Part shown: piece by piece, positions 1 through 64,000 of the stretch | Layout of the letters: the number at the start of each line of letters is the position of its first letter | Numbering within the stretch: position 1 is the stretch's first letter | Origin: Hyphomonadaceae bacterium ML37 | Lineage (GTDB): Bacteria; Pseudomonadota; Alphaproteobacteria; Caulobacterales; Maricaulaceae | NCBI GenBank assembly: GCA_027627685.1 | Contig: CP091241.1 | Coordinates: 2,480,396-2,544,395 of the forward strand | Length of the DNA stretch: 64,000 nucleotides | Direction of reading: 5' to 3' | The notes under the pieces: generated by a model | The model's database searches: none | What the model was told of the DNA's origin: nothing | Seen by the model: the letters and a program-made list of their open reading frames with translations, nothing else | Position numbers and translations under genes: made by a program

Positions 1-20
1 ACGCCGCGTCCGCCCCCCTC

Positions 21-56
21 GGCCCTTCGGGCCACTCCCCCCGCAAGCGGGGGGAG
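21..56. repeat. two small intergenic hairpins
   Basis: Two perfect inverted repeats lie before the first gene: GGCCC-TTC-GGGCC at 21-33, and one with 10-bp arms at 35-56 around an AA loop. They could be an mRNA structure or the terminator of a gene lying outside the window. No T-run follows, so a simple terminator is not certain. Confidence 0.4.
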
Positions 57-82
57 ATGACAGCGCCAGGAGCCCCCACACC

Positions 83-2047
83 ATGACCCCCCGCCTTATC
101 CGCTCTGTGCTGGTGGCCAATCGCGGCGAGATCGCGGTGCGCGTGCTGCGCCACGCCAGAGCCAATCAGATGCGCACCATCGCGGTCTATTCCGACGCTG
201 ACGCCGGCGCGATGCATGTGCGCGAGGCCGATATCGCCGTGCGCATCGGTCCGGCTCCGCCGGCGCAGAGCTATCTTGATATCGAGGCGATCATCTCGGC
301 AGCCAAGGCCACCGGCGCCGACGCCATCCATCCCGGCTATGGGTTTCTGTCAGAGAACGCCGCGTTTGCCCGCGCCTGCGAGGCGGCGGGGATCATCTTC
401 ATCGGCCCGCCGGCCGGCGCCATCGAGGCCATGGGCGACAAGGCCCGCGCCAAGGCGCTGCTGGCCCAGTCCGGTATTCCCATGGCGCCCGGCTGGCAGG
501 GCGAGGACCAGTCTGACGCCAATCTGGCCAAACAAGCTGACGCCATCGGCTATCCCCTGCTGATCAAGGCGGTGGCGGGCGGCGGCGGGCGCGGCATGCG
601 CGCCGTGCATGGCGCCGGTGAGTTCGCCGAGGCGCTGGCTTCGGCCCGGCGCGAGGCGAAATCAGCCTTTGGCGATGACGCCGTGCTGCTGGAGAAGCTC
701 ATCGAGCGGGGCCGGCATGTAGAGGTGCAGGTCTTCGCCGACACCCATGGCAATGTGCTGCACATCGGCGAGCGTGACTGCTCGGCCCAGCGCCGCCGCC
801 AGAAAGTGGTGGAGGAAGCCCCCTCGCCCGCCGTGAGCCCCACGCTGCGCCACGCAATGGGTCAGGAAGCCGTCCGGGTGGCGCAGGCGGTGGGCTATGT
901 CGGGGCCGGCACCGTCGAGTTCCTGCTGGACGCAGACGGCGCCTTCTATTTCCTGGAAATGAATACCCGCCTGCAGGTGGAGCATCCCGTGACCGAAGAG
1001 GTCTACGGAATGGATCTGGTGGGCTGGCAATTCCTCGTGGCGACCGGCGGCGCGCTGCCCGCCACCCAGGACCAGATGGAGCCTTACGGCCATTCCATCG
1101 AGGTGCGCCTCTACGCCGAAGACCCGCTCAACGGCTTCACGCCGCAAGCCGGCGACATCGCCTGGTTCGAAACCAAAGACGCCGAGCGCGAGGTGCGCAT
1201 CGATACCGGTTTCGAAACCGGGGATGTGATCTCCACCGCCTATGACGCCATGGTCGCCAAAGTCATCGCCTTCTCGATGAACCGCGACGAAGCGATCGAC
1301 CGGCTGCTCCTGGGGCTCGCCAAGGCGCCGCTTCTGGGGGTGAAGACCAATCGCGACTTCCTGATGCGCCTGATCGACAGCGCGGCCTTTCGCGCCGGCG
1401 CCATCACCATTTCCGACCTCGACGAGTGGGCGGGCGCAGGCGCGGGACCCTTTGCGCCCGCTGATGTCTCCACAGAGGCCGTTCTTGTCACCGCTCTGCT
1501 CCTGGCGCGACACGACGAAGGGGTGATCCGGTCCGGTTCGGTGACACGTTTCGCCCTGCCGCTTGACGCGGATGGAACACGCGTTGAGCCCATGGTGGAG
1601 CAGGCCGGACCCGGCGCGCTGACCGTCACGATGGGGGATAGCCGCCACGATATCCTTCTTCTGGAGCGTGACGGCCCGCGCCTGCGCTACCGCCTTGATG
1701 GCGTGGACCGGCGCTGCCTGGCGCTGCAGGACGTCGACGGCGCGGTGCATGTGGCGCTGAACAACCGCATCGCCGTGGTGCGTGAGCCAGCCTTGCTGGC
1801 CGGCGCGGGCGCGGCCGATCCCTCGCGCGTGACGGCGCCCGTGAGCGGCGCGGTGGTGGCAGTCAACGTGAAACCCGGCGACAGCGTGAAGGCGGGCGAT
1901 GTGCTGGCGGTGATCGAAGCCATGAAGATGGAAATGCGCCTGACCGCCGCCGCCGATGGCGTGGTGGCCGCCGTGCACACCGCGCCGGGCCAGCAGGCGA
2001 ATGGCGGCGCGCTGCTGATCGAACTCAAGCTTGAGGTAAAGCCATGA
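83..2047 (+). CDS. acyl-CoA carboxylase alpha subunit (biotin carboxylase + biotin carrier)
   Basis: 654 residues, the usual size of methylcrotonyl-, propionyl- or acetyl-CoA carboxylase alpha chains. The N-terminal biotin carboxylase part (about 5-450) carries the ATP-grasp glycine loop GGGGRGMR near residue 170 and the ExEMNTRLQVEHPVTE signature near 290-305. The C-terminal biotinyl domain ends with EAMKMEM, the lysine near residue 614 being the biotin site. It makes carboxybiotin from ATP and bicarbonate and passes it to a beta carboxyltransferase, which is not in the window and may lie upstream. The start has an AGGAGC ribosome site. The stop overlaps the next gene by 4 bp (ATGA), so they are co-translated. 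The substrate cannot be fixed from the alpha chain; the methylcrotonyl-CoA type fits length and neighbours best. Confidence 0.9.
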   Translation: MTPRLIRSVLVANRGEIAVRVLRHARANQMRTIAVYSDADAGAMHVREADIAVRIGPAPPAQSYLDIEAIISAAKATGADAIHPGYGFLSENAAFARACEAAGIIFIGPPAGAIEAMGDKARAKALLAQSGIPMAPGWQGEDQSDANLAKQADAIGYPLLIKAVAGGGGRGMRAVHGAGEFAEALASARREAKSAFGDDAVLLEKLIERGRHVEVQVFADTHGNVLHIGERDCSAQRRRQKVVEEAPSPAVSPTLRHAMGQEAVRVAQAVGYVGAGTVEFLLDADGAFYFLEMNTRLQVEHPVTEEVYGMDLVGWQFLVATGGALPATQDQMEPYGHSIEVRLYAEDPLNGFTPQAGDIAWFETKDAEREVRIDTGFETGDVISTAYDAMVAKVIAFSMNRDEAIDRLLLGLAKAPLLGVKTNRDFLMRLIDSAAFRAGAITISDLDEWAGAGAGPFAPADVSTEAVLVTALLLARHDEGVIRSGSVTRFALPLDADGTRVEPMVEQAGPGALTVTMGDSRHDILLLERDGPRLRYRLDGVDRRCLALQDVDGAVHVALNNRIAVVREPALLAGAGAADPSRVTAPVSGAVVAVNVKPGDSVKAGDVLAVIEAMKMEMRLTAAADGVVAAVHTAPGQQANGGALLIELKLEVKP

Positions 2048-2907
2048 CTGACAAAGCGGTTTTGACCTGCGCGCTCAATGGCGTGCTGACCAATCCCAAG
2101 ACCCATCCTGTGCCGGTGACCCCGGAGCAGATGGCCGCCAGCGCGCGCGAGGCCTATGACGCGGGCGCCAGCGTCATGCATGTCCATTTCCGCATGCAGG
2201 AAGACGGCGTCGGCCATTTCCCCAGCTGGGACCCGGATGTGGCCGCGGCCATCATCGACGCCATCCGCAGCGCCTGCCCGGACGTGATCATCAACCAGAC
2301 CACCGGCATTGTCGGCCCGGACGTGTCGGGCCCCGTCGCGTGCATAAAGCGAGTCAGACCGGAGATCGCCGCCTGCAATGCCGGCTCGCTCAACTATCTC
2401 AAACTGCGCAGCGACGGCAGCTGGGCCTGGCCGCCCATGGTGTTCGACAATCCGGTGGACAAGATTCAGACCATGCTCGACGCCATGGCGGAAGTCGGCG
2501 CCCACCCCGAGTTTGAGTGCTTCGATGTCGGCATCGTGCGCAGCGTGGGCATGTTCATCGAGAACGGCATGGCCCCGGCGGCGCACTACAACTTCGTCAT
2601 GGGCGTCGCCTCGGGCATGCCGTGCGACCCTGACCTCTTGAAATTGCTCATCAAATACAAGCGCGCGGGCGATCCCTGGCAGGCGACCCTGATCGGGCGC
2701 GCGGAGATCTGGCCGGTTCACCAGCGCGTGGCGGAGCTGGGCGGGATGCTGCGCACCGGGCTGGAAGACACATTCTACCTGCCCGATGGCGAGCGCGCGC
2801 CCGGCAATGGCGCCCTCATCGAGGCGCTGGCGCAATGCGCGAAAAACGCCGGACGCGAGGTGGCGTCGCCGCAGGAAGCCCGTAAGATCATGGGACTGAC
2901 GCACTAG
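2044..2907 (+). CDS. beta-keto acid cleavage enzyme (BKACE, DUF849 family)
   Basis: 287 residues, typical of the family first known as 3-keto-5-aminohexanoate cleavage enzyme. The N-terminus has the TCALNGVLTNP family start, then GASVMHVHFR, where the histidines bind the catalytic divalent metal, and MGVASGMP near residue 185. These enzymes condense a beta-keto acid with acetyl-CoA and split it to acetoacetate and a new acyl-CoA. Members differ widely in substrate, which the sequence alone does not reveal. It is translationally coupled (4-bp overlap) to the carboxylase alpha chain. That is the place where a leucine-degradation operon would often hold HMG-CoA lyase. An imperfect hairpin at 2909-2931 separates it from the next gene. 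Confidence 0.85.
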   Translation: MTDKAVLTCALNGVLTNPKTHPVPVTPEQMAASAREAYDAGASVMHVHFRMQEDGVGHFPSWDPDVAAAIIDAIRSACPDVIINQTTGIVGPDVSGPVACIKRVRPEIAACNAGSLNYLKLRSDGSWAWPPMVFDNPVDKIQTMLDAMAEVGAHPEFECFDVGIVRSVGMFIENGMAPAAHYNFVMGVASGMPCDPDLLKLLIKYKRAGDPWQATLIGRAEIWPVHQRVAELGGMLRTGLEDTFYLPDGERAPGNGALIEALAQCAKNAGREVASPQEARKIMGLTH

Positions 2908-2949
2908 ACCCCGCCGTCATCGGACGGGGCGCGATAACGGGAGGTTGGC

Positions 2950-4788
2950 ATGCAGGCGACGGCGAAGGACTTGCCGCGAATTCTGGACGGGCTGTTTCCC
3001 TCCACGCCGGCGCGGATGCTCGATCAGGCGCAGCGGCGGGGGGACGCGCCGGCCTATACCGCCTATGACGGCGCGAACTGGGTCTCGACCAGCTGGCGCG
3101 ACTATGCCGATCAGACCCGGCAGGCGGCGCGCGCTCTGATCGCGCTGGGCTTCAAGGCCGATGATGCCTGCGCCATCCTCGGCTTCAACAGGCCTGAATG
3201 GACCATCGCCGCCATCGCCGCCATGATGGCGGGCGGGCGCCCGGCGGGCGTCTACTGGACCAGCTCTGAACCGGAGATCGCCTATATCCTCCAGCATTCG
3301 GAAAGCCCGGTCTATCTGGTGGAAACCGCCGAACAGGCGCGCAACGCCTTGGCGCTCAAGGCCGAATGCCCGAGCCTCACCCACATCATCATGATGCAGG
3401 GGCCAGAGCCCGCGCCCGATGGCGTGCTGAGCTGGGAGGCCTTCATGGCCAGGGGCGAGGCGCAATATGACGACGAAGTCAGCGCCCGGCTCAAGGCGAT
3501 CAATGAAGCGACCATCGGCGCACTGATCTACACCTCGGGCACCACCGGTCCGCCCAAGGCGGTGATGCTCAGCCACGGCAATATCTCGTGGAGCGCGGGC
3601 ATGCTGTCGGAGATGTTCAAGCACCGCGAGGGCGATACCGGCCTGTCCTACCTGCCCATCGCCCATATCGCCGAGCAGCAGGCGAGCGTCCACAATCACG
3701 TGGCGTCCGGCTCCAATCTCTATTTCGCCCGCTCCATGGAGACACTGGCTGAAGACCTCAAGGCCGCCCGGCCGACCGTGTTCTTTGGCGTGCCGCGGGT
3801 GTGGGAGAAATTCCAAGAGGCCCTGCGCGGGCGCCTCGCCGAAGCGACGGGCGCCAAGGCCAAAATTGCCGCCTGGGCCATGGGCGTGGCCAAACGCTAT
3901 CACGAGGCGGACATCAATGGCGGCAATCCAGGCCCCCTCCTCAGCTTGCAGATGGGTCTGGCGCGCAAGCTGGTGCTGGGCAAGATCAAGGCGGCGCTGG
4001 GGCTCGACCGGGCGCGCATGCTGATCTCCGGCGCGGCGCCGATTTCCAAGGAGGTGCTGGTCTTCTTCACCAGCCTGGATCTCGTCATCTACGAAGGCTA
4101 CGGCCAGTCGGAAACCAGCGCGCCCACCGCCTTCAACCAGCCCGGCGCGGTGCGTCTGGGGTCGGTGGGGCGCATGATCGACCATATGGAGGCGCGCATC
4201 TCCGAAGAGGGCGAGCTGCAGGTCAGGGGCCCCAATGTCTTCGCCGGATACATGAAGAATAACGAAGCCACCGAGAACAGCTTCACCCGGGATGGCTGGA
4301 TGCGCACCGGCGACGTGGTGCGCATGGACGAGGACGGCTTCGTCTTCATCACCGGCCGGATCAAGGACATCATCATCACGTCGGGCGGCAAGAACATCAC
4401 GCCGGCCAATATCGAGACCGATCTGATGAATGACCCGCTGATCGAGCATGCGGTGGTGGTGGGTGACGCCAAGCCCTACCTCACCGCGCTGGTGACGCTG
4501 AGCGAGGACGGGCTGGCCAAATTCGCCAAGGCCAAGGGGATGGATGCGGGCGCGGCGCGCGTCAGCGACGCCCTCACCGCCGCGCTGCAGACGGCGGTGG
4601 ATGGCGTCAACAAGCGCTACGCCCGGGTGGAGAATGTGCGCAAATTCCGGGTCCTGCCCGCCGCCCTGACCGTGGAAACCGGAGAGCTGACCCCCACCAT
4701 GAAGGTGCGGCGCAATGTGGTGACGGCGCGCAACAGCGCGCTGATCGAGGCGATGTACGCTGAAGGCCATGCCGGCGCCGATATCTGA
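2950..4788 (+). CDS. long-chain fatty acyl-CoA synthetase (AMP-forming)
   Basis: 612 residues, ANL superfamily. The P-loop IYTSGTTGPPKAVMLSHGN lies near residue 195, the adenine motif YEGYGQSE near 383, and the hinge motif TGDVVRMDEDGFVFITGR near 450 is followed by the lysine-rich KDIIITSGGKNI. This matches FadD15-type long-chain ligases, which activate fatty acids to acyl-AMP and then acyl-CoA. A GGGAGG site precedes the ATG. Its 3' end overlaps the start of the monooxygenase gene by 20 bp. With the carboxylase and cleavage enzyme it suggests a lipid or ketone degradation unit. The exact chain length is not readable. Confidence 0.88.
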   Translation: MQATAKDLPRILDGLFPSTPARMLDQAQRRGDAPAYTAYDGANWVSTSWRDYADQTRQAARALIALGFKADDACAILGFNRPEWTIAAIAAMMAGGRPAGVYWTSSEPEIAYILQHSESPVYLVETAEQARNALALKAECPSLTHIIMMQGPEPAPDGVLSWEAFMARGEAQYDDEVSARLKAINEATIGALIYTSGTTGPPKAVMLSHGNISWSAGMLSEMFKHREGDTGLSYLPIAHIAEQQASVHNHVASGSNLYFARSMETLAEDLKAARPTVFFGVPRVWEKFQEALRGRLAEATGAKAKIAAWAMGVAKRYHEADINGGNPGPLLSLQMGLARKLVLGKIKAALGLDRARMLISGAAPISKEVLVFFTSLDLVIYEGYGQSETSAPTAFNQPGAVRLGSVGRMIDHMEARISEEGELQVRGPNVFAGYMKNNEATENSFTRDGWMRTGDVVRMDEDGFVFITGRIKDIIITSGGKNITPANIETDLMNDPLIEHAVVVGDAKPYLTALVTLSEDGLAKFAKAKGMDAGAARVSDALTAALQTAVDGVNKRYARVENVRKFRVLPAALTVETGELTPTMKVRRNVVTARNSALIEAMYAEGHAGADI

Positions 4789-6253
4789 CGCCCCGCTGCC
4801 TGACCGCTGCGACGCCGTCATCATTGGCGCCGGTTTCGCCGGCATCGCCATGGGCCGCCAGCTGGATCGTGCGGGGGTGAGTGATTTCGTGATTCTCGAA
4901 CGTGCTGACGGCGCCGGCGGCGTCTGGCGCGCCAACCGCTATCCCGGCGCGGCGTGCGACGTGCCGAGCCATCTGTATTCCTTCAGCTTCTTTCCCAACC
5001 CGGACTGGAGCCGGAAATTCTCGCCCCAGGCCGAAATCCTCGCCTATCTGGACCGCGCCGCCGACGCCTTCGATCTGCGCCGCCGCATGCGGTTCGGGTG
5101 CGCGGTCACCAGCCTCGCCTTTGATCAGGACGAAGGCCGCTGGCGCGTCACGCTGTCCGACGGACGCACGCTCTCCACCCGAACCGTGATCAGCGCCGTG
5201 GGCCAGCTGTCCGAGCCGGTGATCCCGGCCATTCCCGGCCTCGAGACGTTCGAAGGTCAAGTCGTGCACTCGGCTGAGTGGCCCGAGGACCTCGACGTGA
5301 CCGGGCAGAACGTCGCCGTCATCGGCGCCGCGGCAAGCGCCGTGCAGCTCCTGCCCGAGATGGCGGAGCGTGCGGCGCACCTGACCGTGTTTCAGCGGAC
5401 GCCCAACTGGATCATCGACAAGCTTGATCGCCAGTTCACCGCGCTGGAGAAGGCCGCCTTCCGCCACGTGCCCGGCTGGCATTGGCTTTACCGCACCGCC
5501 AGCTTCCTGATCCACGAAACCCGCTTTGCCGCCTTTCTGTCGGGCACGCTGGCAAATGCGTTTACCCGCTGGCGCATGCTGGCGCGGCTGAAGCGCGAGG
5601 TCCGCGATCCGGCCTTACGCGCCAGGCTGACACCGGATTTTGCGCCGGGCTGCAAGCGCATCCTGCTGACCAGCGAGTTCTATCCCACCCTGCAGCAGCC
5701 CAATGTCACGCTGGACGATAGCGGTGTGGCGAGCATCGGCCCGCGCGAGATCATTAATGGCCGGGGCGACCACGTCGCCGCCGACACGCTGGTGTTCGCG
5801 ACGGGGTTCAAGGCGACGGAATTTCTGCCCACGATTTCAGTGACGGGCCGGGACGGGCGGGATCTGCGCGCCGTGTGGGGCGACAGCCCGCGCGCCTATC
5901 GCGGCGTGGCGGTTCACGGCTTTCCCAACTTGTTCATCCTCTACGGCCCGAACACCAATCTGGGCCACAACTCCATCATCTTCATGCTGGAGCGCCAAAG
6001 CGAATACGCCGCCCGGCAGGTGCGCCGCCTGATCGGCGAGGATTGGCGCACGCTGGAAGTCACCGCGCAGGCCGAGGCGCGCTTCAACTCGCGCATGCAG
6101 GCGCGCCTCGCCCGCACGGTCTGGGCGGAGGATTGCCCCAGCTGGTACAAGACGCGCGATGGGGTGATCACCAATAACTGGTCTGGCCTCGCCACCGGCT
6201 TTGCGCTGGCGCTGGCGGGCGGCGATGCTCAGGCCTGGTCGGCGGAGAGATGA
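4769..6253 (+). CDS. flavin-containing / Baeyer-Villiger-type monooxygenase
   Basis: 494 residues. An FAD-binding Rossmann motif GAGFAGIAMG lies near residue 20, and a second nucleotide site, VIGAAASAVQ, near 185 for NADPH. Between them FEGQVVHSAEWP matches the Baeyer-Villiger fingerprint FxGxxxHxxxWP. Such enzymes insert oxygen into ketones to give esters or lactones. The esterase encoded head-on just downstream would be a natural partner for hydrolysing the ester. The start overlaps the acyl-CoA synthetase by 20 bp; no later start keeps the Rossmann fold. The 3' end overlaps the convergent esterase by 25 bp. Confidence 0.85.
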   Translation: MPAPISDAPLPDRCDAVIIGAGFAGIAMGRQLDRAGVSDFVILERADGAGGVWRANRYPGAACDVPSHLYSFSFFPNPDWSRKFSPQAEILAYLDRAADAFDLRRRMRFGCAVTSLAFDQDEGRWRVTLSDGRTLSTRTVISAVGQLSEPVIPAIPGLETFEGQVVHSAEWPEDLDVTGQNVAVIGAAASAVQLLPEMAERAAHLTVFQRTPNWIIDKLDRQFTALEKAAFRHVPGWHWLYRTASFLIHETRFAAFLSGTLANAFTRWRMLARLKREVRDPALRARLTPDFAPGCKRILLTSEFYPTLQQPNVTLDDSGVASIGPREIINGRGDHVAADTLVFATGFKATEFLPTISVTGRDGRDLRAVWGDSPRAYRGVAVHGFPNLFILYGPNTNLGHNSIIFMLERQSEYAARQVRRLIGEDWRTLEVTAQAEARFNSRMQARLARTVWAEDCPSWYKTRDGVITNNWSGLATGFALALAGGDAQAWSAER

Positions 6254-7158
6254 GGCTTGAGCCAGTCTCTGGCGCGCTTGAGGGACGCATCGGCTTCGCT
6301 GATCAGCGGCGCAAACAGCTGGAAATCATGCCACATCCCGGCCCAGACCTCGCAATGCGCCTCCACGCCCGCAGCCTCCAGCGCCGCGTGCAGGCGCACC
6401 GAATCGTCGAGCAGGATCTCGTCCTCGCCCACCTGAATGAAGACCGGCGGCAGGTCTGTGAGGTCAGCATAGAGCGGCGAGGCGTCGGGATCGCGCGCGT
6501 CGAGGCGGCGCAGATACAGCTCCGCCCCGGCCTTGAGATTGCCCGGCGTCAGCATGGGATCGGCGCCGGCGCGGGTTTTCACGCTGTCGCCGGACAGGGA
6601 CAGATCGGTCCAGGGCGAGATGAGATACAGCGCGTCCGGCAAGCCCCCGCCCGCATCACGCTGACGGATGAGGCTGGCCAGCGCCAGTCCGCCGCCCGCG
6701 CTGTCCCCGGCCAGCAGAAGCGGGCCGTCTTCTTCAGTGCAGGCGAGCGCCAGAGCGGCCGCCCCATCTTCCACCGCCGCCGGGCAGGCATGCTCAGGCG
6801 CCATGCGGTAATCCACCGACACGGCGCGCACGTTGAACAGGGCCGACAGGCGGGCCACCAGCGGCTTGTGGCTCTGGGCCGAGCCGCGCGAATACCCGCC
6901 GCCATGAAAGAACAGGATCAATCCCGGCTCCGGCTGGCGCGGCGTGAAGGCCAGAGCGGACAATCCGGCATAGCTGATGCGCTCGATCGCAACCCCTTTG
7001 GCCGCGGGCAGCCGGTCGCCGGCATGATCCATGCGCGCGCGCTGCACTTCGACAGAGGAGTCGCGCGACAGCGAGCTGCGCCCTACCTTGCGCGCCATGC
7101 GCCGGCCGAAATAGCGGCGCAGTCCCAGCCCGCCCTGCTTGCCGATCCGTTCCAGCAT
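6229..7158 (-). CDS. alpha/beta hydrolase, hormone-sensitive-lipase family (family IV esterase)
   Basis: 309 residues. The oxyanion-hole motif HGGGY lies near residue 85 and the nucleophile elbow GDSAGG near 153. An aspartate in GEDEILLDD and the late histidine in GMWHDFQLF complete a Ser-Asp-His triad. Family members hydrolyse short and medium esters. An AGGAG site precedes the ATG. The gene converges on the monooxygenase with 25 bp of overlap and is divergent from the flavin oxidoreductase with only 14 bp between the start codons, so its promoter must lie inside that neighbour. Confidence 0.86.
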   Translation of the reverse strand: MLERIGKQGGLGLRRYFGRRMARKVGRSSLSRDSSVEVQRARMDHAGDRLPAAKGVAIERISYAGLSALAFTPRQPEPGLILFFHGGGYSRGSAQSHKPLVARLSALFNVRAVSVDYRMAPEHACPAAVEDGAAALALACTEEDGPLLLAGDSAGGGLALASLIRQRDAGGGLPDALYLISPWTDLSLSGDSVKTRAGADPMLTPGNLKAGAELYLRRLDARDPDASPLYADLTDLPPVFIQVGEDEILLDDSVRLHAALEAAGVEAHCEVWAGMWHDFQLFAPLISEADASLKRARDWLKPHLSADQA

Positions 7159-7172
7159 GAAAGTCTCCTGTC

Positions 7173-8450
7173 ATGACCCTGATGGCCACACCCTTCACCC
7201 TGCCATGCGGCGTGACAATCGAGAACCGGTTGGCAAAAGCGGCGATGACCGAGGGCCTGGCCGAGCCGGGGGGCCGGGCGGGAGTGCGCATCGCGCGCGC
7301 CTATCGCACCTGGGCCGCTGGCGGGGCCGGGCTGCAGATCACCGGCAATGTCATGATCGACCGGCGGTTTCGCGAGCGTCCAGCCAATATCGTGGTGCAG
7401 GGTGAACAAAGCGCTGAAGCGATGGCAGGCCTCACCGCCTTCGCCGACGCTGCCAAGTCAGGCGGCGGCGCAGCCATCGCGCAGATCTCCCATGCCGGGC
7501 GCCAGAGCCCGAAAATCATTGCGCCAGAGCCGGTGGGGCCGTCCGCCGTGGCGGTTAAGCTGCCCGGCGGCGTCTTCGCGGCGCCGCGCGGTCTGACCGA
7601 GGACGAGATCACCGACATCATCGCGCGCTTCGCCCACACGGCGCGCTGTCTGACCGATGCCGGGTTTGACGGTGTGCAGGTTCATGGCGCCCACGGCTAT
7701 CTGATCAGCGAGTTCCTCAATCCGCGCGTCAATCAGCGCGATGACCGCTGGGGCGGCGCGCTGGAGAACCGCGCCCGCCTGCTGATCGAGACCGTGCGCG
7801 CAGTGCGGCAGGCTGTCGGGCCATACAAAGTGGTGAGTGTGAAGCTGAATTCGTCCGACTTTCAGAAGGGCGGCTTCAGCTTTGAAGACTGTCTGGCCGT
7901 GGTGGCCTTGCTCGATGAGGAAGGCGTCGACCTGATCGAGATTTCCGGCGGCAATTACGAACAACCCAGCATGATGGGGCTGGAGGGTCTGGAGCCGGTG
8001 TTTGACCCCGGGGCGCGCGACAGCACACGGGCGCGCGAAGCCTATTTCATGACCTATGCCCGCGAGGTGATCGCGGCGGCCAGAACGCCGGTCATGGTCA
8101 CCGGCGGGTTCCGCACCGCCAAAGCGATGACCGAAGCGCTGGAGGATGGCGTGGCGGTGATCGGTTTGGGCCGGCCGCTCTGCGTCGATCCGGACGCGCC
8201 GGCCAAACTGCTGCGTGGAGTGTGGGACTGGCTGCCCGCCTGGGAGACGCAGCTGAAAGTCCATCCGGTCTTCACCGCCGCCTTTCCTGACGAGTTGCGC
8301 CGCGTGGTGGAGGGCCTGGCATTGATGGCGTTTTTCTACCGCAACATATTGCGGCTGGGGGACGGCAAGACGCCCAAGCGCTCCATGAGCCTGATGGCGG
8401 CGCTGCTGGCCCACCAGATCACCGAACGAGAAGACGCCAGGAAGATGTAG
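7173..8450 (+). CDS. NADH:flavin oxidoreductase, old yellow enzyme family
   Basis: 425 residues with a TIM-barrel OYE domain over about residues 5-365. FDGVQVHGAHGYLISEFLNP near 165-185 holds the active-site His/His-type pair and the conserved NPRVNQRDDRWGG follows. VMVTGGFR and VIGLGRPL near 310-335 bind the FMN phosphate. It likely reduces enone or enoyl substrates with FMN. The start could be 7173 or the in-frame ATG at 7182; neither has a strong ribosome site. Its place beside the monooxygenase and esterase suggests work on a shared ketone or lipid substrate, which is inference. Confidence 0.85.
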   Translation: MTLMATPFTLPCGVTIENRLAKAAMTEGLAEPGGRAGVRIARAYRTWAAGGAGLQITGNVMIDRRFRERPANIVVQGEQSAEAMAGLTAFADAAKSGGGAAIAQISHAGRQSPKIIAPEPVGPSAVAVKLPGGVFAAPRGLTEDEITDIIARFAHTARCLTDAGFDGVQVHGAHGYLISEFLNPRVNQRDDRWGGALENRARLLIETVRAVRQAVGPYKVVSVKLNSSDFQKGGFSFEDCLAVVALLDEEGVDLIEISGGNYEQPSMMGLEGLEPVFDPGARDSTRAREAYFMTYAREVIAAARTPVMVTGGFRTAKAMTEALEDGVAVIGLGRPLCVDPDAPAKLLRGVWDWLPAWETQLKVHPVFTAAFPDELRRVVEGLALMAFFYRNILRLGDGKTPKRSMSLMAALLAHQITEREDARKM

Positions 8451-8468
8451 CGTCCGCCAGCGTCGAAC

Positions 8469-11400
8469 CTAGCGCCCGGCCCCGAACCCGCCGCGCCAGG
8501 CGCGTGCGCCGCCGACATCGGACAATGTGCTGGCCAGCGCCGACAGGCGCGGATCACTGGACCGGCCCGTGCTGTCAGACACCAGGGCGAAGGCGTCGGC
8601 GTGGCGGCTGGCGGCCATGGCCGCGCCATAGCGCGCCTCCACACGCTCCAGCCCCGGACGCTCCTCGGCCAGCGCATAGGCCAGCGCCGCGCGCAACACG
8701 TCGTGGGTTTCGGAATCGGCCAGCGGCGCGTCATCGCGCCAGCGCTCGCCCAGCATTGCCTCCAGGCGCCGGCCCGCTTCATCCCAGCGCCGGGTGTCCC
8801 AGGCGATGTCGGCGCGCAGGCGGTCGGCTTCGGGCGAGCGGTCGGAACTGATCAGCTCCAACGCCTGATCGGGGCGGTTGAGGCCCGCCAGCGCGCGCGC
8901 CTGGAGCATGCGCCGCGAGGCGACCAGATCACCTGGCAGGCCCGCGATGCGGGTGCGTTCGATGGCGTTCAGGGCCGCTTCCGGATTGCCGTCCATAAGA
9001 TGGACCTGCGCCAGCTCCTCGGCGATCTGGGCGCGCGCCAGGCTCGTCATGGTCACGTCGGGGCTGAGCTGGTGGTCCAGCAATTGCGCCGCCCGGTCGA
9101 ACAGGCCGATCTCCACCAGCCGGCGCGCGATGCGGCGCACGATGCGGTGACCGGACGGGCCCTGCGGCGTCAGCGCATGATTGTCGTACCAGAGCGCCAG
9201 CGCCTGCATGGGGTCCATGCGGTCAAACCGCTCGCCTTCGAACAGGCGGCGGAACTCCTCCTGCATGTCGACGCCCAGCTGGCGCGCCACGCGGCTGCCC
9301 GGGAAGCGTTCCTGGGCTGAGCTCATGATCGCGAAGGCTTCCTCATACCGCCCGGCCTGCGCATAGGCTGTGCCCAGCATGCCGGCCACCGCCTGCTCCA
9401 CCTCGTCGCCGCGCCAGCGATAGAGGAGCCCCTCCAGCTGCACGGCGGCGGCATCCGCGCTGATGCGGTCATGGGCCATCTCAAGGCGGGTCTTCTCCAG
9501 CAGGGCGCGCGCCTGAATGGGCGTCCAGGGATCACTGTCCAGCGCCGCATAGCGCGACAGCGCCAGATCGATATCGCCTTGCGCCGCCGCCAGTCCCGCC
9601 AGCGCGACCGCCGCCTCGGCGCGGGCGCGCGGATCGGCCGGTTCGGCCAGAGCGCGGTCGATCCAGGCGTTTGCGCCCGCCAGATCCCGGCTGTTAAGCG
9701 CCGCGATGGCCGCCGCAGAAGACATGCGCGCCCGCCAGACCGGGTCCATGAAGAACAGCGCGTCACGCCCTTCCTCGAACAGGCGGCGCGCCCGGGGCCA
9801 GTCGCCGCGCTCCACCGCCAGCAGGCCCTGCCAGGGCCGCGCCGCGGCATCATTGACCAGCGCCGGGTGGGCGAAATAGCGCTCGGCCTCGCCCAGGCGC
9901 CCCGCCATATAGGCCGCCGCGCCGTGCATGGCGGCGATCTCGGGTGTGGTTTCGTATTCGGGCCGCAGCTGAACCGCGAGCTGGACGACCCCGGCGGCCT
10001 CCGTCGCCAGCTCCCAGCCGAGAAGAAAGCGCGCCAGCGCCAGTACGCTCTCGGGATCCTGCGCGCGCGCCTGACGCTCATGATGGCGCCGGCCTTCCAT
10101 GAAGGGCTGATCACCGCGCCAGCGCTCGAAATCGAGGAAGCCTGGCGACACAGGGGCGTCCGAGCCCGCGGTCAGGGCCGGATCGGAGGCGCGCGACAGG
10201 GTCAGCCCGCCCGGACGCATCAGCTCTGCCCCGCCGGGCCGCGCGACCAGCGACAGGCCGTCGGACAGGGGTTGAACCGCCGCGCCATGGGTGGACGCAA
10301 GGATAACCGCATCGGCGAAACGGCGCTCTTCGGGCAGGCCGGTCATCCGCCCGTCCGCGGTCAGGACGAACAGCCGGTCGCCGACCACCGGATCGGCCAA
10401 CTCGACCACGGAGCGCGCCCCGGACATCGCCATGCGCAAGACGGACGGGCGTCCGGCGCCGGTATCGCGCGCCAGGCGCACCGAATGCGGCGCCTCGGAC
10501 AGGGAATCGGCGAGCGTGATCGTCCAGCCCGCGCCGGCGGCGCGTACCTCGGCCAGCGTCGCCGGCGCGGTTTCAAAACGCAGAGCGGTATGGTTCGGGC
10601 CGGACACGACGCGCGGGCTGCGCACGCGTGTCGACGGCGCGGCGTCCAGAGCACTCAAATCCAGCTCGGCGGCCGCGTCAAACACGATCCAGATCGCGCC
10701 GGCGCGCCGGAATACTGCTGCGCCCGGGAGCGCCGCCCAGGGGAAGTGCAGGCTCACCACGCTGCCTGGCGCAGGCTGCACGCGCACCTGCACGACGCCA
10801 TCGTCAGGCACCGGATTGGTCCGCACCTCGATGGCAGGCAAATCCATATCCGCCCGGTCCGGCTCAACTGCGTCCGGCGTCACGTCCGCAGGCTCCGGAT
10901 CAGGCGTTTGTTCGGACTGCAGGTCAGGCTGGAGCTCCACAGGCTCCGGCACGGCGACGCCTGGCGCCTCAGGCGCGGCGCCGTTGGCGTCAGCGAACGC
11001 CTGCAAGGCGGCCAGCGCCGCATTCGCGGCGGACTGGGTGCGCGCTGCATCCACGGTCAGCTCGCCCGGCGCATCGGACCAGGCGCGCAGGGTCGCGCCG
11101 TCTTCCAGACGGAAGACCAGGATGAAGCTCTGACCGCCATCGCGCTCGCGGCGCACCGATTGGATGAAGCGCGGCGGCGCGCCCAAAAGGTCGGAGAGAT
11201 CAATCTCCGCCTCGCGGGCAAAGCGCAGGCGCATCTCCTGCGCGCTTTGCTCCAGCGTCCACTCAACGGGCTCGGGCCAGGTGAAGATGAGCCTCGACCA
11301 GTCGCTCGCCTCGCCCACACGCACGCTGGCGGCCAGAGGCGGCAGGGGGGCGGCGGCGGCCTCGGCAGCCTCTGCTGCGGCGGCCTCGCGAGCGGCTTGC

Positions 11401-11840
11401 GCCTCGCGCTGGCGAATGACGAAATCGCTGACGAAGGGGGCCAGCGCCGGAGCGCCGGGCGCGGCCAGATCCAGCGCGATGACATTGTGAGAAACCGAAA
11501 CGCGCGGCTCGACGGCACGGTTCAGCGCCAGGCGCAGCGTGCGCCCGTCCGCGTCCAGCCGGGCCATGGCCACGATGTCCGGCAGCGCATCTCGCACCGC
11601 GTCCGCATCCAGAATCACCGGCTCGGACAGGCGCGCGACCAGAACCGCGCCGGCGGCCACATCGGCCTCGGCTGTCAATGCGCCGCCGGAACTTTCAGGC
11701 AAGGTGATCAACAGGCGCGCGGTGGCGCCGGTGCGCTCCACCGACACGCTGGCCGGGACCTGCGCTGTCGCGGCCCCCGCCGCCAGCGCCGCCAGGGCTG
11801 CGGCGATCAGGGCGCGCAGGTCAGTCCACCGCCGCGACAC
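8469..11840 (-). CDS. large secreted TPR-repeat protein of the fliL-fliM operon
   Basis: 1123 residues from a GTG at 11840, chosen because GGAGG sits about 7 bases ahead and a clean signal peptide follows (Arg-Arg-Trp, then an Ala/Leu core ending GAATAQ). A start at 11861 would place charged residues before the signal. Residues about 30-450 are Ala/Pro/acid-rich with beta-type segments. The C-terminal half is alpha-helical with degenerate tetratricopeptide repeats. It is the last gene of fliL-fliM-DUF6468-MotE-like and overlaps the MotE-like gene by 20 bp. A periplasmic role in motor assembly is likely from context. I recognise no enzymatic motif. Confidence 0.75.
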   Translation of the reverse strand: MSRRWTDLRALIAAALAALAAGAATAQVPASVSVERTGATARLLITLPESSGGALTAEADVAAGAVLVARLSEPVILDADAVRDALPDIVAMARLDADGRTLRLALNRAVEPRVSVSHNVIALDLAAPGAPALAPFVSDFVIRQREAQAAREAAAAEAAEAAAAPLPPLAASVRVGEASDWSRLIFTWPEPVEWTLEQSAQEMRLRFAREAEIDLSDLLGAPPRFIQSVRRERDGGQSFILVFRLEDGATLRAWSDAPGELTVDAARTQSAANAALAALQAFADANGAAPEAPGVAVPEPVELQPDLQSEQTPDPEPADVTPDAVEPDRADMDLPAIEVRTNPVPDDGVVQVRVQPAPGSVVSLHFPWAALPGAAVFRRAGAIWIVFDAAAELDLSALDAAPSTRVRSPRVVSGPNHTALRFETAPATLAEVRAAGAGWTITLADSLSEAPHSVRLARDTGAGRPSVLRMAMSGARSVVELADPVVGDRLFVLTADGRMTGLPEERRFADAVILASTHGAAVQPLSDGLSLVARPGGAELMRPGGLTLSRASDPALTAGSDAPVSPGFLDFERWRGDQPFMEGRRHHERQARAQDPESVLALARFLLGWELATEAAGVVQLAVQLRPEYETTPEIAAMHGAAAYMAGRLGEAERYFAHPALVNDAAARPWQGLLAVERGDWPRARRLFEEGRDALFFMDPVWRARMSSAAAIAALNSRDLAGANAWIDRALAEPADPRARAEAAVALAGLAAAQGDIDLALSRYAALDSDPWTPIQARALLEKTRLEMAHDRISADAAAVQLEGLLYRWRGDEVEQAVAGMLGTAYAQAGRYEEAFAIMSSAQERFPGSRVARQLGVDMQEEFRRLFEGERFDRMDPMQALALWYDNHALTPQGPSGHRIVRRIARRLVEIGLFDRAAQLLDHQLSPDVTMTSLARAQIAEELAQVHLMDGNPEAALNAIERTRIAGLPGDLVASRRMLQARALAGLNRPDQALELISSDRSPEADRLRADIAWDTRRWDEAGRRLEAMLGERWRDDAPLADSETHDVLRAALAYALAEERPGLERVEARYGAAMAASRHADAFALVSDSTGRSSDPRLSALASTLSDVGGARAWRGGFGAGR

Positions 11841-12516
11841 GTCGCGCCTCCATTTCTGCACGGGTCAGAGGCGGCTGGGCGCGCGCTGCCAGCAGGGTCG
11901 TCAGGTCGGCGACGAAGCGCGGATTGGCGGCCTCCATGATCTGCGAATAGCGACGCGCATTCATCTCCTGCAGCGCCGCGGCGATCTGGATCAGCGTGTC
12001 ACGATCGGTGACCATCAAGGTCTCCAGCACCGGGGCCGCCGCTTCGGGCTCCATGGTGGCGTAGACCTGCACGATGGCGCCGAGCTGATTGTCACGCGCC
12101 GCGTTGAGGGTATCGACCAGCGTCTGGATATCGTCGCGCAGAGCGAGCAGCTGCACCTCGCGCTCGTCCAGGCGGCGCTCGGCGACGGTGATCAATTGCT
12201 CGCGCGTGTCGAGCTCGGCGGCGCGGCGGTCCAGGGCGCGCATGCGCTGGGCGACGCGGCTTTGCAGGTCCAGCTCGGCCTGGGAGGGCAACGCCATGGG
12301 CGCGGACTCGTCTGGCAGAGGCGGCAGAGGTGGCGGCGCTTCAGCGGACTCGTCAGGCGGCGCGGGTTCGTCGTCTGCGGGCGCGGGATCTTCGACGGCA
12401 TAGGCGGACGCCTCGCCCAGCCAGGTGATCGCGCCGTCGGCGAGCGACAGGCCTTTCAGGGCCAGCAGCCCGGCCAGAACGACCGACAGGAGGAGGAGCG
12501 GACGGGCGGCGCGCAT
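11821..12516 (-). CDS. MotE-like flagellar protein (MgtE-N-like domain)
   Basis: 231 residues. An N-terminal membrane anchor (about 6-28) is followed by a Pro/Glu/Asp-rich stretch (about 40-75) and a long coiled coil (about 80-150). The C-terminal helical domain, around MNARRYSQIMEAANPRFVADL, resembles the MgtE N-terminal domain of MotE. MotE in rhizobia is a periplasmic chaperone for MotC. The gene starts 5 bp after DUF6468 and overlaps the TPR gene. A Caulobacter protein with an anchored, proline-rich layout from this region (PflI) has a reported role in flagellar placement; I cannot say whether this is its counterpart. Confidence 0.7.
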   Translation of the reverse strand: MRAARPLLLLSVVLAGLLALKGLSLADGAITWLGEASAYAVEDPAPADDEPAPPDESAEAPPPLPPLPDESAPMALPSQAELDLQSRVAQRMRALDRRAAELDTREQLITVAERRLDEREVQLLALRDDIQTLVDTLNAARDNQLGAIVQVYATMEPEAAAPVLETLMVTDRDTLIQIAAALQEMNARRYSQIMEAANPRFVADLTTLLAARAQPPLTRAEMEARRVAAVD

Positions 12517-12521
12517 TGATC

Positions 12522-12920
12522 TTACCTCATCGCCTTGAGCGTCTCGAGACGGCGGCGCGCGTCATCGGCTTGCGGCGCAGCGGCGGCGCGCGGGGCACAG
12601 GTGCGTTGCGACCGCTCGGACAGGCGCGAGGCCTGCTCGTCAGCCCCGGCGCCCAGGAAGCGAAGCTCGTCACACAGGCGCCGGGCCTGTTCGACATCGC
12701 CCTTCAGGCTTGCGCCCTGCTCGCGCGCGGCCCGGTCCAGCGCGGCCAGGCTGGCGCGGGCGCGGTCCACGGCGTCATTGAGGCTGGCGATGGTCTCCTT
12801 GAGGCCGTCCTGCCCCTCGCGCAGCGTGCGCAGCCGGCGATCCACGCGCCAGCACATGATCGCGGCCGCCGCCAGCAGGAGACAGACCAGTCCTTCAAAA
12901 GCGAAAGCTGCGAGCGTCAT
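12522..12920 (-). CDS. DUF6468 family flagellar-operon protein
   Basis: 132 residues. One N-terminal membrane helix (about 5-25) is followed by a coiled coil (about 28-90) and a basic, Ala/Arg-rich tail. The start at 12920 gives a classic ATGA overlap with the stop of fliM, so an earlier start inside fliM is unlikely. The family is found beside fliM in Caulobacter-like bacteria. A structural or assembly role at the motor is inferred from place only. Confidence 0.72.
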   Translation of the reverse strand: MTLAAFAFEGLVCLLLAAAAIMCWRVDRRLRTLREGQDGLKETIASLNDAVDRARASLAALDRAAREQGASLKGDVEQARRLCDELRFLGAGADEQASRLSERSQRTCAPRAAAAPQADDARRRLETLKAMR

Positions 12921-14080
12921 GTGAACCTCATTACCGATTTGCGGGCGGCGGACGAGAGCGGGGCGTCGAGCCGCACGCCGATATTGTGGCCAATGCGGCC
13001 CATACGCCCGTGGGTCAGCTGAATCGGGCCACACCGCAATTCAATCGCGCCGTCCGGGCCGGTATCGAGCAGGAGCGTGTCGCCCACTTTCAGCTTCATC
13101 ACCTCGCCGAGAGGCTTTTGCATCTCGTCCAGCACGGCGGCGACTTCGACCTTGGTGGACCACAGCTCGGTCGCCAAATGGCTTTCCCAGATATTGTCGC
13201 GCCCGAACTTCTCGCCCATGAACTGCTGCAGCAGCATTTTGCGGATCGGCTCCAGCGTGGCGTAGGGCAGCAGCATCTCGATGCGGCCGCCGCGGTCTTC
13301 CATGTCGATGCGCAGCTTGACCAGGATGGCGGCGTTGGCCGGGCGGGCGATGGCGGCGAAGCGCGGATTGGTCTCGACCCGGTCGAGATCGAAATCCACC
13401 TCGGTCAGCGGCGCAAAAGCGGCGCGCGCATCATTGAGCACCACTTCGATCATGCGCTGCACGAGCGTGCGCTCGATGGTGGTGTAGGGCCGTCCCTCCA
13501 CACGCATGGCCGAGGTGCCGCGCCGTCCGCCCAGCAGCACGTCCACGATGGAATAAATGAGATTGGAATCCACTGTCAGCAGGCCGAAATTGTCGAGCTG
13601 GCGCGCCCGGAACACCGCCAGGATCGCGGGCAGCGGGATGGAGTTGAGGTAGTCGCCAAACCGGATGGAGGAGATATTATCAAGGCTCACCTCCACATTG
13701 TCCGAGGTGAAATTGCGCAAGCTCGTCGTCATCAGCCGCACCAGGCGGTCGAAGACGATCTCCAGCATGGGCAGGCGCTCGTAGGACACCAGCGCCGAGT
13801 TGATGATGGCGCGGATGCCCGAGCGCTCATTGGTTTCGTCGTCCGAAACCGAGAAGCCGAGCAGGGAGTCTATCTCGTCCTGATTGAGGATGCGCTCCTG
13901 GCTCTGACCGTTCTGGGCCGGCAGGGAGGTCTGGGACTCGTCCCCGACCATCGCCTCCCATTCAGACGCCAGCGCGTCGCCGTCTTCAGGCGCGCCGCCG
14001 GATGCGCCGGCGTCGGGCTGATCGCCCGCAGCGTCCGCCTCCCATTCGGCGGCCATGGCTTCCTGATCGACGTCGCTCAC
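12917..14080 (-). CDS. fliM: flagellar motor switch protein FliM
   Basis: 387 residues starting at GTG. An acidic N-terminal stretch is followed by NQDEIDSLLGF near residue 75, the usual lead-in of FliM. Then comes the CheC-like middle domain with ERLPMLEIVFDRLVR and the SVDxLLGG-type motif SIVDVLLGG, and a C-terminal FliN-like (SPOA) domain from about 295. FliM forms the C-ring and binds phosphorylated CheY. It lies 14 bp after fliL and overlaps DUF6468 by 4 bp. The N-terminus is longer than in enteric FliM. Confidence 0.93.
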   Translation of the reverse strand: MSDVDQEAMAAEWEADAAGDQPDAGASGGAPEDGDALASEWEAMVGDESQTSLPAQNGQSQERILNQDEIDSLLGFSVSDDETNERSGIRAIINSALVSYERLPMLEIVFDRLVRLMTTSLRNFTSDNVEVSLDNISSIRFGDYLNSIPLPAILAVFRARQLDNFGLLTVDSNLIYSIVDVLLGGRRGTSAMRVEGRPYTTIERTLVQRMIEVVLNDARAAFAPLTEVDFDLDRVETNPRFAAIARPANAAILVKLRIDMEDRGGRIEMLLPYATLEPIRKMLLQQFMGEKFGRDNIWESHLATELWSTKVEVAAVLDEMQKPLGEVMKLKVGDTLLLDTGPDGAIELRCGPIQLTHGRMGRIGHNIGVRLDAPLSSAARKSVMRFT

Positions 14081-14094
14081 AGCCCGTTTCCCCG

Positions 14095-14643
14095 CTATTG
14101 CATCATGAATTCGTCGAACAGGACATCGTCCACCTCGAGCGGGGCGATGATCAGGTTCGTGCGGCGCACCAGCTCGGCCTTGAAGCGGAAATGCCCCATG
14201 GAGCCGTCCAGGTCTTCAGGGCGCAGCGTGCGCAGAAATTCCAGGTAGCTGTCTCTGAGCACCTGGCGGCGCATCGGATCGGCCAGCTGCTCGGCCACGC
14301 GGGCATCCTGGTACGCCACCTGGAAGGATACGATGATGGTGGTGCGCCGCCCGGTCCCGACCAGAGAGACGGTGATCGGCTCGTCCAGGGGCGAGGCGGT
14401 GGCCATCCGGTCCATATAGGTTTGCTGCTCAAGCGCGGCGGTTTCAGCGGCTTCGGCCGCGGCCACATCCACCTCGTCCTCGCCGCCGCCCAGCAACAGC
14501 AAGGCGCCCGCGACGCCCGCGAGAATGAGGATCACCGCCGGCAGGCCGATAAACAGGGCCAGCTTCTTGATATCAGGCTTGGACTTGCCGGCTTCGCCTT
14601 CAGCGCCGTCCGCCTCGCCCTCTTTTTCCACATCCTCGGCCAT
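14095..14643 (-). CDS. fliL: flagellar basal body-associated protein FliL
   Basis: 182 residues from the ATG at 14643, chosen because AGGAGC lies just ahead; a start further upstream would add a non-conserved leader. An acidic, lysine-containing cytoplasmic N-terminus leads to one transmembrane helix (about 31-55) and the periplasmic FliL domain, which ends in the hydrophobic/acidic tail DVLFDEFMMQ. FliL stabilises stator units at the motor. It is the first gene of the minus-strand unit fliL-fliM-DUF6468-MotE-like-TPR and diverges from flgF across a 266-bp control region. Confidence 0.9.
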   Translation of the reverse strand: MAEDVEKEGEADGAEGEAGKSKPDIKKLALFIGLPAVILILAGVAGALLLLGGGEDEVDVAAAEAAETAALEQQTYMDRMATASPLDEPITVSLVGTGRRTTIIVSFQVAYQDARVAEQLADPMRRQVLRDSYLEFLRTLRPEDLDGSMGHFRFKAELVRRTNLIIAPLEVDDVLFDEFMMQ

Positions 14644-14682
14644 GGCCTGCTCCTGTCGCGGCGCAATTGCGATCAACGGGCA

Positions 14683-14713
14683 TTAACCGCCGCTGCGGTT
14701 AACGATTCGTTGG
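14683..14713 (-). promoter_or_regulatory. candidate CtrA control region of fliL
   Basis: TTAACCGC and GCGGTTAA form a perfect palindrome at 14683-14702. Read for fliL, CCAA-N7-TTAACC at 14699-14713 keeps the second CtrA half-site fully and half of the first (consensus TTAA-N7-TTAA). It lies 40-70 bp before fliL. In Caulobacter early flagellar operons are CtrA-controlled, so the match is plausible but imperfect. Confidence 0.4.
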
Positions 14714-14827
14714 GAAAGCGCGTTCACCCGGCAGTTATTGCCGCCTTGTGCACACCTGAGCGGCAAGCCTGCACCATCTGATCAAGGCGGCCCACGGCCT
14801 GCCTCAATGAAATCAATGCATTAACCA

Positions 14828-14842
14828 TGGCACGAGGCTTGC
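14828..14842 (+). promoter_or_regulatory. sigma-54 promoter of flgF
   Basis: TGGCAC-N5-TTGC at 14828-14842 keeps GG and GC exactly 12 bp apart, as sigma-54 requires, and the sequence is TGGCACGAGGCTTGC. It lies 68 bp before the flgF start. TTAACC directly precedes the -24 element, as it does at flgI. Class III basal-body operons in Caulobacter use sigma-54. Confidence 0.8.
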
Positions 14843-14909
14843 GCCAGCGATCAGGAACGGCCGCCAAGAACCCGCGGCTGGGGCTCAACGCCAGAAGGAG
14901 AGGCGCCCC

Positions 14910-15641
14910 ATGGACAATGCGATGCTCATCGGTCTGTCGCGCCAGCTCACGCTGCGCCGCGAGATGGACATCACGGCCAACAATATCGCGAACATCAACA
15001 CGGACGGCTTCAAGGCCGAGCGCGTGATGCTGGAATCGCGCGAGACCCGCCGCGCGCGCCACGAAGACGGCCCGCCGCAGGTGCAGTTTGTCGGCGAATG
15101 GGCCATGGCGCGCGACTTCACCCAGGGCGCGCTGACCTCCACCGGGCGCCCGCTGGATCTGGCGCTGGACGGGCCGGGCTTCTTTGTTCTGGAAACCCAG
15201 GCCGGCGATCGCTTCACCCGCGACGGGCGGTTCACGCTCAATGCCCAGGGCGAGCTGACGGCGTCCGACGGCGCGCGTGTGCTGGATGAAGGCGGCGCGC
15301 CCATCGTGCTGGACCCGAACGCGGGCCCCGTGCAGTTCGGCACAGACGGCGTGCTGATCCAGAACGGCAATCCCGGCGCGCGTCTGGCGCTGGCCGTGTT
15401 CGAAGCGCCGGGCCAGCTCTCCAAGATCGGCGACAACCGGTATGCGGCGCCCGAAGACGCCGCGCGCCTCGATGAACGCCCGGTTGTGCGCCAGGGCTTC
15501 AGCGAGAGCTCGAATGTCCGCGCCATCCTTGAAATGAGCCGGATGATGGAGGTCAGCCGCGCGTATCAGTCGGTGACCCGCATGATCCGCGACGCCGACG
15601 AACTGAGCCGCAAGGCGATCGAACGCCTTGGCCGGCCGTAA
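14910..15641 (+). CDS. flgF: flagellar proximal rod protein FlgF
   Basis: 243 residues. The N-terminal rod motif ITANNIANINTDGFKAER near residues 22-40 and a C-terminal helix, SSNVRAILEMSRMMEVSRAY, are the paired coiled ends of axial proteins; the D1 core lies between. FlgF is a proximal rod subunit. An AGGAGA site precedes the ATG. It is the first gene after a strong sigma-54 promoter, 25 bp ahead of flgG. It lacks the longer D2 insert of FlgG, which supports FlgF over FlgG. Confidence 0.92.
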   Translation: MDNAMLIGLSRQLTLRREMDITANNIANINTDGFKAERVMLESRETRRARHEDGPPQVQFVGEWAMARDFTQGALTSTGRPLDLALDGPGFFVLETQAGDRFTRDGRFTLNAQGELTASDGARVLDEGGAPIVLDPNAGPVQFGTDGVLIQNGNPGARLALAVFEAPGQLSKIGDNRYAAPEDAARLDERPVVRQGFSESSNVRAILEMSRMMEVSRAYQSVTRMIRDADELSRKAIERLGRP

Positions 15642-15666
15642 TTTTCCTTAAGCTGGAGACTGCATC

Positions 15667-16452
15667 ATGCGCGCCCTGTCCACCGCCGCCACCGGGATGG
15701 AAGCCCAGCAGCTGGCCGTTGAAGTGATCGCCCACAATCTGGCGAACATGAACACCACGGCGTTCAAGCGCCAGCGGGCCGAGTTTCAGGATCTGCTCTA
15801 CCAGACCCTGCGCCAGCCCGGCGCGGCCTCGTCTGACGCCGGAACTATCGTGCCCACCGGGGTGCAGGTCGGCCTCGGGGTCAATGCCGGCTCGGTCTAC
15901 CGCATCACCGAACAGGGCAGCCTGTCCCAGACGGCCAACCCCTATGACGTCGCCATTTCGGGCGACGGCTATTTCCGTATCCAGCTGCCCAATGGCGGCG
16001 AGGCGTATACGCGGGCGGGCAATTTCTCCCTCAGCCCTGAGGGCGAGCTGGTGACGTCTGACGGTTACCGGGTGGAACCCGGCATCGTGGTGCCGGTGGA
16101 AGCGCGCCAGATGGTGATCAACCAGCAAGGCCAGGTTCAGGCCCTGCTCGACGGCGAGGCCGAGCCGCAAGTGGTGGGCCAGCTGGAGCTGGTGATCTTC
16201 GCCAACGAGGCAGGCCTCGAACAGATTGGCGGCAATCTGCTGCTGGAGAGCGCAGCCTCCGGCGCGCCGCAGCCCGGCGTGCCGGGCGATCCCGGCTTCG
16301 GCGTGGTGCGTCAGGGCTTCATCGAAAGCTCCAATGTGGACGCCGTCACCGAGGTGACCGCCCTCATCCAGGCCCAGCGCGCCTACGAAATGAACGCCCG
16401 CGTCATCAGCGCCGCCGACGAGATGCTCGCCGCCTCGTCGAACCTGCGCTGA
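15667..16452 (+). CDS. flgG: flagellar distal rod protein FlgG
   Basis: 261 residues, standard FlgG length. The N-terminus starts MRALSTAATGM with the rod motif HNLANMNTTAFKRQRAEFQDL. The C-terminus has SSNVDAVTEVTALIQAQRAYE and ends near NLR, typical of FlgG. FlgG builds the distal rod that crosses the peptidoglycan and P-ring. It sits between flgF and flgA in the order seen in Caulobacter, with a 19-bp gap to flgA. Confidence 0.95.
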   Translation: MRALSTAATGMEAQQLAVEVIAHNLANMNTTAFKRQRAEFQDLLYQTLRQPGAASSDAGTIVPTGVQVGLGVNAGSVYRITEQGSLSQTANPYDVAISGDGYFRIQLPNGGEAYTRAGNFSLSPEGELVTSDGYRVEPGIVVPVEARQMVINQQGQVQALLDGEAEPQVVGQLELVIFANEAGLEQIGGNLLLESAASGAPQPGVPGDPGFGVVRQGFIESSNVDAVTEVTALIQAQRAYEMNARVISAADEMLAASSNLR

Positions 16453-16471
16453 GGATTAGGAAAGGCACGCC

Positions 16472-17422
16472 ATGACCCGCACCCTCGCCCTGCTCTCCGC
16501 GCTCGCCGTCCTCTCCCTTGCCGCGCCGCCCGCCGCCGATGCGGACGAGGCGCGCACGGTGATCCTGAAAGACCGGCTGACCACTCTGGATGGCGTGATC
16601 ACGCTGGGCGATCTGTTCGACGGCGCCGGCGAGGCGGCGGACGCCATTCTGGCGCGCGCGCCAGCGCCCGGTCAGCGCGTGTCGCTGGATCCGGCCTTTA
16701 TCCGCGCCGAGGCCGCGCGCCACGGCCTCAGCTGGGCCAATGCGGGCGGCGTGATGCGGGTGACCGTGGAGCGCGCCGCGCGCACGGTCAGCGCCACCGA
16801 TATCGCCCGCCTGATCGAGGAAGCCCTGTACGTGGAAAGCGGCCAGGCCCATCTGGTGGAGCTGTCCAACCGCACCCAGACGCTTCACGCCCCGCTGGAC
16901 AGCGCGGGCGGGCCCGAGCTGGTCAGCCTGGAGCATGATGCGCGCGCGGGTCTGTTCCGCGCCGAGATCGCACCCTGGCCGGGCGCCGCGCCCGAGCGCG
17001 TCGGCGGCCGGGTCCAGCCGGTCAGTGATGTCCCGGTGCTGACCCGCGCCGTGGCCCGCGGCGATGTCATCACCGACGACATGGTGCGCTGGGAGCGGCT
17101 GGCGGCAGGCCAGGTCCGCCCCGACACGCTGATGAGCGCCGACGCGCTGGTCGGCCAGGAGGCCCGCCGCACACTGCGCGCCGACACGCCGCTGCGCGCC
17201 CTGGACCTGCAGGCGCCGGTCCTGATCAATCGCGGCGACACCGTGCAGCTGGTCTATCAGGCCGGCGGGCTGGTGCTGACCGCGCGCGCGCGGGCGCTGG
17301 ACAATGCGTCCGAGGGCCAGACGGCGCGCTTTTTGAACCTTCAATCCAACCGCACCATCGACGCGATCGCCGAGGCGCCAGGCCAGGCCCGGGTCGCGTC
17401 GGGTCCCACCTTCACCAACTAG
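16472..17422 (+). CDS. flgA: flagellar P-ring assembly chaperone FlgA
   Basis: 316 residues with a Sec signal peptide (about 1-23, ending ADADEA). The C-terminal SAF-type domain starts near PVLTRAVARGDVITDDMV (about 190) and is followed by QEARRTLRADTPLRALDL. FlgA helps FlgI form the P-ring in the periplasm. The preceding AGGAAAGG is a good ribosome site. It is in the operon flgF-flgG-flgA-flgH. Confidence 0.92.
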   Translation: MTRTLALLSALAVLSLAAPPAADADEARTVILKDRLTTLDGVITLGDLFDGAGEAADAILARAPAPGQRVSLDPAFIRAEAARHGLSWANAGGVMRVTVERAARTVSATDIARLIEEALYVESGQAHLVELSNRTQTLHAPLDSAGGPELVSLEHDARAGLFRAEIAPWPGAAPERVGGRVQPVSDVPVLTRAVARGDVITDDMVRWERLAAGQVRPDTLMSADALVGQEARRTLRADTPLRALDLQAPVLINRGDTVQLVYQAGGLVLTARARALDNASEGQTARFLNLQSNRTIDAIAEAPGQARVASGPTFTN

Positions 17423-17434
17423 GAGCCAGCCGCC

Positions 17435-18232
17435 ATGCGCGCGACCTTGATGAACACCGCCGCCGTCACGCTCGCCGGCGTCCTGTTAACCGCCTGCGCG
17501 GCCACCGACCGGCTGTCCTATGTCGGCCAGCCGCCGCCCCTGTCGCCGATGGACAATACGGCGGTCCTGACCGGCGCGGTGAGCAGTGCGGGCATGACGC
17601 CGGCGCAGATCGACGCAGCGCGCGCGGCGCGCATCCAGCAGCTGATGGCCGAGCGCGCCCACCAGCGCCGCAACGTCAATTCGCTGTGGAGCGCCAATAC
17701 GACCACCTTCTTTGGCGATCCGCGCGCCGCCCATGTGGGCGATATTCTGACGGTGACCATCGAAATCTCTGACCGCGCCCAGGTGCAGAACCAGACCTCG
17801 CGCGCGCGCCAGACCTCGGAGCGCTCCAACCTGACCAATTTCCTCGGCGGCGAAGCCGCTCTGGACGCCATCTTCAACGACGCCATCGATCCGGCGAATT
17901 TGACCCGCTTCGGGTCCGATTCCTCCACGCAAGGGTCCGGCAGCGTCAACCGGTCGGAGACCATCTCCATGACGGCGGCGGCCATCGTCGTGGACGTGTT
18001 GTGGAACGGCAATCTGGTGATCCACGGGCGTCAGGAAGTGCGCATCAACAACGAGGTGCGCGAGCTTTTGATCTCCGGCATCGTGCGCCCGCAGGACATC
18101 GCGGCGGACAATACGATCGAGCATCGCAAGATCGCCGAAGCGCGCGTCTCCTATGGCGGCCGCGGCCACATCTCCGAAATGCAGCGCCCGCCGATTGGTC
18201 AGGAAGTTTATAACCTTCTTTGGCCATTCTAG
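17435..18232 (+). CDS. flgH: flagellar L-ring lipoprotein FlgH
   Basis: 265 residues. A lipoprotein signal with the lipobox LLTAC puts the acylated cysteine near residue 21. The L-ring core follows from SLWSANTTTFFGDPRAAHVGD, then GNLVIHGRQEVRINNE and the conserved SGIVRPQDIAADNTI. FlgH forms the outer-membrane ring around the rod. It is 12 bp after flgA, with an AGGAGC site. Confidence 0.94.
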   Translation: MRATLMNTAAVTLAGVLLTACAATDRLSYVGQPPPLSPMDNTAVLTGAVSSAGMTPAQIDAARAARIQQLMAERAHQRRNVNSLWSANTTTFFGDPRAAHVGDILTVTIEISDRAQVQNQTSRARQTSERSNLTNFLGGEAALDAIFNDAIDPANLTRFGSDSSTQGSGSVNRSETISMTAAAIVVDVLWNGNLVIHGRQEVRINNEVRELLISGIVRPQDIAADNTIEHRKIAEARVSYGGRGHISEMQRPPIGQEVYNLLWPF

Positions 18233-18236
18233 GGGC

Positions 18237-18623
18237 ATGCCAACCAGCGCCCTCCAGATTGAACGCTTTGCCCTTGATGGCGCCAATGTGCTGTGCATCC
18301 GCACGCGCGGACGCAATTCCGTGGCCGAAAGCCGGGCCAATGCGCCGCGCCTGTGCCAGCGCCTGACCGAGGAAGGGCGCGACGGGCTGTTGCTGGATTA
18401 CAGCGACTGCGCTTTGGAGCACACCGTGCCGCAGTTCGCGTCAATTGCGGAGATTTTCGCCGAGCACCTGCCCAGGCAGGTGGTCATCGCCTACGTCTAC
18501 AGCACGGCGAATATGATGCATGCGATGATGATGACGAAAATGCTGCACAAGGCAGGCTTTAGGTCCCGGTGCTTTGCCGACTGGAGTGAAGCCGAGGCCT
18601 GGATGCGCGCCCAGCTCAGCTGA
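18237..18623 (+). CDS. SpoIIAA/STAS-like small protein
   Basis: 128 residues. Alternating strands and helices, with LLLDYSDCALEHTV near 45-58 and VVIAYVYSTANMMHAMM near 80-96, suggest a STAS/SpoIIAA-like alpha-beta fold. It lacks the clear DLS phospho-site of anti-anti-sigma factors. It begins 4 bp after flgH with AGGGG very close to the ATG, so it probably shares the flgFGAH transcript. Its role is unknown. Sensing or partner switching in late flagellar control is only a guess from the fold and place. Confidence 0.6.
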   Translation: MPTSALQIERFALDGANVLCIRTRGRNSVAESRANAPRLCQRLTEEGRDGLLLDYSDCALEHTVPQFASIAEIFAEHLPRQVVIAYVYSTANMMHAMMMTKMLHKAGFRSRCFADWSEAEAWMRAQLS

Positions 18624-18631
18624 GGCGTGGC

Positions 18632-19063
18632 TCAATCGTCGCGGTGGACGCGCTCGGAGCGCTCATGGCGCTCCTGGGCTTCCAGGCTGAGCGTCGCCAC
18701 CGGGCGTGCGTCCAGACGCGCCAGCGAGATGGGCTCGCCGGTCTCTTCGCAATAGCCATAGGTGTCATCCTCGATCCGGCGCAGGGCCGCATCGATCTTG
18801 GCCACCAGCTTGCGCTGGCGGTCTCGGGCGCGCAGCTCGAGCGCGCGGTCAGTTTCGGTGGAGGCTCGGTCAGCCAGATCAGGCAGCGCGCCGATATCTT
18901 CCTGAAGCGCGGACAAGGTGGAGCGGCTCTCGCGGATGATCTCATCCTTCCAGGCCGACAGCTTGCGCCGGAAGTATTCCTTCTGGCGCGCATTCATGAA
19001 GGGCTCGGCTTCGCTGGGTGCGTAGCCCTTGGGCAGCTCGATCGAGGACTCGGTCACAGCCAT
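18632..19063 (-). CDS. dksA: RNA polymerase-binding transcription factor DksA
   Basis: 143 residues from the ATG at 19063, selected for the GGGAGG site 7 bases ahead. Long coiled-coil helices span about 25-95, with acidic residues at the tip (EDIGALPDLAD). A zinc-finger-like region, YGYCEETGEPISLARLDARP, follows and keeps only one of the four cysteines. Single-cysteine DksA variants are known in alphaproteobacteria. DksA binds the RNA polymerase secondary channel and acts with ppGpp. Its place between flagellar genes matches Caulobacter, where dksA lies near the fliX/flgI genes. Confidence 0.9.
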   Translation of the reverse strand: MAVTESSIELPKGYAPSEAEPFMNARQKEYFRRKLSAWKDEIIRESRSTLSALQEDIGALPDLADRASTETDRALELRARDRQRKLVAKIDAALRRIEDDTYGYCEETGEPISLARLDARPVATLSLEAQERHERSERVHRDD

Positions 19064-19205
19064 ATCAGCACCTCCCTGCATGCCCTGCCTTGAGCGCGCC
19101 GGAGCATATCCAGCAAGCCCTTCAAGTCAATCGGCCAACTCTCCTCGCGCGCAAGTTTGGCGCCAGTGTGAATTTTGCAAGGCAGGAGAGGCGCTTGAAC
19201 AGTGA

Positions 19206-19631
19206 TCACCCGTGCCGGCCGTGCTTGGCCAGCTCCACCGCGGCGCGGATTTCGACCTCGTCAAGCACGGCTTCAAGGCGCGGATCGCTGGTATTGTCGC
19301 GCTGGGTCTTCACCGTCTCCATGAGGCGCACCAGCGTGTCGCGGGGCAGAGACCCGTCCAGAAGCGCCAGCTTGAGATCGTCGAGCACGTCCAGAATGGA
19401 GAAGGCGCGCTCGGTGGCGCGCTTGCGCGCGCCCTGATAATCGCCCGCGCCCTGCAGCGCCATCAGCGCCTCGATGGAGTTGACCGGGCCGGCCCCGCTC
19501 ACGCCGGAGGCCGCGCCGGACGCCGACGACGACGCCGCGCTGTCAGGCGCAAAGCCTTGTCCGGACCCGGCGCCCGGCTTGCGGCGAACCGGCGAGGCAG
19601 GCTGAGTGCTGCGCGGCGCGTTGACTTTCAT
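19206..19631 (-). CDS. fliX: class II flagellar assembly regulator FliX
   Basis: 141 residues. The Ser/Ala/Gly-rich N-terminal half is variable and the C-terminal half is conserved (IEALMALQGAGDY, then DLKLALLDGSLPRD and VLDEVEIRAAVELAK). FliX couples early basal-body assembly to the sigma-54 activator FlbD in Caulobacter. It diverges from flgI and has a perfect CtrA box 50-64 bp before its start, as expected for a class II gene. FliX is restricted to Caulobacter-like alphaproteobacteria and relatives. Confidence 0.88.
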   Translation of the reverse strand: MKVNAPRSTQPASPVRRKPGAGSGQGFAPDSAASSSASGAASGVSGAGPVNSIEALMALQGAGDYQGARKRATERAFSILDVLDDLKLALLDGSLPRDTLVRLMETVKTQRDNTSDPRLEAVLDEVEIRAAVELAKHGRHG

Positions 19632-19680
19632 GGCGGGACCCCGGACGCAAATCGTCAGGCAGAAGCTGGCTTAACCTGGG

Positions 19681-19695
19681 TTAACGCGCGATTAA
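19681..19695 (-). promoter_or_regulatory. CtrA binding box of fliX
   Basis: TTAA-N7-TTAA is an exact match to the CtrA consensus (TTAACGCGCGATTAA). It lies 50-64 bp before fliX. A further TTAA half-site is at 19671-19674. This agrees with cell-cycle control of fliX by CtrA. The box is symmetric, so it could also affect flgI. Confidence 0.7.
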
Positions 19696-19807
19696 GCCCG
19701 GCCCGTATGCCGGGCAGAATTTGCCTAATCGCGGCCGGACCGGCAGATAGCGCCGGCCCGTGCAAATTCAAGCTACTGATTTAATGCGGTATTTCTGACG
19801 TTAACCT

Positions 19808-19823
19808 TGGCACGCTTTTCGCA
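19808..19823 (+). promoter_or_regulatory. sigma-54 promoter of flgI
   Basis: TGGCACG-N4-TCGCA with GG and GC 12 bp apart; only one -12 base departs from TTGCA. It lies 38 bp before the flgI ATG. As at flgF, TTAACC stands one base ahead of TGGCACG. Confidence 0.72.
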
Positions 19824-19860
19824 GGTCCGCGTACAGGAGCCTGCCGGAGTTGCGTGCGCC

Positions 19861-20967
19861 ATGATGAGACTAGTCAAAATCCTGACCGCCCTCGCCTTGT
19901 GCGCCAGCCTGTCGGCGGCGGCCCACGCCAATCCGCGCATCAAGGACATCGCCGATGTGGAGGGCGTGCGGAGCAACCAGCTGGTCGGGTACGGCCTTGT
20001 GGTGGGACTGGACGGGTCGGGCGATACGCTGCGCAATGCCGCCTTCACCCGTCAGGCCATGAACTCCATGCTGGAGCGCTTCAACATTAATGTGCGCGAA
20101 GCCGATCTGCGCACCGGCAATGTCGCTGCCGTCATGGTGACGGCCGAGCTGCCGCCCTTCTCCATGCAGGGCACGCGCATCGACGTCACCGTCTCGGCGC
20201 TGGGCGACGCCAGCAGCCTGCAGGGCGGCGTGTTGATCGCCACCCCGCTGGTGGGCGCCAACGGCGAAGTGTTCGCGGTGGCCCAAGGATCGGTCGCGGC
20301 GGGCGGCTTCGCCGCGGGCGGTCAGGCTGCGACCGTGACGCGCGGCGTGCCCACCACGGCGCGTATCGCCAACGGCGCCGTGATCGAGCGCGAGATGGAA
20401 TTTGATCTGGCCGGACGCGACGAGATCCGCCTGTCGCTGCGCAATCCCGATTTCACCACCGCCCGGCGCATGGCCGACACCATCAACGCCTATCTCGGCT
20501 CCGGCGTGGCCTCGGCGCAGAACCCCTCCACCGTGGCGCTGACCCGGCCTGCGAGCTTTCGCGGGGACATGGTGTCGCTGATCGCCGATGTGGAGCAGCT
20601 GCGCGTGCAGACCGACATGCGCGCCCGCGTCGTGATCGACGAAAGCACCGGCACCATTGTGATGGGCGATAATGTGCGCGTCTCCACCGTCGCCATCGCC
20701 CAGGGTGGTCTGACGGTCACGGTCTCGGAAAGCCCCATCGCCAGCCAGCCCGCCCCCTTCTCGGACGGCGAAACGGTGGTGTTGCCGCGCACCGATGTGT
20801 CGGTGCAGGAAGACATGCGCGAGATGGGCGTGCTGCAAGGCACGGTGACGCTGCGCGAACTGGTCGACGGGCTCAATGCGCTGGGAGTCAGTCCGCGCGA
20901 TCTGATCACGATCCTGCAGACCATCAAGGCCGCCGGCGCGCTGCAAGCTGATATCGAGGTGCTGTGA
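19861..20967 (+). CDS. flgI: flagellar P-ring protein FlgI
   Basis: 368 residues from 19861. A TTG further upstream lies inside the sigma-54 promoter and cannot be the start. A signal peptide (about 1-21, ending AHANP) is followed by the family signature RIKDIADVEGVRSNQLVGYG and GLVVGLDGSGD. FlgI forms the periplasmic P-ring. It is the first gene of flgI-cheL-flbY, whose starts and stops overlap. Confidence 0.95.
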   Translation: MMRLVKILTALALCASLSAAAHANPRIKDIADVEGVRSNQLVGYGLVVGLDGSGDTLRNAAFTRQAMNSMLERFNINVREADLRTGNVAAVMVTAELPPFSMQGTRIDVTVSALGDASSLQGGVLIATPLVGANGEVFAVAQGSVAAGGFAAGGQAATVTRGVPTTARIANGAVIEREMEFDLAGRDEIRLSLRNPDFTTARRMADTINAYLGSGVASAQNPSTVALTRPASFRGDMVSLIADVEQLRVQTDMRARVVIDESTGTIVMGDNVRVSTVAIAQGGLTVTVSESPIASQPAPFSDGETVVLPRTDVSVQEDMREMGVLQGTVTLRELVDGLNALGVSPRDLITILQTIKAAGALQADIEVL

Positions 20968-21290
20968 TGGACGGCCTGCTCGACGCCCAGATGCAGGCGG
21001 CCATGCTGTCGGCGCGCTCTGCGCCGGGCGGCGCTCAGGCCCGTCAGGCCCGCACGCCCGATCAGCTGCGCGCCACGGCGGAAGACTTCGAATCCGTGTT
21101 CCTGGCCCAGGTGCTCGAAGCGATGATGGGTGAGACCACCCAGTCGAGCTTTGGCGGCGGGCCCGGCGAAGCGGCGTTCAGCTCCATGCTCAATGAAGAA
21201 TACGCCAAGGTGATCACCCGGGCCGGCGGTATTGGCCTGGCCGATTCCCTGGCGCGTGAAATGCTCAGATATCAGGAGGCCGGATCGTGA
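20967..21290 (+). CDS. cheL: rod-binding protein (FlgJ N-domain type, CheL)
   Basis: 107 residues from the ATG at 20967, which shares one base with the flgI stop; a GTG at 20964 is the alternative. It has only the rod-binding domain (EDFESVFLAQVLEAMMGE, then LADSLAREMLRYQ) and no muramidase domain. In Caulobacter this short form is called CheL. It caps rod assembly and may recruit a separate peptidoglycan hydrolase. It overlaps flbY by 4 bp. Confidence 0.86.
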   Translation: MDGLLDAQMQAAMLSARSAPGGAQARQARTPDQLRATAEDFESVFLAQVLEAMMGETTQSSFGGGPGEAAFSSMLNEEYAKVITRAGGIGLADSLAREMLRYQEAGS

Positions 21291-21730
21291 CCACCGAGCT
21301 CGCCGCCCAGACCCCGACCGAACGCGCCGAAGCGATGATCCGCCTGACATCGCGCCTGACAGTCCTGTTGGAACAGGAAACCGACCTGTTCGAGGCGCGC
21401 CGCCCCCATGAGGCGGTTCATCTGCAGACCGAGAAAATGCGCCTGGCCACGCTCTACCGCGCCGAAACCCAGCGCGCCGCGCGCGAACCCGAACGTCTTG
21501 CGGGCTTGGCGCCGGCCCTGAAAGGCCGGCTGCGCACGGCGACCGAGCACTTCAACGCTGCCCTCTCGCGCAATCACGCCTCGGTGGAAGCGCTCAAAGT
21601 GCTCACCGAAGGCCTGGTGCGCGCCATCGCCGAGGAGGCTTCGCGCCAGAAACAATCCCAGGCGGGATACGGCCCGTCCGCCGCCCGCTACGGCGCCGTG
21701 GGCGCGCTGGCGTGCAATCAGACGGCTTGA
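21287..21730 (+). CDS. flbY: flagellar protein FlbY
   Basis: 147 residues with a GTG start in a GTGA overlap with cheL. It is helical and charged, and resembles FlgN-like export chaperones in size and layout. In Caulobacter flbY follows cheL in the flgI operon, and this arrangement is the main support. The conserved core is the helix pair around LTSRLTVLLEQETDLFEARR and RLATLYRAETQRAA-like residues. Its molecular role is not well established. Confidence 0.75.
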   Translation: MTTELAAQTPTERAEAMIRLTSRLTVLLEQETDLFEARRPHEAVHLQTEKMRLATLYRAETQRAAREPERLAGLAPALKGRLRTATEHFNAALSRNHASVEALKVLTEGLVRAIAEEASRQKQSQAGYGPSAARYGAVGALACNQTA

Positions 21731-21733
21731 GCC

Positions 21734-22198
21734 ATGACGGGTCCCGCGCTCGCCGCAGCGCTGCTGGAAAGCTTTGAGGGCGTCGCCCCGAAGGCTAGCT
21801 GGGGCGAGACATCCTACTTCTACAATCCGGGTCGCCGGTTTGCGAACGGCGCCTATTTCGCCACCATCAAGCTGTCAGATGGCCCTAACGACACAGCGTC
21901 CGGCCTGTCGCGCGAGGGCGTCTGGCGGCTGAGCTTCGGGGTGTCGAAGGCGCGCTATGCGGCCCTGTTCGGACCGCTCCCGGCGCGCCCCGCCAAGGGC
22001 GGGATCATCGCCGGGGACTGGGATTTCACCGCGCTCAACCGGCTGACGCCCCATCCTGTCTATGGCTGGATGGGCTGGTGCGCCATGCTGTGCCCGGAAC
22101 AGGCTCGGCTGGATCAGCACCGGGCTTTGATCGAAGACGCCTACGCCCGCGCCCGTGCGGGTTTCGAGGCCCGGGTGCGCAAGCTCGGTCCGGCCTAG
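21734..22198 (+). CDS. DUF6194 family protein
   Basis: 154 residues. The family pattern is clear: YFYNP near residue 27, FATIKLSDGPND near 41, the LSREGVWRLSFGV stretch, and PHPVYGWMGWCAMLCP near 107-122. The function is unknown. It follows flbY by 3 bp but is not known as a flagellar gene, so its place may be chance. Its stop overlaps the convergent FlaEY-like gene by 4 bp (CTAG). Confidence 0.7.
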   Translation: MTGPALAAALLESFEGVAPKASWGETSYFYNPGRRFANGAYFATIKLSDGPNDTASGLSREGVWRLSFGVSKARYAALFGPLPARPAKGGIIAGDWDFTALNRLTPHPVYGWMGWCAMLCPEQARLDQHRALIEDAYARARAGFEARVRKLGPA

Positions 22199-24945
22199 AA
22201 TAACCCCAGCGTCTCTCCACCGCCGCCGCCCATCAGCCTGTCGAGGCCGGACTGGTAATTGGCGATCTGGGCGGTGAGATAGCCCGGCACCGTTCCGCCG
22301 CGCTTGCCGTTGGCGGGGCCTTTGAGCATCTCTTTCAGCGCCGGGTCCTGGGTCAGATCGCGCCAGGCGCGCTGGATTTTGCTCTGCGCCGCCGACAGCG
22401 CCTCATAGGCGGCCTGCGCCGAGCCGCGGTCGGTGATGGACATGTAGTCGGGCAGCTCCAGCGCAAACACGGCAGGGGCGTCCGAGGTGGCGTCATCGGA
22501 GCGGGCCAGAAGCGAGGCCTTGCCTGTGATGGCGCCCGAGGGCAGACCGAGGCCGGACAGGGCGTCACGCCCGTCGGCGCCGGCGGTCAGCTCAATGGTG
22601 ACGCCGGGTTTGGGCGTCAGGCGCAGCATGTCGCCCGCGCCGGAGCGGCGCACATCGGCCGAGCCGTTGAATAGCATGACCGCGTTCAGCTTGAAGGTCA
22701 GCGAGCGCATGGTCTCGTTGGGGCCGATCTCGATGCGGCGCTGGCGCCCGCCATCCACAGAGATGAAGAAGTGATCGCCTGCGCGCACCGACGAGCGCTG
22801 ATTGATCGCCCGGCTGTCAGCATAGGCGATGGCGCCGTTTGGCAGGCCAAGCCGGTTCAGCACAGAATCCCCGCCCTTATCCACCACGAGGCCTGTCGCT
22901 TCAGACAGGCCGCCGCGACCTGAAACCTGCTGTGTCCACTCCAGCGCGCCCGTGGCGGCGTCAAAGCCGGCGGCGAAGCTGTTGCGCTCGCCCGACTGCT
23001 GGGAGCCCGGCAGCGCGCCGGAAGTGGTTCCGGCGAGATAAACCTTACCGCCCCCCGTCTTCACGGACGCGGCGCTGTTGTCGCCGTCGGTCCCGAGGAA
23101 TGTCGTATAGCTCACGGTCGGCGCCGCGCCGTCTTCAAGGCTCACCAGCATGGCGTCCCGCCCGCCGGCATTGGCGTTCAGCACTGCGCCCGGCGCAAAT
23201 CCGGCCCCGGCGGAGCCCGCCAGATAGATCGCGCCATCTTCGTCCACGGCCAGGCCCGCAATGCGCCCGCCATCGAGATCACCCATGTCCAGGCGCCAGA
23301 CCGGCGCGCCGGTCCCGTCATCGCCGGGCGCAAACTTCGCCAACACCGCGCGGCCGTCGACCTCGGTGGCAGTCAGCAGCCCGCCATCGGCGGCCATGGC
23401 GACAGCGCGCACCCGCTCCACCCCGGCGCCGGCCTCCACCGAGCGCGTGTAGAGCGTCGCGCCCGACGCATCGAGGGCGCGCACATAGCCGTCCACCATG
23501 CCCTGGTGGGCCATGCCGCCAAAGCCGGACCGGGTCTCTCCGGCCACAAACGCATTGCCCGCATCATCCACCGTGACGGCCAGCGCGCGGTCATCGCCCT
23601 GCCCGCCAAAGCGCTGAGCCCACTGCTCCACGCCGTCGGCGTTGAATTTCACCACCAGCGAATCCTCGCCGCCCACGGCGTTGGTTCCGCTGAGCGCGCC
23701 GGTCACCGAGCCTGCCACGATGACATTGCCCTGCCCGTCCACCGCCAGCGATGCGCCCGAGGCGCTTTCGGCGGCGCCCAGCGCGCGGGTCCAGACCAGC
23801 TTGCCGGTGGTGTCAAAGCGCTGGAGGATCAGGTCCTGCTCGCCCTTGAGCGCCTGTCCCGCCACGCCGGACGCGCCATGACCCACCACATAAATGCCGC
23901 CATCAGCCGCCTGCGCCGTGTCGAGGATGCGCAACGGATTGGAGGTCTGGGTGGTTTTGCTGTCGCCCTTGTCATTGGTGGTTTCGGCCACATCCGGATC
24001 GGCCTCGATCCGGCGGGTGAAATCCGTCTGGCCGCCTGCGTCCAGCCCGCTGATCCGCGTGAGCTGGCCGGAGGCTGATTCCTTCGTCCCGCTCACCCCG
24101 GCGAGCCAGACGGTGGGCGCAGACGCCGGCGCGGAAAAGCTGATACGCTCGGTCAATATGCCTTGAATCTTGAAGCCCCAGTCATCGCCTGCAATCACGC
24201 CGAACTCATTGGGCGTGCCCACGCGCTGGCGGCCGAAGCGGGTCAGCATACCGGCGTCTTCAAGCTTCTGATTGATCAGGCCAATGACGTTGTCGAGCGT
24301 GCGCGGCGCGCCGCCGAGCTCTGCCAGATCAATGGCCACATCGGTGTCGCCGCCGTTTTTGCGCACAGTTATAGTGAAGGCGGCGTCGCCCTGAAACGCC
24401 GCGACTTCTGCGTCAAACGCGCCGGTATGGATTGCGGCGGTGGCGTATTCCGATGCGCCGCGCGAAATGGCCAGTGCGCTCTCGGCCTTGCTCAGCTCCT
24501 TGCCGCGCAGCACCGACACGCCTTCCAGCTCCAGATCCTGAAAGAACCCGCCCAGCTGTTCGAGGCCTTCGTTGAACCGGCGCTGCCAGAAGCTGCGGTC
24601 CAGATCACTGGCGTCGCGCTGCATGGCGGCGTCGGCCAGCGACTGCAGGCCGCGCAGGCCCTGATACATGGCGAATAATTGTTGCTCATCCCGGCTGACG
24701 CCGGGATTGGAGACGTTGGTCAGCGAGGCGTCGAAGAAGCGGCCATTGCCCAGCACCTGTCGGCGCAGGGTTTCAAGCGCCGTGATCGACCCGCGGGCAT
24801 CCCAGGGCGGCAGGGTTTGCGCGCTGCTCCGGCTCTGGGCGTCCTGCCCGGTTCCCGGCGCGCGCGCAGCGTTCGACTGACCGGCAACCTGCCGGGCAGA
24901 CTGAGCCCCGTACCATGCGCCAAGCAACTCGACCGAAAACGCCAT
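22195..24945 (-). CDS. FlaEY-like beta-propeller flagellar protein
   Basis: 916 residues. The N-terminal helical part contains SLTNVSNPGVSRDEQQLF, then a long middle of SBBP-type beta-propeller repeats (about 325-700; each D-x-x-GNxxVAG-like), a DUF-like strand domain, and a helical C-terminus. This layout and the neighbour pseB recall Caulobacter FlaEY, which affects flagellin use and filament assembly. It has no signal peptide. It diverges from pseB across 188 bp and I saw no sigma-54 site there. The assignment rests on architecture and context. Confidence 0.6.
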   Translation of the reverse strand: MAFSVELLGAWYGAQSARQVAGQSNAARAPGTGQDAQSRSSAQTLPPWDARGSITALETLRRQVLGNGRFFDASLTNVSNPGVSRDEQQLFAMYQGLRGLQSLADAAMQRDASDLDRSFWQRRFNEGLEQLGGFFQDLELEGVSVLRGKELSKAESALAISRGASEYATAAIHTGAFDAEVAAFQGDAAFTITVRKNGGDTDVAIDLAELGGAPRTLDNVIGLINQKLEDAGMLTRFGRQRVGTPNEFGVIAGDDWGFKIQGILTERISFSAPASAPTVWLAGVSGTKESASGQLTRISGLDAGGQTDFTRRIEADPDVAETTNDKGDSKTTQTSNPLRILDTAQAADGGIYVVGHGASGVAGQALKGEQDLILQRFDTTGKLVWTRALGAAESASGASLAVDGQGNVIVAGSVTGALSGTNAVGGEDSLVVKFNADGVEQWAQRFGGQGDDRALAVTVDDAGNAFVAGETRSGFGGMAHQGMVDGYVRALDASGATLYTRSVEAGAGVERVRAVAMAADGGLLTATEVDGRAVLAKFAPGDDGTGAPVWRLDMGDLDGGRIAGLAVDEDGAIYLAGSAGAGFAPGAVLNANAGGRDAMLVSLEDGAAPTVSYTTFLGTDGDNSAASVKTGGGKVYLAGTTSGALPGSQQSGERNSFAAGFDAATGALEWTQQVSGRGGLSEATGLVVDKGGDSVLNRLGLPNGAIAYADSRAINQRSSVRAGDHFFISVDGGRQRRIEIGPNETMRSLTFKLNAVMLFNGSADVRRSGAGDMLRLTPKPGVTIELTAGADGRDALSGLGLPSGAITGKASLLARSDDATSDAPAVFALELPDYMSITDRGSAQAAYEALSAAQSKIQRAWRDLTQDPALKEMLKGPANGKRGGTVPGYLTAQIANYQSGLDRLMGGGGGETLGLF

Positions 24946-25133
24946 GTCCTGTCTGATTCTTTCCAGCGGGCGAACACACGCCGCCCGGGTTCAATATGGC
25001 GCTCAAAGCGCTGACAATTCGTTAGGATGCCGGGCTCCAAGGCCCTGATGCACCGTAACACAAACGGAGCGTTAACCCGCTGGCGTCAAGCGTTAGACTG
25101 ACGTGAAAGAGAATCACTTGCGGGGCGCATTTC

Positions 25134-26240
25134 ATGGCCGGATCAGCAGGAGCATCGCGCGATGCGCACGGCTCGCCCTTGCGCGACTTCGCCGGAACAG
25201 CCTGTGATCTGACCGGGCGGTCCATCTTCCTGACCGGCGGCACCGGCTCATTTGGACACCAGTTTCTCGACACTGTGACGCGCCGCTTCAAGCCGCGCCA
25301 GCTGGTGATCTTTTCGCGCGACGAGCTCAAGCAGTACGAAACCGCCCAGCGCTTCAGCCCCGAGGCTTATCCCTTTCTGCGCTTCATGATCGGCGATGTG
25401 CGAGATGCCGCGCGGGTGGCAGAAGCCATGCGCGGAGCCGACATCGTCATCCACGCCGCCGCGATGAAGCACGTGCCTATCGCCGAGGCCAATCCGTTCG
25501 AGTGCGTCCAGACCAATATCCACGGGGCCGAACATGTGGTGCGCGCTGCCATCGCCAACGGCGTGGAGCGGGTTGTCGCGCTGTCCTCGGACAAGGCGGC
25601 GGCGCCGGTGAATTTGTATGGCGCGACCAAGCTCGCGTCCGACAAGATCATTCTGGCGGCCAACGCCATGGCCGGCGCCGGCGGCACGCGCTTTTCAGTC
25701 GTGCGCTACGGCAATGTGGTGGGATCGCGCGGCTCGGTGGCGCCGTTTTTCCAGCGCCTTGCGGCTGAAGGCGCGCGCGATCTGCCCATCACCGACCCGC
25801 GCATGACGCGGTTCTGGATCACGCTGGATCAGGGGGTGAACTTCGTCCTCTCCGTCCTGTCAGATATGCAGGGCGGCGAGGTGTTCGTGCCCAAGCTGCC
25901 CTCCATGCGCACCATTGATCTCGCCCGCGCTATCGCGCCGGCCCTGCCCCACCGCATTGTCGGCGCGCGCCCGGGCGAGAAGCTGCACGAGGTGATGATC
26001 ACGCCGGACGATTCGCGCTCCACGCTGGACGCCGGCGACCGCTATGTGGTGGTGGCCCAGGGCCGCGACGCCGTGCGCCGGGCCTGGGAGGAAGCGGGCG
26101 CAGAGGCCGTGCGCGATGGCTGGTCCTATTCCTCGGACAATAATCCTGAACAGCTGGATATTCCGGGCCTCCAGACCCTTCTGGGCCTGACCCGCTCCGC
26201 GCCAAGACCGGTAGCGGTCCAGGCTGTGAAAGCGGTCTAG
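25134..26240 (+). CDS. pseB: UDP-N-acetylglucosamine 4,6-dehydratase (inverting), PseB/FlmA type
   Basis: 368 residues. The NAD motif TGGTGSFG (about residue 36) is preceded by an extra N-terminal 27 residues. SRDELKQYE near 60, AAAMKHVP near 112 and YGATKLASDK (YxxxK) near 162 are typical of the short-chain dehydratase that starts pseudaminic acid synthesis. FlmA, the Caulobacter relative, makes sugars for flagellin glycosylation, and here the gene sits beside a FlaEY-like gene. The other pathway genes are not in the window. A TTG near the RDFAG residues is a possible later start. The stop overlaps the convergent EamA gene. Confidence 0.88.
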   Translation: MAGSAGASRDAHGSPLRDFAGTACDLTGRSIFLTGGTGSFGHQFLDTVTRRFKPRQLVIFSRDELKQYETAQRFSPEAYPFLRFMIGDVRDAARVAEAMRGADIVIHAAAMKHVPIAEANPFECVQTNIHGAEHVVRAAIANGVERVVALSSDKAAAPVNLYGATKLASDKIILAANAMAGAGGTRFSVVRYGNVVGSRGSVAPFFQRLAAEGARDLPITDPRMTRFWITLDQGVNFVLSVLSDMQGGEVFVPKLPSMRTIDLARAIAPALPHRIVGARPGEKLHEVMITPDDSRSTLDAGDRYVVVAQGRDAVRRAWEEAGAEAVRDGWSYSSDNNPEQLDIPGLQTLLGLTRSAPRPVAVQAVKAV

Positions 26241-27139
26241 ACGTCTTTGCGCCGTGTGCCGCGCCGGGCGATGAAAATCCCCAATAGAATGATCCCCAGC
26301 GCCAGCCAGGCGGTGAGGCCCATCGCCTCGCCCAGCACCAGCCCGATCATCGCCGCCACCACCGGTACGGCGTAATTGATGAGCGCGATGAAGGCCGCGC
26401 CCACTTTGCGGGCAATGGCCATATAGACAATGGTCGCCAGCGCCGTGGGCAGGATGCCAAGTGCGATGACGGCGAGAATTGAATTGAGGCTCGGCTGCAG
26501 GGCGGGGCCGGTCGCCCCGTCCCAGATCACCAGCGGCACGGTCAGCACGGAGGCGCAGATCAGCGATCCAGCGGCGACGGTGATGGGCGGGGTTTCGGGC
26601 ATGCGCTGGTACATGATGGCGTTGGTGGCGTAGGCCAGTGTCGCCGCGAAAATCAGCATCTGGGCCAGAAAATCGGTTTCCAGCATGCCCGCCAGCGCGG
26701 ACGGGCCTGTCAGCAGGACGATCCCGGAAAACCCGATCAGGAAGCCGGCCCCCTTCCAGGCATTGATCCGCTCGCCCGGCAAAACGAAATGCGCCGCCAT
26801 GATGATGGCCAGCGGCGTCATGCCCATGAGGATGCCCGCCACGCCGGACGGCACGGTCTGCTGGCCGATGGCGATCAGGGTGAAGGGCAGCGCATTGCCG
26901 AACAGGCCGAGGCCTGCAAACCACAGCCAGCGCCGGTCTGTGAGCGGCGGCAGATAGCGCTTCTGCGCCACCGCCCACACGGTCAGCACCACAGCCGCCA
27001 GCGCCAGGCGCCCGAAGGCGACCACAGACGGCGGCAAGGTCTCCACCCCGACCGTGATGAAGGCGAACGCCCCGCCCCATAGCAGCGCCAGCGCGATCAG
27101 CCCGCCCCAGCCCTTGAGACCCGGCTTGTCCGGCGTCAC
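26237..27139 (-). CDS. EamA/DMT-family transporter
   Basis: 300 residues with about ten hydrophobic helices in two EamA repeats (about 5-135 and 150-290). The typical start WGGLIALALLWGGAFAF and the NAIMYQRM linker before the second half fit the drug/metabolite transporter superfamily. Members export amino acids, metabolites or drugs; the substrate is not readable. The gene diverges from serC, with about 180 bp between the starts, and converges with pseB (4-bp overlap). Confidence 0.85.
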   Translation of the reverse strand: MTPDKPGLKGWGGLIALALLWGGAFAFITVGVETLPPSVVAFGRLALAAVVLTVWAVAQKRYLPPLTDRRWLWFAGLGLFGNALPFTLIAIGQQTVPSGVAGILMGMTPLAIIMAAHFVLPGERINAWKGAGFLIGFSGIVLLTGPSALAGMLETDFLAQMLIFAATLAYATNAIMYQRMPETPPITVAAGSLICASVLTVPLVIWDGATGPALQPSLNSILAVIALGILPTALATIVYMAIARKVGAAFIALINYAVPVVAAMIGLVLGEAMGLTAWLALGIILLGIFIARRGTRRKDV

Positions 27140-27319
27140 GTGGACCGCTCCAGGCCCTGGGCGGCGTGGGCGGTTGAGGGGCTTTCAAGGGTGATCATGG
27201 CCGTGCCGGTAGGCTTGCGCTGCCCCCGCGTCAAGCCGCCGCCCCAGACAGGATTTGACGCTGCGCGCGCGAAGGCCTACCGCAATAGCCTGCAAACCAG
27301 ACAGCCCGGGGGAATCGTC

Positions 27320-28489
27320 ATGGCCCGCTCCAAACCCAGCCTGCGCCCGTCCGATGCACGCTTTTCGTGCGGCCCCACCAAGAAGCGCCCGGGCTGGGAA
27401 TGGAGCGCGCTGGCGGCTGCGCCGCTGGGCCGCAATCACCGCGCCGGCACCCCCAAGGCGCGCCTGGCCGAAGCGCTGGAACGCACGGCGGCGGTGCTGG
27501 AAATCCCGTCTGATTACAAGGTGGTGATCCTGCCCGCCTCAGACACCGGCGCCATGGAAGGCGCGCTGTGGTCCATGACCGGCGCGCGGCCCGTAGACGT
27601 GTTTTCCTGCGACGAGTTCGGCCGGCGCTGGCTGGTGGATTTGCGCGACGAGCTGAAACCCGCCGGGCTGAATGTCTACGAGACTCCCTATGGCCGCGCG
27701 CCTGATTACAGCCGCGCCAACCCGGCCCATGATCAGGTCTTCACCTGGAACGCCACCGCCGCGGGCGTGCGCATCCCGGACGCCAGCTGGATCAAGGACG
27801 ACCGTGAGGGCGTGACGATCTGCGACGCCACGTCGGCGGCCTTCGCCATGGACCTGCCGTGGGAGAAATTCGACGTCACCACGTTCAGCTGGCAGAAATG
27901 CTTAGGCGGCGAGGCCCAGCATGGCGTCGCCGTCCTGTCGCCGCGCGCCCGGGCGCGCCTTCGTGAGTACCGTCCGTCCTGGCCCGTGCCGCGTTTGCTG
28001 CAGCTATTTGAAGCGGGCGCGGAAGACGCCGCCATCTATGCCGGCTCCACCATCAACACGCCCTCGCTGATGTGCGTGGAGGATTATCTGGACGCCCTGA
28101 AATGGGCCGCGCGCGAAGGCGGCGTCACGGCGCTGATCGCGCGCACCAACGCCAATTTCGCAGCGCTTGCATCGTGGGTCGACAGCGCGTCCTGGATTGA
28201 TTTCCTGGCCGAGGACCCGGCGACCCGCTCCACCACCTCGGTGACGCTGACATTCACAAGCCCCGAGCTGGCCGCCAAGTCCGACGCCGAGCACTGGGCC
28301 GTGTCGCGGCGCATGGGGCTCTTGCTGGACCGCGAAGGCGCGGCGTTTGACGTCATCCCCCATCCCAAAGCCCCGGCGGGCCTGCGCATCTGGTGCGGCC
28401 CCACGGTGGACACGGACGACGTCGCAGCGCTCGGTCCCTGGCTCGACTGGGCCTATGAAACGGCGATGGAAGAGCTGGAGATCGCTTAA
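27320..28489 (+). CDS. serC: phosphoserine aminotransferase
   Basis: 389 residues from the ATG at 27320, which has GGGGGA ahead; an earlier in-frame start would add 60 unlike residues. FSCGPTKKRPGWEW opens the alphaproteobacterial SerC type. ASDTGAMEGALWSMTG near 77 binds PLP phosphate, and FSWQKCLGGEAQHG near 190 holds the Schiff-base lysine. It converts 3-phosphohydroxypyruvate and glutamate to phosphoserine. serA is not adjacent. The stop overlaps that of hisC on the other strand. Confidence 0.92.
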   Translation: MARSKPSLRPSDARFSCGPTKKRPGWEWSALAAAPLGRNHRAGTPKARLAEALERTAAVLEIPSDYKVVILPASDTGAMEGALWSMTGARPVDVFSCDEFGRRWLVDLRDELKPAGLNVYETPYGRAPDYSRANPAHDQVFTWNATAAGVRIPDASWIKDDREGVTICDATSAAFAMDLPWEKFDVTTFSWQKCLGGEAQHGVAVLSPRARARLREYRPSWPVPRLLQLFEAGAEDAAIYAGSTINTPSLMCVEDYLDALKWAAREGGVTALIARTNANFAALASWVDSASWIDFLAEDPATRSTTSVTLTFTSPELAAKSDAEHWAVSRRMGLLLDREGAAFDVIPHPKAPAGLRIWCGPTVDTDDVAALGPWLDWAYETAMEELEIA

Positions 28490-29571
28490 CCCCAGCTTTC
28501 CCGGAAGGCGGTCAGCGCGTCGACTACGGCGCGGTTATGCGCCTCCAGACCCACGGTGATGCGCAACGCATTGGGCAGGCCATACGGCGCCAGCGCCCGC
28601 ACCACCAGGCCGCGCTCGGTCAGGAAACGGTCAGCCTCCGCCGCTGTGCGGCCGGGCGCATCCTCGAAATGCACCAGCACGAAATTGCATACAGACGGGG
28701 TGACTTCAAAGCCCAGCCCGCCCAGCTGCTGAGCCAGATAGGCCAGCCACTGGTCATTGTGGGCCTTGGAGCGGCGCACGAAATCGGGATCGGAGATGGC
28801 GGCCACGCCCGCCTCTATAGCCGGCAGATTGACGTTGAACGGCCCGCGCACGCGGTGGATCACGTCGACCACTTCCTGCGGGCCATACATCCAGCCCAAG
28901 CGCAGGGCCGCGAGGCCATGGATTTTCGAGAAGGTCCGCGTCACCACCACGTTGGAATACTCATCCGCCAGCTTGATCGGGTCTTCCCAGCCGGGTGCAT
29001 CGACAAACTCGGCATAGGCGCCGTCCAGCACCAGCAGCGTATCCTCGGGCAGGCCCTCGCGCAGGCGGCGCACTTCAGAGCCGGGAATCCACGTGCCGGT
29101 GGGATTGTTCGGATTGGCCAGAAACACAATGCGCGCGCCGGGCCTGGCCGCCGCGATCAGGGCGTCCACATCGGCGGTATAGTCGCGCTCGGGCGCGCTG
29201 ACGCAGTGCGCGCCCGATTGCAGCGCCACCAGCCGGTAGACGAGAAATCCGTACTGGCTCTGCACCACAGTATCGCCCGGCGCCAGATAGGCCCGGCCGA
29301 TCAGCTGCAACAGCTCGTCCGAGCCCGCGCCACAAACGATGCGCGCAGGTTCAAGGCCTTCCGCCTTGCCGATGGCTTCGCGCAGCTTGGTGGCCCCGCC
29401 ATCGGGATAGAGCTGCAGCCGGCCTGCCGCCGCCTTGAAGGCTTCGGCCGCTTTCGGGCTGGCGCCCAGCGCGTTTTCGTTGGACGACAGCTTCACCGCG
29501 CCGGCGGGCGCAGCGGCGCCGGGCACGTAAGGCTTGATGTCCAGAAGGCCGGGGCGGGGTTGAAGCGTCAT
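28486..29571 (-). CDS. hisC: histidinol-phosphate aminotransferase family enzyme
   Basis: 361 residues, class I/II PLP aminotransferase. LSSNENALGASP near 28, ANPNNPTG near 155, DGAYAEF near 185 and SKIHGLAALRLGWMYG near 218 (Schiff-base lysine) fit HisC. HisC acts in histidine synthesis, and some relatives also use tyrosine and phenylalanine. It overlaps the upstream methyltransferase by 4 bp (ATGA), so the two are co-translated. No other his gene is near, so an aromatic aminotransferase role is possible. Confidence 0.86.
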   Translation of the reverse strand: MTLQPRPGLLDIKPYVPGAAAPAGAVKLSSNENALGASPKAAEAFKAAAGRLQLYPDGGATKLREAIGKAEGLEPARIVCGAGSDELLQLIGRAYLAPGDTVVQSQYGFLVYRLVALQSGAHCVSAPERDYTADVDALIAAARPGARIVFLANPNNPTGTWIPGSEVRRLREGLPEDTLLVLDGAYAEFVDAPGWEDPIKLADEYSNVVVTRTFSKIHGLAALRLGWMYGPQEVVDVIHRVRGPFNVNLPAIEAGVAAISDPDFVRRSKAHNDQWLAYLAQQLGGLGFEVTPSVCNFVLVHFEDAPGRTAAEADRFLTERGLVVRALAPYGLPNALRITVGLEAHNRAVVDALTAFRESWG

Positions 29572-30341
29572 GAAGCTGTGTCTTTCGCGGCGTGATCAGG
29601 GGGCGTTGACTTGGGAGATAGCGCGGGGCGCGCGGCGCCTTCAAGCGCGGGGCGCCGGACGCGTTCAGCCGAGCCGCCCGGACGCACCGCGCCCACATGC
29701 TTGATCGCCTCGGCCAGGATCAACCCGCCAAAGGCTGGCGCGACCCGCTCGCCCGCGCTTTCGAACGCCGATGCGGTCTTCGGTCCGCACGCCCAGCGCC
29801 AGGGCGGGGCGTAGAGCGCGCGCGACCAGGCCACGGGTTCAAACAGGGCGCCGGTCAGAAGATCGGACAACTGGCGCTTCGAAAACGGGCGTCCGTGGCC
29901 GAACGGCGTCGCCTCGGACCGGGCCCACAGCCCGGCGCGGTGGGCGGCGATGACCACGATGCGCCCTTCCGGCGCCGTAACCCGCCACAGCTCGCGCAGG
30001 AGCCGGCGAAGATCGTCTGCCTCCTCCAGCGCGTGGGCCAGCACGACCCGATCGAACATGGCTTCCTTGAAGGGCAGGCGCGCCTCTTCGCCAAGTGCCG
30101 TCAGCGAGAGGCCGGTCTTCGGCCAACCCACAGCGCCCTGCGCTGCCGGCATATAGGCCACGGTGCGCCGCGCCTCGGCCCGGTAGGGTTCGAGATACGC
30201 GCCCGCAAAGCCATAGCCCAGCACGTCCAGACCCTTGGCCTGGGACCACAGCGCGGTCAGCCGCCGCACGGCCATGTCGCGTGCGGCGCGGCCGCGCACG
30301 GAGCGGTAGAAGCGGTCGATTTCCAGCGCGTCTGTGCGCAT
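29568..30341 (-). CDS. class I SAM-dependent methyltransferase
   Basis: 257 residues from the ATG at 30341. GLDVLGYGFAGAYLEPY near 35 replaces the usual SAM glycine motif. FDRVVLAHALEEADDLRRLL near 98 and LWRVTAPEGRIVVIAAHR near 120 are the later Methyltransf_11 motifs. The gene diverges from gloB; a SAM methyltransferase opposite glyoxalase II is a common alphaproteobacterial arrangement. The substrate is unknown. The C-terminal 30 residues are Pro/Arg-rich and look disordered. Confidence 0.75.
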   Translation of the reverse strand: MRTDALEIDRFYRSVRGRAARDMAVRRLTALWSQAKGLDVLGYGFAGAYLEPYRAEARRTVAYMPAAQGAVGWPKTGLSLTALGEEARLPFKEAMFDRVVLAHALEEADDLRRLLRELWRVTAPEGRIVVIAAHRAGLWARSEATPFGHGRPFSKRQLSDLLTGALFEPVAWSRALYAPPWRWACGPKTASAFESAGERVAPAFGGLILAEAIKHVGAVRPGGSAERVRRPALEGAARPALSPKSTPPDHAAKDTAS

Positions 30342-30366
30342 AGGCCAGCCTCGCAATAGCGTCGTG

Positions 30367-30372
30367 TATAAT
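30367..30372 (+). promoter_or_regulatory. possible -10 box of gloB
   Basis: A perfect TATAAT lies 54 bp before the gloB start in otherwise GC-rich DNA. No convincing -35 was found at 17 bp. The start has AGGAGG ahead. Confidence 0.3.
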
Positions 30373-30425
30373 GATAGGCTCTGCATCCCGCCCGCGTAAG
30401 GGCATGCGCACAGGAGGGCGTCGTC

Positions 30426-31199
30426 ATGGCCCTGCAGATCCGCCAATTCCCCTGCCTTCAGGACAATTATGGCTTCCTGATCGTGTGCAGCGAGACCGGC
30501 GCCTGCGCCGCCATCGACACGCCTGAACCCGCCCGCATCCTGGAGGAGGCGCGCGCCGCAGGCTGGCGCCTGAGCGAGATCTGGAACACGCATCATCACT
30601 GGGACCATGCCGGCGGCAATGACACCGTCCGCGCCGCCAATGGCGCGCGCATCACCGCGCCCGCCGCCGAGGCGGACAAGATCGGCCATGTGGACGCCGC
30701 GGTCAGACCGGGCGACCGGGTAAGGCTCGGCGCGCTGGAGGCGCAGGTGCTGGATGTGGGCGGCCATACGCTGGGCCATATCGCCTACTGGTTCGAGAGC
30801 GAGGGTGTGGCGTTTGTCGGCGACGCCCTGTTCGCGCTGGGCTGCGGGCGCCTGTTTGAAGGCACGCCGCAACAGGCGCAGGCGGGGCTGGCGCGCCTGC
30901 GCGACTTGCCGCCGGACACCGTCATCCATTGCGCCCATGAATACACGCAGGCGAATGCGAGGTTTGCGCTGAGCGTCGATCCGCAGAACGCCGCGCTGAT
31001 TGACTACGCCGCCGGGGTGGAACGCCTGCGCGCGCGGGGCGAGCCGACGGTGCCGACCACCATCGAGCGCGAGCGCGCGGCCAATCCGTTTCTGCGCTGG
31101 GATGATGCGGGCCTGCGCGCCCGGCTGGGTCTGGAGACCGCCAAGGACTGGGAAGTTTACGGCGCGGTGCGCGCGCGCAAGGACAATTTCAAAGGCTGA
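30426..31199 (+). CDS. gloB: hydroxyacylglutathione hydrolase (glyoxalase II)
   Basis: 257 residues, metallo-beta-lactamase fold. NTHHHWDHAGGN near 55 is the THxHxDH metal motif. GGHTLGHIAYWF near 112 and FVGDALFALGCGRLFEG near 137 bind metal and substrate, and HCAHEYTQAN near 175 completes the site. It hydrolyses S-lactoylglutathione to lactate and glutathione in methylglyoxal removal. The start has a strong AGGAGG site. Confidence 0.94.
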   Translation: MALQIRQFPCLQDNYGFLIVCSETGACAAIDTPEPARILEEARAAGWRLSEIWNTHHHWDHAGGNDTVRAANGARITAPAAEADKIGHVDAAVRPGDRVRLGALEAQVLDVGGHTLGHIAYWFESEGVAFVGDALFALGCGRLFEGTPQQAQAGLARLRDLPPDTVIHCAHEYTQANARFALSVDPQNAALIDYAAGVERLRARGEPTVPTTIERERAANPFLRWDDAGLRARLGLETAKDWEVYGAVRARKDNFKG

Positions 31200-31202
31200 A
31201 AC

Positions 31203-31706
31203 CTACAGCCCCAGCGCCAGGAAAATCTGGCTGCGCGGCAGGGTGATGAGCGCGCCCGCCGCGATGGCGATCCCGTAGGGCGCAGGCGCGCCCGGCGCCA
31301 GGGCTGTCCCGGTCAGGCGTCCGGCCATTTGCGGGATCGCAGGCGCAATGCGCCGCGCCAGCACCAGCACCAGCGCCACGACCCCGCCCGCCAGCATGGA
31401 CCACACCAGAAACGACACCACGTCCGGCCAGCCGAACCACAAAGCCCCGGCGGCCAGCAGCTTCACATCGCCCCCGCCCAGCCAGCCCGGCGCCCACAGC
31501 GCCATGCCGGCGGCCAGGACTGCAAACCCGGTCAGCAGCGCCAGCCCCGCCCCGGGCCAGCCATAGTCCAGCGTGAAGGCCGCCGGGATCCAGGCCAGCA
31601 CCAGCACGCCGGAAATCCAGTTGGGAATGATGAAGCGCGCCGCATCATGCCAGGCCGCGGCGAGCATCAGGCCGGCCAGGGCGAGAATGAGGATATGGGC
31701 GATCAT
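31203..31706 (-). CDS. cpaA: A24 prepilin peptidase, CpaA/TadV type
   Basis: 167 residues, mostly membrane helices. The two catalytic aspartates of the type IV prepilin peptidase family are seen in AAWHDAARFIIPN (about residue 20) and GGGDVKLLAAGALWFGWP (about 78). The short form without the N-methyltransferase domain is the Tad type. It would cleave the leader of the Flp pilin encoded next to it. It lies 158 bp downstream of pilA on the same strand, with a terminator between, so it probably has reduced or separate transcription. Confidence 0.88.
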   Translation of the reverse strand: MIAHILILALAGLMLAAAWHDAARFIIPNWISGVLVLAWIPAAFTLDYGWPGAGLALLTGFAVLAAGMALWAPGWLGGGDVKLLAAGALWFGWPDVVSFLVWSMLAGGVVALVLVLARRIAPAIPQMAGRLTGTALAPGAPAPYGIAIAAGALITLPRSQIFLALGL

Positions 31707-31797
31707 GGCTGTGCGTCCCGTTCAAGGTCTGTGCGTCAGCGCCAGCCTGTACCCGCAGGGCTTAAGGCTTCCCCAACACCGGACCCCGCCCGAACGC

Positions 31798-31828
31798 AAA
31801 AGAGCCGCCCCGGTGACGGGACGGCTCT
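31798..31828 (-). terminator. Rho-independent terminator after pilA
   Basis: Read on the minus strand, a 12-bp stem (AGAGCCGTCCCG with CGGGGCGGCTCT, one G-T pair) and a 4-base loop are followed by TTTT. It lies 36 bp after the pilin stop and would let pilin mRNA exceed cpaA mRNA. Confidence 0.82.
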
Positions 31829-31864
31829 GTTCGCCGACAAATACGCCCCTTGGGGCGGCGCCGA

Positions 31865-32038
31865 TTACTCCGGCGCGACGATGCCGTCAGCCACCGACTG
31901 GAAGGTCGTTTCCAGGTTGGTGCCGACCAGGCCGACCGTGGTGATGATCGCCACGGCGATCAGGGCAGCGATCAGGCCATATTCAATGGCCGTGGCGCCG
32001 GACTCGTCTTTGAAGAATTTCGAAACCAGGTTTTTCAT
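31865..32038 (-). CDS. pilA: Flp-type IVb pilin
   Basis: 57 residues from the ATG at 32038, chosen because GGAG lies 9 bases ahead; an ATG two codons earlier is too close to it. MKNLVSKFFKDESGATAIEY contains the Flp cleavage site (GATAIEYGLIAALI), with cleavage after Gly and Glu5-Tyr6 in the mature pilin. The mature chain is a single hydrophobic helix with a short tail. It is the major pilin of Tad pili used for surface attachment. Only CpaA and a CpaC-like N-domain protein are nearby; the secretion ATPases are elsewhere. Confidence 0.92.
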   Translation of the reverse strand: MKNLVSKFFKDESGATAIEYGLIAALIAVAIITTVGLVGTNLETTFQSVADGIVAPE

Positions 32039-32154
32039 TTCCATCCACTCCGTTTGCTCTTTTTTCCAGCCCAGAGGCTCAAGTCCGTCCCGACCCGCTC
32101 TGAACGTGATGTGAGTAAACACGAGGACGATTTAAGCCGGGTAAAAATCCATGC

Positions 32155-32169
32155 TTTATTTTCGGTTAA
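32155..32169 (-). promoter_or_regulatory. weak CtrA-like box before pilA
   Basis: Read toward pilA: TTAA-N7-TAAA, one base short of the CtrA consensus, 117-131 bp before the start in a locally AT-rich stretch. pilA is CtrA-activated in Caulobacter. The match may be chance in AT-rich DNA. Confidence 0.3.
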
Positions 32170-32291
32170 TTGCGTTTGCGTGGATTATGGTTTCTGTTAG
32201 GTAAACACAGCACAGCGCCAGACCGCCCCGTTTAGACTTCCTTCATACGCGCGCGCGAAAAGAGTGCTATTGCTCCAATGAGGATGACGCC

Positions 32292-32702
32292 ATGCGCCTG
32301 TGCGCCCGTATCGCCGCTCTCGCCCTCGTCCTGACGGCCGCCGCGGGCGCGCCCGCCATGGCCCAGGTGTTCCGCGTGCCCGCCGATCACGCCGCCCTGA
32401 TCCGCCTGCCCGGCGAGGCGGCGGCCATTGTGGTGGGCAATCCGGCCATCGCCGACGCCAATCTCTATGACGCGCGCACCATCTTCATCACGGGCAAGCA
32501 ATTCGGGCGCACCAATCTGATCGCGCTGAACGCCGCGGGCCGCGTGCTCTATACCGCCGACCTCTCCGTCACCGGCAATGACCGCGGCGTGGTGCAGGTG
32601 TTCCGCAACAATACCCGCGCCAGCTATGTCTGCGCGCCCGACTGCCAGGCCATCCCGACGCTGGCCGATGACGCGGCGTGGAACACGCTCGACGGCGGCT
32701 GA
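32292..32702 (+). CDS. pilus assembly protein N-terminal domain protein (CpaC-N-like)
   Basis: 136 residues. A signal peptide (about 1-24, ending PAMAQ) is followed by VFRVPADHAALIRLPGEA and IVVGNPAIADANLYDARTIF, the N-domain of CpaC/RcpA secretins, without the secretin pore domain. The C-terminus carries two cysteines (YVCAPDCQ) that may form a disulfide. Such short proteins often accompany Flp pilin genes. It diverges from pilA across about 250 bp. A periplasmic accessory role in the Tad system is inferred. Confidence 0.78.
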   Translation: MRLCARIAALALVLTAAAGAPAMAQVFRVPADHAALIRLPGEAAAIVVGNPAIADANLYDARTIFITGKQFGRTNLIALNAAGRVLYTADLSVTGNDRGVVQVFRNNTRASYVCAPDCQAIPTLADDAAWNTLDGG

Positions 32703-32788
32703 GCCTGCAGCAAAATCGCGTGACCGGACGGGGCGATCCGTCATATAAATGTGGCTGAGGGCCTTGCCCTCCAGCAAAGGATCACGCC

Positions 32789-32935
32789 ATGGCCAAAGGC
32801 CAACAAAAATCCGGCCGCGAGGCGAAAAAGCCCAAAGCCGAAAAGAATCAGAAGCAAAAAACCAACGCCTCCCAGCCGTCCCAGAAAACCGGATCGGTCG
32901 GCGGGCTGGAGCATCTGGGCAACAAGAAGAAATAG
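32789..32935 (+). CDS. small lysine-rich protein, 48 residues
   Basis: ATG to TAG gives MAKGQQKSGREAKKPKAEK, then a Gln/Lys/Ser stretch and GGLEHLGNKKK. It is very basic and likely disordered, perhaps binding RNA or DNA. Small proteins opening MAKGQ-x-x-S-x-x-EAKKPK are common in alphaproteobacteria, to my recollection, without a known function. It lies 86 bp after the CpaC-like gene. A weak GGA precedes the start. Confidence 0.6.
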   Translation: MAKGQQKSGREAKKPKAEKNQKQKTNASQPSQKTGSVGGLEHLGNKKK

Positions 32936-33473
32936 GGGCCTGACGGCTCGCTCATCTCTTGTGTTTCCGGCTTTGGTTTGGGCTCAGGTGCAGCACTGGC
33001 TCCGCGCCCGTTTGTTGTCCCAGTCTGGGCGTTGGCCCATATCCGGGGCCCATTGCGCCAGCATTGAGCCGCCCCGGCGGGGGACAGGACTGGCCGGCGG
33101 CTCCCGGGCCGGCGTCGCCTTCCTCCGTCAAAAACAGCAGGGCTGCTGTGATTTCGTCGCGCCCGCGCTGACCCACCGGGCGGGAGAGGGCGAGAGTCTC
33201 CGGTGAGACTCCGCAGGGCCACTGTCCTCTTACCGTTCTTATGACTCTCATCAGTCTCATCCTCCGCCCTGGGCCATGGTCCGCCTTCCGCCCGGACATA
33301 TCCGGGACGCGCCACCATAGCCCCGCCCGCGGCGGGGGCGGACAAGCGGCGGACACGCGCGGCGCCGGCTGGCCGCCCGGAGGCCATTCCCCACCCCTGC
33401 CTTCCCGATACATCTCAGCCGCTCAGGCGTCAGAGCGGCCCAAACCTCCCCGCCCGCCGGCGGGTGAGGCCCG
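32936..33473. other. 538 bp without a gene; decayed palindromic repeats
   Basis: No credible gene. About 33018-33145 is a worn copy of the repeat found at 34.7-35.7 kb (CCCATATCCGGGGCCCAT, then CGGCTCCCGGGCCGGCG). CGGACATATCCGGGAC at 33292-33307 is a fragment. About 33388-33440 matches the partial copy at 35594-35667 with an internal deletion. 33181-33260 holds other low-complexity sequence I cannot place. Confidence 0.5.
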
Positions 33474-34583
33474 TCACTGCGCGCCGGTCTCCGCCTGATC
33501 GCGCACCGCCTCCAGCGCCGCCGCGCCGGCCTCGGGGTCGGCGCAGGCAAGGCGTACGCTGGAGAGCGCGTCTGCGCCCATGCCGTGTGCGCGCGCGCCG
33601 TTCGATTCGATCAACCATTGGCGGCTCTCGATCGCCTCGAAGCGAAAGATCAGCGTGACTGCGTCGTCGCCTCGCACCAGATCCGACCAGCTGATCGGAA
33701 TGCGCATCGTGCGCACATACCCGTAGTTCGGCGCGTCGGTCAGGTTCGCGAGCGTGACGTAGACCATCGGCTCGGGGGTCCCGCCCAGGCTTTCGCCGGA
33801 CATCTCATGGACGATGGAGTCTCCAAAGCGCGCATCGGCATCGTACTGCGCCATCAACACGAAAGGCGCGGCGGCAGGCATATCGGCGAGCGCCGCGTCC
33901 GGCGTGCAGGCGCTGACAAAGGCGTCAACGCGCGGATGATCCCATTCGGGCACCCCGTCGCCGATCTCGAAGGCGCGCACCGCGGCGCGCACCGGGTCGG
34001 CCGGTCCCCCGGCGGACGCCAGCGCGGCGTTCAGCAGGTTGGCGGCGCCCTGGGCATCCTGGCAGGCCAGGGCGACGCGCCCGCGCGCCATCACCGGTCC
34101 GCTGAAGGTGGGCTCGCCGCCCGCGTCCAGCAGCCAGACCCGGCCCTCCAGGCCGTCGCGGTCGGCATGGCCGGCCTGCACGAACAGCTCGCCGTCCTGG
34201 GCGAAGGCATGCACGGCGTCCGCGCGCGCGGTGTACCGCGTCAACGCGCCGTCCTCGCCCTCGGCGCCGTCACGGGCCGCATCGATCATCACCCCCTCTG
34301 CCGGGTCGCCCGCGAACCAGATCCGGCTTCCCCCTCCGGTCAGGGACGGCGCGAACCCGCACGCCGAATTCACCGCCGCGGCCGCGTTGTCAGCTGCAGG
34401 CGGGCTGAACAGGTCATACCGGCTCGGCTGCAACTGCGCCTCAGGCGCCACCGCCTGCGCCGGCGCTGCAGTGATCGCGCCACCCCCGCCGGCAAACCCC
34501 GCCTGATCGGCGCCCCACAACGCGCCCAGAGCAGCCGCCGGCGCCAGCACCGCCGCCAAAGCGGTGCGCACATATATACTCAT
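33474..34583 (-). CDS. secreted protein of unknown function
   Basis: 369 residues. A signal peptide or anchor lies at about 5-32 (LAAVLAPAAALGALWGA). The body has beta-rich segments such as RYTARADAVHAFAQDGELF near 140 and MVYVTLANLTDAP near 285. Four or more cysteines may form disulfides (SACGF, LACQD, SACTP, LACADP). It is Ala/Asp-rich with normal codon use for the window. I do not recognise the family. It is flanked on both sides by palindromic repeats and has no operon partner. Confidence 0.6.
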   Translation of the reverse strand: MSIYVRTALAAVLAPAAALGALWGADQAGFAGGGGAITAAPAQAVAPEAQLQPSRYDLFSPPAADNAAAAVNSACGFAPSLTGGGSRIWFAGDPAEGVMIDAARDGAEGEDGALTRYTARADAVHAFAQDGELFVQAGHADRDGLEGRVWLLDAGGEPTFSGPVMARGRVALACQDAQGAANLLNAALASAGGPADPVRAAVRAFEIGDGVPEWDHPRVDAFVSACTPDAALADMPAAAPFVLMAQYDADARFGDSIVHEMSGESLGGTPEPMVYVTLANLTDAPNYGYVRTMRIPISWSDLVRGDDAVTLIFRFEAIESRQWLIESNGARAHGMGADALSSVRLACADPEAGAAALEAVRDQAETGAQ

Positions 34584-34665
34584 GGAATTACCCCCTCAGT
34601 CCCTTGATGCCCGAAGCCTAGCCCAGCCGGGCCGCCGACACAAACTGCCCTCCTCGAATGGGCGC

Positions 34666-34775
34666 AACCCATATCCGGGCGCCATCGCGACACATCTCAG
34701 CCGCTCAGGCGGTAGACAGCATCGGTGGATCGGTCCCGGGCCTCCCTACGGTCGCCCGGGAAAACAAGATGGGTG
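34666..34775 (+). repeat. nested-palindrome repeat, copy 1 (5' end missing)
   Basis: It starts inside the left hairpin (CCCATATCCGGGCG) and runs through ACACATCTCAGCCGCTCA to the right hairpin CCCGGGCCTCCCTACGGTCG and GGAAAACAAGATGGGTG. It has the same order and orientation as copies 2-4. Confidence 0.8.
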
Positions 34776-34800
34776 TTTCATCCACACACCGCCCAACCCC

Positions 34801-34937
34801 CACCCCTGTCTTCCCGGAATTTGCGTCAGCAAATATCCGGGACCCATCCCCCATACATTTCAACCGCCTCGACAGCGGACAGGACTGGTGGATGGGTCCC
34901 GGCGCTCGCTACGCTCGGCCGGGAAAACAAGATGGGT
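34801..34937 (+). repeat. nested-palindrome repeat, copy 2
   Basis: Full unit: CACCCCTGTCTTCCCGG at the left edge, left hairpin CCCGGAATTTGCG / GCAAATATCCGGG, then GGGACCCATCC. About 45 bp of spacer is followed by GGATGGGTCCCGG, the right hairpin, and CCGGGAAAACAAGATGGG at the right edge. Outer and inner arms are inverted repeats of each other. Confidence 0.85.
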
Positions 34938-34972
34938 TGTTCTGAGGGATATAGCTGCATCAAAATCGCCCG

Positions 34973-35269
34973 ATGCGCGACTATAACTTCTATGTCTACA
35001 TCATGGCGAACCGGAAACAGGGCGCGCTTTATACCGGGATGACCAACGATCTGGTGCGCCGGGTGTGGGAGCATCGCGAGGGGATCGGCTCGGCCTTTGT
35101 GCGCCGGCACAAGGTGACGCGCCTCGTCTGGTACGCCCATCACAGCGACGTGCTGGAAGCGTACGCCCACGAACGCCGGCTCAAGCGCTGGCGGCGCGCC
35201 TGGAAGATCACCCTGATCGAAACCGAAAACCCCGACTGGCGCGATTTGACCTTTGACCTGACGCTCTAA
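34973..35269 (+). CDS. small GIY-YIG nuclease-family protein
   Basis: 98 residues, a single GIY-YIG domain. FYVYIMANRKQGALYTG (about 6-22) corresponds to the GIY and YIG strands, RRVWEHREG near 29 holds the conserved Arg, and AHERRLKRWRR near 64-74 the catalytic glutamate. It belongs to the short UrlA/UPF0213-like class, whose cellular role is unclear. It has no target-recognition domain. It is embedded between repeat copies 2 and 3, 35 bp and 30 bp away, suggesting the gene and the repeats are linked. A nicking role on the palindromes is a hypothesis only. Confidence 0.85.
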   Translation: MRDYNFYVYIMANRKQGALYTGMTNDLVRRVWEHREGIGSAFVRRHKVTRLVWYAHHSDVLEAYAHERRLKRWRRAWKITLIETENPDWRDLTFDLTL

Positions 35270-35299
35270 CCCCCCTTCCCCGGCTTTGATTAAATCCCC

Positions 35300-35436
35300 C
35301 ACCCCTGTTTTCCCGGAATTTGCGAAGCAAATATCCGGGACCCATCCCCCATAAGACCCAACCCCTCAAGCGGCTGAAAGCATCGGTGGCTGGGTCCCGG
35401 GTCTCCCTCCGGTCGCCCGGGAAAACAAGGTGGGTG
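35300..35436 (+). repeat. nested-palindrome repeat, copy 3
   Basis: Full unit with left edge CACCCCTGTTTTCCCGG, left hairpin loop GCGAAGC, GGGACCCATCC, spacer, TGGGTCCCGGG and right edge CCGGGAAAACAAGGTGGGTG. Confidence 0.85.
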
Positions 35437-35443
35437 TATCAAT

Positions 35444-35582
35444 CCCTCCCGCTGTCTTCCCGGAATTGGCGAAGCCAATATCCGGGACCCATCCCGACAC
35501 ATCTCAGCCGCCTCAACGGCTCAGAGGATCGGTGGATGGGTCCCGGGTCTCCCTACGGTCGCCCGGGAGAACAATTTGGGTG
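35444..35582 (+). repeat. nested-palindrome repeat, copy 4
   Basis: Full unit. The left hairpin shows paired changes against copy 3: AATTGGCGAAGCCAATA instead of AATTTGCGAAGCAAATA, so base pairing is kept. The right edge is CCGGGAGAACAATTTGGGTG. Confidence 0.85.
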
Positions 35583-35593
35583 TTTTGATTCCC

Positions 35594-35667
35594 CACCCCT
35601 GTTTTCCCGGAAACCGCGAAGCGGTTATCCGGGACCCTTCCCGATACATCTCAACCGCTAAAGCGCC
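35594..35667 (+). repeat. nested-palindrome repeat, copy 5 (3' end missing)
   Basis: Left edge CACCCCTGTTTTCCCGG and a left hairpin with new but paired stem bases (AAACCGCGAAGCGGTTA), then GGGACCCTTCC and spacer. The right hairpin is lost. Its tail resembles 33388-33440. Confidence 0.8.
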
Positions 35668-36874
35668 AGACCGGCCCAAACCGCCCGGCCCGCCGGGCCG
35701 GGACCGCTCGTGTGGCGTCCCGGATCAATACCGGGACGGCCTTGACGCGCGCTGAGCGGGTTTGGGGGAGAGTTTGGGATGGGGCGCAGGGGGAGGCTGA
35801 GAGGGTGGGAAATAGGTGTGTGTGTCCCCGGTTTGTCATGCCTGACGTGGGCGATCTCTGATCGCATTGGTTTCTACGAGTGCCCCATTGACCAGATAGT
35901 GACCGCCGCCTCGCTAAATTTTGCCTGCCGGTTCGCAACGATGTCTGGAGTCCAATCCGCCTCAGAAGCGGCATCTTGGGTGAGCATGATCTCTGACTTT
36001 GCAAGATCAGGCTTCTTCTTGGAAAATTCCGCATTCTTAATCTTTGTATTCAAACGCTTACACAGAAGCGTTAGATTTCCGATGCGATCTACCCAACGAT
36101 GATGGTCCGTCCAACGCTTCCCGTCCTCTGGCGTCTGGGGGTAAATGTGCTCAACATGCACCTTTGTGGGCGTCGAGACCTCTAACTCCTCAGTTGCTCG
36201 GCGCGCGCCCTCCAGCTTTTTAAGAAGATATCGCTGCACGCGACTTTTCGAAATAATAGCGGTGGCAAATGCAGCCTTAAAATGATCATCTGCGGGAGCG
36301 GCATCTCGTATAGATTTAGAAAACGCATCGAAGTCGCCGCTAGCTCTTAATTCACGAGCCGCTAAATATAGCACATTTTCAAGTTTGCTATTTTCACGTT
36401 GCCCGATGATCGAATATCTGACATAGAGATTAATCAGCAACCTCAGGCTAGGCTCTTTTTTTTCGTCCTCGTCCGATTCAAGGATCGCCATTATCGCGGG
36501 GAGCATGAGGTTTCCGCTTGCACCAAATTCTCGGAAATCATCGATTAGGTCACCGCAACCAGCCTCACTGTAAGATCCAGATATAATTTCTCTGTAAAGG
36601 TCTGAAGAATCGGCAAGTCCATCCGTGAAGGTTACACTGTCAATATCTGAGTTTGCAATTTCGTTTTTAATTTCGCGGTATAGGCTTTGCGTTTTAACAT
36701 CGCCGTGATTAGATATCCAATAATGTCTGATGAAGTTAGATATCTGTGTCTCGTTCTCAAAATCTAAGATTTTTGACCAGCTGTCGATTAGCGAGCCATA
36801 GCTATCGGCCTTCGCCCTCCTCATCAGAAGATTCTTCAGAAGATCTGGTGTTGATAGGCCAATGCCGCGATCAT

Positions 36875-37327
36875 TTAGGTGCTGTTGACAAAGTACCGGA
36901 ACCACAGGCGGATTGAAGCGAGATGGATGAAGCCGAGATAGCTGTCGGCGGTCTTGTCGTAGCGTGTGGCGAGGCGGCGTGAGCAGCGCAGCTTGTTGAA
37001 GCACCGCTCGATGCGGTTTCTCAGCCCATAGACGAAGTCGTCGATCTGGACGGGGTTCTTGCGGTTTCGGCGCGCCGGGATCATCGGCACGGCGCCGGCG
37101 GCTTCCAGCGATGTTCGGATATTGTCGCTGTCATAGCCTTTGTCGGCCAGCAGGACGCGCGGGACTGGGCCATGCGCGGCCATCACCGCCTCATAACCTT
37201 TGTAGTCGGAGACTTCACCGCCGGTGATCTCAGCGGCTATGGGCAGCCCTTCAGCGTTGGTGCGAAGGTGTATTTTGGTCGTGAAGCCACCTTTTGAGCG
37301 CCCAAAACCCTGTTTTTGAGTCCCCCT
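36875..37327 (-). CDS. IS5-family transposase, frame B (C-terminal part)
   Basis: The open frame runs from just after a TAA at 37328-37330 and encodes GFGRSKGGFTTKIHLRTNAE, then LLADKGYDSDNIR with the second catalytic Asp, and NRIERCFNKLRCSRRLATRY with the Glu of the DDE triad (Y-(2)-R-(3)-E-like region). The first ATG is at 37186, too late for the conserved part, so it is expected to be reached by a -1 shift from frame A. The stop codon TAA uses the duplicated target TA plus one base of the host gene. Confidence 0.85.
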   Translation of the reverse strand, partial: RGTQKQGFGRSKGGFTTKIHLRTNAEGLPIAAEITGGEVSDYKGYEAVMAAHGPVPRVLLADKGYDSDNIRTSLEAAGAVPMIPARRNRKNPVQIDDFVYGLRNRIERCFNKLRCSRRLATRYDKTADSYLGFIHLASIRLWFRYFVNST

Positions 37328-37726
37328 TTAGCGCCCGCAGCCTGATGGTGCGCGCGAACGATAGTGGAATCGACCATTTGAAGACTGTCGGGTACGGCCC
37401 CGCTCTCGCCCAGCGCTTCCAACATCACCTCCCACACGCCTGACAGCGTCCAGCGGCGGAACTGGCGGTAGACCCGCGTCCACGGACCGAAATAGTCGTG
37501 AAGATCACGCCAGGGCGCGCCGGTGCGCGCGATCCAGAACACGCCGTCCAGCACGCGGCGATGATCAGAAGGCGGGCGGCCCCGCTTGCCTCCGGTCGCC
37601 ACCACGAAAGGCGCAAAGAACGCCCACTCCTCGTCCGTCATCAAACCGCGAACCAAGACCACCTCCCAAAAGCCAGTCTTGAATCACGCTTCGGGCGGGT
37701 TGGGAATCCACTTCGTCAACAGGTCC
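36878..37726 (-). mobile_element. IS5-family insertion sequence, IS427-type, 849 bp
   Basis: The ends are GGTGCTGTTGACAAAG (36878-36893) and, on the other strand, GGACCTGTTGACGAAG (37711-37726), which match at 13 of 16 bases. A TA dinucleotide is duplicated at 36876-36877 and 37727-37728. It carries a two-frame DDE transposase on the minus strand. The TA duplication, length and split frame fit the IS427 group. It interrupts the DUF262/DUF1524 gene. Both reading frames are otherwise intact, so recent insertion is likely. Confidence 0.9.
37237..37662 (-). CDS. IS5-family transposase, frame A (N-terminal part)
   Basis: 141 residues. DUF4096-type start LMTDEEWAFFAPF, then GAPWRDLHDYFGPWTRVYRQ and MVDSTIVRAHHQAAGAKGG, which holds the first catalytic Asp. 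It overlaps frame B by about 90 bases. A -1 shift in the G- and A-rich overlap (for example near AAAGGGGGA or CTCAAAAAC) joins the two into one transposase. Whether the shift is programmed or damage cannot be told by reading. Confidence 0.85.
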   Translation of the reverse strand: MVLVRGLMTDEEWAFFAPFVVATGGKRGRPPSDHRRVLDGVFWIARTGAPWRDLHDYFGPWTRVYRQFRRWTLSGVWEVMLEALGESGAVPDSLQMVDSTIVRAHHQAAGAKGGLKNRVLGAQKVASRPKYTFAPTLKGCP

Positions 37727-38429
37727 TAGTGTCTCGAAAACTTCGGCTGCCGCATCTTCGTCCACTGAAACGACAGAGATAAGCGTGAAATCGCGCAAAA
37801 GTTTTTTCTGAACGTTGAGCGACCAGTTATAAGATTTCTTGTTATCCCCGGCGCTCCAAACTTCTTCAAATTTTGATGCGAAATAGTCTCTGGCCCTCAG
37901 TATCAGATGATGAGACGCATGCTCAGGGGCTGGTTCCTTATAATCATCAGTCTTAGGAGTAAGAATTAACCTCCTAAAAAACTCGCGGTCATAGTGATTA
38001 AGAGAAATTTTATATGTTGTTCTCTCTGTGTCATAATCAAAATCAGACAAGTACTTCCTATGAAGGTCTTCCGCCGCACTAGAATTGTGTCTTTTCAAGA
38101 AATCTCGAATTACAGATAACAATATAGCAGAAGTCGCCATTCTCTGTTGACCATCCAAAAGTAGGTATTCACCAGCTTTTGAATTTACGATTACGATAGA
38201 GCCTATGAAGTATTCAGATATGTCCCGATCAATTGATCGCATTAGGTCGAGCCAGAATGTTTCAACATGCTGGCTTTTCCAGCTGTAGCTTCGTTGCCAA
38301 TTTGGAACCACCAGAGGCGGATTGGTTAGCGTGAGCAGCTCGCTGATAGTTCGCTTCTCAGGAGTGTAGGTCGGGGATTTCGTCACCGTTCACCTCGTGT
38401 CATTTGAAACCTGCAGGAAGAGGATAGCC

Positions 38430-40319
<1,890 letters not shown>

Positions 40320-40354
40320 TCACGGGCTTGAGCGGAAAAGGAAAGGGCCGTGCG

Positions 40355-40732
40355 TCAGGCAAGGCCCAGCGCGGCGCGGCGTTTCTGGGTGAGGCCAAGG
40401 CTGGCCAGGCGCCAGCTTTCGGCAAGGTGGGTTTTGAGCTCGTCATCGCTGACGCTGGCGTCAGAAATGCGCTGGATCCACAGCATGCCGCGCGAGGCGA
40501 GATAGGGCGCGGGCCGGCAGCCGGGCGCATCGCGCAGCACCTCAAACACAATGTCGGAGCATTTGAAGGTGACGGCGAGGCTCTCGTCCTCGCCCCAGCC
40601 GGCCACGGCGAACACCTTGCCGGTCTGCCCCTCGCCCGCGCCCACCTTCCACACATGCGCCCCGCCCCACTGGATGACATGGGAGGCGGCGGGCAGGCGC
40701 GCGCAATGGGTGTTGTAATCGTCTAGCGTCAT
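40355..40732 (-). CDS. MmcQ/YjbR family DNA-binding protein
   Basis: 125 residues from the ATG at 40732; an ATG at 40741 lies in the closing stem of the riboswitch and is less likely. The CyaY-like fold is seen in HVIQWGGAHVWKVG, then VTFKCSDIVFEVLRDAPGC and RGMLWIQRI, and the C-terminal LAESWRLASLGLTQKRR. YjbR relatives bind DNA in vitro but their role is unsettled. It is translated right after the TPP aptamer and is followed by thiC. A link to thiamine is suggested by context. Confidence 0.85.
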   Translation of the reverse strand: MTLDDYNTHCARLPAASHVIQWGGAHVWKVGAGEGQTGKVFAVAGWGEDESLAVTFKCSDIVFEVLRDAPGCRPAPYLASRGMLWIQRISDASVSDDELKTHLAESWRLASLGLTQKRRAALGLA

Positions 40733-40735
40733 AGG

Positions 40736-40820
40736 CTCCATCCCGACGCCGGCATGACCCGGATCCGGTCCTGAGGGTGCGATCTCAGCCCCGTGATGAT
40801 CACGGGACGCCCCTTGGAAC
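40736..40820 (-). promoter_or_regulatory. TPP riboswitch (THI element)
   Basis: On the minus strand: AAGGGGCGTCCCG, a variable hairpin, then GGGGCTGAGATCGCACCC, CAGGACCGGATCCGGGTCAT and GCCGGCGTCGGGA. These match the conserved CUGAGA, ACCC, the ACCUGAUCxGG-like and UxAUxCCxGCG blocks of the thiamine pyrophosphate aptamer. The 3' stem sits within a few bases of the YjbR GGAG site, which suggests control of translation start. No terminator stem is seen. Confidence 0.88.
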
Positions 40821-40878
40821 GTTGAAAGATGAACTTCGCACGCGCCGGCCCGGGCGCGCAAGGGTGGGCGCGCAAGGG

Positions 40879-41802
40879 TCAGGGGCCGCGCTGCGGGGCG
40901 GGCGGCCAATATCTTGCCCGGATCGCCTCGATGTCGATCCCGCGCTCATCGCGCAGCCAGGCCAGGAGATCGAGGCGTTCCTGTTCGCCGGGAAAGCCCA
41001 TCTCTATGCCATTGAGGAGATTGTAGACGATGGCGTCGAAATCGCCGGTATATTCATAGCGCCTCAGCAGCTGGACGGCGATCGGGACGCGATGGGCTGA
41101 GGCCTGCTCGACGATATTCGATTGATTGCCCGAAGCGAGCTCAAGCCGGGCGCCGGCATCGAGCAGCATGAACATGTTGCGCCACTGCCGGTCATCGAAG
41201 GGCGCCAGTTGCGGGCCGAGGTCGAGCCACTGGCCCCGCTCATACGCCAGCCTCAAGGCGGAGGCGCCGACGCCGCCATGCACCGCATTCGGGTCGCCGC
41301 CATGGGCGAGCAGGAGCGCCAGCACGCCCGGCTCATGAAACTCCGCTGCGATGAGCATGGGGGTGTAGCGGTCAATCCAGTAGGCGTCGGCGCCCGGATA
41401 GACCGGCCCGAAATCGCCATCGATCATGGCGTTCGGATCGGCCCCGGCCGCCAGCAGCACCTCCAGCGCCGCAAGCTGGCGCAGAGCGGGTATGGGTCTG
41501 ACGGCGCCGGGGCCCCGGCTGACCGCCTCATTTGCGATCATGTCGTTGAACTGAAGTCCATGACAGGTCAGCGCCCAGATCAGGGGCGTGACGCCGTGGC
41601 GTCCGGCCGCATTCACATCCGCACCGCCGGCGATCAGATCCTGAAGGGCTTCAACCTCGCCATTGCAGGCGGCGGCCGCCACGGCCCGGGCGGATTCACT
41701 CTGGAATATGTCCCGCGCGTGTTCAGCCGAATGGGCTGGCTTGCTGCACCCCGCTATGGCGAGGGCGCACACGATGATGATCGCCAGCCGACCCAGTTCC
41801 AC
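40879..41802 (-). CDS. ankyrin-repeat lipoprotein
   Basis: 307 residues from a GTG at 41802 with GGAG 7 bases ahead; a TTG at 41841 would give 13 more residues before the signal. The lipobox ALAIAGC gives an acylated Cys near residue 18. Ankyrin repeats include ALQDLIAGGADVNAAGRHGV, LEVLLAAGADPNAM, LLLAHGGDPNAV and MLLDAGARLEL. It is probably periplasmic and binds proteins. The 5' end of the thiC riboswitch begins about 60 bp past its stop. Confidence 0.82.
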   Translation of the reverse strand: MELGRLAIIIVCALAIAGCSKPAHSAEHARDIFQSESARAVAAAACNGEVEALQDLIAGGADVNAAGRHGVTPLIWALTCHGLQFNDMIANEAVSRGPGAVRPIPALRQLAALEVLLAAGADPNAMIDGDFGPVYPGADAYWIDRYTPMLIAAEFHEPGVLALLLAHGGDPNAVHGGVGASALRLAYERGQWLDLGPQLAPFDDRQWRNMFMLLDAGARLELASGNQSNIVEQASAHRVPIAVQLLRRYEYTGDFDAIVYNLLNGIEMGFPGEQERLDLLAWLRDERGIDIEAIRARYWPPAPQRGP

Positions 41803-42002
41803 AAGGTTGCTCCAACACAGACGCCCGATCTTGACCGGCAAAAATGTCTTTGCCTAGCGGCTCCAAAAACGGGGCGAGGCGCTCAGCAGGCTGCCCGCGA
41901 CGCTCCCCGGGACGAATCGAGCGTCACCCGCCCAGGGCGCCGCGCGCAAGGGCGCCGCGGAGTGCTTGGCGGTCCGGGGCAAGCGGCCTAGAACTTGGCG
42001 CC

Positions 42003-42842
42003 ATGAGCCCGCGCCCCGTCCTCGCCATCGCCTATGATTTTGACGGCACGCTGTCGCCGGGCTCCATGCAGGAGCATTCCTTCATCCCGGAGATCGGCGA
42101 GGACAAGGCGGCGTTCTGGGCGCGGGTGAATGGCGATGCGGCGCGGCTCAAAGCCGACAATATCCTCGTCTACATGCACGAGATGGTGAAGGCGGCGCGC
42201 AAGCAGGGCGTGCGTTTCCGCAAGGAAGACATTCAGCGCCACGGGGCGCGGGTGGGCTTCTTTCCCGGCGTGGCCGATGGCTGGTTCGCCCGTCAGCGCG
42301 AACGCGGCGCGGCGGCGGGGCTGGAGGTGCAGCACGTGATCATCTCGTCGGGCCTCAAAGAGATGATCGCGGCCAGCGCCATCGGGCCGGAATTCGCCGC
42401 CATCTTCGCCTCGGAATTCAAATACGACGCCTATGACGTGCCCGAGTGGGCGGCGGCGGCGGTGAACTACACCAACAAGACCCAATTCCTGTTCCGCATC
42501 AACAAGGGCGCGATGGACCCCGGCGACCACGCGGCGGTCAACCGCTATGTGCCCGAGGACGAGCGCCCGGTGCCGTTCCGCAACATGATCTATATCGGCG
42601 ATGGCGATACCGATGTGCCGTGCATGCGTACGGTCAAGGAACAGGGCGGCGTATCCATCGCGGTGCACCCGCCTGAAGACGAGGCCCTGGCGGCCAAGAC
42701 CGCCCAGCTCAAAGCCGATCACCGGGTGCATTTCACGGCCCAGGCCGATTTCACCGAAGGCTCAGGCCTGGACGCCTATGTCGCCGCGGCCATCGACAAG
42801 ATTGCGGCGGTGGAGCGCCTGAAGGCGCTGGAGCGCGGCTGA
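42003..42842 (+). CDS. HAD-superfamily phosphatase
   Basis: 279 residues from the ATG at 42003. AYDFDGTLSPG near residue 9 holds the nucleophile Asp and the acid Asp. HVIISSGLKEMI near 112 is motif II, and MIYIGDGDTDVPCM near 197 is motif IV, with the lysine in NKTQ likely motif III. It resembles phosphoserine-phosphatase-like HADs with a helical cap. The substrate is unknown. An earlier in-frame start would add 53 Arg/Pro-rich residues unlike the family. Confidence 0.82.
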   Translation: MSPRPVLAIAYDFDGTLSPGSMQEHSFIPEIGEDKAAFWARVNGDAARLKADNILVYMHEMVKAARKQGVRFRKEDIQRHGARVGFFPGVADGWFARQRERGAAAGLEVQHVIISSGLKEMIAASAIGPEFAAIFASEFKYDAYDVPEWAAAAVNYTNKTQFLFRINKGAMDPGDHAAVNRYVPEDERPVPFRNMIYIGDGDTDVPCMRTVKEQGGVSIAVHPPEDEALAAKTAQLKADHRVHFTAQADFTEGSGLDAYVAAAIDKIAAVERLKALERG

Positions 42843-42936
42843 CAGGGCGAAGGCTCAGGCCCAGGTGCGGCGAGGCGCCCCATCGCGTCCGGCCCCGGAA
42901 TGCGCGAAATGTCCCTAAATCAATGAGGGATATTTC

Positions 42937-44277
42937 ATGAGCCGCCGCGACACCATCCTGCACCACGCCCAGGCGCGCACGCCGCGCTACACCAGCTACC
43001 CCACCGCGCCGCATTTCCATGAGGGCGTGGACGCCGACACGCTGGCGCGCTGGCTGGGCGCGCTGGACCCGGCGCGGCCGGTCTCGCTCTATGTCCATGT
43101 GCCCTATTGCCGGTCGCTGTGCTGGTATTGCGGCTGCAACACCCGCGCGACCACGCGCAGCGAACCGGTGGCGGCCTATCTTGAACGCTTGCTTGCAGAG
43201 CTGGACCTGATGGCTGCCCGCCTGCCGGGGCGGATGACACTCTCCCACTTCGCCATGGGCGGCGGCACGCCCGCCATTCTCTCCCCGGACCAGATCAGCG
43301 CGCTGATGGACGCGGTGCGCGCGCGCTTTGAGTTTCTGCCCGGTGCAGAGCTGTCCATCGAGATCGATCCGCGCCATTTCACCCGGGCGGATGCGCTGGG
43401 CCTGGCGCGCAACGGTTTCACCCGCGCCTCCACCGGCGTGCAGAGCTTCGATCCGGCGGTGCAGGCGGCCATCAACCGCATCCAGCCCTGGGAGCTGGCG
43501 GCCATCGCCTTTGACCGGTTGCGCGAGGCGGGGGTGAGCGCGATCAATATCGACCTGCTCTACGGCCTGCCGCGCCAGAGCACAGCCAGCGCGCGCGCCA
43601 GCGCCGAAGCCGCCGCAGACCTCGCGCCGGATCGGCTGGCGGTGTTCGGCTATGCCCATGTGCCTCACATGATGGCCCATCAGCGCCTGATCAAAGACGC
43701 GGACCTGCCCGATGCGCGCGGGCGGCTGGACCAGTCCGACGCCATGGAGAGCGCCTTGCTGGCGGCCGGCTACCAGACCATCGGCATCGACCATTACGCC
43801 CGCCCCGAAGACGCCATGGCCCGGGCGCTGGCGGCGGGATCGCTGAAGCGCAACTTCCAGGGCTACACCACCGATCCCTCGGACACGCTGCTGGGCCTGG
43901 GCGCCTCGGCGATCGCCGCCCTGCCCCAGGGATATGTCCAGGCCCACAGCGATGTGCGCGCCTGGGGGCAGGCGGTGGAGGCCGGACGCCTCACCGCACG
44001 GCGGGGCGTGGCGCTGACGCCGGATGACCGGCTGCGCCGGGCGGTGATCGAGCAGATCATGACGTTTCTGGAAGCCGACCCCGCCGCCATCGCTGCGGAC
44101 CATGGCCTGCCTGAACCCCGGGCCGATCTGGCTGCGCTGGAACAGGCGGGCATTGTGGTGCGTGAGGGCCGCCGCATCCGGATCGCGCCGGGCTACCGCC
44201 CGCTCGCCCGGCTCGCTGCGGCGGCGTTCGACGCCTACCTGCCCGCCAGCGTGGCGCGTCACTCGGTTTCGGTCTGA
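42937..44277 (+). CDS. hemN: oxygen-independent coproporphyrinogen III dehydrogenase
   Basis: 446 residues. RYTSYPTAPHF near 14 and YVHVPYCRSLCWYCGCN near 50 hold the radical-SAM CxxxCxxC motif and the following Cys typical of HemN. FAMGGGTPAIL near 104 binds SAM. It decarboxylates coproporphyrinogen III without oxygen in haem synthesis. Members are often under FNR control, but I found no TTGAT-N4-ATCAA site in the 94 bp upstream. The ribosome site is GAGGG. Confidence 0.93.
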   Translation: MSRRDTILHHAQARTPRYTSYPTAPHFHEGVDADTLARWLGALDPARPVSLYVHVPYCRSLCWYCGCNTRATTRSEPVAAYLERLLAELDLMAARLPGRMTLSHFAMGGGTPAILSPDQISALMDAVRARFEFLPGAELSIEIDPRHFTRADALGLARNGFTRASTGVQSFDPAVQAAINRIQPWELAAIAFDRLREAGVSAINIDLLYGLPRQSTASARASAEAAADLAPDRLAVFGYAHVPHMMAHQRLIKDADLPDARGRLDQSDAMESALLAAGYQTIGIDHYARPEDAMARALAAGSLKRNFQGYTTDPSDTLLGLGASAIAALPQGYVQAHSDVRAWGQAVEAGRLTARRGVALTPDDRLRRAVIEQIMTFLEADPAAIAADHGLPEPRADLAALEQAGIVVREGRRIRIAPGYRPLARLAAAAFDAYLPASVARHSVSV

Positions 44278-44349
44278 ACACACCCGCCCCCTCGCAAGCC
44301 GGCGCCCGAGCGGCTATCTCTGGAGAAGACACAGACGCCGGGAGCCGAC

Positions 44350-45762
44350 ATGACCACAGATGCGTTCGCCGCCTTCGAGTTCGACGCCGCCGATGCGGCC
44401 CGGGTGCTGGACCATGCGCTGGCGGGCGCCGATGACGGGGAATTGTTTCTGGAGACCTCGGCGTCGGAATCGCTGGCCTTTGATGATGGCCGGCTGAAGA
44501 TCGCCAATTTCTCGTCCGAGCGCGGCTTCGGCCTGCGCGCCGTGTTTGGCGAGACCACGGGGTTCGCCCACTCCAGCGATCCGTCCCTCGCCGCGCTGAC
44601 GCGCGCCGCCGAGACGGCATCCGCCGCCCGCAAGGGCCGCGACGCGGTGATGGCGCCCCCGCCGCCCCGCGCCAACCAGCGCCTGTATGACGATGTGGAC
44701 GTGATCGCCGAGCCGGGCTTTGAGGCGAAATCGGCCCTGCTGGCCGAGATCGACGCCTGGGTGCGCGCGCAGGATTCCAGCGTGGTGCAGGTGTCGGCCT
44801 CGCTGACCGGGTCACGCCGGGTGATCGCCATTGTGCGGTCGGGCGGCGATGTGCGCGCCGAAGTGCGCCCGCTGGTGCGCCTGAATGTGTCGGTGACGTG
44901 CGAGCGCGACGGCCGGCGCGAGACCGGATCGGCCGGCGCGGGCGGCCGCGCGGCGTTCGAGCACTGGCTGGCGCCCGAAAGCTGGAAAAGCCTGGCCGCC
45001 GAGGCGCTGCGCGTGGCGCACGTCAATCTGGAAGCCGTGGACGCCCCGGCGGGCGAATGGCCGGTTGTGCTGGGCCCGGGCTGGCCCGCCGTACTGCTGC
45101 ACGAGGCGGTGGGTCACGGGCTGGAAGGCGATTTCAACCGCAAGGGGACCAGCGCATTTGCCGGCAGACTGGGCCAGCAGGTGGCGGCCAAAGGCGTGAC
45201 CATCGTCGATGACGGCACGATACCAGACCGGCGCGGATCGCTGTCCTTTGATGATGAAGGGACGCCCACTTCGCGCACCGTGCTGATCGAGGACGGCATA
45301 TTGCGCGGCTATATGCAGGACCGGCAGAACGCCCGGCTGATGGGCATGGCCCCCACCGGAAACGGACGGCGCGAAAGCTATGCCCACCCCGTGATGCCGC
45401 GCATGACCAACACCATCATGGAGAACGGCTCCCACGATCCAGCCGAGATTCTGGAAAGCCTGAAGGACGGCATCTACGCCAAGAATTTCGGCGGCGGTCA
45501 GGTGGACATCACGTCTGGCAAATTCGTGTTCCGCTGCACCGAGGCCTACAGGGTGCGCGGCGGCAAGATCATGGAGCCCATCAAGGGCGCCACCCTGATC
45601 GGCGACGGCCCGGCGGCGCTCAAACAGATCACCATGATCGGCAATGACATGGCGCTGGACTCCGGCGTGGGCATGTGTGGCAAGGGCGGACAGGGCGTGC
45701 CCGTGGGCGTCGGCCAGCCGACCCTGCGCGTTGAAGGCCTGACGCTTGGCGGGGCGGGGTAA
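44350..45762 (+). CDS. tldD: metalloprotease TldD
   Basis: 470 residues. LLHEAVGHGLEGD near 256 is the HExxxH zinc motif, and SGVGMCGKGGQGVPVGVGQP near the C-terminus is conserved in TldD. TldD and TldE form a heterodimer that cleaves peptides such as microcin B17 precursor and CcdA. tldE is not in the window. The start has GGGAG ahead. Confidence 0.94.
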   Translation: MTTDAFAAFEFDAADAARVLDHALAGADDGELFLETSASESLAFDDGRLKIANFSSERGFGLRAVFGETTGFAHSSDPSLAALTRAAETASAARKGRDAVMAPPPPRANQRLYDDVDVIAEPGFEAKSALLAEIDAWVRAQDSSVVQVSASLTGSRRVIAIVRSGGDVRAEVRPLVRLNVSVTCERDGRRETGSAGAGGRAAFEHWLAPESWKSLAAEALRVAHVNLEAVDAPAGEWPVVLGPGWPAVLLHEAVGHGLEGDFNRKGTSAFAGRLGQQVAAKGVTIVDDGTIPDRRGSLSFDDEGTPTSRTVLIEDGILRGYMQDRQNARLMGMAPTGNGRRESYAHPVMPRMTNTIMENGSHDPAEILESLKDGIYAKNFGGGQVDITSGKFVFRCTEAYRVRGGKIMEPIKGATLIGDGPAALKQITMIGNDMALDSGVGMCGKGGQGVPVGVGQPTLRVEGLTLGGAG

Positions 45763-45813
45763 AGGCGTTTAGGTTCAGGTCCGGGATGCGGGGGCGGATC
45801 CGGAGCGGAGGGC

Positions 45814-46725
45814 ATGAGCATCATGCTGGCCACCCTTCTCAGTGCACTCAGTCTTTACGCCGCCCATGACAGTGCAGCCGCCGCGCAGGACACCCGGCTG
45901 ACCCTTGAGCGTGCGTCCACCGGCCAGTTCCTCGTGGATGTAACCATTTCGGGCGTGGGTCCCTGGCCCTTCATGATCGATACCGGGGCGAGCCACACCA
46001 CGCTGGCCCTGCCCGTGGCCGAGGCGCTGGGCTTCATCTCCACGCGCGAGCATCTTCATGCGGTCCAGACCCTGACGGCGGAGACGCTGGAGGAGCGGCT
46101 CGCGATCGCCGATATGCGGTTCGGGCCGGCGCGCGCGGCCAGCCTCAACGCGGTGGTCGCCGATGTGGTGGGCGATGAGCTGCAGGGGCTTGTCGGGCTT
46201 GATGCGTTGGCCGGCGAGCGCGTGCGCCTGGACTTTCCCGCCGGCGAGATCGTCTTCGATGTGTCCGCCATTGATCACGCCCACGGGCGCATCGATCCGG
46301 TGCATGGCGTGGCGATGATGGAGGCGCGTGTCCACGGCGTGCGCGAACCGGTCATGGTGCTGGTCGATACCGGGTCCGGTTTCACGCTCATCAACTCGGC
46401 TCTGGCGCGCCGCCTTGACCGCGAGCCGGTCATGCGTATGCGCATCGGCGCCATTACCCGCTCCGCCCCCAGCGCCGCCGTCGAGGAGCGCGCCCGCCTG
46501 GAACGGGTGCGTCTCGGAGCGATCTGCATCCAGGCGATGGGCGCCATTCAGGCGGATGTGGACATGTTCCGCGCCCTGGGCTGGCGCAACAGGCCCGCCA
46601 TGGTATTGGGCCTCGATCTCTTGCAACACGCCATCATCACGGTCGACGGCCCGTCAGGCGCCATCCGTCTCGATCCCGGCGTGCGGGCGCTGACCTGCGC
46701 CGACGCGGAGCAGGGACCGTCCTGA
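45814..46725 (+). CDS. secreted retropepsin-like aspartic protease
   Basis: 303 residues with a signal peptide (about 1-24). Two aspartic-protease half sites are seen in one chain: FMIDTGASHTTL near residue 51 and VLVDTGSGFTLI near 186. This two-domain arrangement recalls pepsin, but the domains are of retropepsin type (family A2-like). The protein is probably periplasmic. Its target is unknown. It lies 51 bp after tldD on the same strand. Confidence 0.78.
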   Translation: MSIMLATLLSALSLYAAHDSAAAAQDTRLTLERASTGQFLVDVTISGVGPWPFMIDTGASHTTLALPVAEALGFISTREHLHAVQTLTAETLEERLAIADMRFGPARAASLNAVVADVVGDELQGLVGLDALAGERVRLDFPAGEIVFDVSAIDHAHGRIDPVHGVAMMEARVHGVREPVMVLVDTGSGFTLINSALARRLDREPVMRMRIGAITRSAPSAAVEERARLERVRLGAICIQAMGAIQADVDMFRALGWRNRPAMVLGLDLLQHAIITVDGPSGAIRLDPGVRALTCADAEQGPS

Positions 46726-46770
46726 GGCGGGTTCAGACGCCGGACATTCGCCTCTGGCCGGGTCAAGCAA

Positions 46771-47070
46771 TCAAGGCCGGCTGGCGTTCGCCGGATGAAC
46801 GCCGTTTTTCCGTCGCCAGTTGAAGGAGAAGACCATAGCGGCCACCGATGCGGCTGTTGCGAGCCAGAATGGAATTGACACTCCGGGAATTTCCGGGCCG
46901 ACCAGGTACCAGATGAAATACTGCAGGTAGACAAGCGGATCGCCACCAATATTCGACCGCTCCACGCTTCCCCCAAGTGTCACATAGACGGCCAAAACGC
47001 TCCACGCATAGGCCGCCAAGGCGAAGACGGCAGCGCCGCCGATCAGGATCGCTTTTATAGCTCGAGACAT
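46771..47070 (-). CDS. small membrane protein, unknown
   Basis: 99 residues with two hydrophobic helices (about 5-30 and 60-82), a central loop with tyrosines, and a short basic tail. No known family recognised. The start has GGAGCC ahead. It is alone between the retropepsin-like gene and DUF2254. Confidence 0.5.
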   Translation of the reverse strand: MSRAIKAILIGGAAVFALAAYAWSVLAVYVTLGGSVERSNIGGDPLVYLQYFIWYLVGPEIPGVSIPFWLATAASVAAMVFSFNWRRKNGVHPANASRP

Positions 47071-47141
47071 GACAGGGCTCCGGCTGGTCTGGATGTCCAG
47101 TTTTCACTCCGCTTGCGCCGGTGTCTACGCCGTCTCCGCCC

Positions 47142-48485
47142 CTACCCGTCCCGCGCCGCGACCGCCTTGAGCGCCTGGGTCAGGGCGGCCTCCACTTCGT
47201 CGCGCCCTACCGGGTCAGGCAATTGCTCCTGCGCGGACCGGGCGAGTTCACGCATCTGGCGCAGGCAGGCGTCCGCCATGGCCTGGCGCGATGCCGCCTC
47301 GGCGATGTCTGTCAGGACGCGCAAGGCGTGCAGGGTGACCGACCTGTCGCCCGCGATGTACTGGCGCATCCGGTCGAAGGAGCGGTCAAGCATGTCCTCG
47401 AACGTCACGCGCTGATAGACCACCGGATCGCTGCGCATGGCCGGCTGCACCGGGGGCCGCCTGGCGAATGAGACCAGACCGGCCCGCAGCCAGTTGAGGC
47501 ACAATACCGCCGTGTGGGGATCGTTCACGCCGGTGGACAGGGCGCGCCCGAGCACTTCGACCAGCTGGTCGGACAGGAACAGAATGTCCTGAAAATCAGT
47601 GCGGTTGGCGCCTTGCGTATAGCACTTTCGGATGCGCTGGGGCAGGTCCTGGCTGGTCTGGGCGCCGGGCGTGACGCTCATGACGATCTCGTCCGCCACC
47701 AGAAAATCACCCGGCGCGCGGTGAAGCACGATCTGCATTTCGTGTTCGCGCGCGATGTCGGTCAGGCTTTCCAGATCGATCTGCTGCAGGAAGCCTGCGC
47801 CCTTTGCCCGGATAAGGGCCGCGCTGTCGTCTGCCGGCGCCGCGCGCCAGGCGGTCACATCGACCGCGTCGCCCTCATCGCAATCGCGCGCCTCCTCCCT
47901 GTCCAGCATGGCGACGATGGAGCTGTGCAGCTTGTCCCCGATCTTCGCCGTCAGATTCATGATGTTGATGGATTCAGGGATGTGGTGGATATAGGCGATC
48001 AGCGCGCCGACAGCGGCCAGCGTAAGCAGCAGGGCCAGAAACACCGAGAGCTGCGGCACGAAGGCGTCGAGCTCATTGCCCGATGCCTCTGCGCTGGCGT
48101 GGACGGTGCTCAGAACCGTGATGCAATACACGAAGGTCGCCACGAACACGCCCAGGACGACCTGGTTCTTGCGGTCGCCCATGAAATTGCCGATCAGGCG
48201 CGGCCCGTAATTGGAACTGGCGAACGACACGGCCACGATGGTGACGGAGAACGCCACGCCGGCCACGCCCAGCGTGGCGCCGGCCAGCGTCGTCAGGATC
48301 GACCGGGCGCCGTCCACACCGCTGGCGCGGATGAAATCCACCGACTGGATCCAGTCCGAGCCGAGCCGGGCGTCCAGATAGGGCAGCAGGAAACCCAGCA
48401 GCACCGCCGCGGCGGTCATCGCGCTGGGCCAGAACCAGTAGTTCTGCTTGAACTGCATGATCCGGCGGAAGATGAAATTATGCAT
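47142..48485 (-). CDS. DUF2254 membrane protein
   Basis: 447 residues. Four transmembrane helices lie in the first 165 residues, including ILTTLAGATLGVAGVAFSVT and FASSNYGPRLIGNFMGDR, both typical of DUF2254. A cytoplasmic C-terminal half follows with HIPESINIMNLTAKIGDKLH and ALSTGVNDPHTAVLCLNWL. The function is unknown. It is followed on the same strand by no close gene. Confidence 0.82.
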   Translation of the reverse strand: MHNFIFRRIMQFKQNYWFWPSAMTAAAVLLGFLLPYLDARLGSDWIQSVDFIRASGVDGARSILTTLAGATLGVAGVAFSVTIVAVSFASSNYGPRLIGNFMGDRKNQVVLGVFVATFVYCITVLSTVHASAEASGNELDAFVPQLSVFLALLLTLAAVGALIAYIHHIPESINIMNLTAKIGDKLHSSIVAMLDREEARDCDEGDAVDVTAWRAAPADDSAALIRAKGAGFLQQIDLESLTDIAREHEMQIVLHRAPGDFLVADEIVMSVTPGAQTSQDLPQRIRKCYTQGANRTDFQDILFLSDQLVEVLGRALSTGVNDPHTAVLCLNWLRAGLVSFARRPPVQPAMRSDPVVYQRVTFEDMLDRSFDRMRQYIAGDRSVTLHALRVLTDIAEAASRQAMADACLRQMRELARSAQEQLPDPVGRDEVEAALTQALKAVAARDG

Positions 48486-48539
48486 CCAACGCCCCGGCGG
48501 CGGCGCTGCACGGGGCGCCGATGCTGGATGCGCATGCGG

Positions 48540-49466
48540 TCACTGCGCAGGCTGGAGGTCAGCGTCCTGGCGCGCCTGCCCGCCACGCGCCGGGGCCAGG
48601 GTCAGGGCCGGGGTGTCCGGGCGGGTTTTGAGCATGTCGAGCAGCATGGCTTCAGAGTGCCCGTCGGGCGCCTGATCTGTCCAGACCTTGAACGCCTTCA
48701 TGTCATACGACCCGAAGGAGGTGATCATCGCGCCGTCGGCCGCGTCGCGTCCGCGCACCATCAGCACGCGGCCGATCCGGGGCGTGTTGTAGCGCGCGTC
48801 AAACGTATACCAGCGCCCGCCGACATAGGCCTCGAACCAGGCGCAGAAATCGCCCGGCCCCGAATACGGCACGCCGATATCGCCGAGATAGCCGCTGGCA
48901 TAGCGGGCGGGGATGTTCATGGCGCGGCACAGCGCGATGGCCAGATGTGCAAAATCCCGGCACACGCCGGTCTTTTCACGGTGCGCGTCACTGGCCGTCT
49001 TGGTGCTGCGCCCGAAGCCATATCCGAAGGTCAAATGATTGTGGACATGGTTGCAGATCGCCTGCACCCGCGCCCAGCCCGGCGGCGTCGCGCCAAACAG
49101 ATCAAACGCAGCCGAGACCAGCACGTCGGATTCGCAATAGCGGCTGGGGGTGAGGAAGCGCAGCGTGTCGCTCGGCAGATCGGCGACATCGTGCTGCGGG
49201 GCGTACCAGTCATACGGGTCGGGCTGTCCGTCGACCTCGATGAAGCAATCGGACCACAGCGTCAGGCGCCCGGCCGGCGCGGTCAGCCGGTGCAGCCGGT
49301 TGCCGAACGTGTCCACGAAAGGCTGCAGCTTCACGTCCGGGGTGGTGTGGACATCGGAGAACCCGATGACCCGCCCGTTCAGGCTGGTGTGCGGGGACAG
49401 GGCGAGGATCAGGACGGCGCCCGCCTTGCTCTCGATGGTGATCTCGTAGCCGATGCGAATGAACAT
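48540..49466 (-). CDS. transglutaminase-like protein (cytoplasmic cysteine-peptidase fold)
   Basis: 308 residues from the ATG at 49466, with AGGAAGG ahead. The N-terminal beta domain (about 1-130) is followed by a transglutaminase core with the catalytic Cys in TGVCRDFAHLAIALCRAM near 183 and an Asp in YTFDARYNTPRIGR near 240. The usual HAW histidine is replaced by Cys in GDFCAWFEAY. It diverges from a second transglutaminase-like gene 119 bp or more away. Such proteins are often linked to ATP-grasp and alpha-E genes, which occur 10 kb away. The substrate is unknown. Confidence 0.83.
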   Translation of the reverse strand: MFIRIGYEITIESKAGAVLILALSPHTSLNGRVIGFSDVHTTPDVKLQPFVDTFGNRLHRLTAPAGRLTLWSDCFIEVDGQPDPYDWYAPQHDVADLPSDTLRFLTPSRYCESDVLVSAAFDLFGATPPGWARVQAICNHVHNHLTFGYGFGRSTKTASDAHREKTGVCRDFAHLAIALCRAMNIPARYASGYLGDIGVPYSGPGDFCAWFEAYVGGRWYTFDARYNTPRIGRVLMVRGRDAADGAMITSFGSYDMKAFKVWTDQAPDGHSEAMLLDMLKTRPDTPALTLAPARGGQARQDADLQPAQ

Positions 49467-49659
49467 TGCCGCCCTTCCTGGCCTGACGTAGGCTTTTCTC
49501 TGTTGTTGCACGCCCTGCCCGGTCTGCAAGACGCCCGTGCGGCGCGATCCGACACCCTGAACAGACACGCTGAAGGGCCACGCGATCCGAACCCTGCGCA
49601 TCCTTCACCGAACGCGGTACGCCTATGACCGCCCGGTCAGATTTGGCGAACACCGCCTG

Positions 49660-50463
49660 ATGATCCGGCCGCGTGACGGACACGACATGCGGATCCTGGA
49701 TTCCAGTCTCACAGTGTCGCCGCGTGCGGACGTGCATTGGGCCTTCGATACATTTGGCAACTCTGTGGCCGTACTTTCGTTCCACGACGCTGCAGACGAG
49801 CTGGTGATCGACAGCGAATTGTTGCTGCGCCGGTATGGCCTGGATGAGCCGATGGTGCGGATCGGGCGCTATGCCGGGGCCTACCCGCCGCAATACGATG
49901 GCGACGAGCAGATTGATCTCGGCCCCTATTTCATCTTCGACCAGCCGCAGGACCGCGACGCGCTGGCCGCCTGGATGGATCATGTGCTGCCCGACCGGCC
50001 GGGCGGCAGCCTAGACGTGCTGCGCGCGCTGAGCGGCGCGATTCACGGCGCGTTCGCGTATTCCCGGCGCGATGAAGAGGGCGTGCAAACGCCGTCGCAA
50101 ACGATCGCGCTGGGATCAGGCACCTGCCGCGACTTCGCGCTGTTATTCATGGACGCCGTGCGCAGCCTCGGCTTCGCGGCGCGCTTCATCACGGGCTATC
50201 TGCATGACGAGGCCGCGACCAACGGGTCCGGCGAAGACATGACCGGCGGCGGCGCCACCCATGCCTGGGCCGACGTCTTCGTGCCGGGCGCCGGCTGGGT
50301 GGAGTTCGACCCCACCAACCGCATTTTCGCCAGCCGCAATCTGATCCGGGTGGCCAAGACCCGCACGCCAGCCCAGGCCCGCCCGGTGAGCGGAACTTTC
50401 ACGTCTGAAGGCGGCCGGTTCCTGGGACTTCAGGTCTCGGTCAGCGTGACCGACGCTCAGTAA
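49660..50463 (+). CDS. transglutaminase-like protein; true start probably upstream
   Basis: 267 residues from the first ATG. The triad is present: Cys in GTCRDFALLFMDA near 151, His in THAWADVF near 193 and Asp in FDPTNRIF near 211. In the same frame the DNA before this ATG still encodes the family N-terminus (IRTLRILHRTRYAYDRPVRF), back to a stop at 49558. Only CTG (49570) or ATC (49585, with GAAGGG ahead) could start it. So either a rare start codon is used or the N-terminus is lost. Confidence 0.8.
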   Translation: MIRPRDGHDMRILDSSLTVSPRADVHWAFDTFGNSVAVLSFHDAADELVIDSELLLRRYGLDEPMVRIGRYAGAYPPQYDGDEQIDLGPYFIFDQPQDRDALAAWMDHVLPDRPGGSLDVLRALSGAIHGAFAYSRRDEEGVQTPSQTIALGSGTCRDFALLFMDAVRSLGFAARFITGYLHDEAATNGSGEDMTGGGATHAWADVFVPGAGWVEFDPTNRIFASRNLIRVAKTRTPAQARPVSGTFTSEGGRFLGLQVSVSVTDAQ

Positions 50464-50501
50464 TATAGCGGGCCGGCGCGAACGGCAGCGGACATGAGAA
50501 A

Positions 50502-50524
50502 CGGGCGGCCAACTGGACCGCCCG
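50502..50524 (-). terminator. terminator after the entericidin gene
   Basis: Minus strand: CGGGCGG and CCGCCCG arms around TCCAGTTGG, then TTTCTC. It lies 29 bp after the entericidin stop. The T-run is short. It could also serve the convergent transglutaminase gene. Confidence 0.6.
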
Positions 50525-50552
50525 CTCCCATCAATCAAATTCGGCCTGGCGC

Positions 50553-50687
50553 TTAGCTGTTGTCGTCAGCCGCGTCTTCAATGGCCTCGCCAGCGCGCTG
50601 CGTGTCTTCGCCGACGCCAGCGATGGTGTTGCAGCTGGCGACCAGGATCGTGAGCGATGCGAAAACGAACGTCAGAATGTACTTCAT
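50553..50687 (-). CDS. entericidin A/B family lipoprotein
   Basis: 44 residues with a strong AAAGGAGAAC site. MKYILTFVFASLTILVASC has a lipobox with Cys near 19, and then NTIAGVGEDTQRAGEAIED matches the entericidin core. Entericidins are small outer-membrane lipoproteins linked to stress and autolysis. A perfect EcfG-type promoter lies 29-53 bp before the start, which fits general-stress control. The frame is open well upstream too, so the short start rests on the ribosome site, promoter and family length. Confidence 0.85.
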   Translation of the reverse strand: MKYILTFVFASLTILVASCNTIAGVGEDTQRAGEAIEDAADDNS

Positions 50688-50715
50688 GATGGGTTCTCCT
50701 TTGTGGAGTGGACTG

Positions 50716-50740
50716 AACGCGCAAAACGGCGCGCAGTTCC
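50716..50740 (-). promoter_or_regulatory. EcfG-type general stress promoter of entericidin
   Basis: GGAAC-N17-GTT on the minus strand is an exact match to the alphaproteobacterial EcfG consensus. The -10 GTT is 28 bp before the ATG. The -35 lies in a 14-bp palindrome GTTCCGCGCGGAAC. Confidence 0.75.
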
Positions 50741-51518
50741 GCGCGGAACTGCGCAAGATCGGGTTTGCTTCCGGGCGAAGCCGTCCGCCCCTTACCCGCA
50801 GATCAGAACCGTCCTGTGATGATAGTCGGGCGGCGACGGGTGGTCGGTGACGCGGGTCGTCCGCAGCGCGCCGCCCGGGTGTGGCGTAAAGCTGAATGAG
50901 GCTGAGCGCGTTGGCGTGGCCCTCGGCGATCTGCCCGGCCGGAAGGCTGGCGCGGATCGCTGCGGGCAGATGGCAGATGATGATCAGGGTGAGCTGCAGC
51001 ATGACCAGAACGGTCGCCGCGGCGAGCGCCGCCATGGGAATGATCAGGATTGCAGCGGCCCCCGCCACGACAAGGCCTGAGCGCCACGTGTAGTCCCGGC
51101 CTGGCTCGGCGCCGGGCGCCGGGAATGCTGCGAATTGGAAGACATGCAGCATCACCGGACGCTGACCCATGCCAGCGGCGGCGGCGGCGCGGACTGATCC
51201 GGACGTGTGCGTCATATCGATGCCTTCCTGGCCTGCTGCGCCTTGTCCAGGTCTGATGCCTGCGCCCGTGTGAGCGCGACGTCGAAACGTCTGCCGGCTC
51301 TTAGAGAACGTGCGGCCCGCCACTGCGTTCCCACGCGCCGGCAGCAACCGCCAGGGTCACGGCTGGCCGGCGCGCGCTGCGGCGCTGCGGCGCCCGGCCT
51401 CCGGAACGGAAGCGGCCAGGCGGTGTTGGAGGATCGCTGAAGGACACGCGCCGCGTCCGCGCCGCATGCGCCGCCGCGCACCGCCTCGCAGTGTCTGTCC
51501 GTCACCCAGCGCAGCGCC
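50741..51518. other. 778 bp without a confident gene
   Basis: A minus-strand frame opening at 51215 with AGGAAGG ahead encodes about 60 residues followed by a hydrophobic segment (VVAGAAAILIIPMAALAAAT near 50-70). It then runs without a stop through the stress promoter into the entericidin frame. Either a small membrane gene has lost its stop, or the frame is open by high GC. 51216-51440 shows nothing recognisable. Confidence 0.35.
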
Positions 51519-51698
51519 ATGGGCGCCGACACACGCTACGAGGATTCAAAGGGCTGCAGCCTGGCCGAATACTGGGAGGTCGAAGGTGCAGGCCACGCCT
51601 GGGCCGGCGGTCAGGCCGGCGGCAGTTGCACCGACCCGAAAGGACCCGACGCATCGCGCGAGATGCTGCGCTTCTTCCTGCAGCACAAGCGGGCCTGA
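51519..51698 (+). pseudogene. C-terminal remnant of a PHB-depolymerase-type esterase
   Basis: 59 codons give YEDSKGCSLAEYWEVEGAGH and AWAGGQAGGSCTDPKGPDAS, then REMLRFFLQHKRA. This is the end of polyhydroxybutyrate-depolymerase-type esterases, with the catalytic His in GAGHAWAGG. The frame is open to a stop at 51438 but the upstream residues do not match, and the Ser and Asp parts are absent. So the rest of the gene has been lost. Confidence 0.65.
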
Positions 51699-51751
51699 CG
51701 GCTATCCGCCCCCCCTGCGCGCTAGCCCGGCCCCGCTGTCGAAGACGATGG

Positions 51752-51770
51752 GGTCAGGTCAGGTCAGGTC
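51752..51770. repeat. GGTCA tandem repeat
   Basis: GGTCA three times plus GGTC. It overlaps the last codons and stop of the sigma-factor gene, so a change in copy number would alter its last residues. Confidence 0.7.
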
Positions 51771-52286
51771 TGGCCTGTCCTGTATTGCGCTCTCGGTCAC
51801 CCGCCCGGCCAGCAACTGGGTCAGGACGGTCCGGCTGCGGCTGACCCGGCTCTTGATGGTTCCCACGCTGCACCCCGACGCTTTGGCCGCTTCCAGTTGG
51901 GAATACCCGTAGGCGCCCATCAGGACGAGCGCTTCGCGCTGGCTGGGCGCCAGCTGACCCATGGCGGCCATCAGCTCATTGAGCGCCAGCTTGTGCTCCT
52001 GGCACGGCTCCTGAACAACGGACAGAGCCAGGGCGCCATCGGCGTCCTCCACCTCGCGCCGGCGTTTTCGCAGATCGGAATAGAAGGTGTTGCGCAGGAT
52101 CGTGAACAGCCAGGCGCGCAGGCGCGTATCGGGGCTGTAGCTGTCGCGGGACGCCCAGGCTTTCAGGAGCGTGTCCTGCACCAGATCGTCGGCGCGATGC
52201 CGGTTGGATGTCAGCTTGAGCGCCCGGCGGCGCAGCACGGGGGCTTGCTGCGGGAGGAGCAGGTGGAACGGATGTCGTTCGGTCAC
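51759..52286 (-). CDS. ecfG: EcfG-family general stress sigma factor
   Basis: 175 residues from a GTG at 52286 with GGAGG ahead. Region 2 is LKLTSNRHRADDLVQDTLLK with NTFYSDLRKRRREVEDADGA, typical of the ECF15/EcfG group. Region 4 is GYSQLEAAKASGCSVGTIKS with RVSRSR. EcfG is released from NepR by phosphorylated PhyR to run the general stress response. No nepR or phyR gene is near, so this may be a paralogue. Two exact EcfG promoters lie within 2.5 kb on either side. Confidence 0.88.
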   Translation of the reverse strand: MTERHPFHLLLPQQAPVLRRRALKLTSNRHRADDLVQDTLLKAWASRDSYSPDTRLRAWLFTILRNTFYSDLRKRRREVEDADGALALSVVQEPCQEHKLALNELMAAMGQLAPSQREALVLMGAYGYSQLEAAKASGCSVGTIKSRVSRSRTVLTQLLAGRVTESAIQDRPDLT

Positions 52287-52340
52287 GGGGCGCCTCCAGC
52301 TTCGGGGTGACAACCGCCGCCAGCCTCGCGCCGCCATGAC

Positions 52341-52367
52341 GGCCCCGCGCCGGTGCAGCGCGGGGCC
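52341..52367 (-). terminator. strong hairpin after the DUF892 gene
   Basis: Perfect 10-bp arms GGCCCCGCGC and GCGCGGGGCC around 7 bases, 16 bp after the DUF892 stop and before the sigma gene. No T-run follows on the minus strand, so it may act as an mRNA end stabiliser or a weak terminator. Confidence 0.5.
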
Positions 52368-52382
52368 GGTCTGGAACGCGCT

Positions 52383-52874
52383 TCAGTTCGCGGCGGTCGC
52401 GTTCACGCGGTCTTCGGCCAGCGCCGACAGCTTGCGGTCGGAGCCGTACACTTCATCGAGCGTGGTCTTGAGATGCGTTGCGGCTTTGGAGTGGCCGAGC
52501 TCCCTGGCCCAGGCCACGAGCGTGCCGTAACGGGCGATCTTGTAGTGATCCATCGCCTGGGCGAGGGAGATGAGCGCCGCGTCCATGGTCTCGGCGTCTT
52601 CGATCTCGTCCATCAGGCCTTCGGCTTCTTCGACGAGGCCGACCATGGCGTCGCACTTGGCGCCGCGCGCCTGCTTGCCGATGACCTCGAACACCTCGTC
52701 AAGCCGCACGACCTGATCTTCGGCCTCTTCGCGGCTCGCGGCCAGAGCGGCCCTGACCTTTGAATCGCCCGCCTTGCGCTCCATTTTCGGGAGCACTTTG
52801 AGGAGTTTGCGCTCGGCGTAGAGCACATCTTTCAAGGTGTGGTGGAACAGGTCTTCGAGCGTTTCGATCGACAT
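52383..52874 (-). CDS. DUF892/YciF-type ferritin-like protein
   Basis: 163 residues from the ATG at 52874 with GGAG ahead. The start SIETLEDLFHHTLKDVLYAE and KVLPKMERKA, then ASREEAEDQVVRLDEVF and AMDHYKIARYGTLVAWAREL, fit the DUF892 four-helix ferritin-like family, with Glu/His metal ligands in the helices. These proteins rise under osmotic and general stress in several bacteria. It closes the minus-strand group of small membrane and stress genes. Confidence 0.88.
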   Translation of the reverse strand: MSIETLEDLFHHTLKDVLYAERKLLKVLPKMERKAGDSKVRAALAASREEAEDQVVRLDEVFEVIGKQARGAKCDAMVGLVEEAEGLMDEIEDAETMDAALISLAQAMDHYKIARYGTLVAWARELGHSKAATHLKTTLDEVYGSDRKLSALAEDRVNATAAN

Positions 52875-52946
52875 GGAATACTCCATAAACGGGGGTCGTT
52901 GCGGGGTGGGCTTCCGGGGGCGCCGCCTTGCAGCGGCGCCCGGTCA

Positions 52947-53018
52947 TCACAGCAGGAAGGCGATGATGATCACGACCAGAAGCGGGGCTCCGAGAAGCCA
53001 GGCGATGATGGCGGGCAT
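52947..53018 (-). CDS. 23-residue membrane peptide
   Basis: MPAIIAWLLGAPLLVVIIIA ends FLL. An AAGGA site lies 8 bases before the ATG, and two stops follow in tandem. It is a single hydrophobic helix. It sits between the 295-residue membrane protein and DUF892 on one strand. Such tiny genes are easily missed. Confidence 0.6.
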   Translation of the reverse strand: MPAIIAWLLGAPLLVVIIIAFLL

Positions 53019-53057
53019 GGGGTTATCCTTTCAGTGTCTGGAAGAGGCGGCGGCGCA

Positions 53058-53945
53058 TCAGCGCCGCGCCATGGTGAAGGCGTTGAAACCAATGCCTTCG
53101 TCGCGGTGACGCCCGCCGGCGCCAGCAGCGGCGAAAGCGGCGACAGCCCCCAGCAGCAAGGTGGCGGCGGCGATGAAGCCGAAGATCACCCCGGCGATCC
53201 GGGCGCGGTCAGCCACTTCAGCGGCGGCTTCGAGAGCCTCGCTGATTTCAGCGTTGACCTCGTCCACGCGGGTGCGGGCCTCGGCGGCGGTGAGATCGCT
53301 GTTGGCCGCCACGATCTGGGCAAGGTAGTTGCGGTCACGCTCAGACATGTCGCCGTCGGCCGCACTGCGCGTCAGGATGCCGGCGATTTCCTGCTGGGCG
53401 TCGGGATCGACGCCAGTGATCGTCTGGCCCTGAGCGCCTTCGCTGCGCAGCATGACATTGGCGAAATAGTCCGAAGAGACCGTCTCGGTGGCGGCCTCGG
53501 CCGCCGCTCCGGCGGCGTTTGCGCCAATGTTCAGGACAGTCATTCCGCCCGTGGCGGCGAGCACCATGGCGACGACCGCGCCGGTGGCCCAGACCATCAG
53601 TCCGTGAGCGCCATCGCGCACACCGACTTCATCCTCGGTGGCGTCGCCGGCGCGCCGGCGCATGCGCCCGCACAGATAGCCGCCGGCGCCGAAGCCGGTG
53701 ACCATCACCCAGGCGAACCAGATTCCAACAGCGATCGTGGCCCAGACGGCGGACAGGCCCTCGCCTTCATATGGAGAGGTTAGCGACAGCCCGAGGCTGG
53801 CGCCGAAGCTCATCAGGAGGATGGACAGCGCGAGCGCGAAGACGGCGCCGGCGAGGATTGCGGCCCAGTCGATATAAGAAGCGTCGCTCGTGTAGGGACG
53901 GGCGATTTCGGCTGCGCTATGCGGCGGCGGAAGATCAGACATCAT
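53058..53945 (-). CDS. multi-span membrane protein (PhnA-like, alphaproteobacterial)
   Basis: 295 residues starting at the ATG at 53945; AAGGA is 8 bases ahead. Four or five helices are visible: IDWAAILAGAVFALALSILL near 28, AVWATIAVGIWFAWVMVTGF near 68, VWATGAVVAMVLAATGG near 120 and GVIFGFIAAATLLLGAVAA near 250. A soluble domain of about 110 residues lies between. Rhizobial relatives are labelled PhnA-like without proof. The role is unknown; the company of stress genes suggests envelope stress. Confidence 0.7.
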   Translation of the reverse strand: MMSDLPPPHSAAEIARPYTSDASYIDWAAILAGAVFALALSILLMSFGASLGLSLTSPYEGEGLSAVWATIAVGIWFAWVMVTGFGAGGYLCGRMRRRAGDATEDEVGVRDGAHGLMVWATGAVVAMVLAATGGMTVLNIGANAAGAAAEAATETVSSDYFANVMLRSEGAQGQTITGVDPDAQQEIAGILTRSAADGDMSERDRNYLAQIVAANSDLTAAEARTRVDEVNAEISEALEAAAEVADRARIAGVIFGFIAAATLLLGAVAAFAAAGAGGRHRDEGIGFNAFTMARR

Positions 53946-53975
53946 GGACAATTTCCTTGAACTGTGACGCGCGAT

Positions 53976-54050
53976 TCAGCGCAAGCCGACAAAGCTGAGC
54001 AGGGCCAGAATGATGACAATGGCGCCGACTATGTAGATGATCTGGGACAT
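53976..54050 (-). CDS. 24-residue membrane peptide
   Basis: MSQIIYIVGAIVIILALLSF ends VGLR. AAGGA lies 7 bases before the ATG. A single membrane helix with a basic end. It is 30 bp ahead of the larger membrane protein, so they are probably co-transcribed from the EcfG-type promoter at 54376-54400. An earlier ATG at 54362 in frame gives unlike, low-complexity residues and is not favoured. Confidence 0.6.
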   Translation of the reverse strand: MSQIIYIVGAIVIILALLSFVGLR

Positions 54051-54550
54051 GGTGGTTTCCTTGGATCGCTCGATCCTGTTGGCGCCGCCTGTTAAGGGCG
54101 GCGGTTCAAGTACACATGCGCAATTCTTCAGCCGCTGAACACGCGGTGCGTGGCGACCCAAGGCGCGATGACTTAAGAAGCCGACTGGACAGCCAGGTTG
54201 GGTAGAACGCTGCCATGCCTCTGGAGACCGGGGAGGGGTGTTCCATATCGCATTGGCGGCTGCCTGACTGTCCAGTCTCTCGTTGTGCGCCTCATAGTTC
54301 GCGCAGCGTGGTCTGGCATTACGTCCCGGCGGGTTTGTTGAGTAGCGCCGGAATATACTCATGTCGTGTCTAGGTAACGGCGCTGCGCCGGAACGGTTCC
54401 CGCGAATTTTGTCTCGCGCACGTATCCGCTCACAACTAACTCTGTTAAGGAGTGAATCCGTACCGGGAGTGACGATTCACGCCGCCAGCCTGGCGGCGTC
54501 TGATCCAATCCTGCCCCACGGACCGACAGTCAGCCCCTAGTGGAGAGACC
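54051..54550. other. 500-bp intergenic control region
   Basis: Between the tiny-peptide gene and the large signalling gene. It holds the minus-strand EcfG-type promoter; the rest of the roughly 325-base leader to 54050 shows no clear gene. Toward the plus-strand gene only AGAGACC precedes the ATG, and no standard promoter was recognised. Confidence 0.5.
54376..54400 (-). promoter_or_regulatory. EcfG-type general stress promoter
   Basis: An exact GGAAC-N17-GTT on the minus strand reads toward the tiny peptide, membrane protein and DUF892 genes. The leader would be about 320 bases. GGAACGGTTCC at 54390-54400 is itself a palindrome. Confidence 0.68.
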
Positions 54551-57500
54551 ATGTCGGACACCGCGCCGCGACATGACTTGCCTGTGATCGCCATCGGCGC
54601 CTCCGCCGGGGGCCTTGAGGCCTGCCGCGCCCTGCTCAAGGGCGTGCCGGGCGATATGCAGGCCGCGTTCATCCTGATCCTGCATCTCGATCCGACCCAT
54701 AACAGCATGATGGCCGATCTGCTTAAGGCCCATACGCGGCTGGATGTGGTTCAGGCGACTGAAGGCGTGACGCTGAAAGCCGGCTGCCTGCACGTGATCC
54801 CGCCCGGCGTATTTCTCACCGTCAAAAACCGCACCCTGCACCTGTCCGAGCCGGAGGGCGGCAAGGCGGTGCGCCTGCCGTTTGATGTTTTGCTGCGGTC
54901 CCTGGCCAAGGACACCACGGCGACATCCGCCTGCATCGTCCTGTCGGGAACCGGGACAGACGGCAGCCTGGGGATCGGCGATATCCATGCCGCCGGCGGG
55001 CTGGTGATCGCCCAGGACCCCAAGGAGGCTGGCTATGCCGGCATGCCTGAAAGCGCCATCGCCACCGGCTTCGTCGACAAAATCCTGCCCGCGCGCGAGA
55101 TCGCCGCTGCGCTCCAACAGTTTCTGGACGCCAGCAAAAGCGGATCGCCGCGCACGGCCGGTAAGGCACGGGGCGCCAAAACCACCGCTCGTGGCGCGGG
55201 TGATGCCGGGCAGAACGGATATGATGCTCTGCTGACCTATCTGGGCCAGCACTCTGCGCAGGACTTTTCGCTCTACAAGCGCGGCACGCTGGAGCGGCGC
55301 ATCGCGCGCCGCATGGCCCTGCTCGGCCTCGGCGAGGACGATACCGCGCGCTATCTGTCGGTTCTGCAGGACAACCGCGAGGAACGCGGTCACCTGGTGG
55401 CCGACCTGTTGATCCACGTCACCAGCTTCTTCCGCGATCCGGCCGTGTTCGAGCATTTGTCTGAAAAAGCCCTGCCCGAGCTGATCAAGGCCCTGCCCGC
55501 AGACCGGCCCTTGCGGGTCTGGGCTGCCGGGTGCAGCACCGGCGAAGAGGCCTACAGCCTCGCCATGTCGTGCCTTGAAGCCATTGATGCGGCGGGGTCC
55601 GGCGCCCGGCTGCAAATTCTGGCCTCCGATGTGGATCCCGAGGCCATCGCGACGGCGCGGGCCGGATATTACTCAAAGGATATCGAGGCCTGCGTCTCTG
55701 AGGAGCGGCTAGCGCGCTTTTTCGTGGCCGAGGACGATGGCTGGCGGGTCATCTCGACGCTGCGCGACGTGATCGTGTTTACCGTGGCGGACCTGTTGTC
55801 AGACCCGCCGTTTTCCAAGATCGATCTGGTGTCCTGCCGCAATGTGCTGATCTATCTGGGCCCCGAGGCGCAAAAGCGCGTGATCGCGCGCTGCTGCTTT
55901 GCGCTGCGCCCGGGCGGCTTGCTGCTGCTGGGCGCCGCCGAAATGCCGGGCCAGAGCGATGGCTGTTTCGCGGTCGAGGACAAGGGCGCCCGGCTGTGGC
56001 GCCGTGTCGGGCGCAGCCTGCCCGGCGATCTGAAATTCGCCATAGGAAGGCGCGAGGAGCCGGCCTCCCCCGCCGGGCACACGCCCGCCCGCCGCCCGGC
56101 GCTCGCCGATCTGTGCCGACGGATCGTGCTGGATAACTACGCGCCCGCCGCCATCCTGCTGAATAGCCGGCTGGACGTTCTGTATCTGCTCGGCCCAACC
56201 GAAAAATACCTGAAAATCACGCAAGGCCATCCTGATCCCGGCATTGTCGGCATGCTGCCCAAGGCGCTGCGCGTCCGGTTTCGCACGGCGGCGGCGGACT
56301 GTACGCCAGCCAATCCCAAAGTGGTCGTGTCGGGCGGGCGCACCAGCAATTCGGGCGGATTTGACATCGCCCTGCATGCGGTGGCTTCGGGGTCCGGCTC
56401 CGAACCGCTCCTGCTGGCCTGTTTCATCGACACTCCGCGCCCCGGCCAGATGACAGGCGGGACGCCGGAGCAGAAGGGCCAGGCGCGGCGCGCCGCCGAT
56501 CTGGAAGCTGACCTGGAAGCCACGCGCAATGATCTGGTCGATGCGCTGCGCGACCTGGAGCATGAGGTCGAGGCCCATGGCGCCGACGCCGCCGAGGCGC
56601 TGTCGGTCAATGAGGAGTTTCAGTCCACCAATGAGGAATTGCTGGCCTCCAAGGAGGAGCTGCAATCGCTCAACGAGGAGCTGACCGCGCTGAACGGCCA
56701 GCTGCAGGAGACGCTGGAACGCCACCGCACCACCGCCAACGATTTGCAGAACGTGCTGTTCAGCACTGATATCGCCACGCTTTTCCTCGACCTGGATCTC
56801 AATATCCGCTTCTTCACGCCCGCCGCGCGCGCGATCTTCCGCGTTATCCCCACCGATGTGGGCCGGCCTTTGGCGGACCTCGCGGCCGTGTCCAAGGACG
56901 ATGATCTGGCCGCCGAGGCCCGCGCCGTGCTCGCCGCCAACGCCCCCAGCGAACGCGAGACGCGGGGGTCCGCAGACAAGTGGTATCTGCGCTGCATCCA
57001 ACCCTATCGCGCCGAGGGCGGACGGGTGGAAGGCGTGGTCATCACCTATACCGACATCACTGAGCGCAAACGCACCAACGCCGCGCTTCAAATTGCTCTG
57101 GACGAGGCTGACCGGGCCACCAAGGCCAAGTCGCGCTTTCTGGCATCGGCCAGCCACGATTTGCGTCAGCCGCTGCAATCCATGGCGATGCTGCACAAGC
57201 TGATGGCCGGGCACAAACGGTCATCGGAAAGCACGCGCCTGGCTGCGCTGATGGATCAGACCCTCAGTTCCATGACCGAGATGCTGGATTCCATGCTGGA
57301 CGCCAACCGGATCGAATCCGGGATTGTGCAGCCCAGAAAGCGGCCGGTTGCCGTGGCCCCGCTCCTGCAGCGCCTGGCCGACGAGTTTGGTCCGCAATGT
57401 GCCCTCAAAGGCCTGACTTTGCGCACCGTGCCCTGTTCGGCCTGGGTGTTCACAGATCCCCAATTGCTGGAACAGATGCTGCGCAATCTGATGTCCAACG

Positions 57501-58870
57501 CCCTGAAATACACACCCAGGGGCAGTATCCTGATCGGGTGCCGGTGGCGCGGTCCGCTTTTGACGATTGCCGTCTGCGATACCGGGATCGGCGTGTCCGC
57601 CTCGGAATCGAAGGTGATCTTCGAGGCCTATCGCCAGGGCGAAGACGCCGCCGCGCTATCCGGGTCCGGCCTCGGGCTCGGGCTGTCGATCGTTCAGCGG
57701 CTCGCAACCATCCTGGAGCATGACGTCTCCGTCCGCTCGACGCCGGGAAAAGGGTCAGCGTTCATGATCACGCTGCCGCTGGCCGACGCGCTGCCGGAAA
57801 CCGGGTCCACGCATCTGACAGCGCCCCGCTTGAAAGGCGCAGCACTGGAGCGCGGAACCATTCTGCTGGTGGAAGATGAGGAGCCGCTGCGCAACATCCT
57901 TGCCGAGGTGCTGTCAAAGGAGGGGCATACCGTCATCGCCAAGGCGAGTGCGAGCGAGGCGCTGTCCTGGGCCAGCGGCGACACACCGCGCCCCGATCTT
58001 CTGCTGACCGATTTCGAGCTGCACGGAGAGGCGACGGGCTTGGGCTTGGCGCAAGATCTTCCAAACATTCTGGGTGAGGGCGTGCCGACCATCATCCTGA
58101 CCGGCGACATCACCGCGGCCACCATGAAGAGCATCGCGGAATCGGACTGCCACCAGGTGTCCAAGCCGATCCAGCCCGACGTGCTTCTCGCCCTGATTTC
58201 CGAGATCATCGGAAAGGACCGAAAATCAAAAACGAGACGGATTGATCGCCAGAAAAATTCCGGGACCACCGTCCATATCATCGACGATGATCCGGTGATC
58301 CTGGCCACCATGCGCCGCCTGCTCGAAGCCGAAGGCTGGATGGTGGAAACCTATGCCTCGGCTGAAAACTTCCTGATGTGCCCGCGCCCTGATACCAACG
58401 CCTGCCTGCTGGTCGACAACTATCTGCCCGGCATGGACGGACTGGCACTGGTACGCCAGCTGCGGTCGGAGAACTCGCCCCTCCCCGCCGTCATGCTGAC
58501 CGGTCATGGCGACGCCTCGGTGGCGGTTGCCGCCCTGAAGGCCGGGGCATCAGACCTGATCGAAAAGCCCGCCAGCGCTGCCGAATTGCTGGCAAGCGTG
58601 CGCAGCGCGCTCGAGGCAGCCGAAAGCAGTCACGCGCAGGCCCACGCCCGAAAGGCCGCCGAGGCGAAATTCTCCAGCCTGACCCCGCGCGAACGCGACG
58701 TGTTGTTCGAGGTGCTCGACGGCTCGCCCAACAAGATCATCGCCGCCGATCTGGGCATCAATCAGCGTACGGTGGAGAACCATCGCGCGGCGGTGATGCG
58801 CAAGACCGGGGCAGGCTCCCTGCCCGCGCTCATCCGCCTGGCTCTGGCGGCGGACGTGCAGCGGGGCTGA
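54551..58870 (+). CDS. CheB-CheR-PAS-histidine kinase-receiver-FixJ fusion protein
   Basis: 1439 residues in one frame. CheB methylesterase (about 10-190) has Ser in AIGASAGG, His in ILHLDP and Asp in GTGTDGSLG. CheR methyltransferase (about 220-490) has AAGCSTGEEAYSLAM near 325. A coiled coil (about 640-725) and a PAS domain (about 735-850) follow. The kinase has H-box ASASHDLRQPLQ with His near 869 and ATPase motifs to about 1090. A receiver (about 1103-1215) has Asp near 1154, and a second FixJ-like receiver (about 1238-1355) has Asp near 1289. The LuxR-type HTH is LTPRERDVLFEVLDG, then NQRTVENHRAAVM. Sensor and DNA-binding output in one soluble chain is unusual. Confidence 0.9.
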   Translation: MSDTAPRHDLPVIAIGASAGGLEACRALLKGVPGDMQAAFILILHLDPTHNSMMADLLKAHTRLDVVQATEGVTLKAGCLHVIPPGVFLTVKNRTLHLSEPEGGKAVRLPFDVLLRSLAKDTTATSACIVLSGTGTDGSLGIGDIHAAGGLVIAQDPKEAGYAGMPESAIATGFVDKILPAREIAAALQQFLDASKSGSPRTAGKARGAKTTARGAGDAGQNGYDALLTYLGQHSAQDFSLYKRGTLERRIARRMALLGLGEDDTARYLSVLQDNREERGHLVADLLIHVTSFFRDPAVFEHLSEKALPELIKALPADRPLRVWAAGCSTGEEAYSLAMSCLEAIDAAGSGARLQILASDVDPEAIATARAGYYSKDIEACVSEERLARFFVAEDDGWRVISTLRDVIVFTVADLLSDPPFSKIDLVSCRNVLIYLGPEAQKRVIARCCFALRPGGLLLLGAAEMPGQSDGCFAVEDKGARLWRRVGRSLPGDLKFAIGRREEPASPAGHTPARRPALADLCRRIVLDNYAPAAILLNSRLDVLYLLGPTEKYLKITQGHPDPGIVGMLPKALRVRFRTAAADCTPANPKVVVSGGRTSNSGGFDIALHAVASGSGSEPLLLACFIDTPRPGQMTGGTPEQKGQARRAADLEADLEATRNDLVDALRDLEHEVEAHGADAAEALSVNEEFQSTNEELLASKEELQSLNEELTALNGQLQETLERHRTTANDLQNVLFSTDIATLFLDLDLNIRFFTPAARAIFRVIPTDVGRPLADLAAVSKDDDLAAEARAVLAANAPSERETRGSADKWYLRCIQPYRAEGGRVEGVVITYTDITERKRTNAALQIALDEADRATKAKSRFLASASHDLRQPLQSMAMLHKLMAGHKRSSESTRLAALMDQTLSSMTEMLDSMLDANRIESGIVQPRKRPVAVAPLLQRLADEFGPQCALKGLTLRTVPCSAWVFTDPQLLEQMLRNLMSNALKYTPRGSILIGCRWRGPLLTIAVCDTGIGVSASESKVIFEAYRQGEDAAALSGSGLGLGLSIVQRLATILEHDVSVRSTPGKGSAFMITLPLADALPETGSTHLTAPRLKGAALERGTILLVEDEEPLRNILAEVLSKEGHTVIAKASASEALSWASGDTPRPDLLLTDFELHGEATGLGLAQDLPNILGEGVPTIILTGDITAATMKSIAESDCHQVSKPIQPDVLLALISEIIGKDRKSKTRRIDRQKNSGTTVHIIDDDPVILATMRRLLEAEGWMVETYASAENFLMCPRPDTNACLLVDNYLPGMDGLALVRQLRSENSPLPAVMLTGHGDASVAVAALKAGASDLIEKPASAAELLASVRSALEAAESSHAQAHARKAAEAKFSSLTPRERDVLFEVLDGSPNKIIAADLGINQRTVENHRAAVMRKTGAGSLPALIRLALAADVQRG

Positions 58871-58887
58871 GCGACGGCGGTGTGTGC

Positions 58888-59628
58888 TCAGGCGATGTCC
58901 CAGGGCGGCGGCGGCATGGCGCGGTGGGCTTTGGCGATGGCTTGCGACCATTGCGCGCCCAGCTCACGGAAATAGGGATCATCGGTCTCGATGCGGCGCT
59001 GGTCGCCGATGAGGGCGTCAGGGCGGATGGTGATCATGTCGAACGGCAGGCCGACGCCGAGATTGGAACGCAAGGTGGAATCAAACGAGATCAGCCCCAG
59101 CTTGATCGCTTCAACCAGCGGCGTGTCGGTGCGCAGGGCCCTGTCGAGAATGGGTTTGCCGTATTTCAGCTCGCCCACCTGCAGATAGGGCGTGTCCGCC
59201 CCGCACTGGATGGCGTTGCCTTCGGAATAGATGAGGTAGAGGCCCAGCGCCCCGCCCCGGATCTGCCCGCCCAGGAGGACGGTCGCGCGCATGGAGACGC
59301 TCTCGGCTTCCAGACCTTCTTCGAAATCAATGCGCACGGACTTGATGGCGTGGCCCACCAGCTGGACGGCCCGGAACAGCGTCGGCGCCGTCAACAAGGT
59401 CTCCGGCCCGTCGGAATCGGGCAGCTTGATCCCTTCTTTCAGGCGGTTGAGCGCCGTCTGGGTGACCGAGAGATTGCCCGCCGTCGCAATGGCGATGACG
59501 CGCTCGCCTGGCACTTCGGTGACGAACAGCTTCTTGTAGATCGCAATGTTGTCGACGCCCGCATTGGTCCGGGTGTCCGCGATCATCGCCAGACCGTCTT
59601 CCAGCAACATGCCAACGCAATACGTCAT
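58888..59628 (-). CDS. Anbu, ancestral beta-subunit proteasome-like peptidase
   Basis: 246 residues. After Met comes TYCVGMLLEDGLAMIADTRT, giving a mature N-terminal Thr as in proteasome beta subunits. ERVIAIATAGNLSVTQ and IYSEGNAIQCGADTPYLQ-like stretches continue the Ntn-hydrolase fold. Anbu forms open helical or ring assemblies, and its peptidase activity is disputed. It closes the operon ATP-grasp, alpha-E, transglutaminase, Anbu and converges with the large signalling gene 17 bp away. Confidence 0.92.
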   Translation of the reverse strand: MTYCVGMLLEDGLAMIADTRTNAGVDNIAIYKKLFVTEVPGERVIAIATAGNLSVTQTALNRLKEGIKLPDSDGPETLLTAPTLFRAVQLVGHAIKSVRIDFEEGLEAESVSMRATVLLGGQIRGGALGLYLIYSEGNAIQCGADTPYLQVGELKYGKPILDRALRTDTPLVEAIKLGLISFDSTLRSNLGVGLPFDMITIRPDALIGDQRRIETDDPYFRELGAQWSQAIAKAHRAMPPPPWDIA

Positions 59629-59702
59629 GAATGCAGCGCTCCAACGCGCAGTTCAGCCCCCGCAGGCGGAGTGATAGCCGATTCCACACCGGCATGCGCG
59701 GC

Positions 59703-60524
59703 CTATTGCTGCCGCTGGGCCTGGGGATGGCTGCGCACCTGCAGGCTGACGGTCATGCGCTCGCCCGAGCCGCCATAACTGGCGCCGCGCACCGGGGCCG
59801 CGCCCAGATAGTCCAGAGCCGAGGCGATGCGGACATAGCTTTCGTCCGGACTGACGCCATTGGCGGCGTCGAACCCGATCCAGCCGAGCCCGTCCACCAG
59901 CGCCTCGGCCCAGGCGTGGGCGGCCTCCTGCTCGGCCTCGCCATCGGACCGGCGCAAATGGCCCGATACATAACGCGCGGGCACGCCCAGCCAGCGCGCT
60001 GCGGCGATGAAAACATGGGCATGGTCCTGGCACACGCCGCGTCCCACTGCGAACGCCTCGGCCGCCGTGTGGGTGACCGCAGTGGCGCCGGTGTCAAAGC
60101 CGATGCGCGCGCGCACGGCGCCCATGAGGGCGTGCAGCATGTCCAGCCGGTCGCCGCCGGCATGCTCCAGCGCGAACTCGCGGATCGCCTCATCGGCCAG
60201 AGTCAGCGGCGTGGTGCGCAGATACACCAGCGGGGGCTGGCGTTCCGGCCATCCGTCCAGCGGGCCGGACGAGTCGCCTGTTTCCACCTCTCCGGCCACG
60301 CTGACGGTCAGGCTGTCGACGGGTTTTTCAGAGTAGATGGCGTGGATGATATTGCCGAAGGCGTCCTCGCTCTGGCGGATACGCGCGTCGATATCGGTAT
60401 CGATGCGCCAGCGGCGCACATGCTGGCGGTCGCACGAGCGCGGGGTCTTGCGCAGCACCTGAATGACGAAGCGCGGCGCGCTTTCGTACTGATACCGGGT
60501 CGCGTGATCGATGCGGATCAGCAT
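59703..60524 (-). CDS. transglutaminase-like peptidase of the Anbu operon
   Basis: 273 residues. The N-terminal beta domain starts IRIDHATRYQYESAPRFVIQ and the core has Cys in GVCQDHAHVFIAAAR near 163, His in AAHAWAEALV near 203 and Asp in WIGFDAANGV near 218, so the triad is whole. No signal peptide is seen. It lies 12 bp after the alpha-E gene and 74 bp before Anbu. In comparative studies this class is thought to cut or join peptide links made by the partner ATP-grasp. Confidence 0.9.
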   Translation of the reverse strand: MLIRIDHATRYQYESAPRFVIQVLRKTPRSCDRQHVRRWRIDTDIDARIRQSEDAFGNIIHAIYSEKPVDSLTVSVAGEVETGDSSGPLDGWPERQPPLVYLRTTPLTLADEAIREFALEHAGGDRLDMLHALMGAVRARIGFDTGATAVTHTAAEAFAVGRGVCQDHAHVFIAAARWLGVPARYVSGHLRRSDGEAEQEAAHAWAEALVDGLGWIGFDAANGVSPDESYVRIASALDYLGAAPVRGASYGGSGERMTVSLQVRSHPQAQRQQ

Positions 60525-60536
60525 CCAGGACCCTCC

Positions 60537-61475
60537 TCAGGTCAGGTATTGCTCGGTGACGGCCTGACTCAGCTTCGCGTTCTCGGCGAGGAAGTCTTCG
60601 ATGTATTCATGCAGGCCGGACTGGAAGATGACTTTCATGGACGCTTCCTCCAGCTTGCCCAGCCGGGCCGCGGCCAGGCGCTGGGCCGGTCCGCGCCGGC
60701 CGTAATCGGCCGCCAGATGCTCGAGATACTCGACGATGGACGCCTGACACGCAGCCAGGGAGCGCGGCATTTGCCGGTTCAGCACCAGAAGATCAGCCAC
60801 CAGCCAGGGCTTGACGCTGTCGCGATAGACCCAGCGATAGGCGGTCAGGGCCGACACCTGGCGCAAGAGCGTGGTCCACTGGAAATAATCCAGCTGTCCG
60901 CCCACCGGCTCGCCCTCCGGCAGGAGCAGATGGTATTTGGCGTCCAGCAGACGGGCGGTGTTGTCGGCGCGTTCAAGCGCCGAGCCCAGGCGCAGGAACC
61001 AGTAGGCGTCATTGCGCAGCATGGAGCGGCTGGCCGCCCCCTCGACCAGCAGGGTGACCGATTTCACCCAGCCCAGAAACTCGGCGAACTCGGCGCGCTG
61101 GGTCGGCTGGCCCTGCTCCTCAAGCGCGTTCCAGCTTCCGTTTATGGCCTCCCACAGCTCCACGGTCAGCGCCGTGCGCACCGAGCGCGCATTGGTGCGC
61201 GCGCTGATGATGCAGTTGGAGATCGAGGACGGGTTGTCGGGACAGAAAGCCAGATACTCCCGCACGGACATGTCCGTGACACGGCGCTCGCTGGCGTCAA
61301 ACGCGCCTCGGACCCCGGCGGCATGCAAAGCGCTGTGCCAAGCGGCGTCCACTTCGCCGTCGCGCGACGGGACCGATGACAGGCGCAAGGTTGATTCCAG
61401 AATCCGGGCGAGGAAGTCGGCCCGCTCCACATAGCGGCCGACCCAGTACAGGCTATCAGCGGTGCGAGAGAGCAT
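60537..61475 (-). CDS. alpha-E domain protein
   Basis: 312 residues, helical, with the DUF403 signature: LSRTADSLYWVGRYVERADF at the start, then FCPDNPSSISNCIISARTNA and RLGSALERADNTARLLDAKY. The alpha-E motif is found with circularly permuted ATP-grasp proteins and may take part in amide-bond chemistry. The ATG shares one base with the stop of the ATP-grasp gene (TGATG), so the two are coupled. Confidence 0.92.
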   Translation of the reverse strand: MLSRTADSLYWVGRYVERADFLARILESTLRLSSVPSRDGEVDAAWHSALHAAGVRGAFDASERRVTDMSVREYLAFCPDNPSSISNCIISARTNARSVRTALTVELWEAINGSWNALEEQGQPTQRAEFAEFLGWVKSVTLLVEGAASRSMLRNDAYWFLRLGSALERADNTARLLDAKYHLLLPEGEPVGGQLDYFQWTTLLRQVSALTAYRWVYRDSVKPWLVADLLVLNRQMPRSLAACQASIVEYLEHLAADYGRRGPAQRLAAARLGKLEEASMKVIFQSGLHEYIEDFLAENAKLSQAVTEQYLT

Positions 61476-62896
61476 CACACATCCAGCACCCAGGTGTCCT
61501 TGGTGCCGCCTCCCTGGCTTGAGTTGACGACCAGCGAACCTTCTTTGAGCGCCACCCGGGTCAGGCCGCCCGGCGCCACCTGTACGCCCTGCGGGCCGGT
61601 CAGCACGAAGGGGCGCAAATCCACATGGCGCCCTGACAATTGCGAGCCGCACAGGGTTGGCGCGGTGGACAGCTGCAGGGTCGGCTGGGCGATGAAGGCG
61701 GCCGGGTCGGCGATCAGCTTTTTGCGGAAGGTTTCGATTTCATCCTTCGTCGCCGCCGGCCCGACCAGCATGCCGTAGCCGCCTGAGCCGCCCACCTCCT
61801 TGACCACCACCTCATCAAGGCATGAGAGCACTTCCTTGAGCGCGTCCGGTTCGCGGCAGCGCCAGGTCGGTACATTGTGCAGGATCGGGTCTTCGCCGGT
61901 GAAAAAGCGAATGATTTGCGGCATATAGGTATAGACCGCCTTGTCGTCGGCGACGCCGGTCCCCACCGCATTGGCCAGCGTCACATGGCCCGCCTGATAG
62001 GCGAGCATGAGGCCGGGCACGCCCAGCGCGCTGTCAGGATTGAAAGTCAGCGGATCGAGGAAGTCGTCATCCACCCGGCGATAGATCACATCCACCTTGC
62101 GCGGGCCTTCGGTGGTGCGCATGTAGACGCGCGCATCGTCGACATAGAGGTCGGAGCCCTCCACCAGCTCCACGCCCAGCTTGTCGGCCAGGAAAGAATG
62201 CTCGTAATAGGCTGAATTATAAGGCCCCGGCGTCAGCACCACCACGCTCGGATCCTTGGCGGCGCTGTCAGGCGCGCAGGTCTTGAGCGAGTGCAGCAGC
62301 ATGTCGGTGTAGTTTTCCACCGGCCGCACCGGGTATTCGCTGAACAGGTCGGGAAAGAGCCGCATCATCATTTCGCGGTTTTCCAGCATGTAGGACACGC
62401 CCGACGGCGTGCGCGCATTGTCCTCCAGCACGTAGAACGCATCTTCAGACGTGCGCACCAGATCGACGCCGGCGATATGCACCCAGACATCCTGGGGCGG
62501 GCGCCGGCCGGTCATCTCGGGCCGGAAATGGGGATTGGTCAGCACGATGTCGGCCGGGATGATCCCGGCGCGGATGCAGTCCTGCGCACCGTAAATGTCC
62601 TTGAGGAACAGGTTCAGCGCCGCCACGCGCTGCACCAGCCCCGCTTCCAGCAGCAGCCATTCGGAGGCTGACAGGATGCGCGGCACGATGTCGAACGGGA
62701 TTAGCCGCTCGCTGGCGTTGGCCTCGCCATAGACCGCGAAGGTGATGCCCATGCGCCGGAAAAAGAATTCCGCCTGCCGGGAGCGCGCTTCGAGCAGATC
62801 GGGCGGCGAGTCCGCGAGCCATTTTGACAGTGCGCGATAGCTGTCACGCACCTCGCCGGCGCCGCCATGCCCGGTCATTTCATCGAAAAACATCAC
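61475..62896 (-). CDS. circularly permuted type 2 ATP-grasp protein
   Basis: 473 residues. ERLIPFDIVPRILSASEW near 65, TNPHFRPEM near 120, YVLEDNARTPSGVSYMLENR near 155-175, VDVIYRRVDDDFLDP near 270 and VVVKEVGGSGGYGMLVGP near 365 follow the family order. Such enzymes likely form amide bonds (glutathionylspermidine-synthase-like). It is first in the four-gene Anbu operon, 110 bp from fliE. The start could be 62896 or the next ATG. Confidence 0.93.
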   Translation of the reverse strand: MMFFDEMTGHGGAGEVRDSYRALSKWLADSPPDLLEARSRQAEFFFRRMGITFAVYGEANASERLIPFDIVPRILSASEWLLLEAGLVQRVAALNLFLKDIYGAQDCIRAGIIPADIVLTNPHFRPEMTGRRPPQDVWVHIAGVDLVRTSEDAFYVLEDNARTPSGVSYMLENREMMMRLFPDLFSEYPVRPVENYTDMLLHSLKTCAPDSAAKDPSVVVLTPGPYNSAYYEHSFLADKLGVELVEGSDLYVDDARVYMRTTEGPRKVDVIYRRVDDDFLDPLTFNPDSALGVPGLMLAYQAGHVTLANAVGTGVADDKAVYTYMPQIIRFFTGEDPILHNVPTWRCREPDALKEVLSCLDEVVVKEVGGSGGYGMLVGPAATKDEIETFRKKLIADPAAFIAQPTLQLSTAPTLCGSQLSGRHVDLRPFVLTGPQGVQVAPGGLTRVALKEGSLVVNSSQGGGTKDTWVLDV

Positions 62897-63006
62897 ACCC
62901 TGCCTCTGGCTCCCTCAGAGTGTGGGCGTCATGCCATGGTCACTGCAATGAAAATGTTGCAATGCGGCGCAGTTGGGAGGCCATATCAGGATCGGCGCGC
63001 CAGCCC

Positions 63007-63312
63007 CTAGATCGGCATGCGCATGATTTCCTGATAGGCGCGGATCACCTGGTCGCGCACGGCGATGGCGGTTTCCAGCTGGACTTCCGCCGCGGCCATG
63101 GCGGTGACCACATCGGTCAGTTCCGCGCGGCCCATGACGGCCTGTGTGGACTGGGTTTCAGCCGCCGCCACGCTGGTCTGGAGCGCGCTGACCGCGTCAG
63201 TGACGAGGCTGGCGAAACCGCTCGATTCACCTGTGGGCGCAGGCGCGGGCGCGGCGGCGCCGCTGGCGGCCTGGGCCGCCTGGGCATAGGCGCGGAGAGC
63301 GGCGAGATCCAT
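63007..63312 (-). CDS. fliE: flagellar hook-basal body protein FliE
   Basis: 101 residues. The N-terminal Ala/Pro-rich linker leads to [15 protein letters not shown] and the C-terminal [20 protein letters not shown] ending MRMPI, the FliE signature. FliE joins the MS-ring to the rod. AGGAG lies 7 bases before the start. It is last in flgB-flgC-fliE. Confidence 0.93.
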
Positions 63313-63322
63313 GGGTTAACTC

Positions 63323-63736
63323 CTAGCGGCGCAGCAGATCCAGGGTGCGCTCCAGCATGCGGCGCGAGCCTTCGATCATGGTGAGATTGGCTTCATAGCT
63401 GCGCTGGGCCTCGCGCATGTCCATGAGTTCGATGAGCGAGGACACATTGGGATAGCGCACATAGCCCTCGTCATCCGCGCCCGGGTGGCCGGGCTGGTAG
63501 ACCGACCGAAAATCGCGGTCGTCCAGGCGCACATCGGTCATGCGGGCCACCTGCGCGCCGGTTTCGCGGTCGAGCTCGGCGCGGAACACCGGGATCTGGC
63601 GCTGGTACGGATTGGCGTCGGGCGTTTGCGCCGCAGAATCGGCGTTGGCCAGATTCTCCGCAATGATGCGCATGCGCGCCGATTGCGCGCGCAGACCCGA
63701 GGCGGAGATGTGCAGAACGTCGTGGGAGCGGTCCAT
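63323..63736 (-). CDS. flgC: flagellar rod protein FlgC
   Basis: 137 residues. HISASGLRAQSARMRIIAEN and LANADS give the axial-protein start. PYQRQIPVFRAEL and the conserved YVRYPNVSSLIELMDMREAQ, then RSYEANL, complete FlgC. It forms the proximal rod. AAGGAGG is 7 bases before the ATG. It is 24 bp after flgB. Confidence 0.95.
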   Translation of the reverse strand: MDRSHDVLHISASGLRAQSARMRIIAENLANADSAAQTPDANPYQRQIPVFRAELDRETGAQVARMTDVRLDDRDFRSVYQPGHPGADDEGYVRYPNVSSLIELMDMREAQRSYEANLTMIEGSRRMLERTLDLLRR

Positions 63737-63760
63737 GGATCAGACCTCCTTGTCAGGGAC

Positions 63761-64000
63761 TTAGGCGCCGGGCCCGCGCGCCGCCATGCGGATCAGCGTG
63801 AGGCTTTTCTGGTACAGGCTGACGGCGGTTTCGTATTGCATGCGCGTCTCGCTGGCGCGCGCCATCTGTTCTTCGAGCACCACCGAATTGCCGTTGGCCG
63901 TGGTTTCGCTGTCGGGCGTGCGCTCGGTGCGGAAGCGGCCCGCCGCGTCCGCCTGGCCGGCGATATGGCGCGCATCGGTGCGCTGCAGCCCCGCGCTCGG
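63761..64000 (-). CDS. flgB: flagellar rod protein FlgB (C-terminal part)
   Basis: Only the last 79 codons are inside the window. GNSVVLEEQMARASETRMQY followed by ETAVSLYQKSLTLIRMA and RGPGA is the FlgB C-terminal helix (VDLEEEM-like motif). The start and any promoter lie beyond the right edge. Confidence 0.92.
   Translation of the reverse strand, partial: PSAGLQRTDARHIAGQADAAGRFRTERTPDSETTANGNSVVLEEQMARASETRMQYETAVSLYQKSLTLIRMAARGPGA

Follow-up and report, generated by a model that had tools for sequence, protein, structure and literature searches.

According to the survey of Di Nocera (2013, PMC3733652), short bacterial palindromes include two large superfamilies, one of them the CGTC REPs, which are reported to 'lack a dedicated transposase'; in the passages of that survey on which we draw, no RAYT was found to be flanked by them. 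Most CGTC REPs occur in alphaproteobacteria, and the superfamily includes dRS3 of Neisseria as well as RPE-4 and RPE-6 of Rickettsia conorii. The features by which they are described comprise a CGTC tag (in many cases TGTC or CCTC), a stem of 8-9 bp that starts with a paired AT, a loop of 4-5, a CCA tail, and the occurrence in inverted pairs (PMC3733652). The second system of relevance is that of REPtrons, where, as far as the source used here goes (PMC6006769), several REP types may be present in one genome, each with its own gene. A survey of GIY-YIG nucleases (PMC1564403) describes stand-alone prokaryotic Slx1-like forms, and its text is free of the word stem 'palindrom'. Among the matches listed in our literature search, which had subscription journals and most preprints outside its scope, there was no paper joining GIY-YIG genes with REPs.

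The DNA stretch analysed here (64,000 nucleotides of the genome of Hyphomonadaceae bacterium ML37, referred to as the window) contains a 98 aa stand-alone GIY-YIG nuclease gene (34973..35269, plus strand; Pfam GIY-YIG, E 6.7e-15) surrounded by an array of repeats, namely four inverted pairs of ~120 bp and a half copy, all in a single orientation. The first copy (34646..34766, plus strand, as all the remaining ones; 79.4 bits with our covariance model) has a degenerate left arm. The second (34807..34929; 117.1 bits), which is one of the 19 copies of our alignment, the third (35306..35427; 115.9 bits), and the fourth (35453..35573; 129 bits) are complete inverted pairs, while the fifth (~35592..35665) is represented by its left half only (blastn, 80% identity over query positions 1-75). 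Each complete element consists of two inverted hairpins, with outer arms TGTYTTCCCGG and CCGGGAARACA, hairpin A, inner arms CCGGGACCCATCC and GGATGGGTCCCGG, and hairpin B. The initial annotation had described five copies of the same orientation, three of them full, each with nested outer and inner arms and a pair of local hairpins, and our results agree with it in these respects; the unit length of ~137 bp that it gave has to be corrected, as the aligned core spans 117-133 bp and the value of 137 bp counts flanking linker. The nuclease gene is situated in the linker between complete head-to-tail pairs, outside any one pair. In the 3.04 Mb genome of this strain, 25 blastn rows for the repeat correspond to 23 distinct places, five of which fall within ~1 kb around the nuclease gene of the window; the occurrence of the repeat in the genome and its concentration at the gene are both beyond chance. 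The single Rfam match up to an E value of 1 (chrB-b, 21.2 bits, E 0.1) was rejected as being under its cut-off of 36.5.

Results of our analysis demonstrate that the pairing within the window repeat is conserved. Four of the 19 aligned copies, when folded as single-stranded DNA, gave z values of -3.4 to -6.3, which no dinucleotide shuffle equalled, and two of these four copies fold best as a four-way junction, the remaining two as a long interrupted hairpin. Over the 19 full copies, 89.5% of cells are paired (82.3 in shuffles), 58 cells are changed on both sides (25.9 +/- 3.7 in shuffles and at most 23 in slid structures), and the covariation score is 0.217 versus 0.091. Three of five structure measures beat all shuffles; the two that show no clear excess are the number of pairs with a double change (12, reached by 41 of 500 shuffles) and of further pair types (28, reached by 243 of 500). 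The earlier remark that stem bases of the left hairpin vary with pairing kept is substantiated by double compensatory changes in four of the six pairs of hairpin A, each in 7-11 of the 19 copies. The signal of the right hairpin B is weaker, as its main helix is 63% paired.

The nuclease gene of the window looks real and looks to be under purifying selection, with dN/dS values of 0.08-0.20 among its orthologues in the strain's own genome (G000) and in G012 and G009, and of 0.12 between the copies of a second paralogue in G000 and G006. Residues Y9, Y20, R30, H34, E67, and N86 are invariant across 24 aligned proteins of the family, and we take them to be the residues (Tyr, Tyr, Arg, His, Glu, and Asn) that a member of the GIY-YIG superfamily should have. 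Membership in this superfamily is indicated both by the Pfam match and by the conserved Tyr, Tyr, Arg, and Glu (Y9, Y20, R30, E67). The Pfam search revealed no domain beyond GIY-YIG. NCBIfam gave no match for the window gene and weak matches to group I intron endonucleases for 11 of 27 relatives, and a search of plasmids returned 32 records, all of <60% identity.

The AlphaFold model of the protein (pLDDT 92.9) has UPF0213 1zg2 as the nearest structure (E 2.2e-4), followed by Slx1 chains (E 0.02-0.08) and, at E values from 0.1 upward, by UvrC domains, and this predicted small GIY-YIG fold suggests a likeness to Slx1 and UPF0213. Slx1 is known to process branched DNA (cf. PMC1564403). Unlike Slx1, the 98 aa protein is devoid of a RING domain and has an invariant Asn near the C-terminus; the Slx1-like forms are set apart by their lack of the Asn that the UvrC lineage has at the C-terminus, to which the invariant N86 may or may not be equivalent. 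Penelope elements and GIY-YIG homing endonucleases are likewise instances of mobile DNA using a GIY-YIG enzyme (cf. PMC1564403), but the 98 aa protein contains neither a reverse transcriptase nor the extra NUMOD DNA-binding domain by which such homing endonucleases are recognized, and comprises the GIY-YIG domain only.

As regards the repeats, REPs located beside many relatives of the gene resemble CGTC REPs in having a tagged hairpin, a CCA tail, and inverted pairs, and the window repeat has a CCA tail (GGGACCCATCC inner arms) and 19 full inverted pairs. The tags of the window repeat are TGTC or TGTT and may be variants of the CGTC tag. In contrast to CGTC REPs, the window repeat has longer loops and a longer hairpin whose stem starts with TTCCCGG, i.e., with TT in place of AT, so that the 8-9 bp stem beginning with AT is absent from it; REPs of relatives, such as those of G111, do have the AT stem. 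Among the REPs of relatives, CGTC and TGTC are frequent tags, and TCTC, GCTC, and CGTT occur as well. The similarity to REPtrons and to the REPIN-RAYT system concerns the flanking of the gene by its own REP type, the scattering of inverted REP pairs, and the presence of several REP types per genome. The difference concerns the enzyme, which is a 98 aa GIY-YIG nuclease and not an HUH/Y1 tyrosine transposase, and the REP tag, which is CGTC-like and not GTAG. An HUH/Y1 transposase gene flanked by REPs, which defines REPtrons, was not found: RAYT (PF01797) has no match in the strain's genome (E up to 1) or in any of the 15 genomes of the genus including it, and is present in eight of 61 relatives.

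The organization seen in the window recurs at loci of the nuclease family in many phyla. We analysed the best 80 of at least 517 family loci, as ranked by similarity to the window protein; five of them, with the gene ≤350 bp from a contig end, were dropped, which left 75 scorable loci. At the 80 loci, CGTCATCCC occurs 1.44 times per kb up to 100 bp from the gene versus 0.024 times at 3-6 kb (~60x), CGTCATTCC occurs 1.31 versus 0.012 times per kb (~109x), and three related REP motifs are 21 to 62 times denser near the gene. No enrichment near the family genes was found for CGTCATTGC and CGTCGT, and TTTTCCCGG, the window's own motif, is rare there. The detector of tagged stem-loop REPs overlooks variants, as it calls for an exact stem of 7 nt. 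Outward-facing tags within 300 bp on both sides, i.e., the REPtron-like arrangement of a gene between two REPs of its own type in inverted orientation, were detected at 35 of the 75 family loci, although some of these pairs (e.g., at L128, L145, and L156) may be chance stem-loops. The corresponding numbers are 4 of 277 other ORFs of the same loci (Fisher p ~6e-23) and 1 of 68 other ORFs with gaps on both sides (p ~3e-11), both tests ignoring phylogeny. According to record titles, the 35 loci include those of Lysobacter, Aeromonas, Herbaspirillum, Duganella, and alphaproteobacteria, and also of Neisseria, Elusimicrobia, Kordia, and Draconibacterium. It is also common for both flanks of a family gene to have REPs that point inward (24 of 75, versus 6 of 277 other ORFs and 3 of 68 with gaps on both sides), because many flanks contain whole pairs. 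At ten of the 75 loci, no REP was detected within 300 bp.

A comparison within the relatives of the strain gave a similar picture, and this sample partly overlaps the 80 loci, since four matches are 100% identical over whole stretches. Outward-facing flanks were found in 14 of 30 family members versus 2 of 29 weaker GIY-YIG hits, and any REP in 23 of 30 versus 5 of 29; the 30 include one unscorable locus at a contig end (L063), so the Fisher test uses 29. The 29 controls are 28 hits of the relatives with E above ~1e-13 and one other, with a few weak hits or fragments left out. Most of them look UPF0213-like, a label assigned here, and such weaker hits are mostly without REP flanks; L176, one of the two flanked controls, resembles a degraded family member. 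Two loci (L188 and L190) were scored on the wrong strand, which shifts the gene ends and leaves the two-sided test unchanged. Thus, the expectation that full units cluster at GIY-YIG genes of this subfamily has been borne out in the genus and beyond it, and the proposal of a GIY-YIG-linked repeat system other than that of RAYT is supported by the flanking REPs at family loci and by the lack of RAYT in the 15 genomes of the genus. At two other loci (L194 and L197), GIY-YIG genes of another subfamily stand beside a different, CCTCATCCTGAGG-type repeat, which may possibly be another gene/repeat pairing.

Several observations indicate that the REPs and the gene between them form one unit. The two REPs of a unit share on average 9.46 of 11 letters versus 7.91 between loci, and the 10 bases inside the REPs share 5.6 versus 3.6 (permutation p 2e-4 in each case, 35 units); 14 of the 35 units are 360-385 bp long. 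REPs of the same locus are also more alike than those of different loci when only paralogues of one genome are compared (8.8 vs. 5.9 of 11; p 0.007, permutation on 12 loci of five genomes; 17 of 51 loci were usable), and there is a tendency for each paralogue of a genome to have a REP type of its own. The strain studied here is a case in point, as its second GIY-YIG gene (genome positions 944746-945012), located between what we presume to be recR and dehydrogenase genes, is associated with a REP type different from the first. A strict pattern based on the REPs of this gene matches at four places in the genome, namely two beside the gene, which match by construction, and one 68-bp pair. Gene-less pairs in G074 and G099 resemble, by eye, the gene unit at their inner ends, which is expected of derivatives with an internal deletion. 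G024 and G027 each carry related units at separate places, and related units of congeners G010 and G003 are located at different sites, as their flanks show no homology for 1.25 kb in both directions. Target duplications are absent at 24 of 25 compact units, and the one 3-base match compares with 0.2 expected. In two congeners (L056 and L058), the unit lies in the same neighbourhood with a ~500 bp shift relative to the shared flanks, and in two betaproteobacterial records (L113 and L170), it directly precedes the start of a gene that we take to be sucD-like, which hints at a recurrent site. Taken together, the association of the gene with the REPs and the unit structure are nearly certain.

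At the level of whole genomes, the strict CGTC-REP pattern is present in 20 of 115 genomes of the class and the gene in 37, while the reversed strict pattern is absent from all 115. The gene is found in 16 of the 20 genomes with the strict pattern versus 21 of the 95 without it (p 1.7e-6, phylogeny ignored). The pattern is missing in 21 of the 37 gene-bearing genomes, including that of the strain studied, whose repeats are a variant, and four genomes (G105, G111, G160, and G164) have strict REPs without the gene. Among the 16 genomes that have both, six have a strict REP no more than 500 bp from the gene and eight have none there, with G093 left out and G166 partly covered; variant REPs were seen by eye beside the inspected genes of two of these eight (G072 and G150). 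The strict REP near the gene of G061 is the sole one in its genome, and in G074 and G099, strict REPs flank the gene on both sides, the unit of G074 measuring 355 bp.

Closer to the strain, repeat-model matches were found in 44 and a protein match in 48 of 61 relatives, and the median number of repeat matches per genome is 13.5 in those with a protein match (n = 48) versus 0 in those without it (n = 13; p 0.019, kinship ignored). Such matches lie within 200 bp of the gene in the case of the closest orthologues (G012 and G009) and also of more distant ones (G049 and G016, 57 and 55% identical). Three members of the genus have no protein match: G004, a small assembly, is free of the repeat as well, whereas G001 and G013 (a fragmented assembly) retain 27 and 35 matches, respectively. 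The idea that genomes lacking the gene lack the repeat therefore agrees with the medians across the 61 relatives and with G004 and fails in G001 and G013. We abandoned strict co-occurrence of gene and repeat because of these two genomes and G111; the repeats that G001 and G013 keep without the gene point to a link that is historical or operates in trans.

At the locus of the window, next to a gene that we take to be thiC, repeats and the nuclease gene are present in G000 and G012, and one pair without the gene is present in G001. The site next to the presumed recR gene (L235, G000:C1:943800-946000; L221 in G012) contains a unit of the second type in G000 and G006, a pair of the first type in G012, and a short remnant at most in G001; it is a shared insertion hot spot. 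Judged by sequence comparison, presence and absence at both sites would fit gain and loss, and the comparisons of these two sites yielded no clean empty site with a target sequence. The left edge of repeat copy 1 coincides with the end of a segment missing in G012 (alignment break at window 33407/34645), and the counterpart locus of G012 likewise terminates in a half copy. The missing segment, 33407-34645, carries a 369 aa gene (33474-34583, minus strand) without a Pfam match, and because it stops at copy 1, REP arrays seem to attract insertions. On the other side, between the array and thiC, lies a GmrSD-type restriction gene (35874-38386) that is also missing at that place in G012 and in which an insertion sequence of the IS4/5 type (36875-37662) separates an N part (37565-38386) from a C part (35874-37004).

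We consider it fairly probable that the gene and the repeats form one module of a selfish type, analogous to REPtrons, with a GIY-YIG nuclease in place of RAYT. The action of the nuclease on the repeat is inferred from the architecture, from Slx1 as a relative acting on branched DNA, and from the four-way junction of the pair. That the nuclease processes its REPs and thereby spreads them would be the most economical reading, and we find it rather likely. In compact form, the module spans ~360 bp and comprises a tagged hairpin (REP), the nuclease gene of ~290 bp, and a second REP of that type in inverted orientation. REP pairs without a gene, such as the 120-bp elements of the window, would be its non-autonomous derivatives. 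A pair that is single-stranded or extruded may fold into hairpins that meet at a four-way junction, where the nuclease would nick in a structure- and sequence-dependent manner, and repair or replication would then copy the unit elsewhere, without target duplication. The main facts against this simple model are the repeats in gene-less genomes and the loci without detectable REPs on both sides.

The leading alternative is that the GIY-YIG gene is a free-standing endonuclease of the homing type inserting into REP-rich intergenic DNA, with REPs as a landing site that spreads otherwise. The position of the window gene in the linker between head-to-tail pairs, the persistence of repeats longer than that of the gene, and the 369 aa gene and GmrSD locus at the array edges, both missing in G012 and thus suggesting that REP sites attract insertions, would all be accounted for. 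Nevertheless, matched REPs with matching inner ends in the gene units, the tendency of paralogues of one genome to differ in REP type, the restriction of the strain's strict second REP type to its gene and one pair, and the lack of any domain besides GIY-YIG in the protein argue against this explanation, which we regard as unlikely. Still less probable is that the REPs serve the flanked gene as terminators or RNA-stability hairpins selected there, neither REP nor gene being mobile. REPs do lie near both gene ends and are able to form RNA hairpins, and the passages of Di Nocera (2013, PMC3733652) used here argue that many REPs act as RNA, but such pairs flank few other genes of the same loci (4 of 277), similar pairs exist without the gene, and related units occupy different sites in congeners. 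That the repeats are RAYT-driven REPINs with the GIY-YIG gene as a passenger, as their REPtron-like architecture of inverted REP pairs and a REP-flanked gene might suggest, is barely credible given the scarcity of PF01797 described above, its lack of significant enrichment in strict-REP genomes of the class (6 of 20 vs. 15 of 95; p 0.20), and the lack of RAYT flanked by CGTC REPs in the consulted part of the 2013 survey (PMC3733652).

With these data, a specific and testable candidate enzyme can be named for CGTC REPs, for which the 2013 survey, in the part used here, found none (PMC3733652). The data suggest that the enzymes dedicated to REP modules are of two folds unrelated to each other, and for many small GIY-YIG proteins that stand alone and have no assigned role, they indicate a likely substrate. 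A further-reaching proposal, which we put forward only tentatively and with some doubt, is that the REP-gene-REP units, ~360 bp long, constitute autonomous transposons, which are mobilized by a stand-alone GIY-YIG nuclease with REP hairpins or four-way junctions as its targets, and that these units gave rise, as miniature derivatives, to the CGTC REPs found in alphaproteobacteria and to the related ones of Neisseria and Rickettsia. To our knowledge, ~360 bp is less than the size of any known bacterial insertion sequence. If this proposal were true, the GIY-YIG nucleases would represent a new class of transposition enzyme, and the demonstration of movement would make these units a new kind of minimal transposon.
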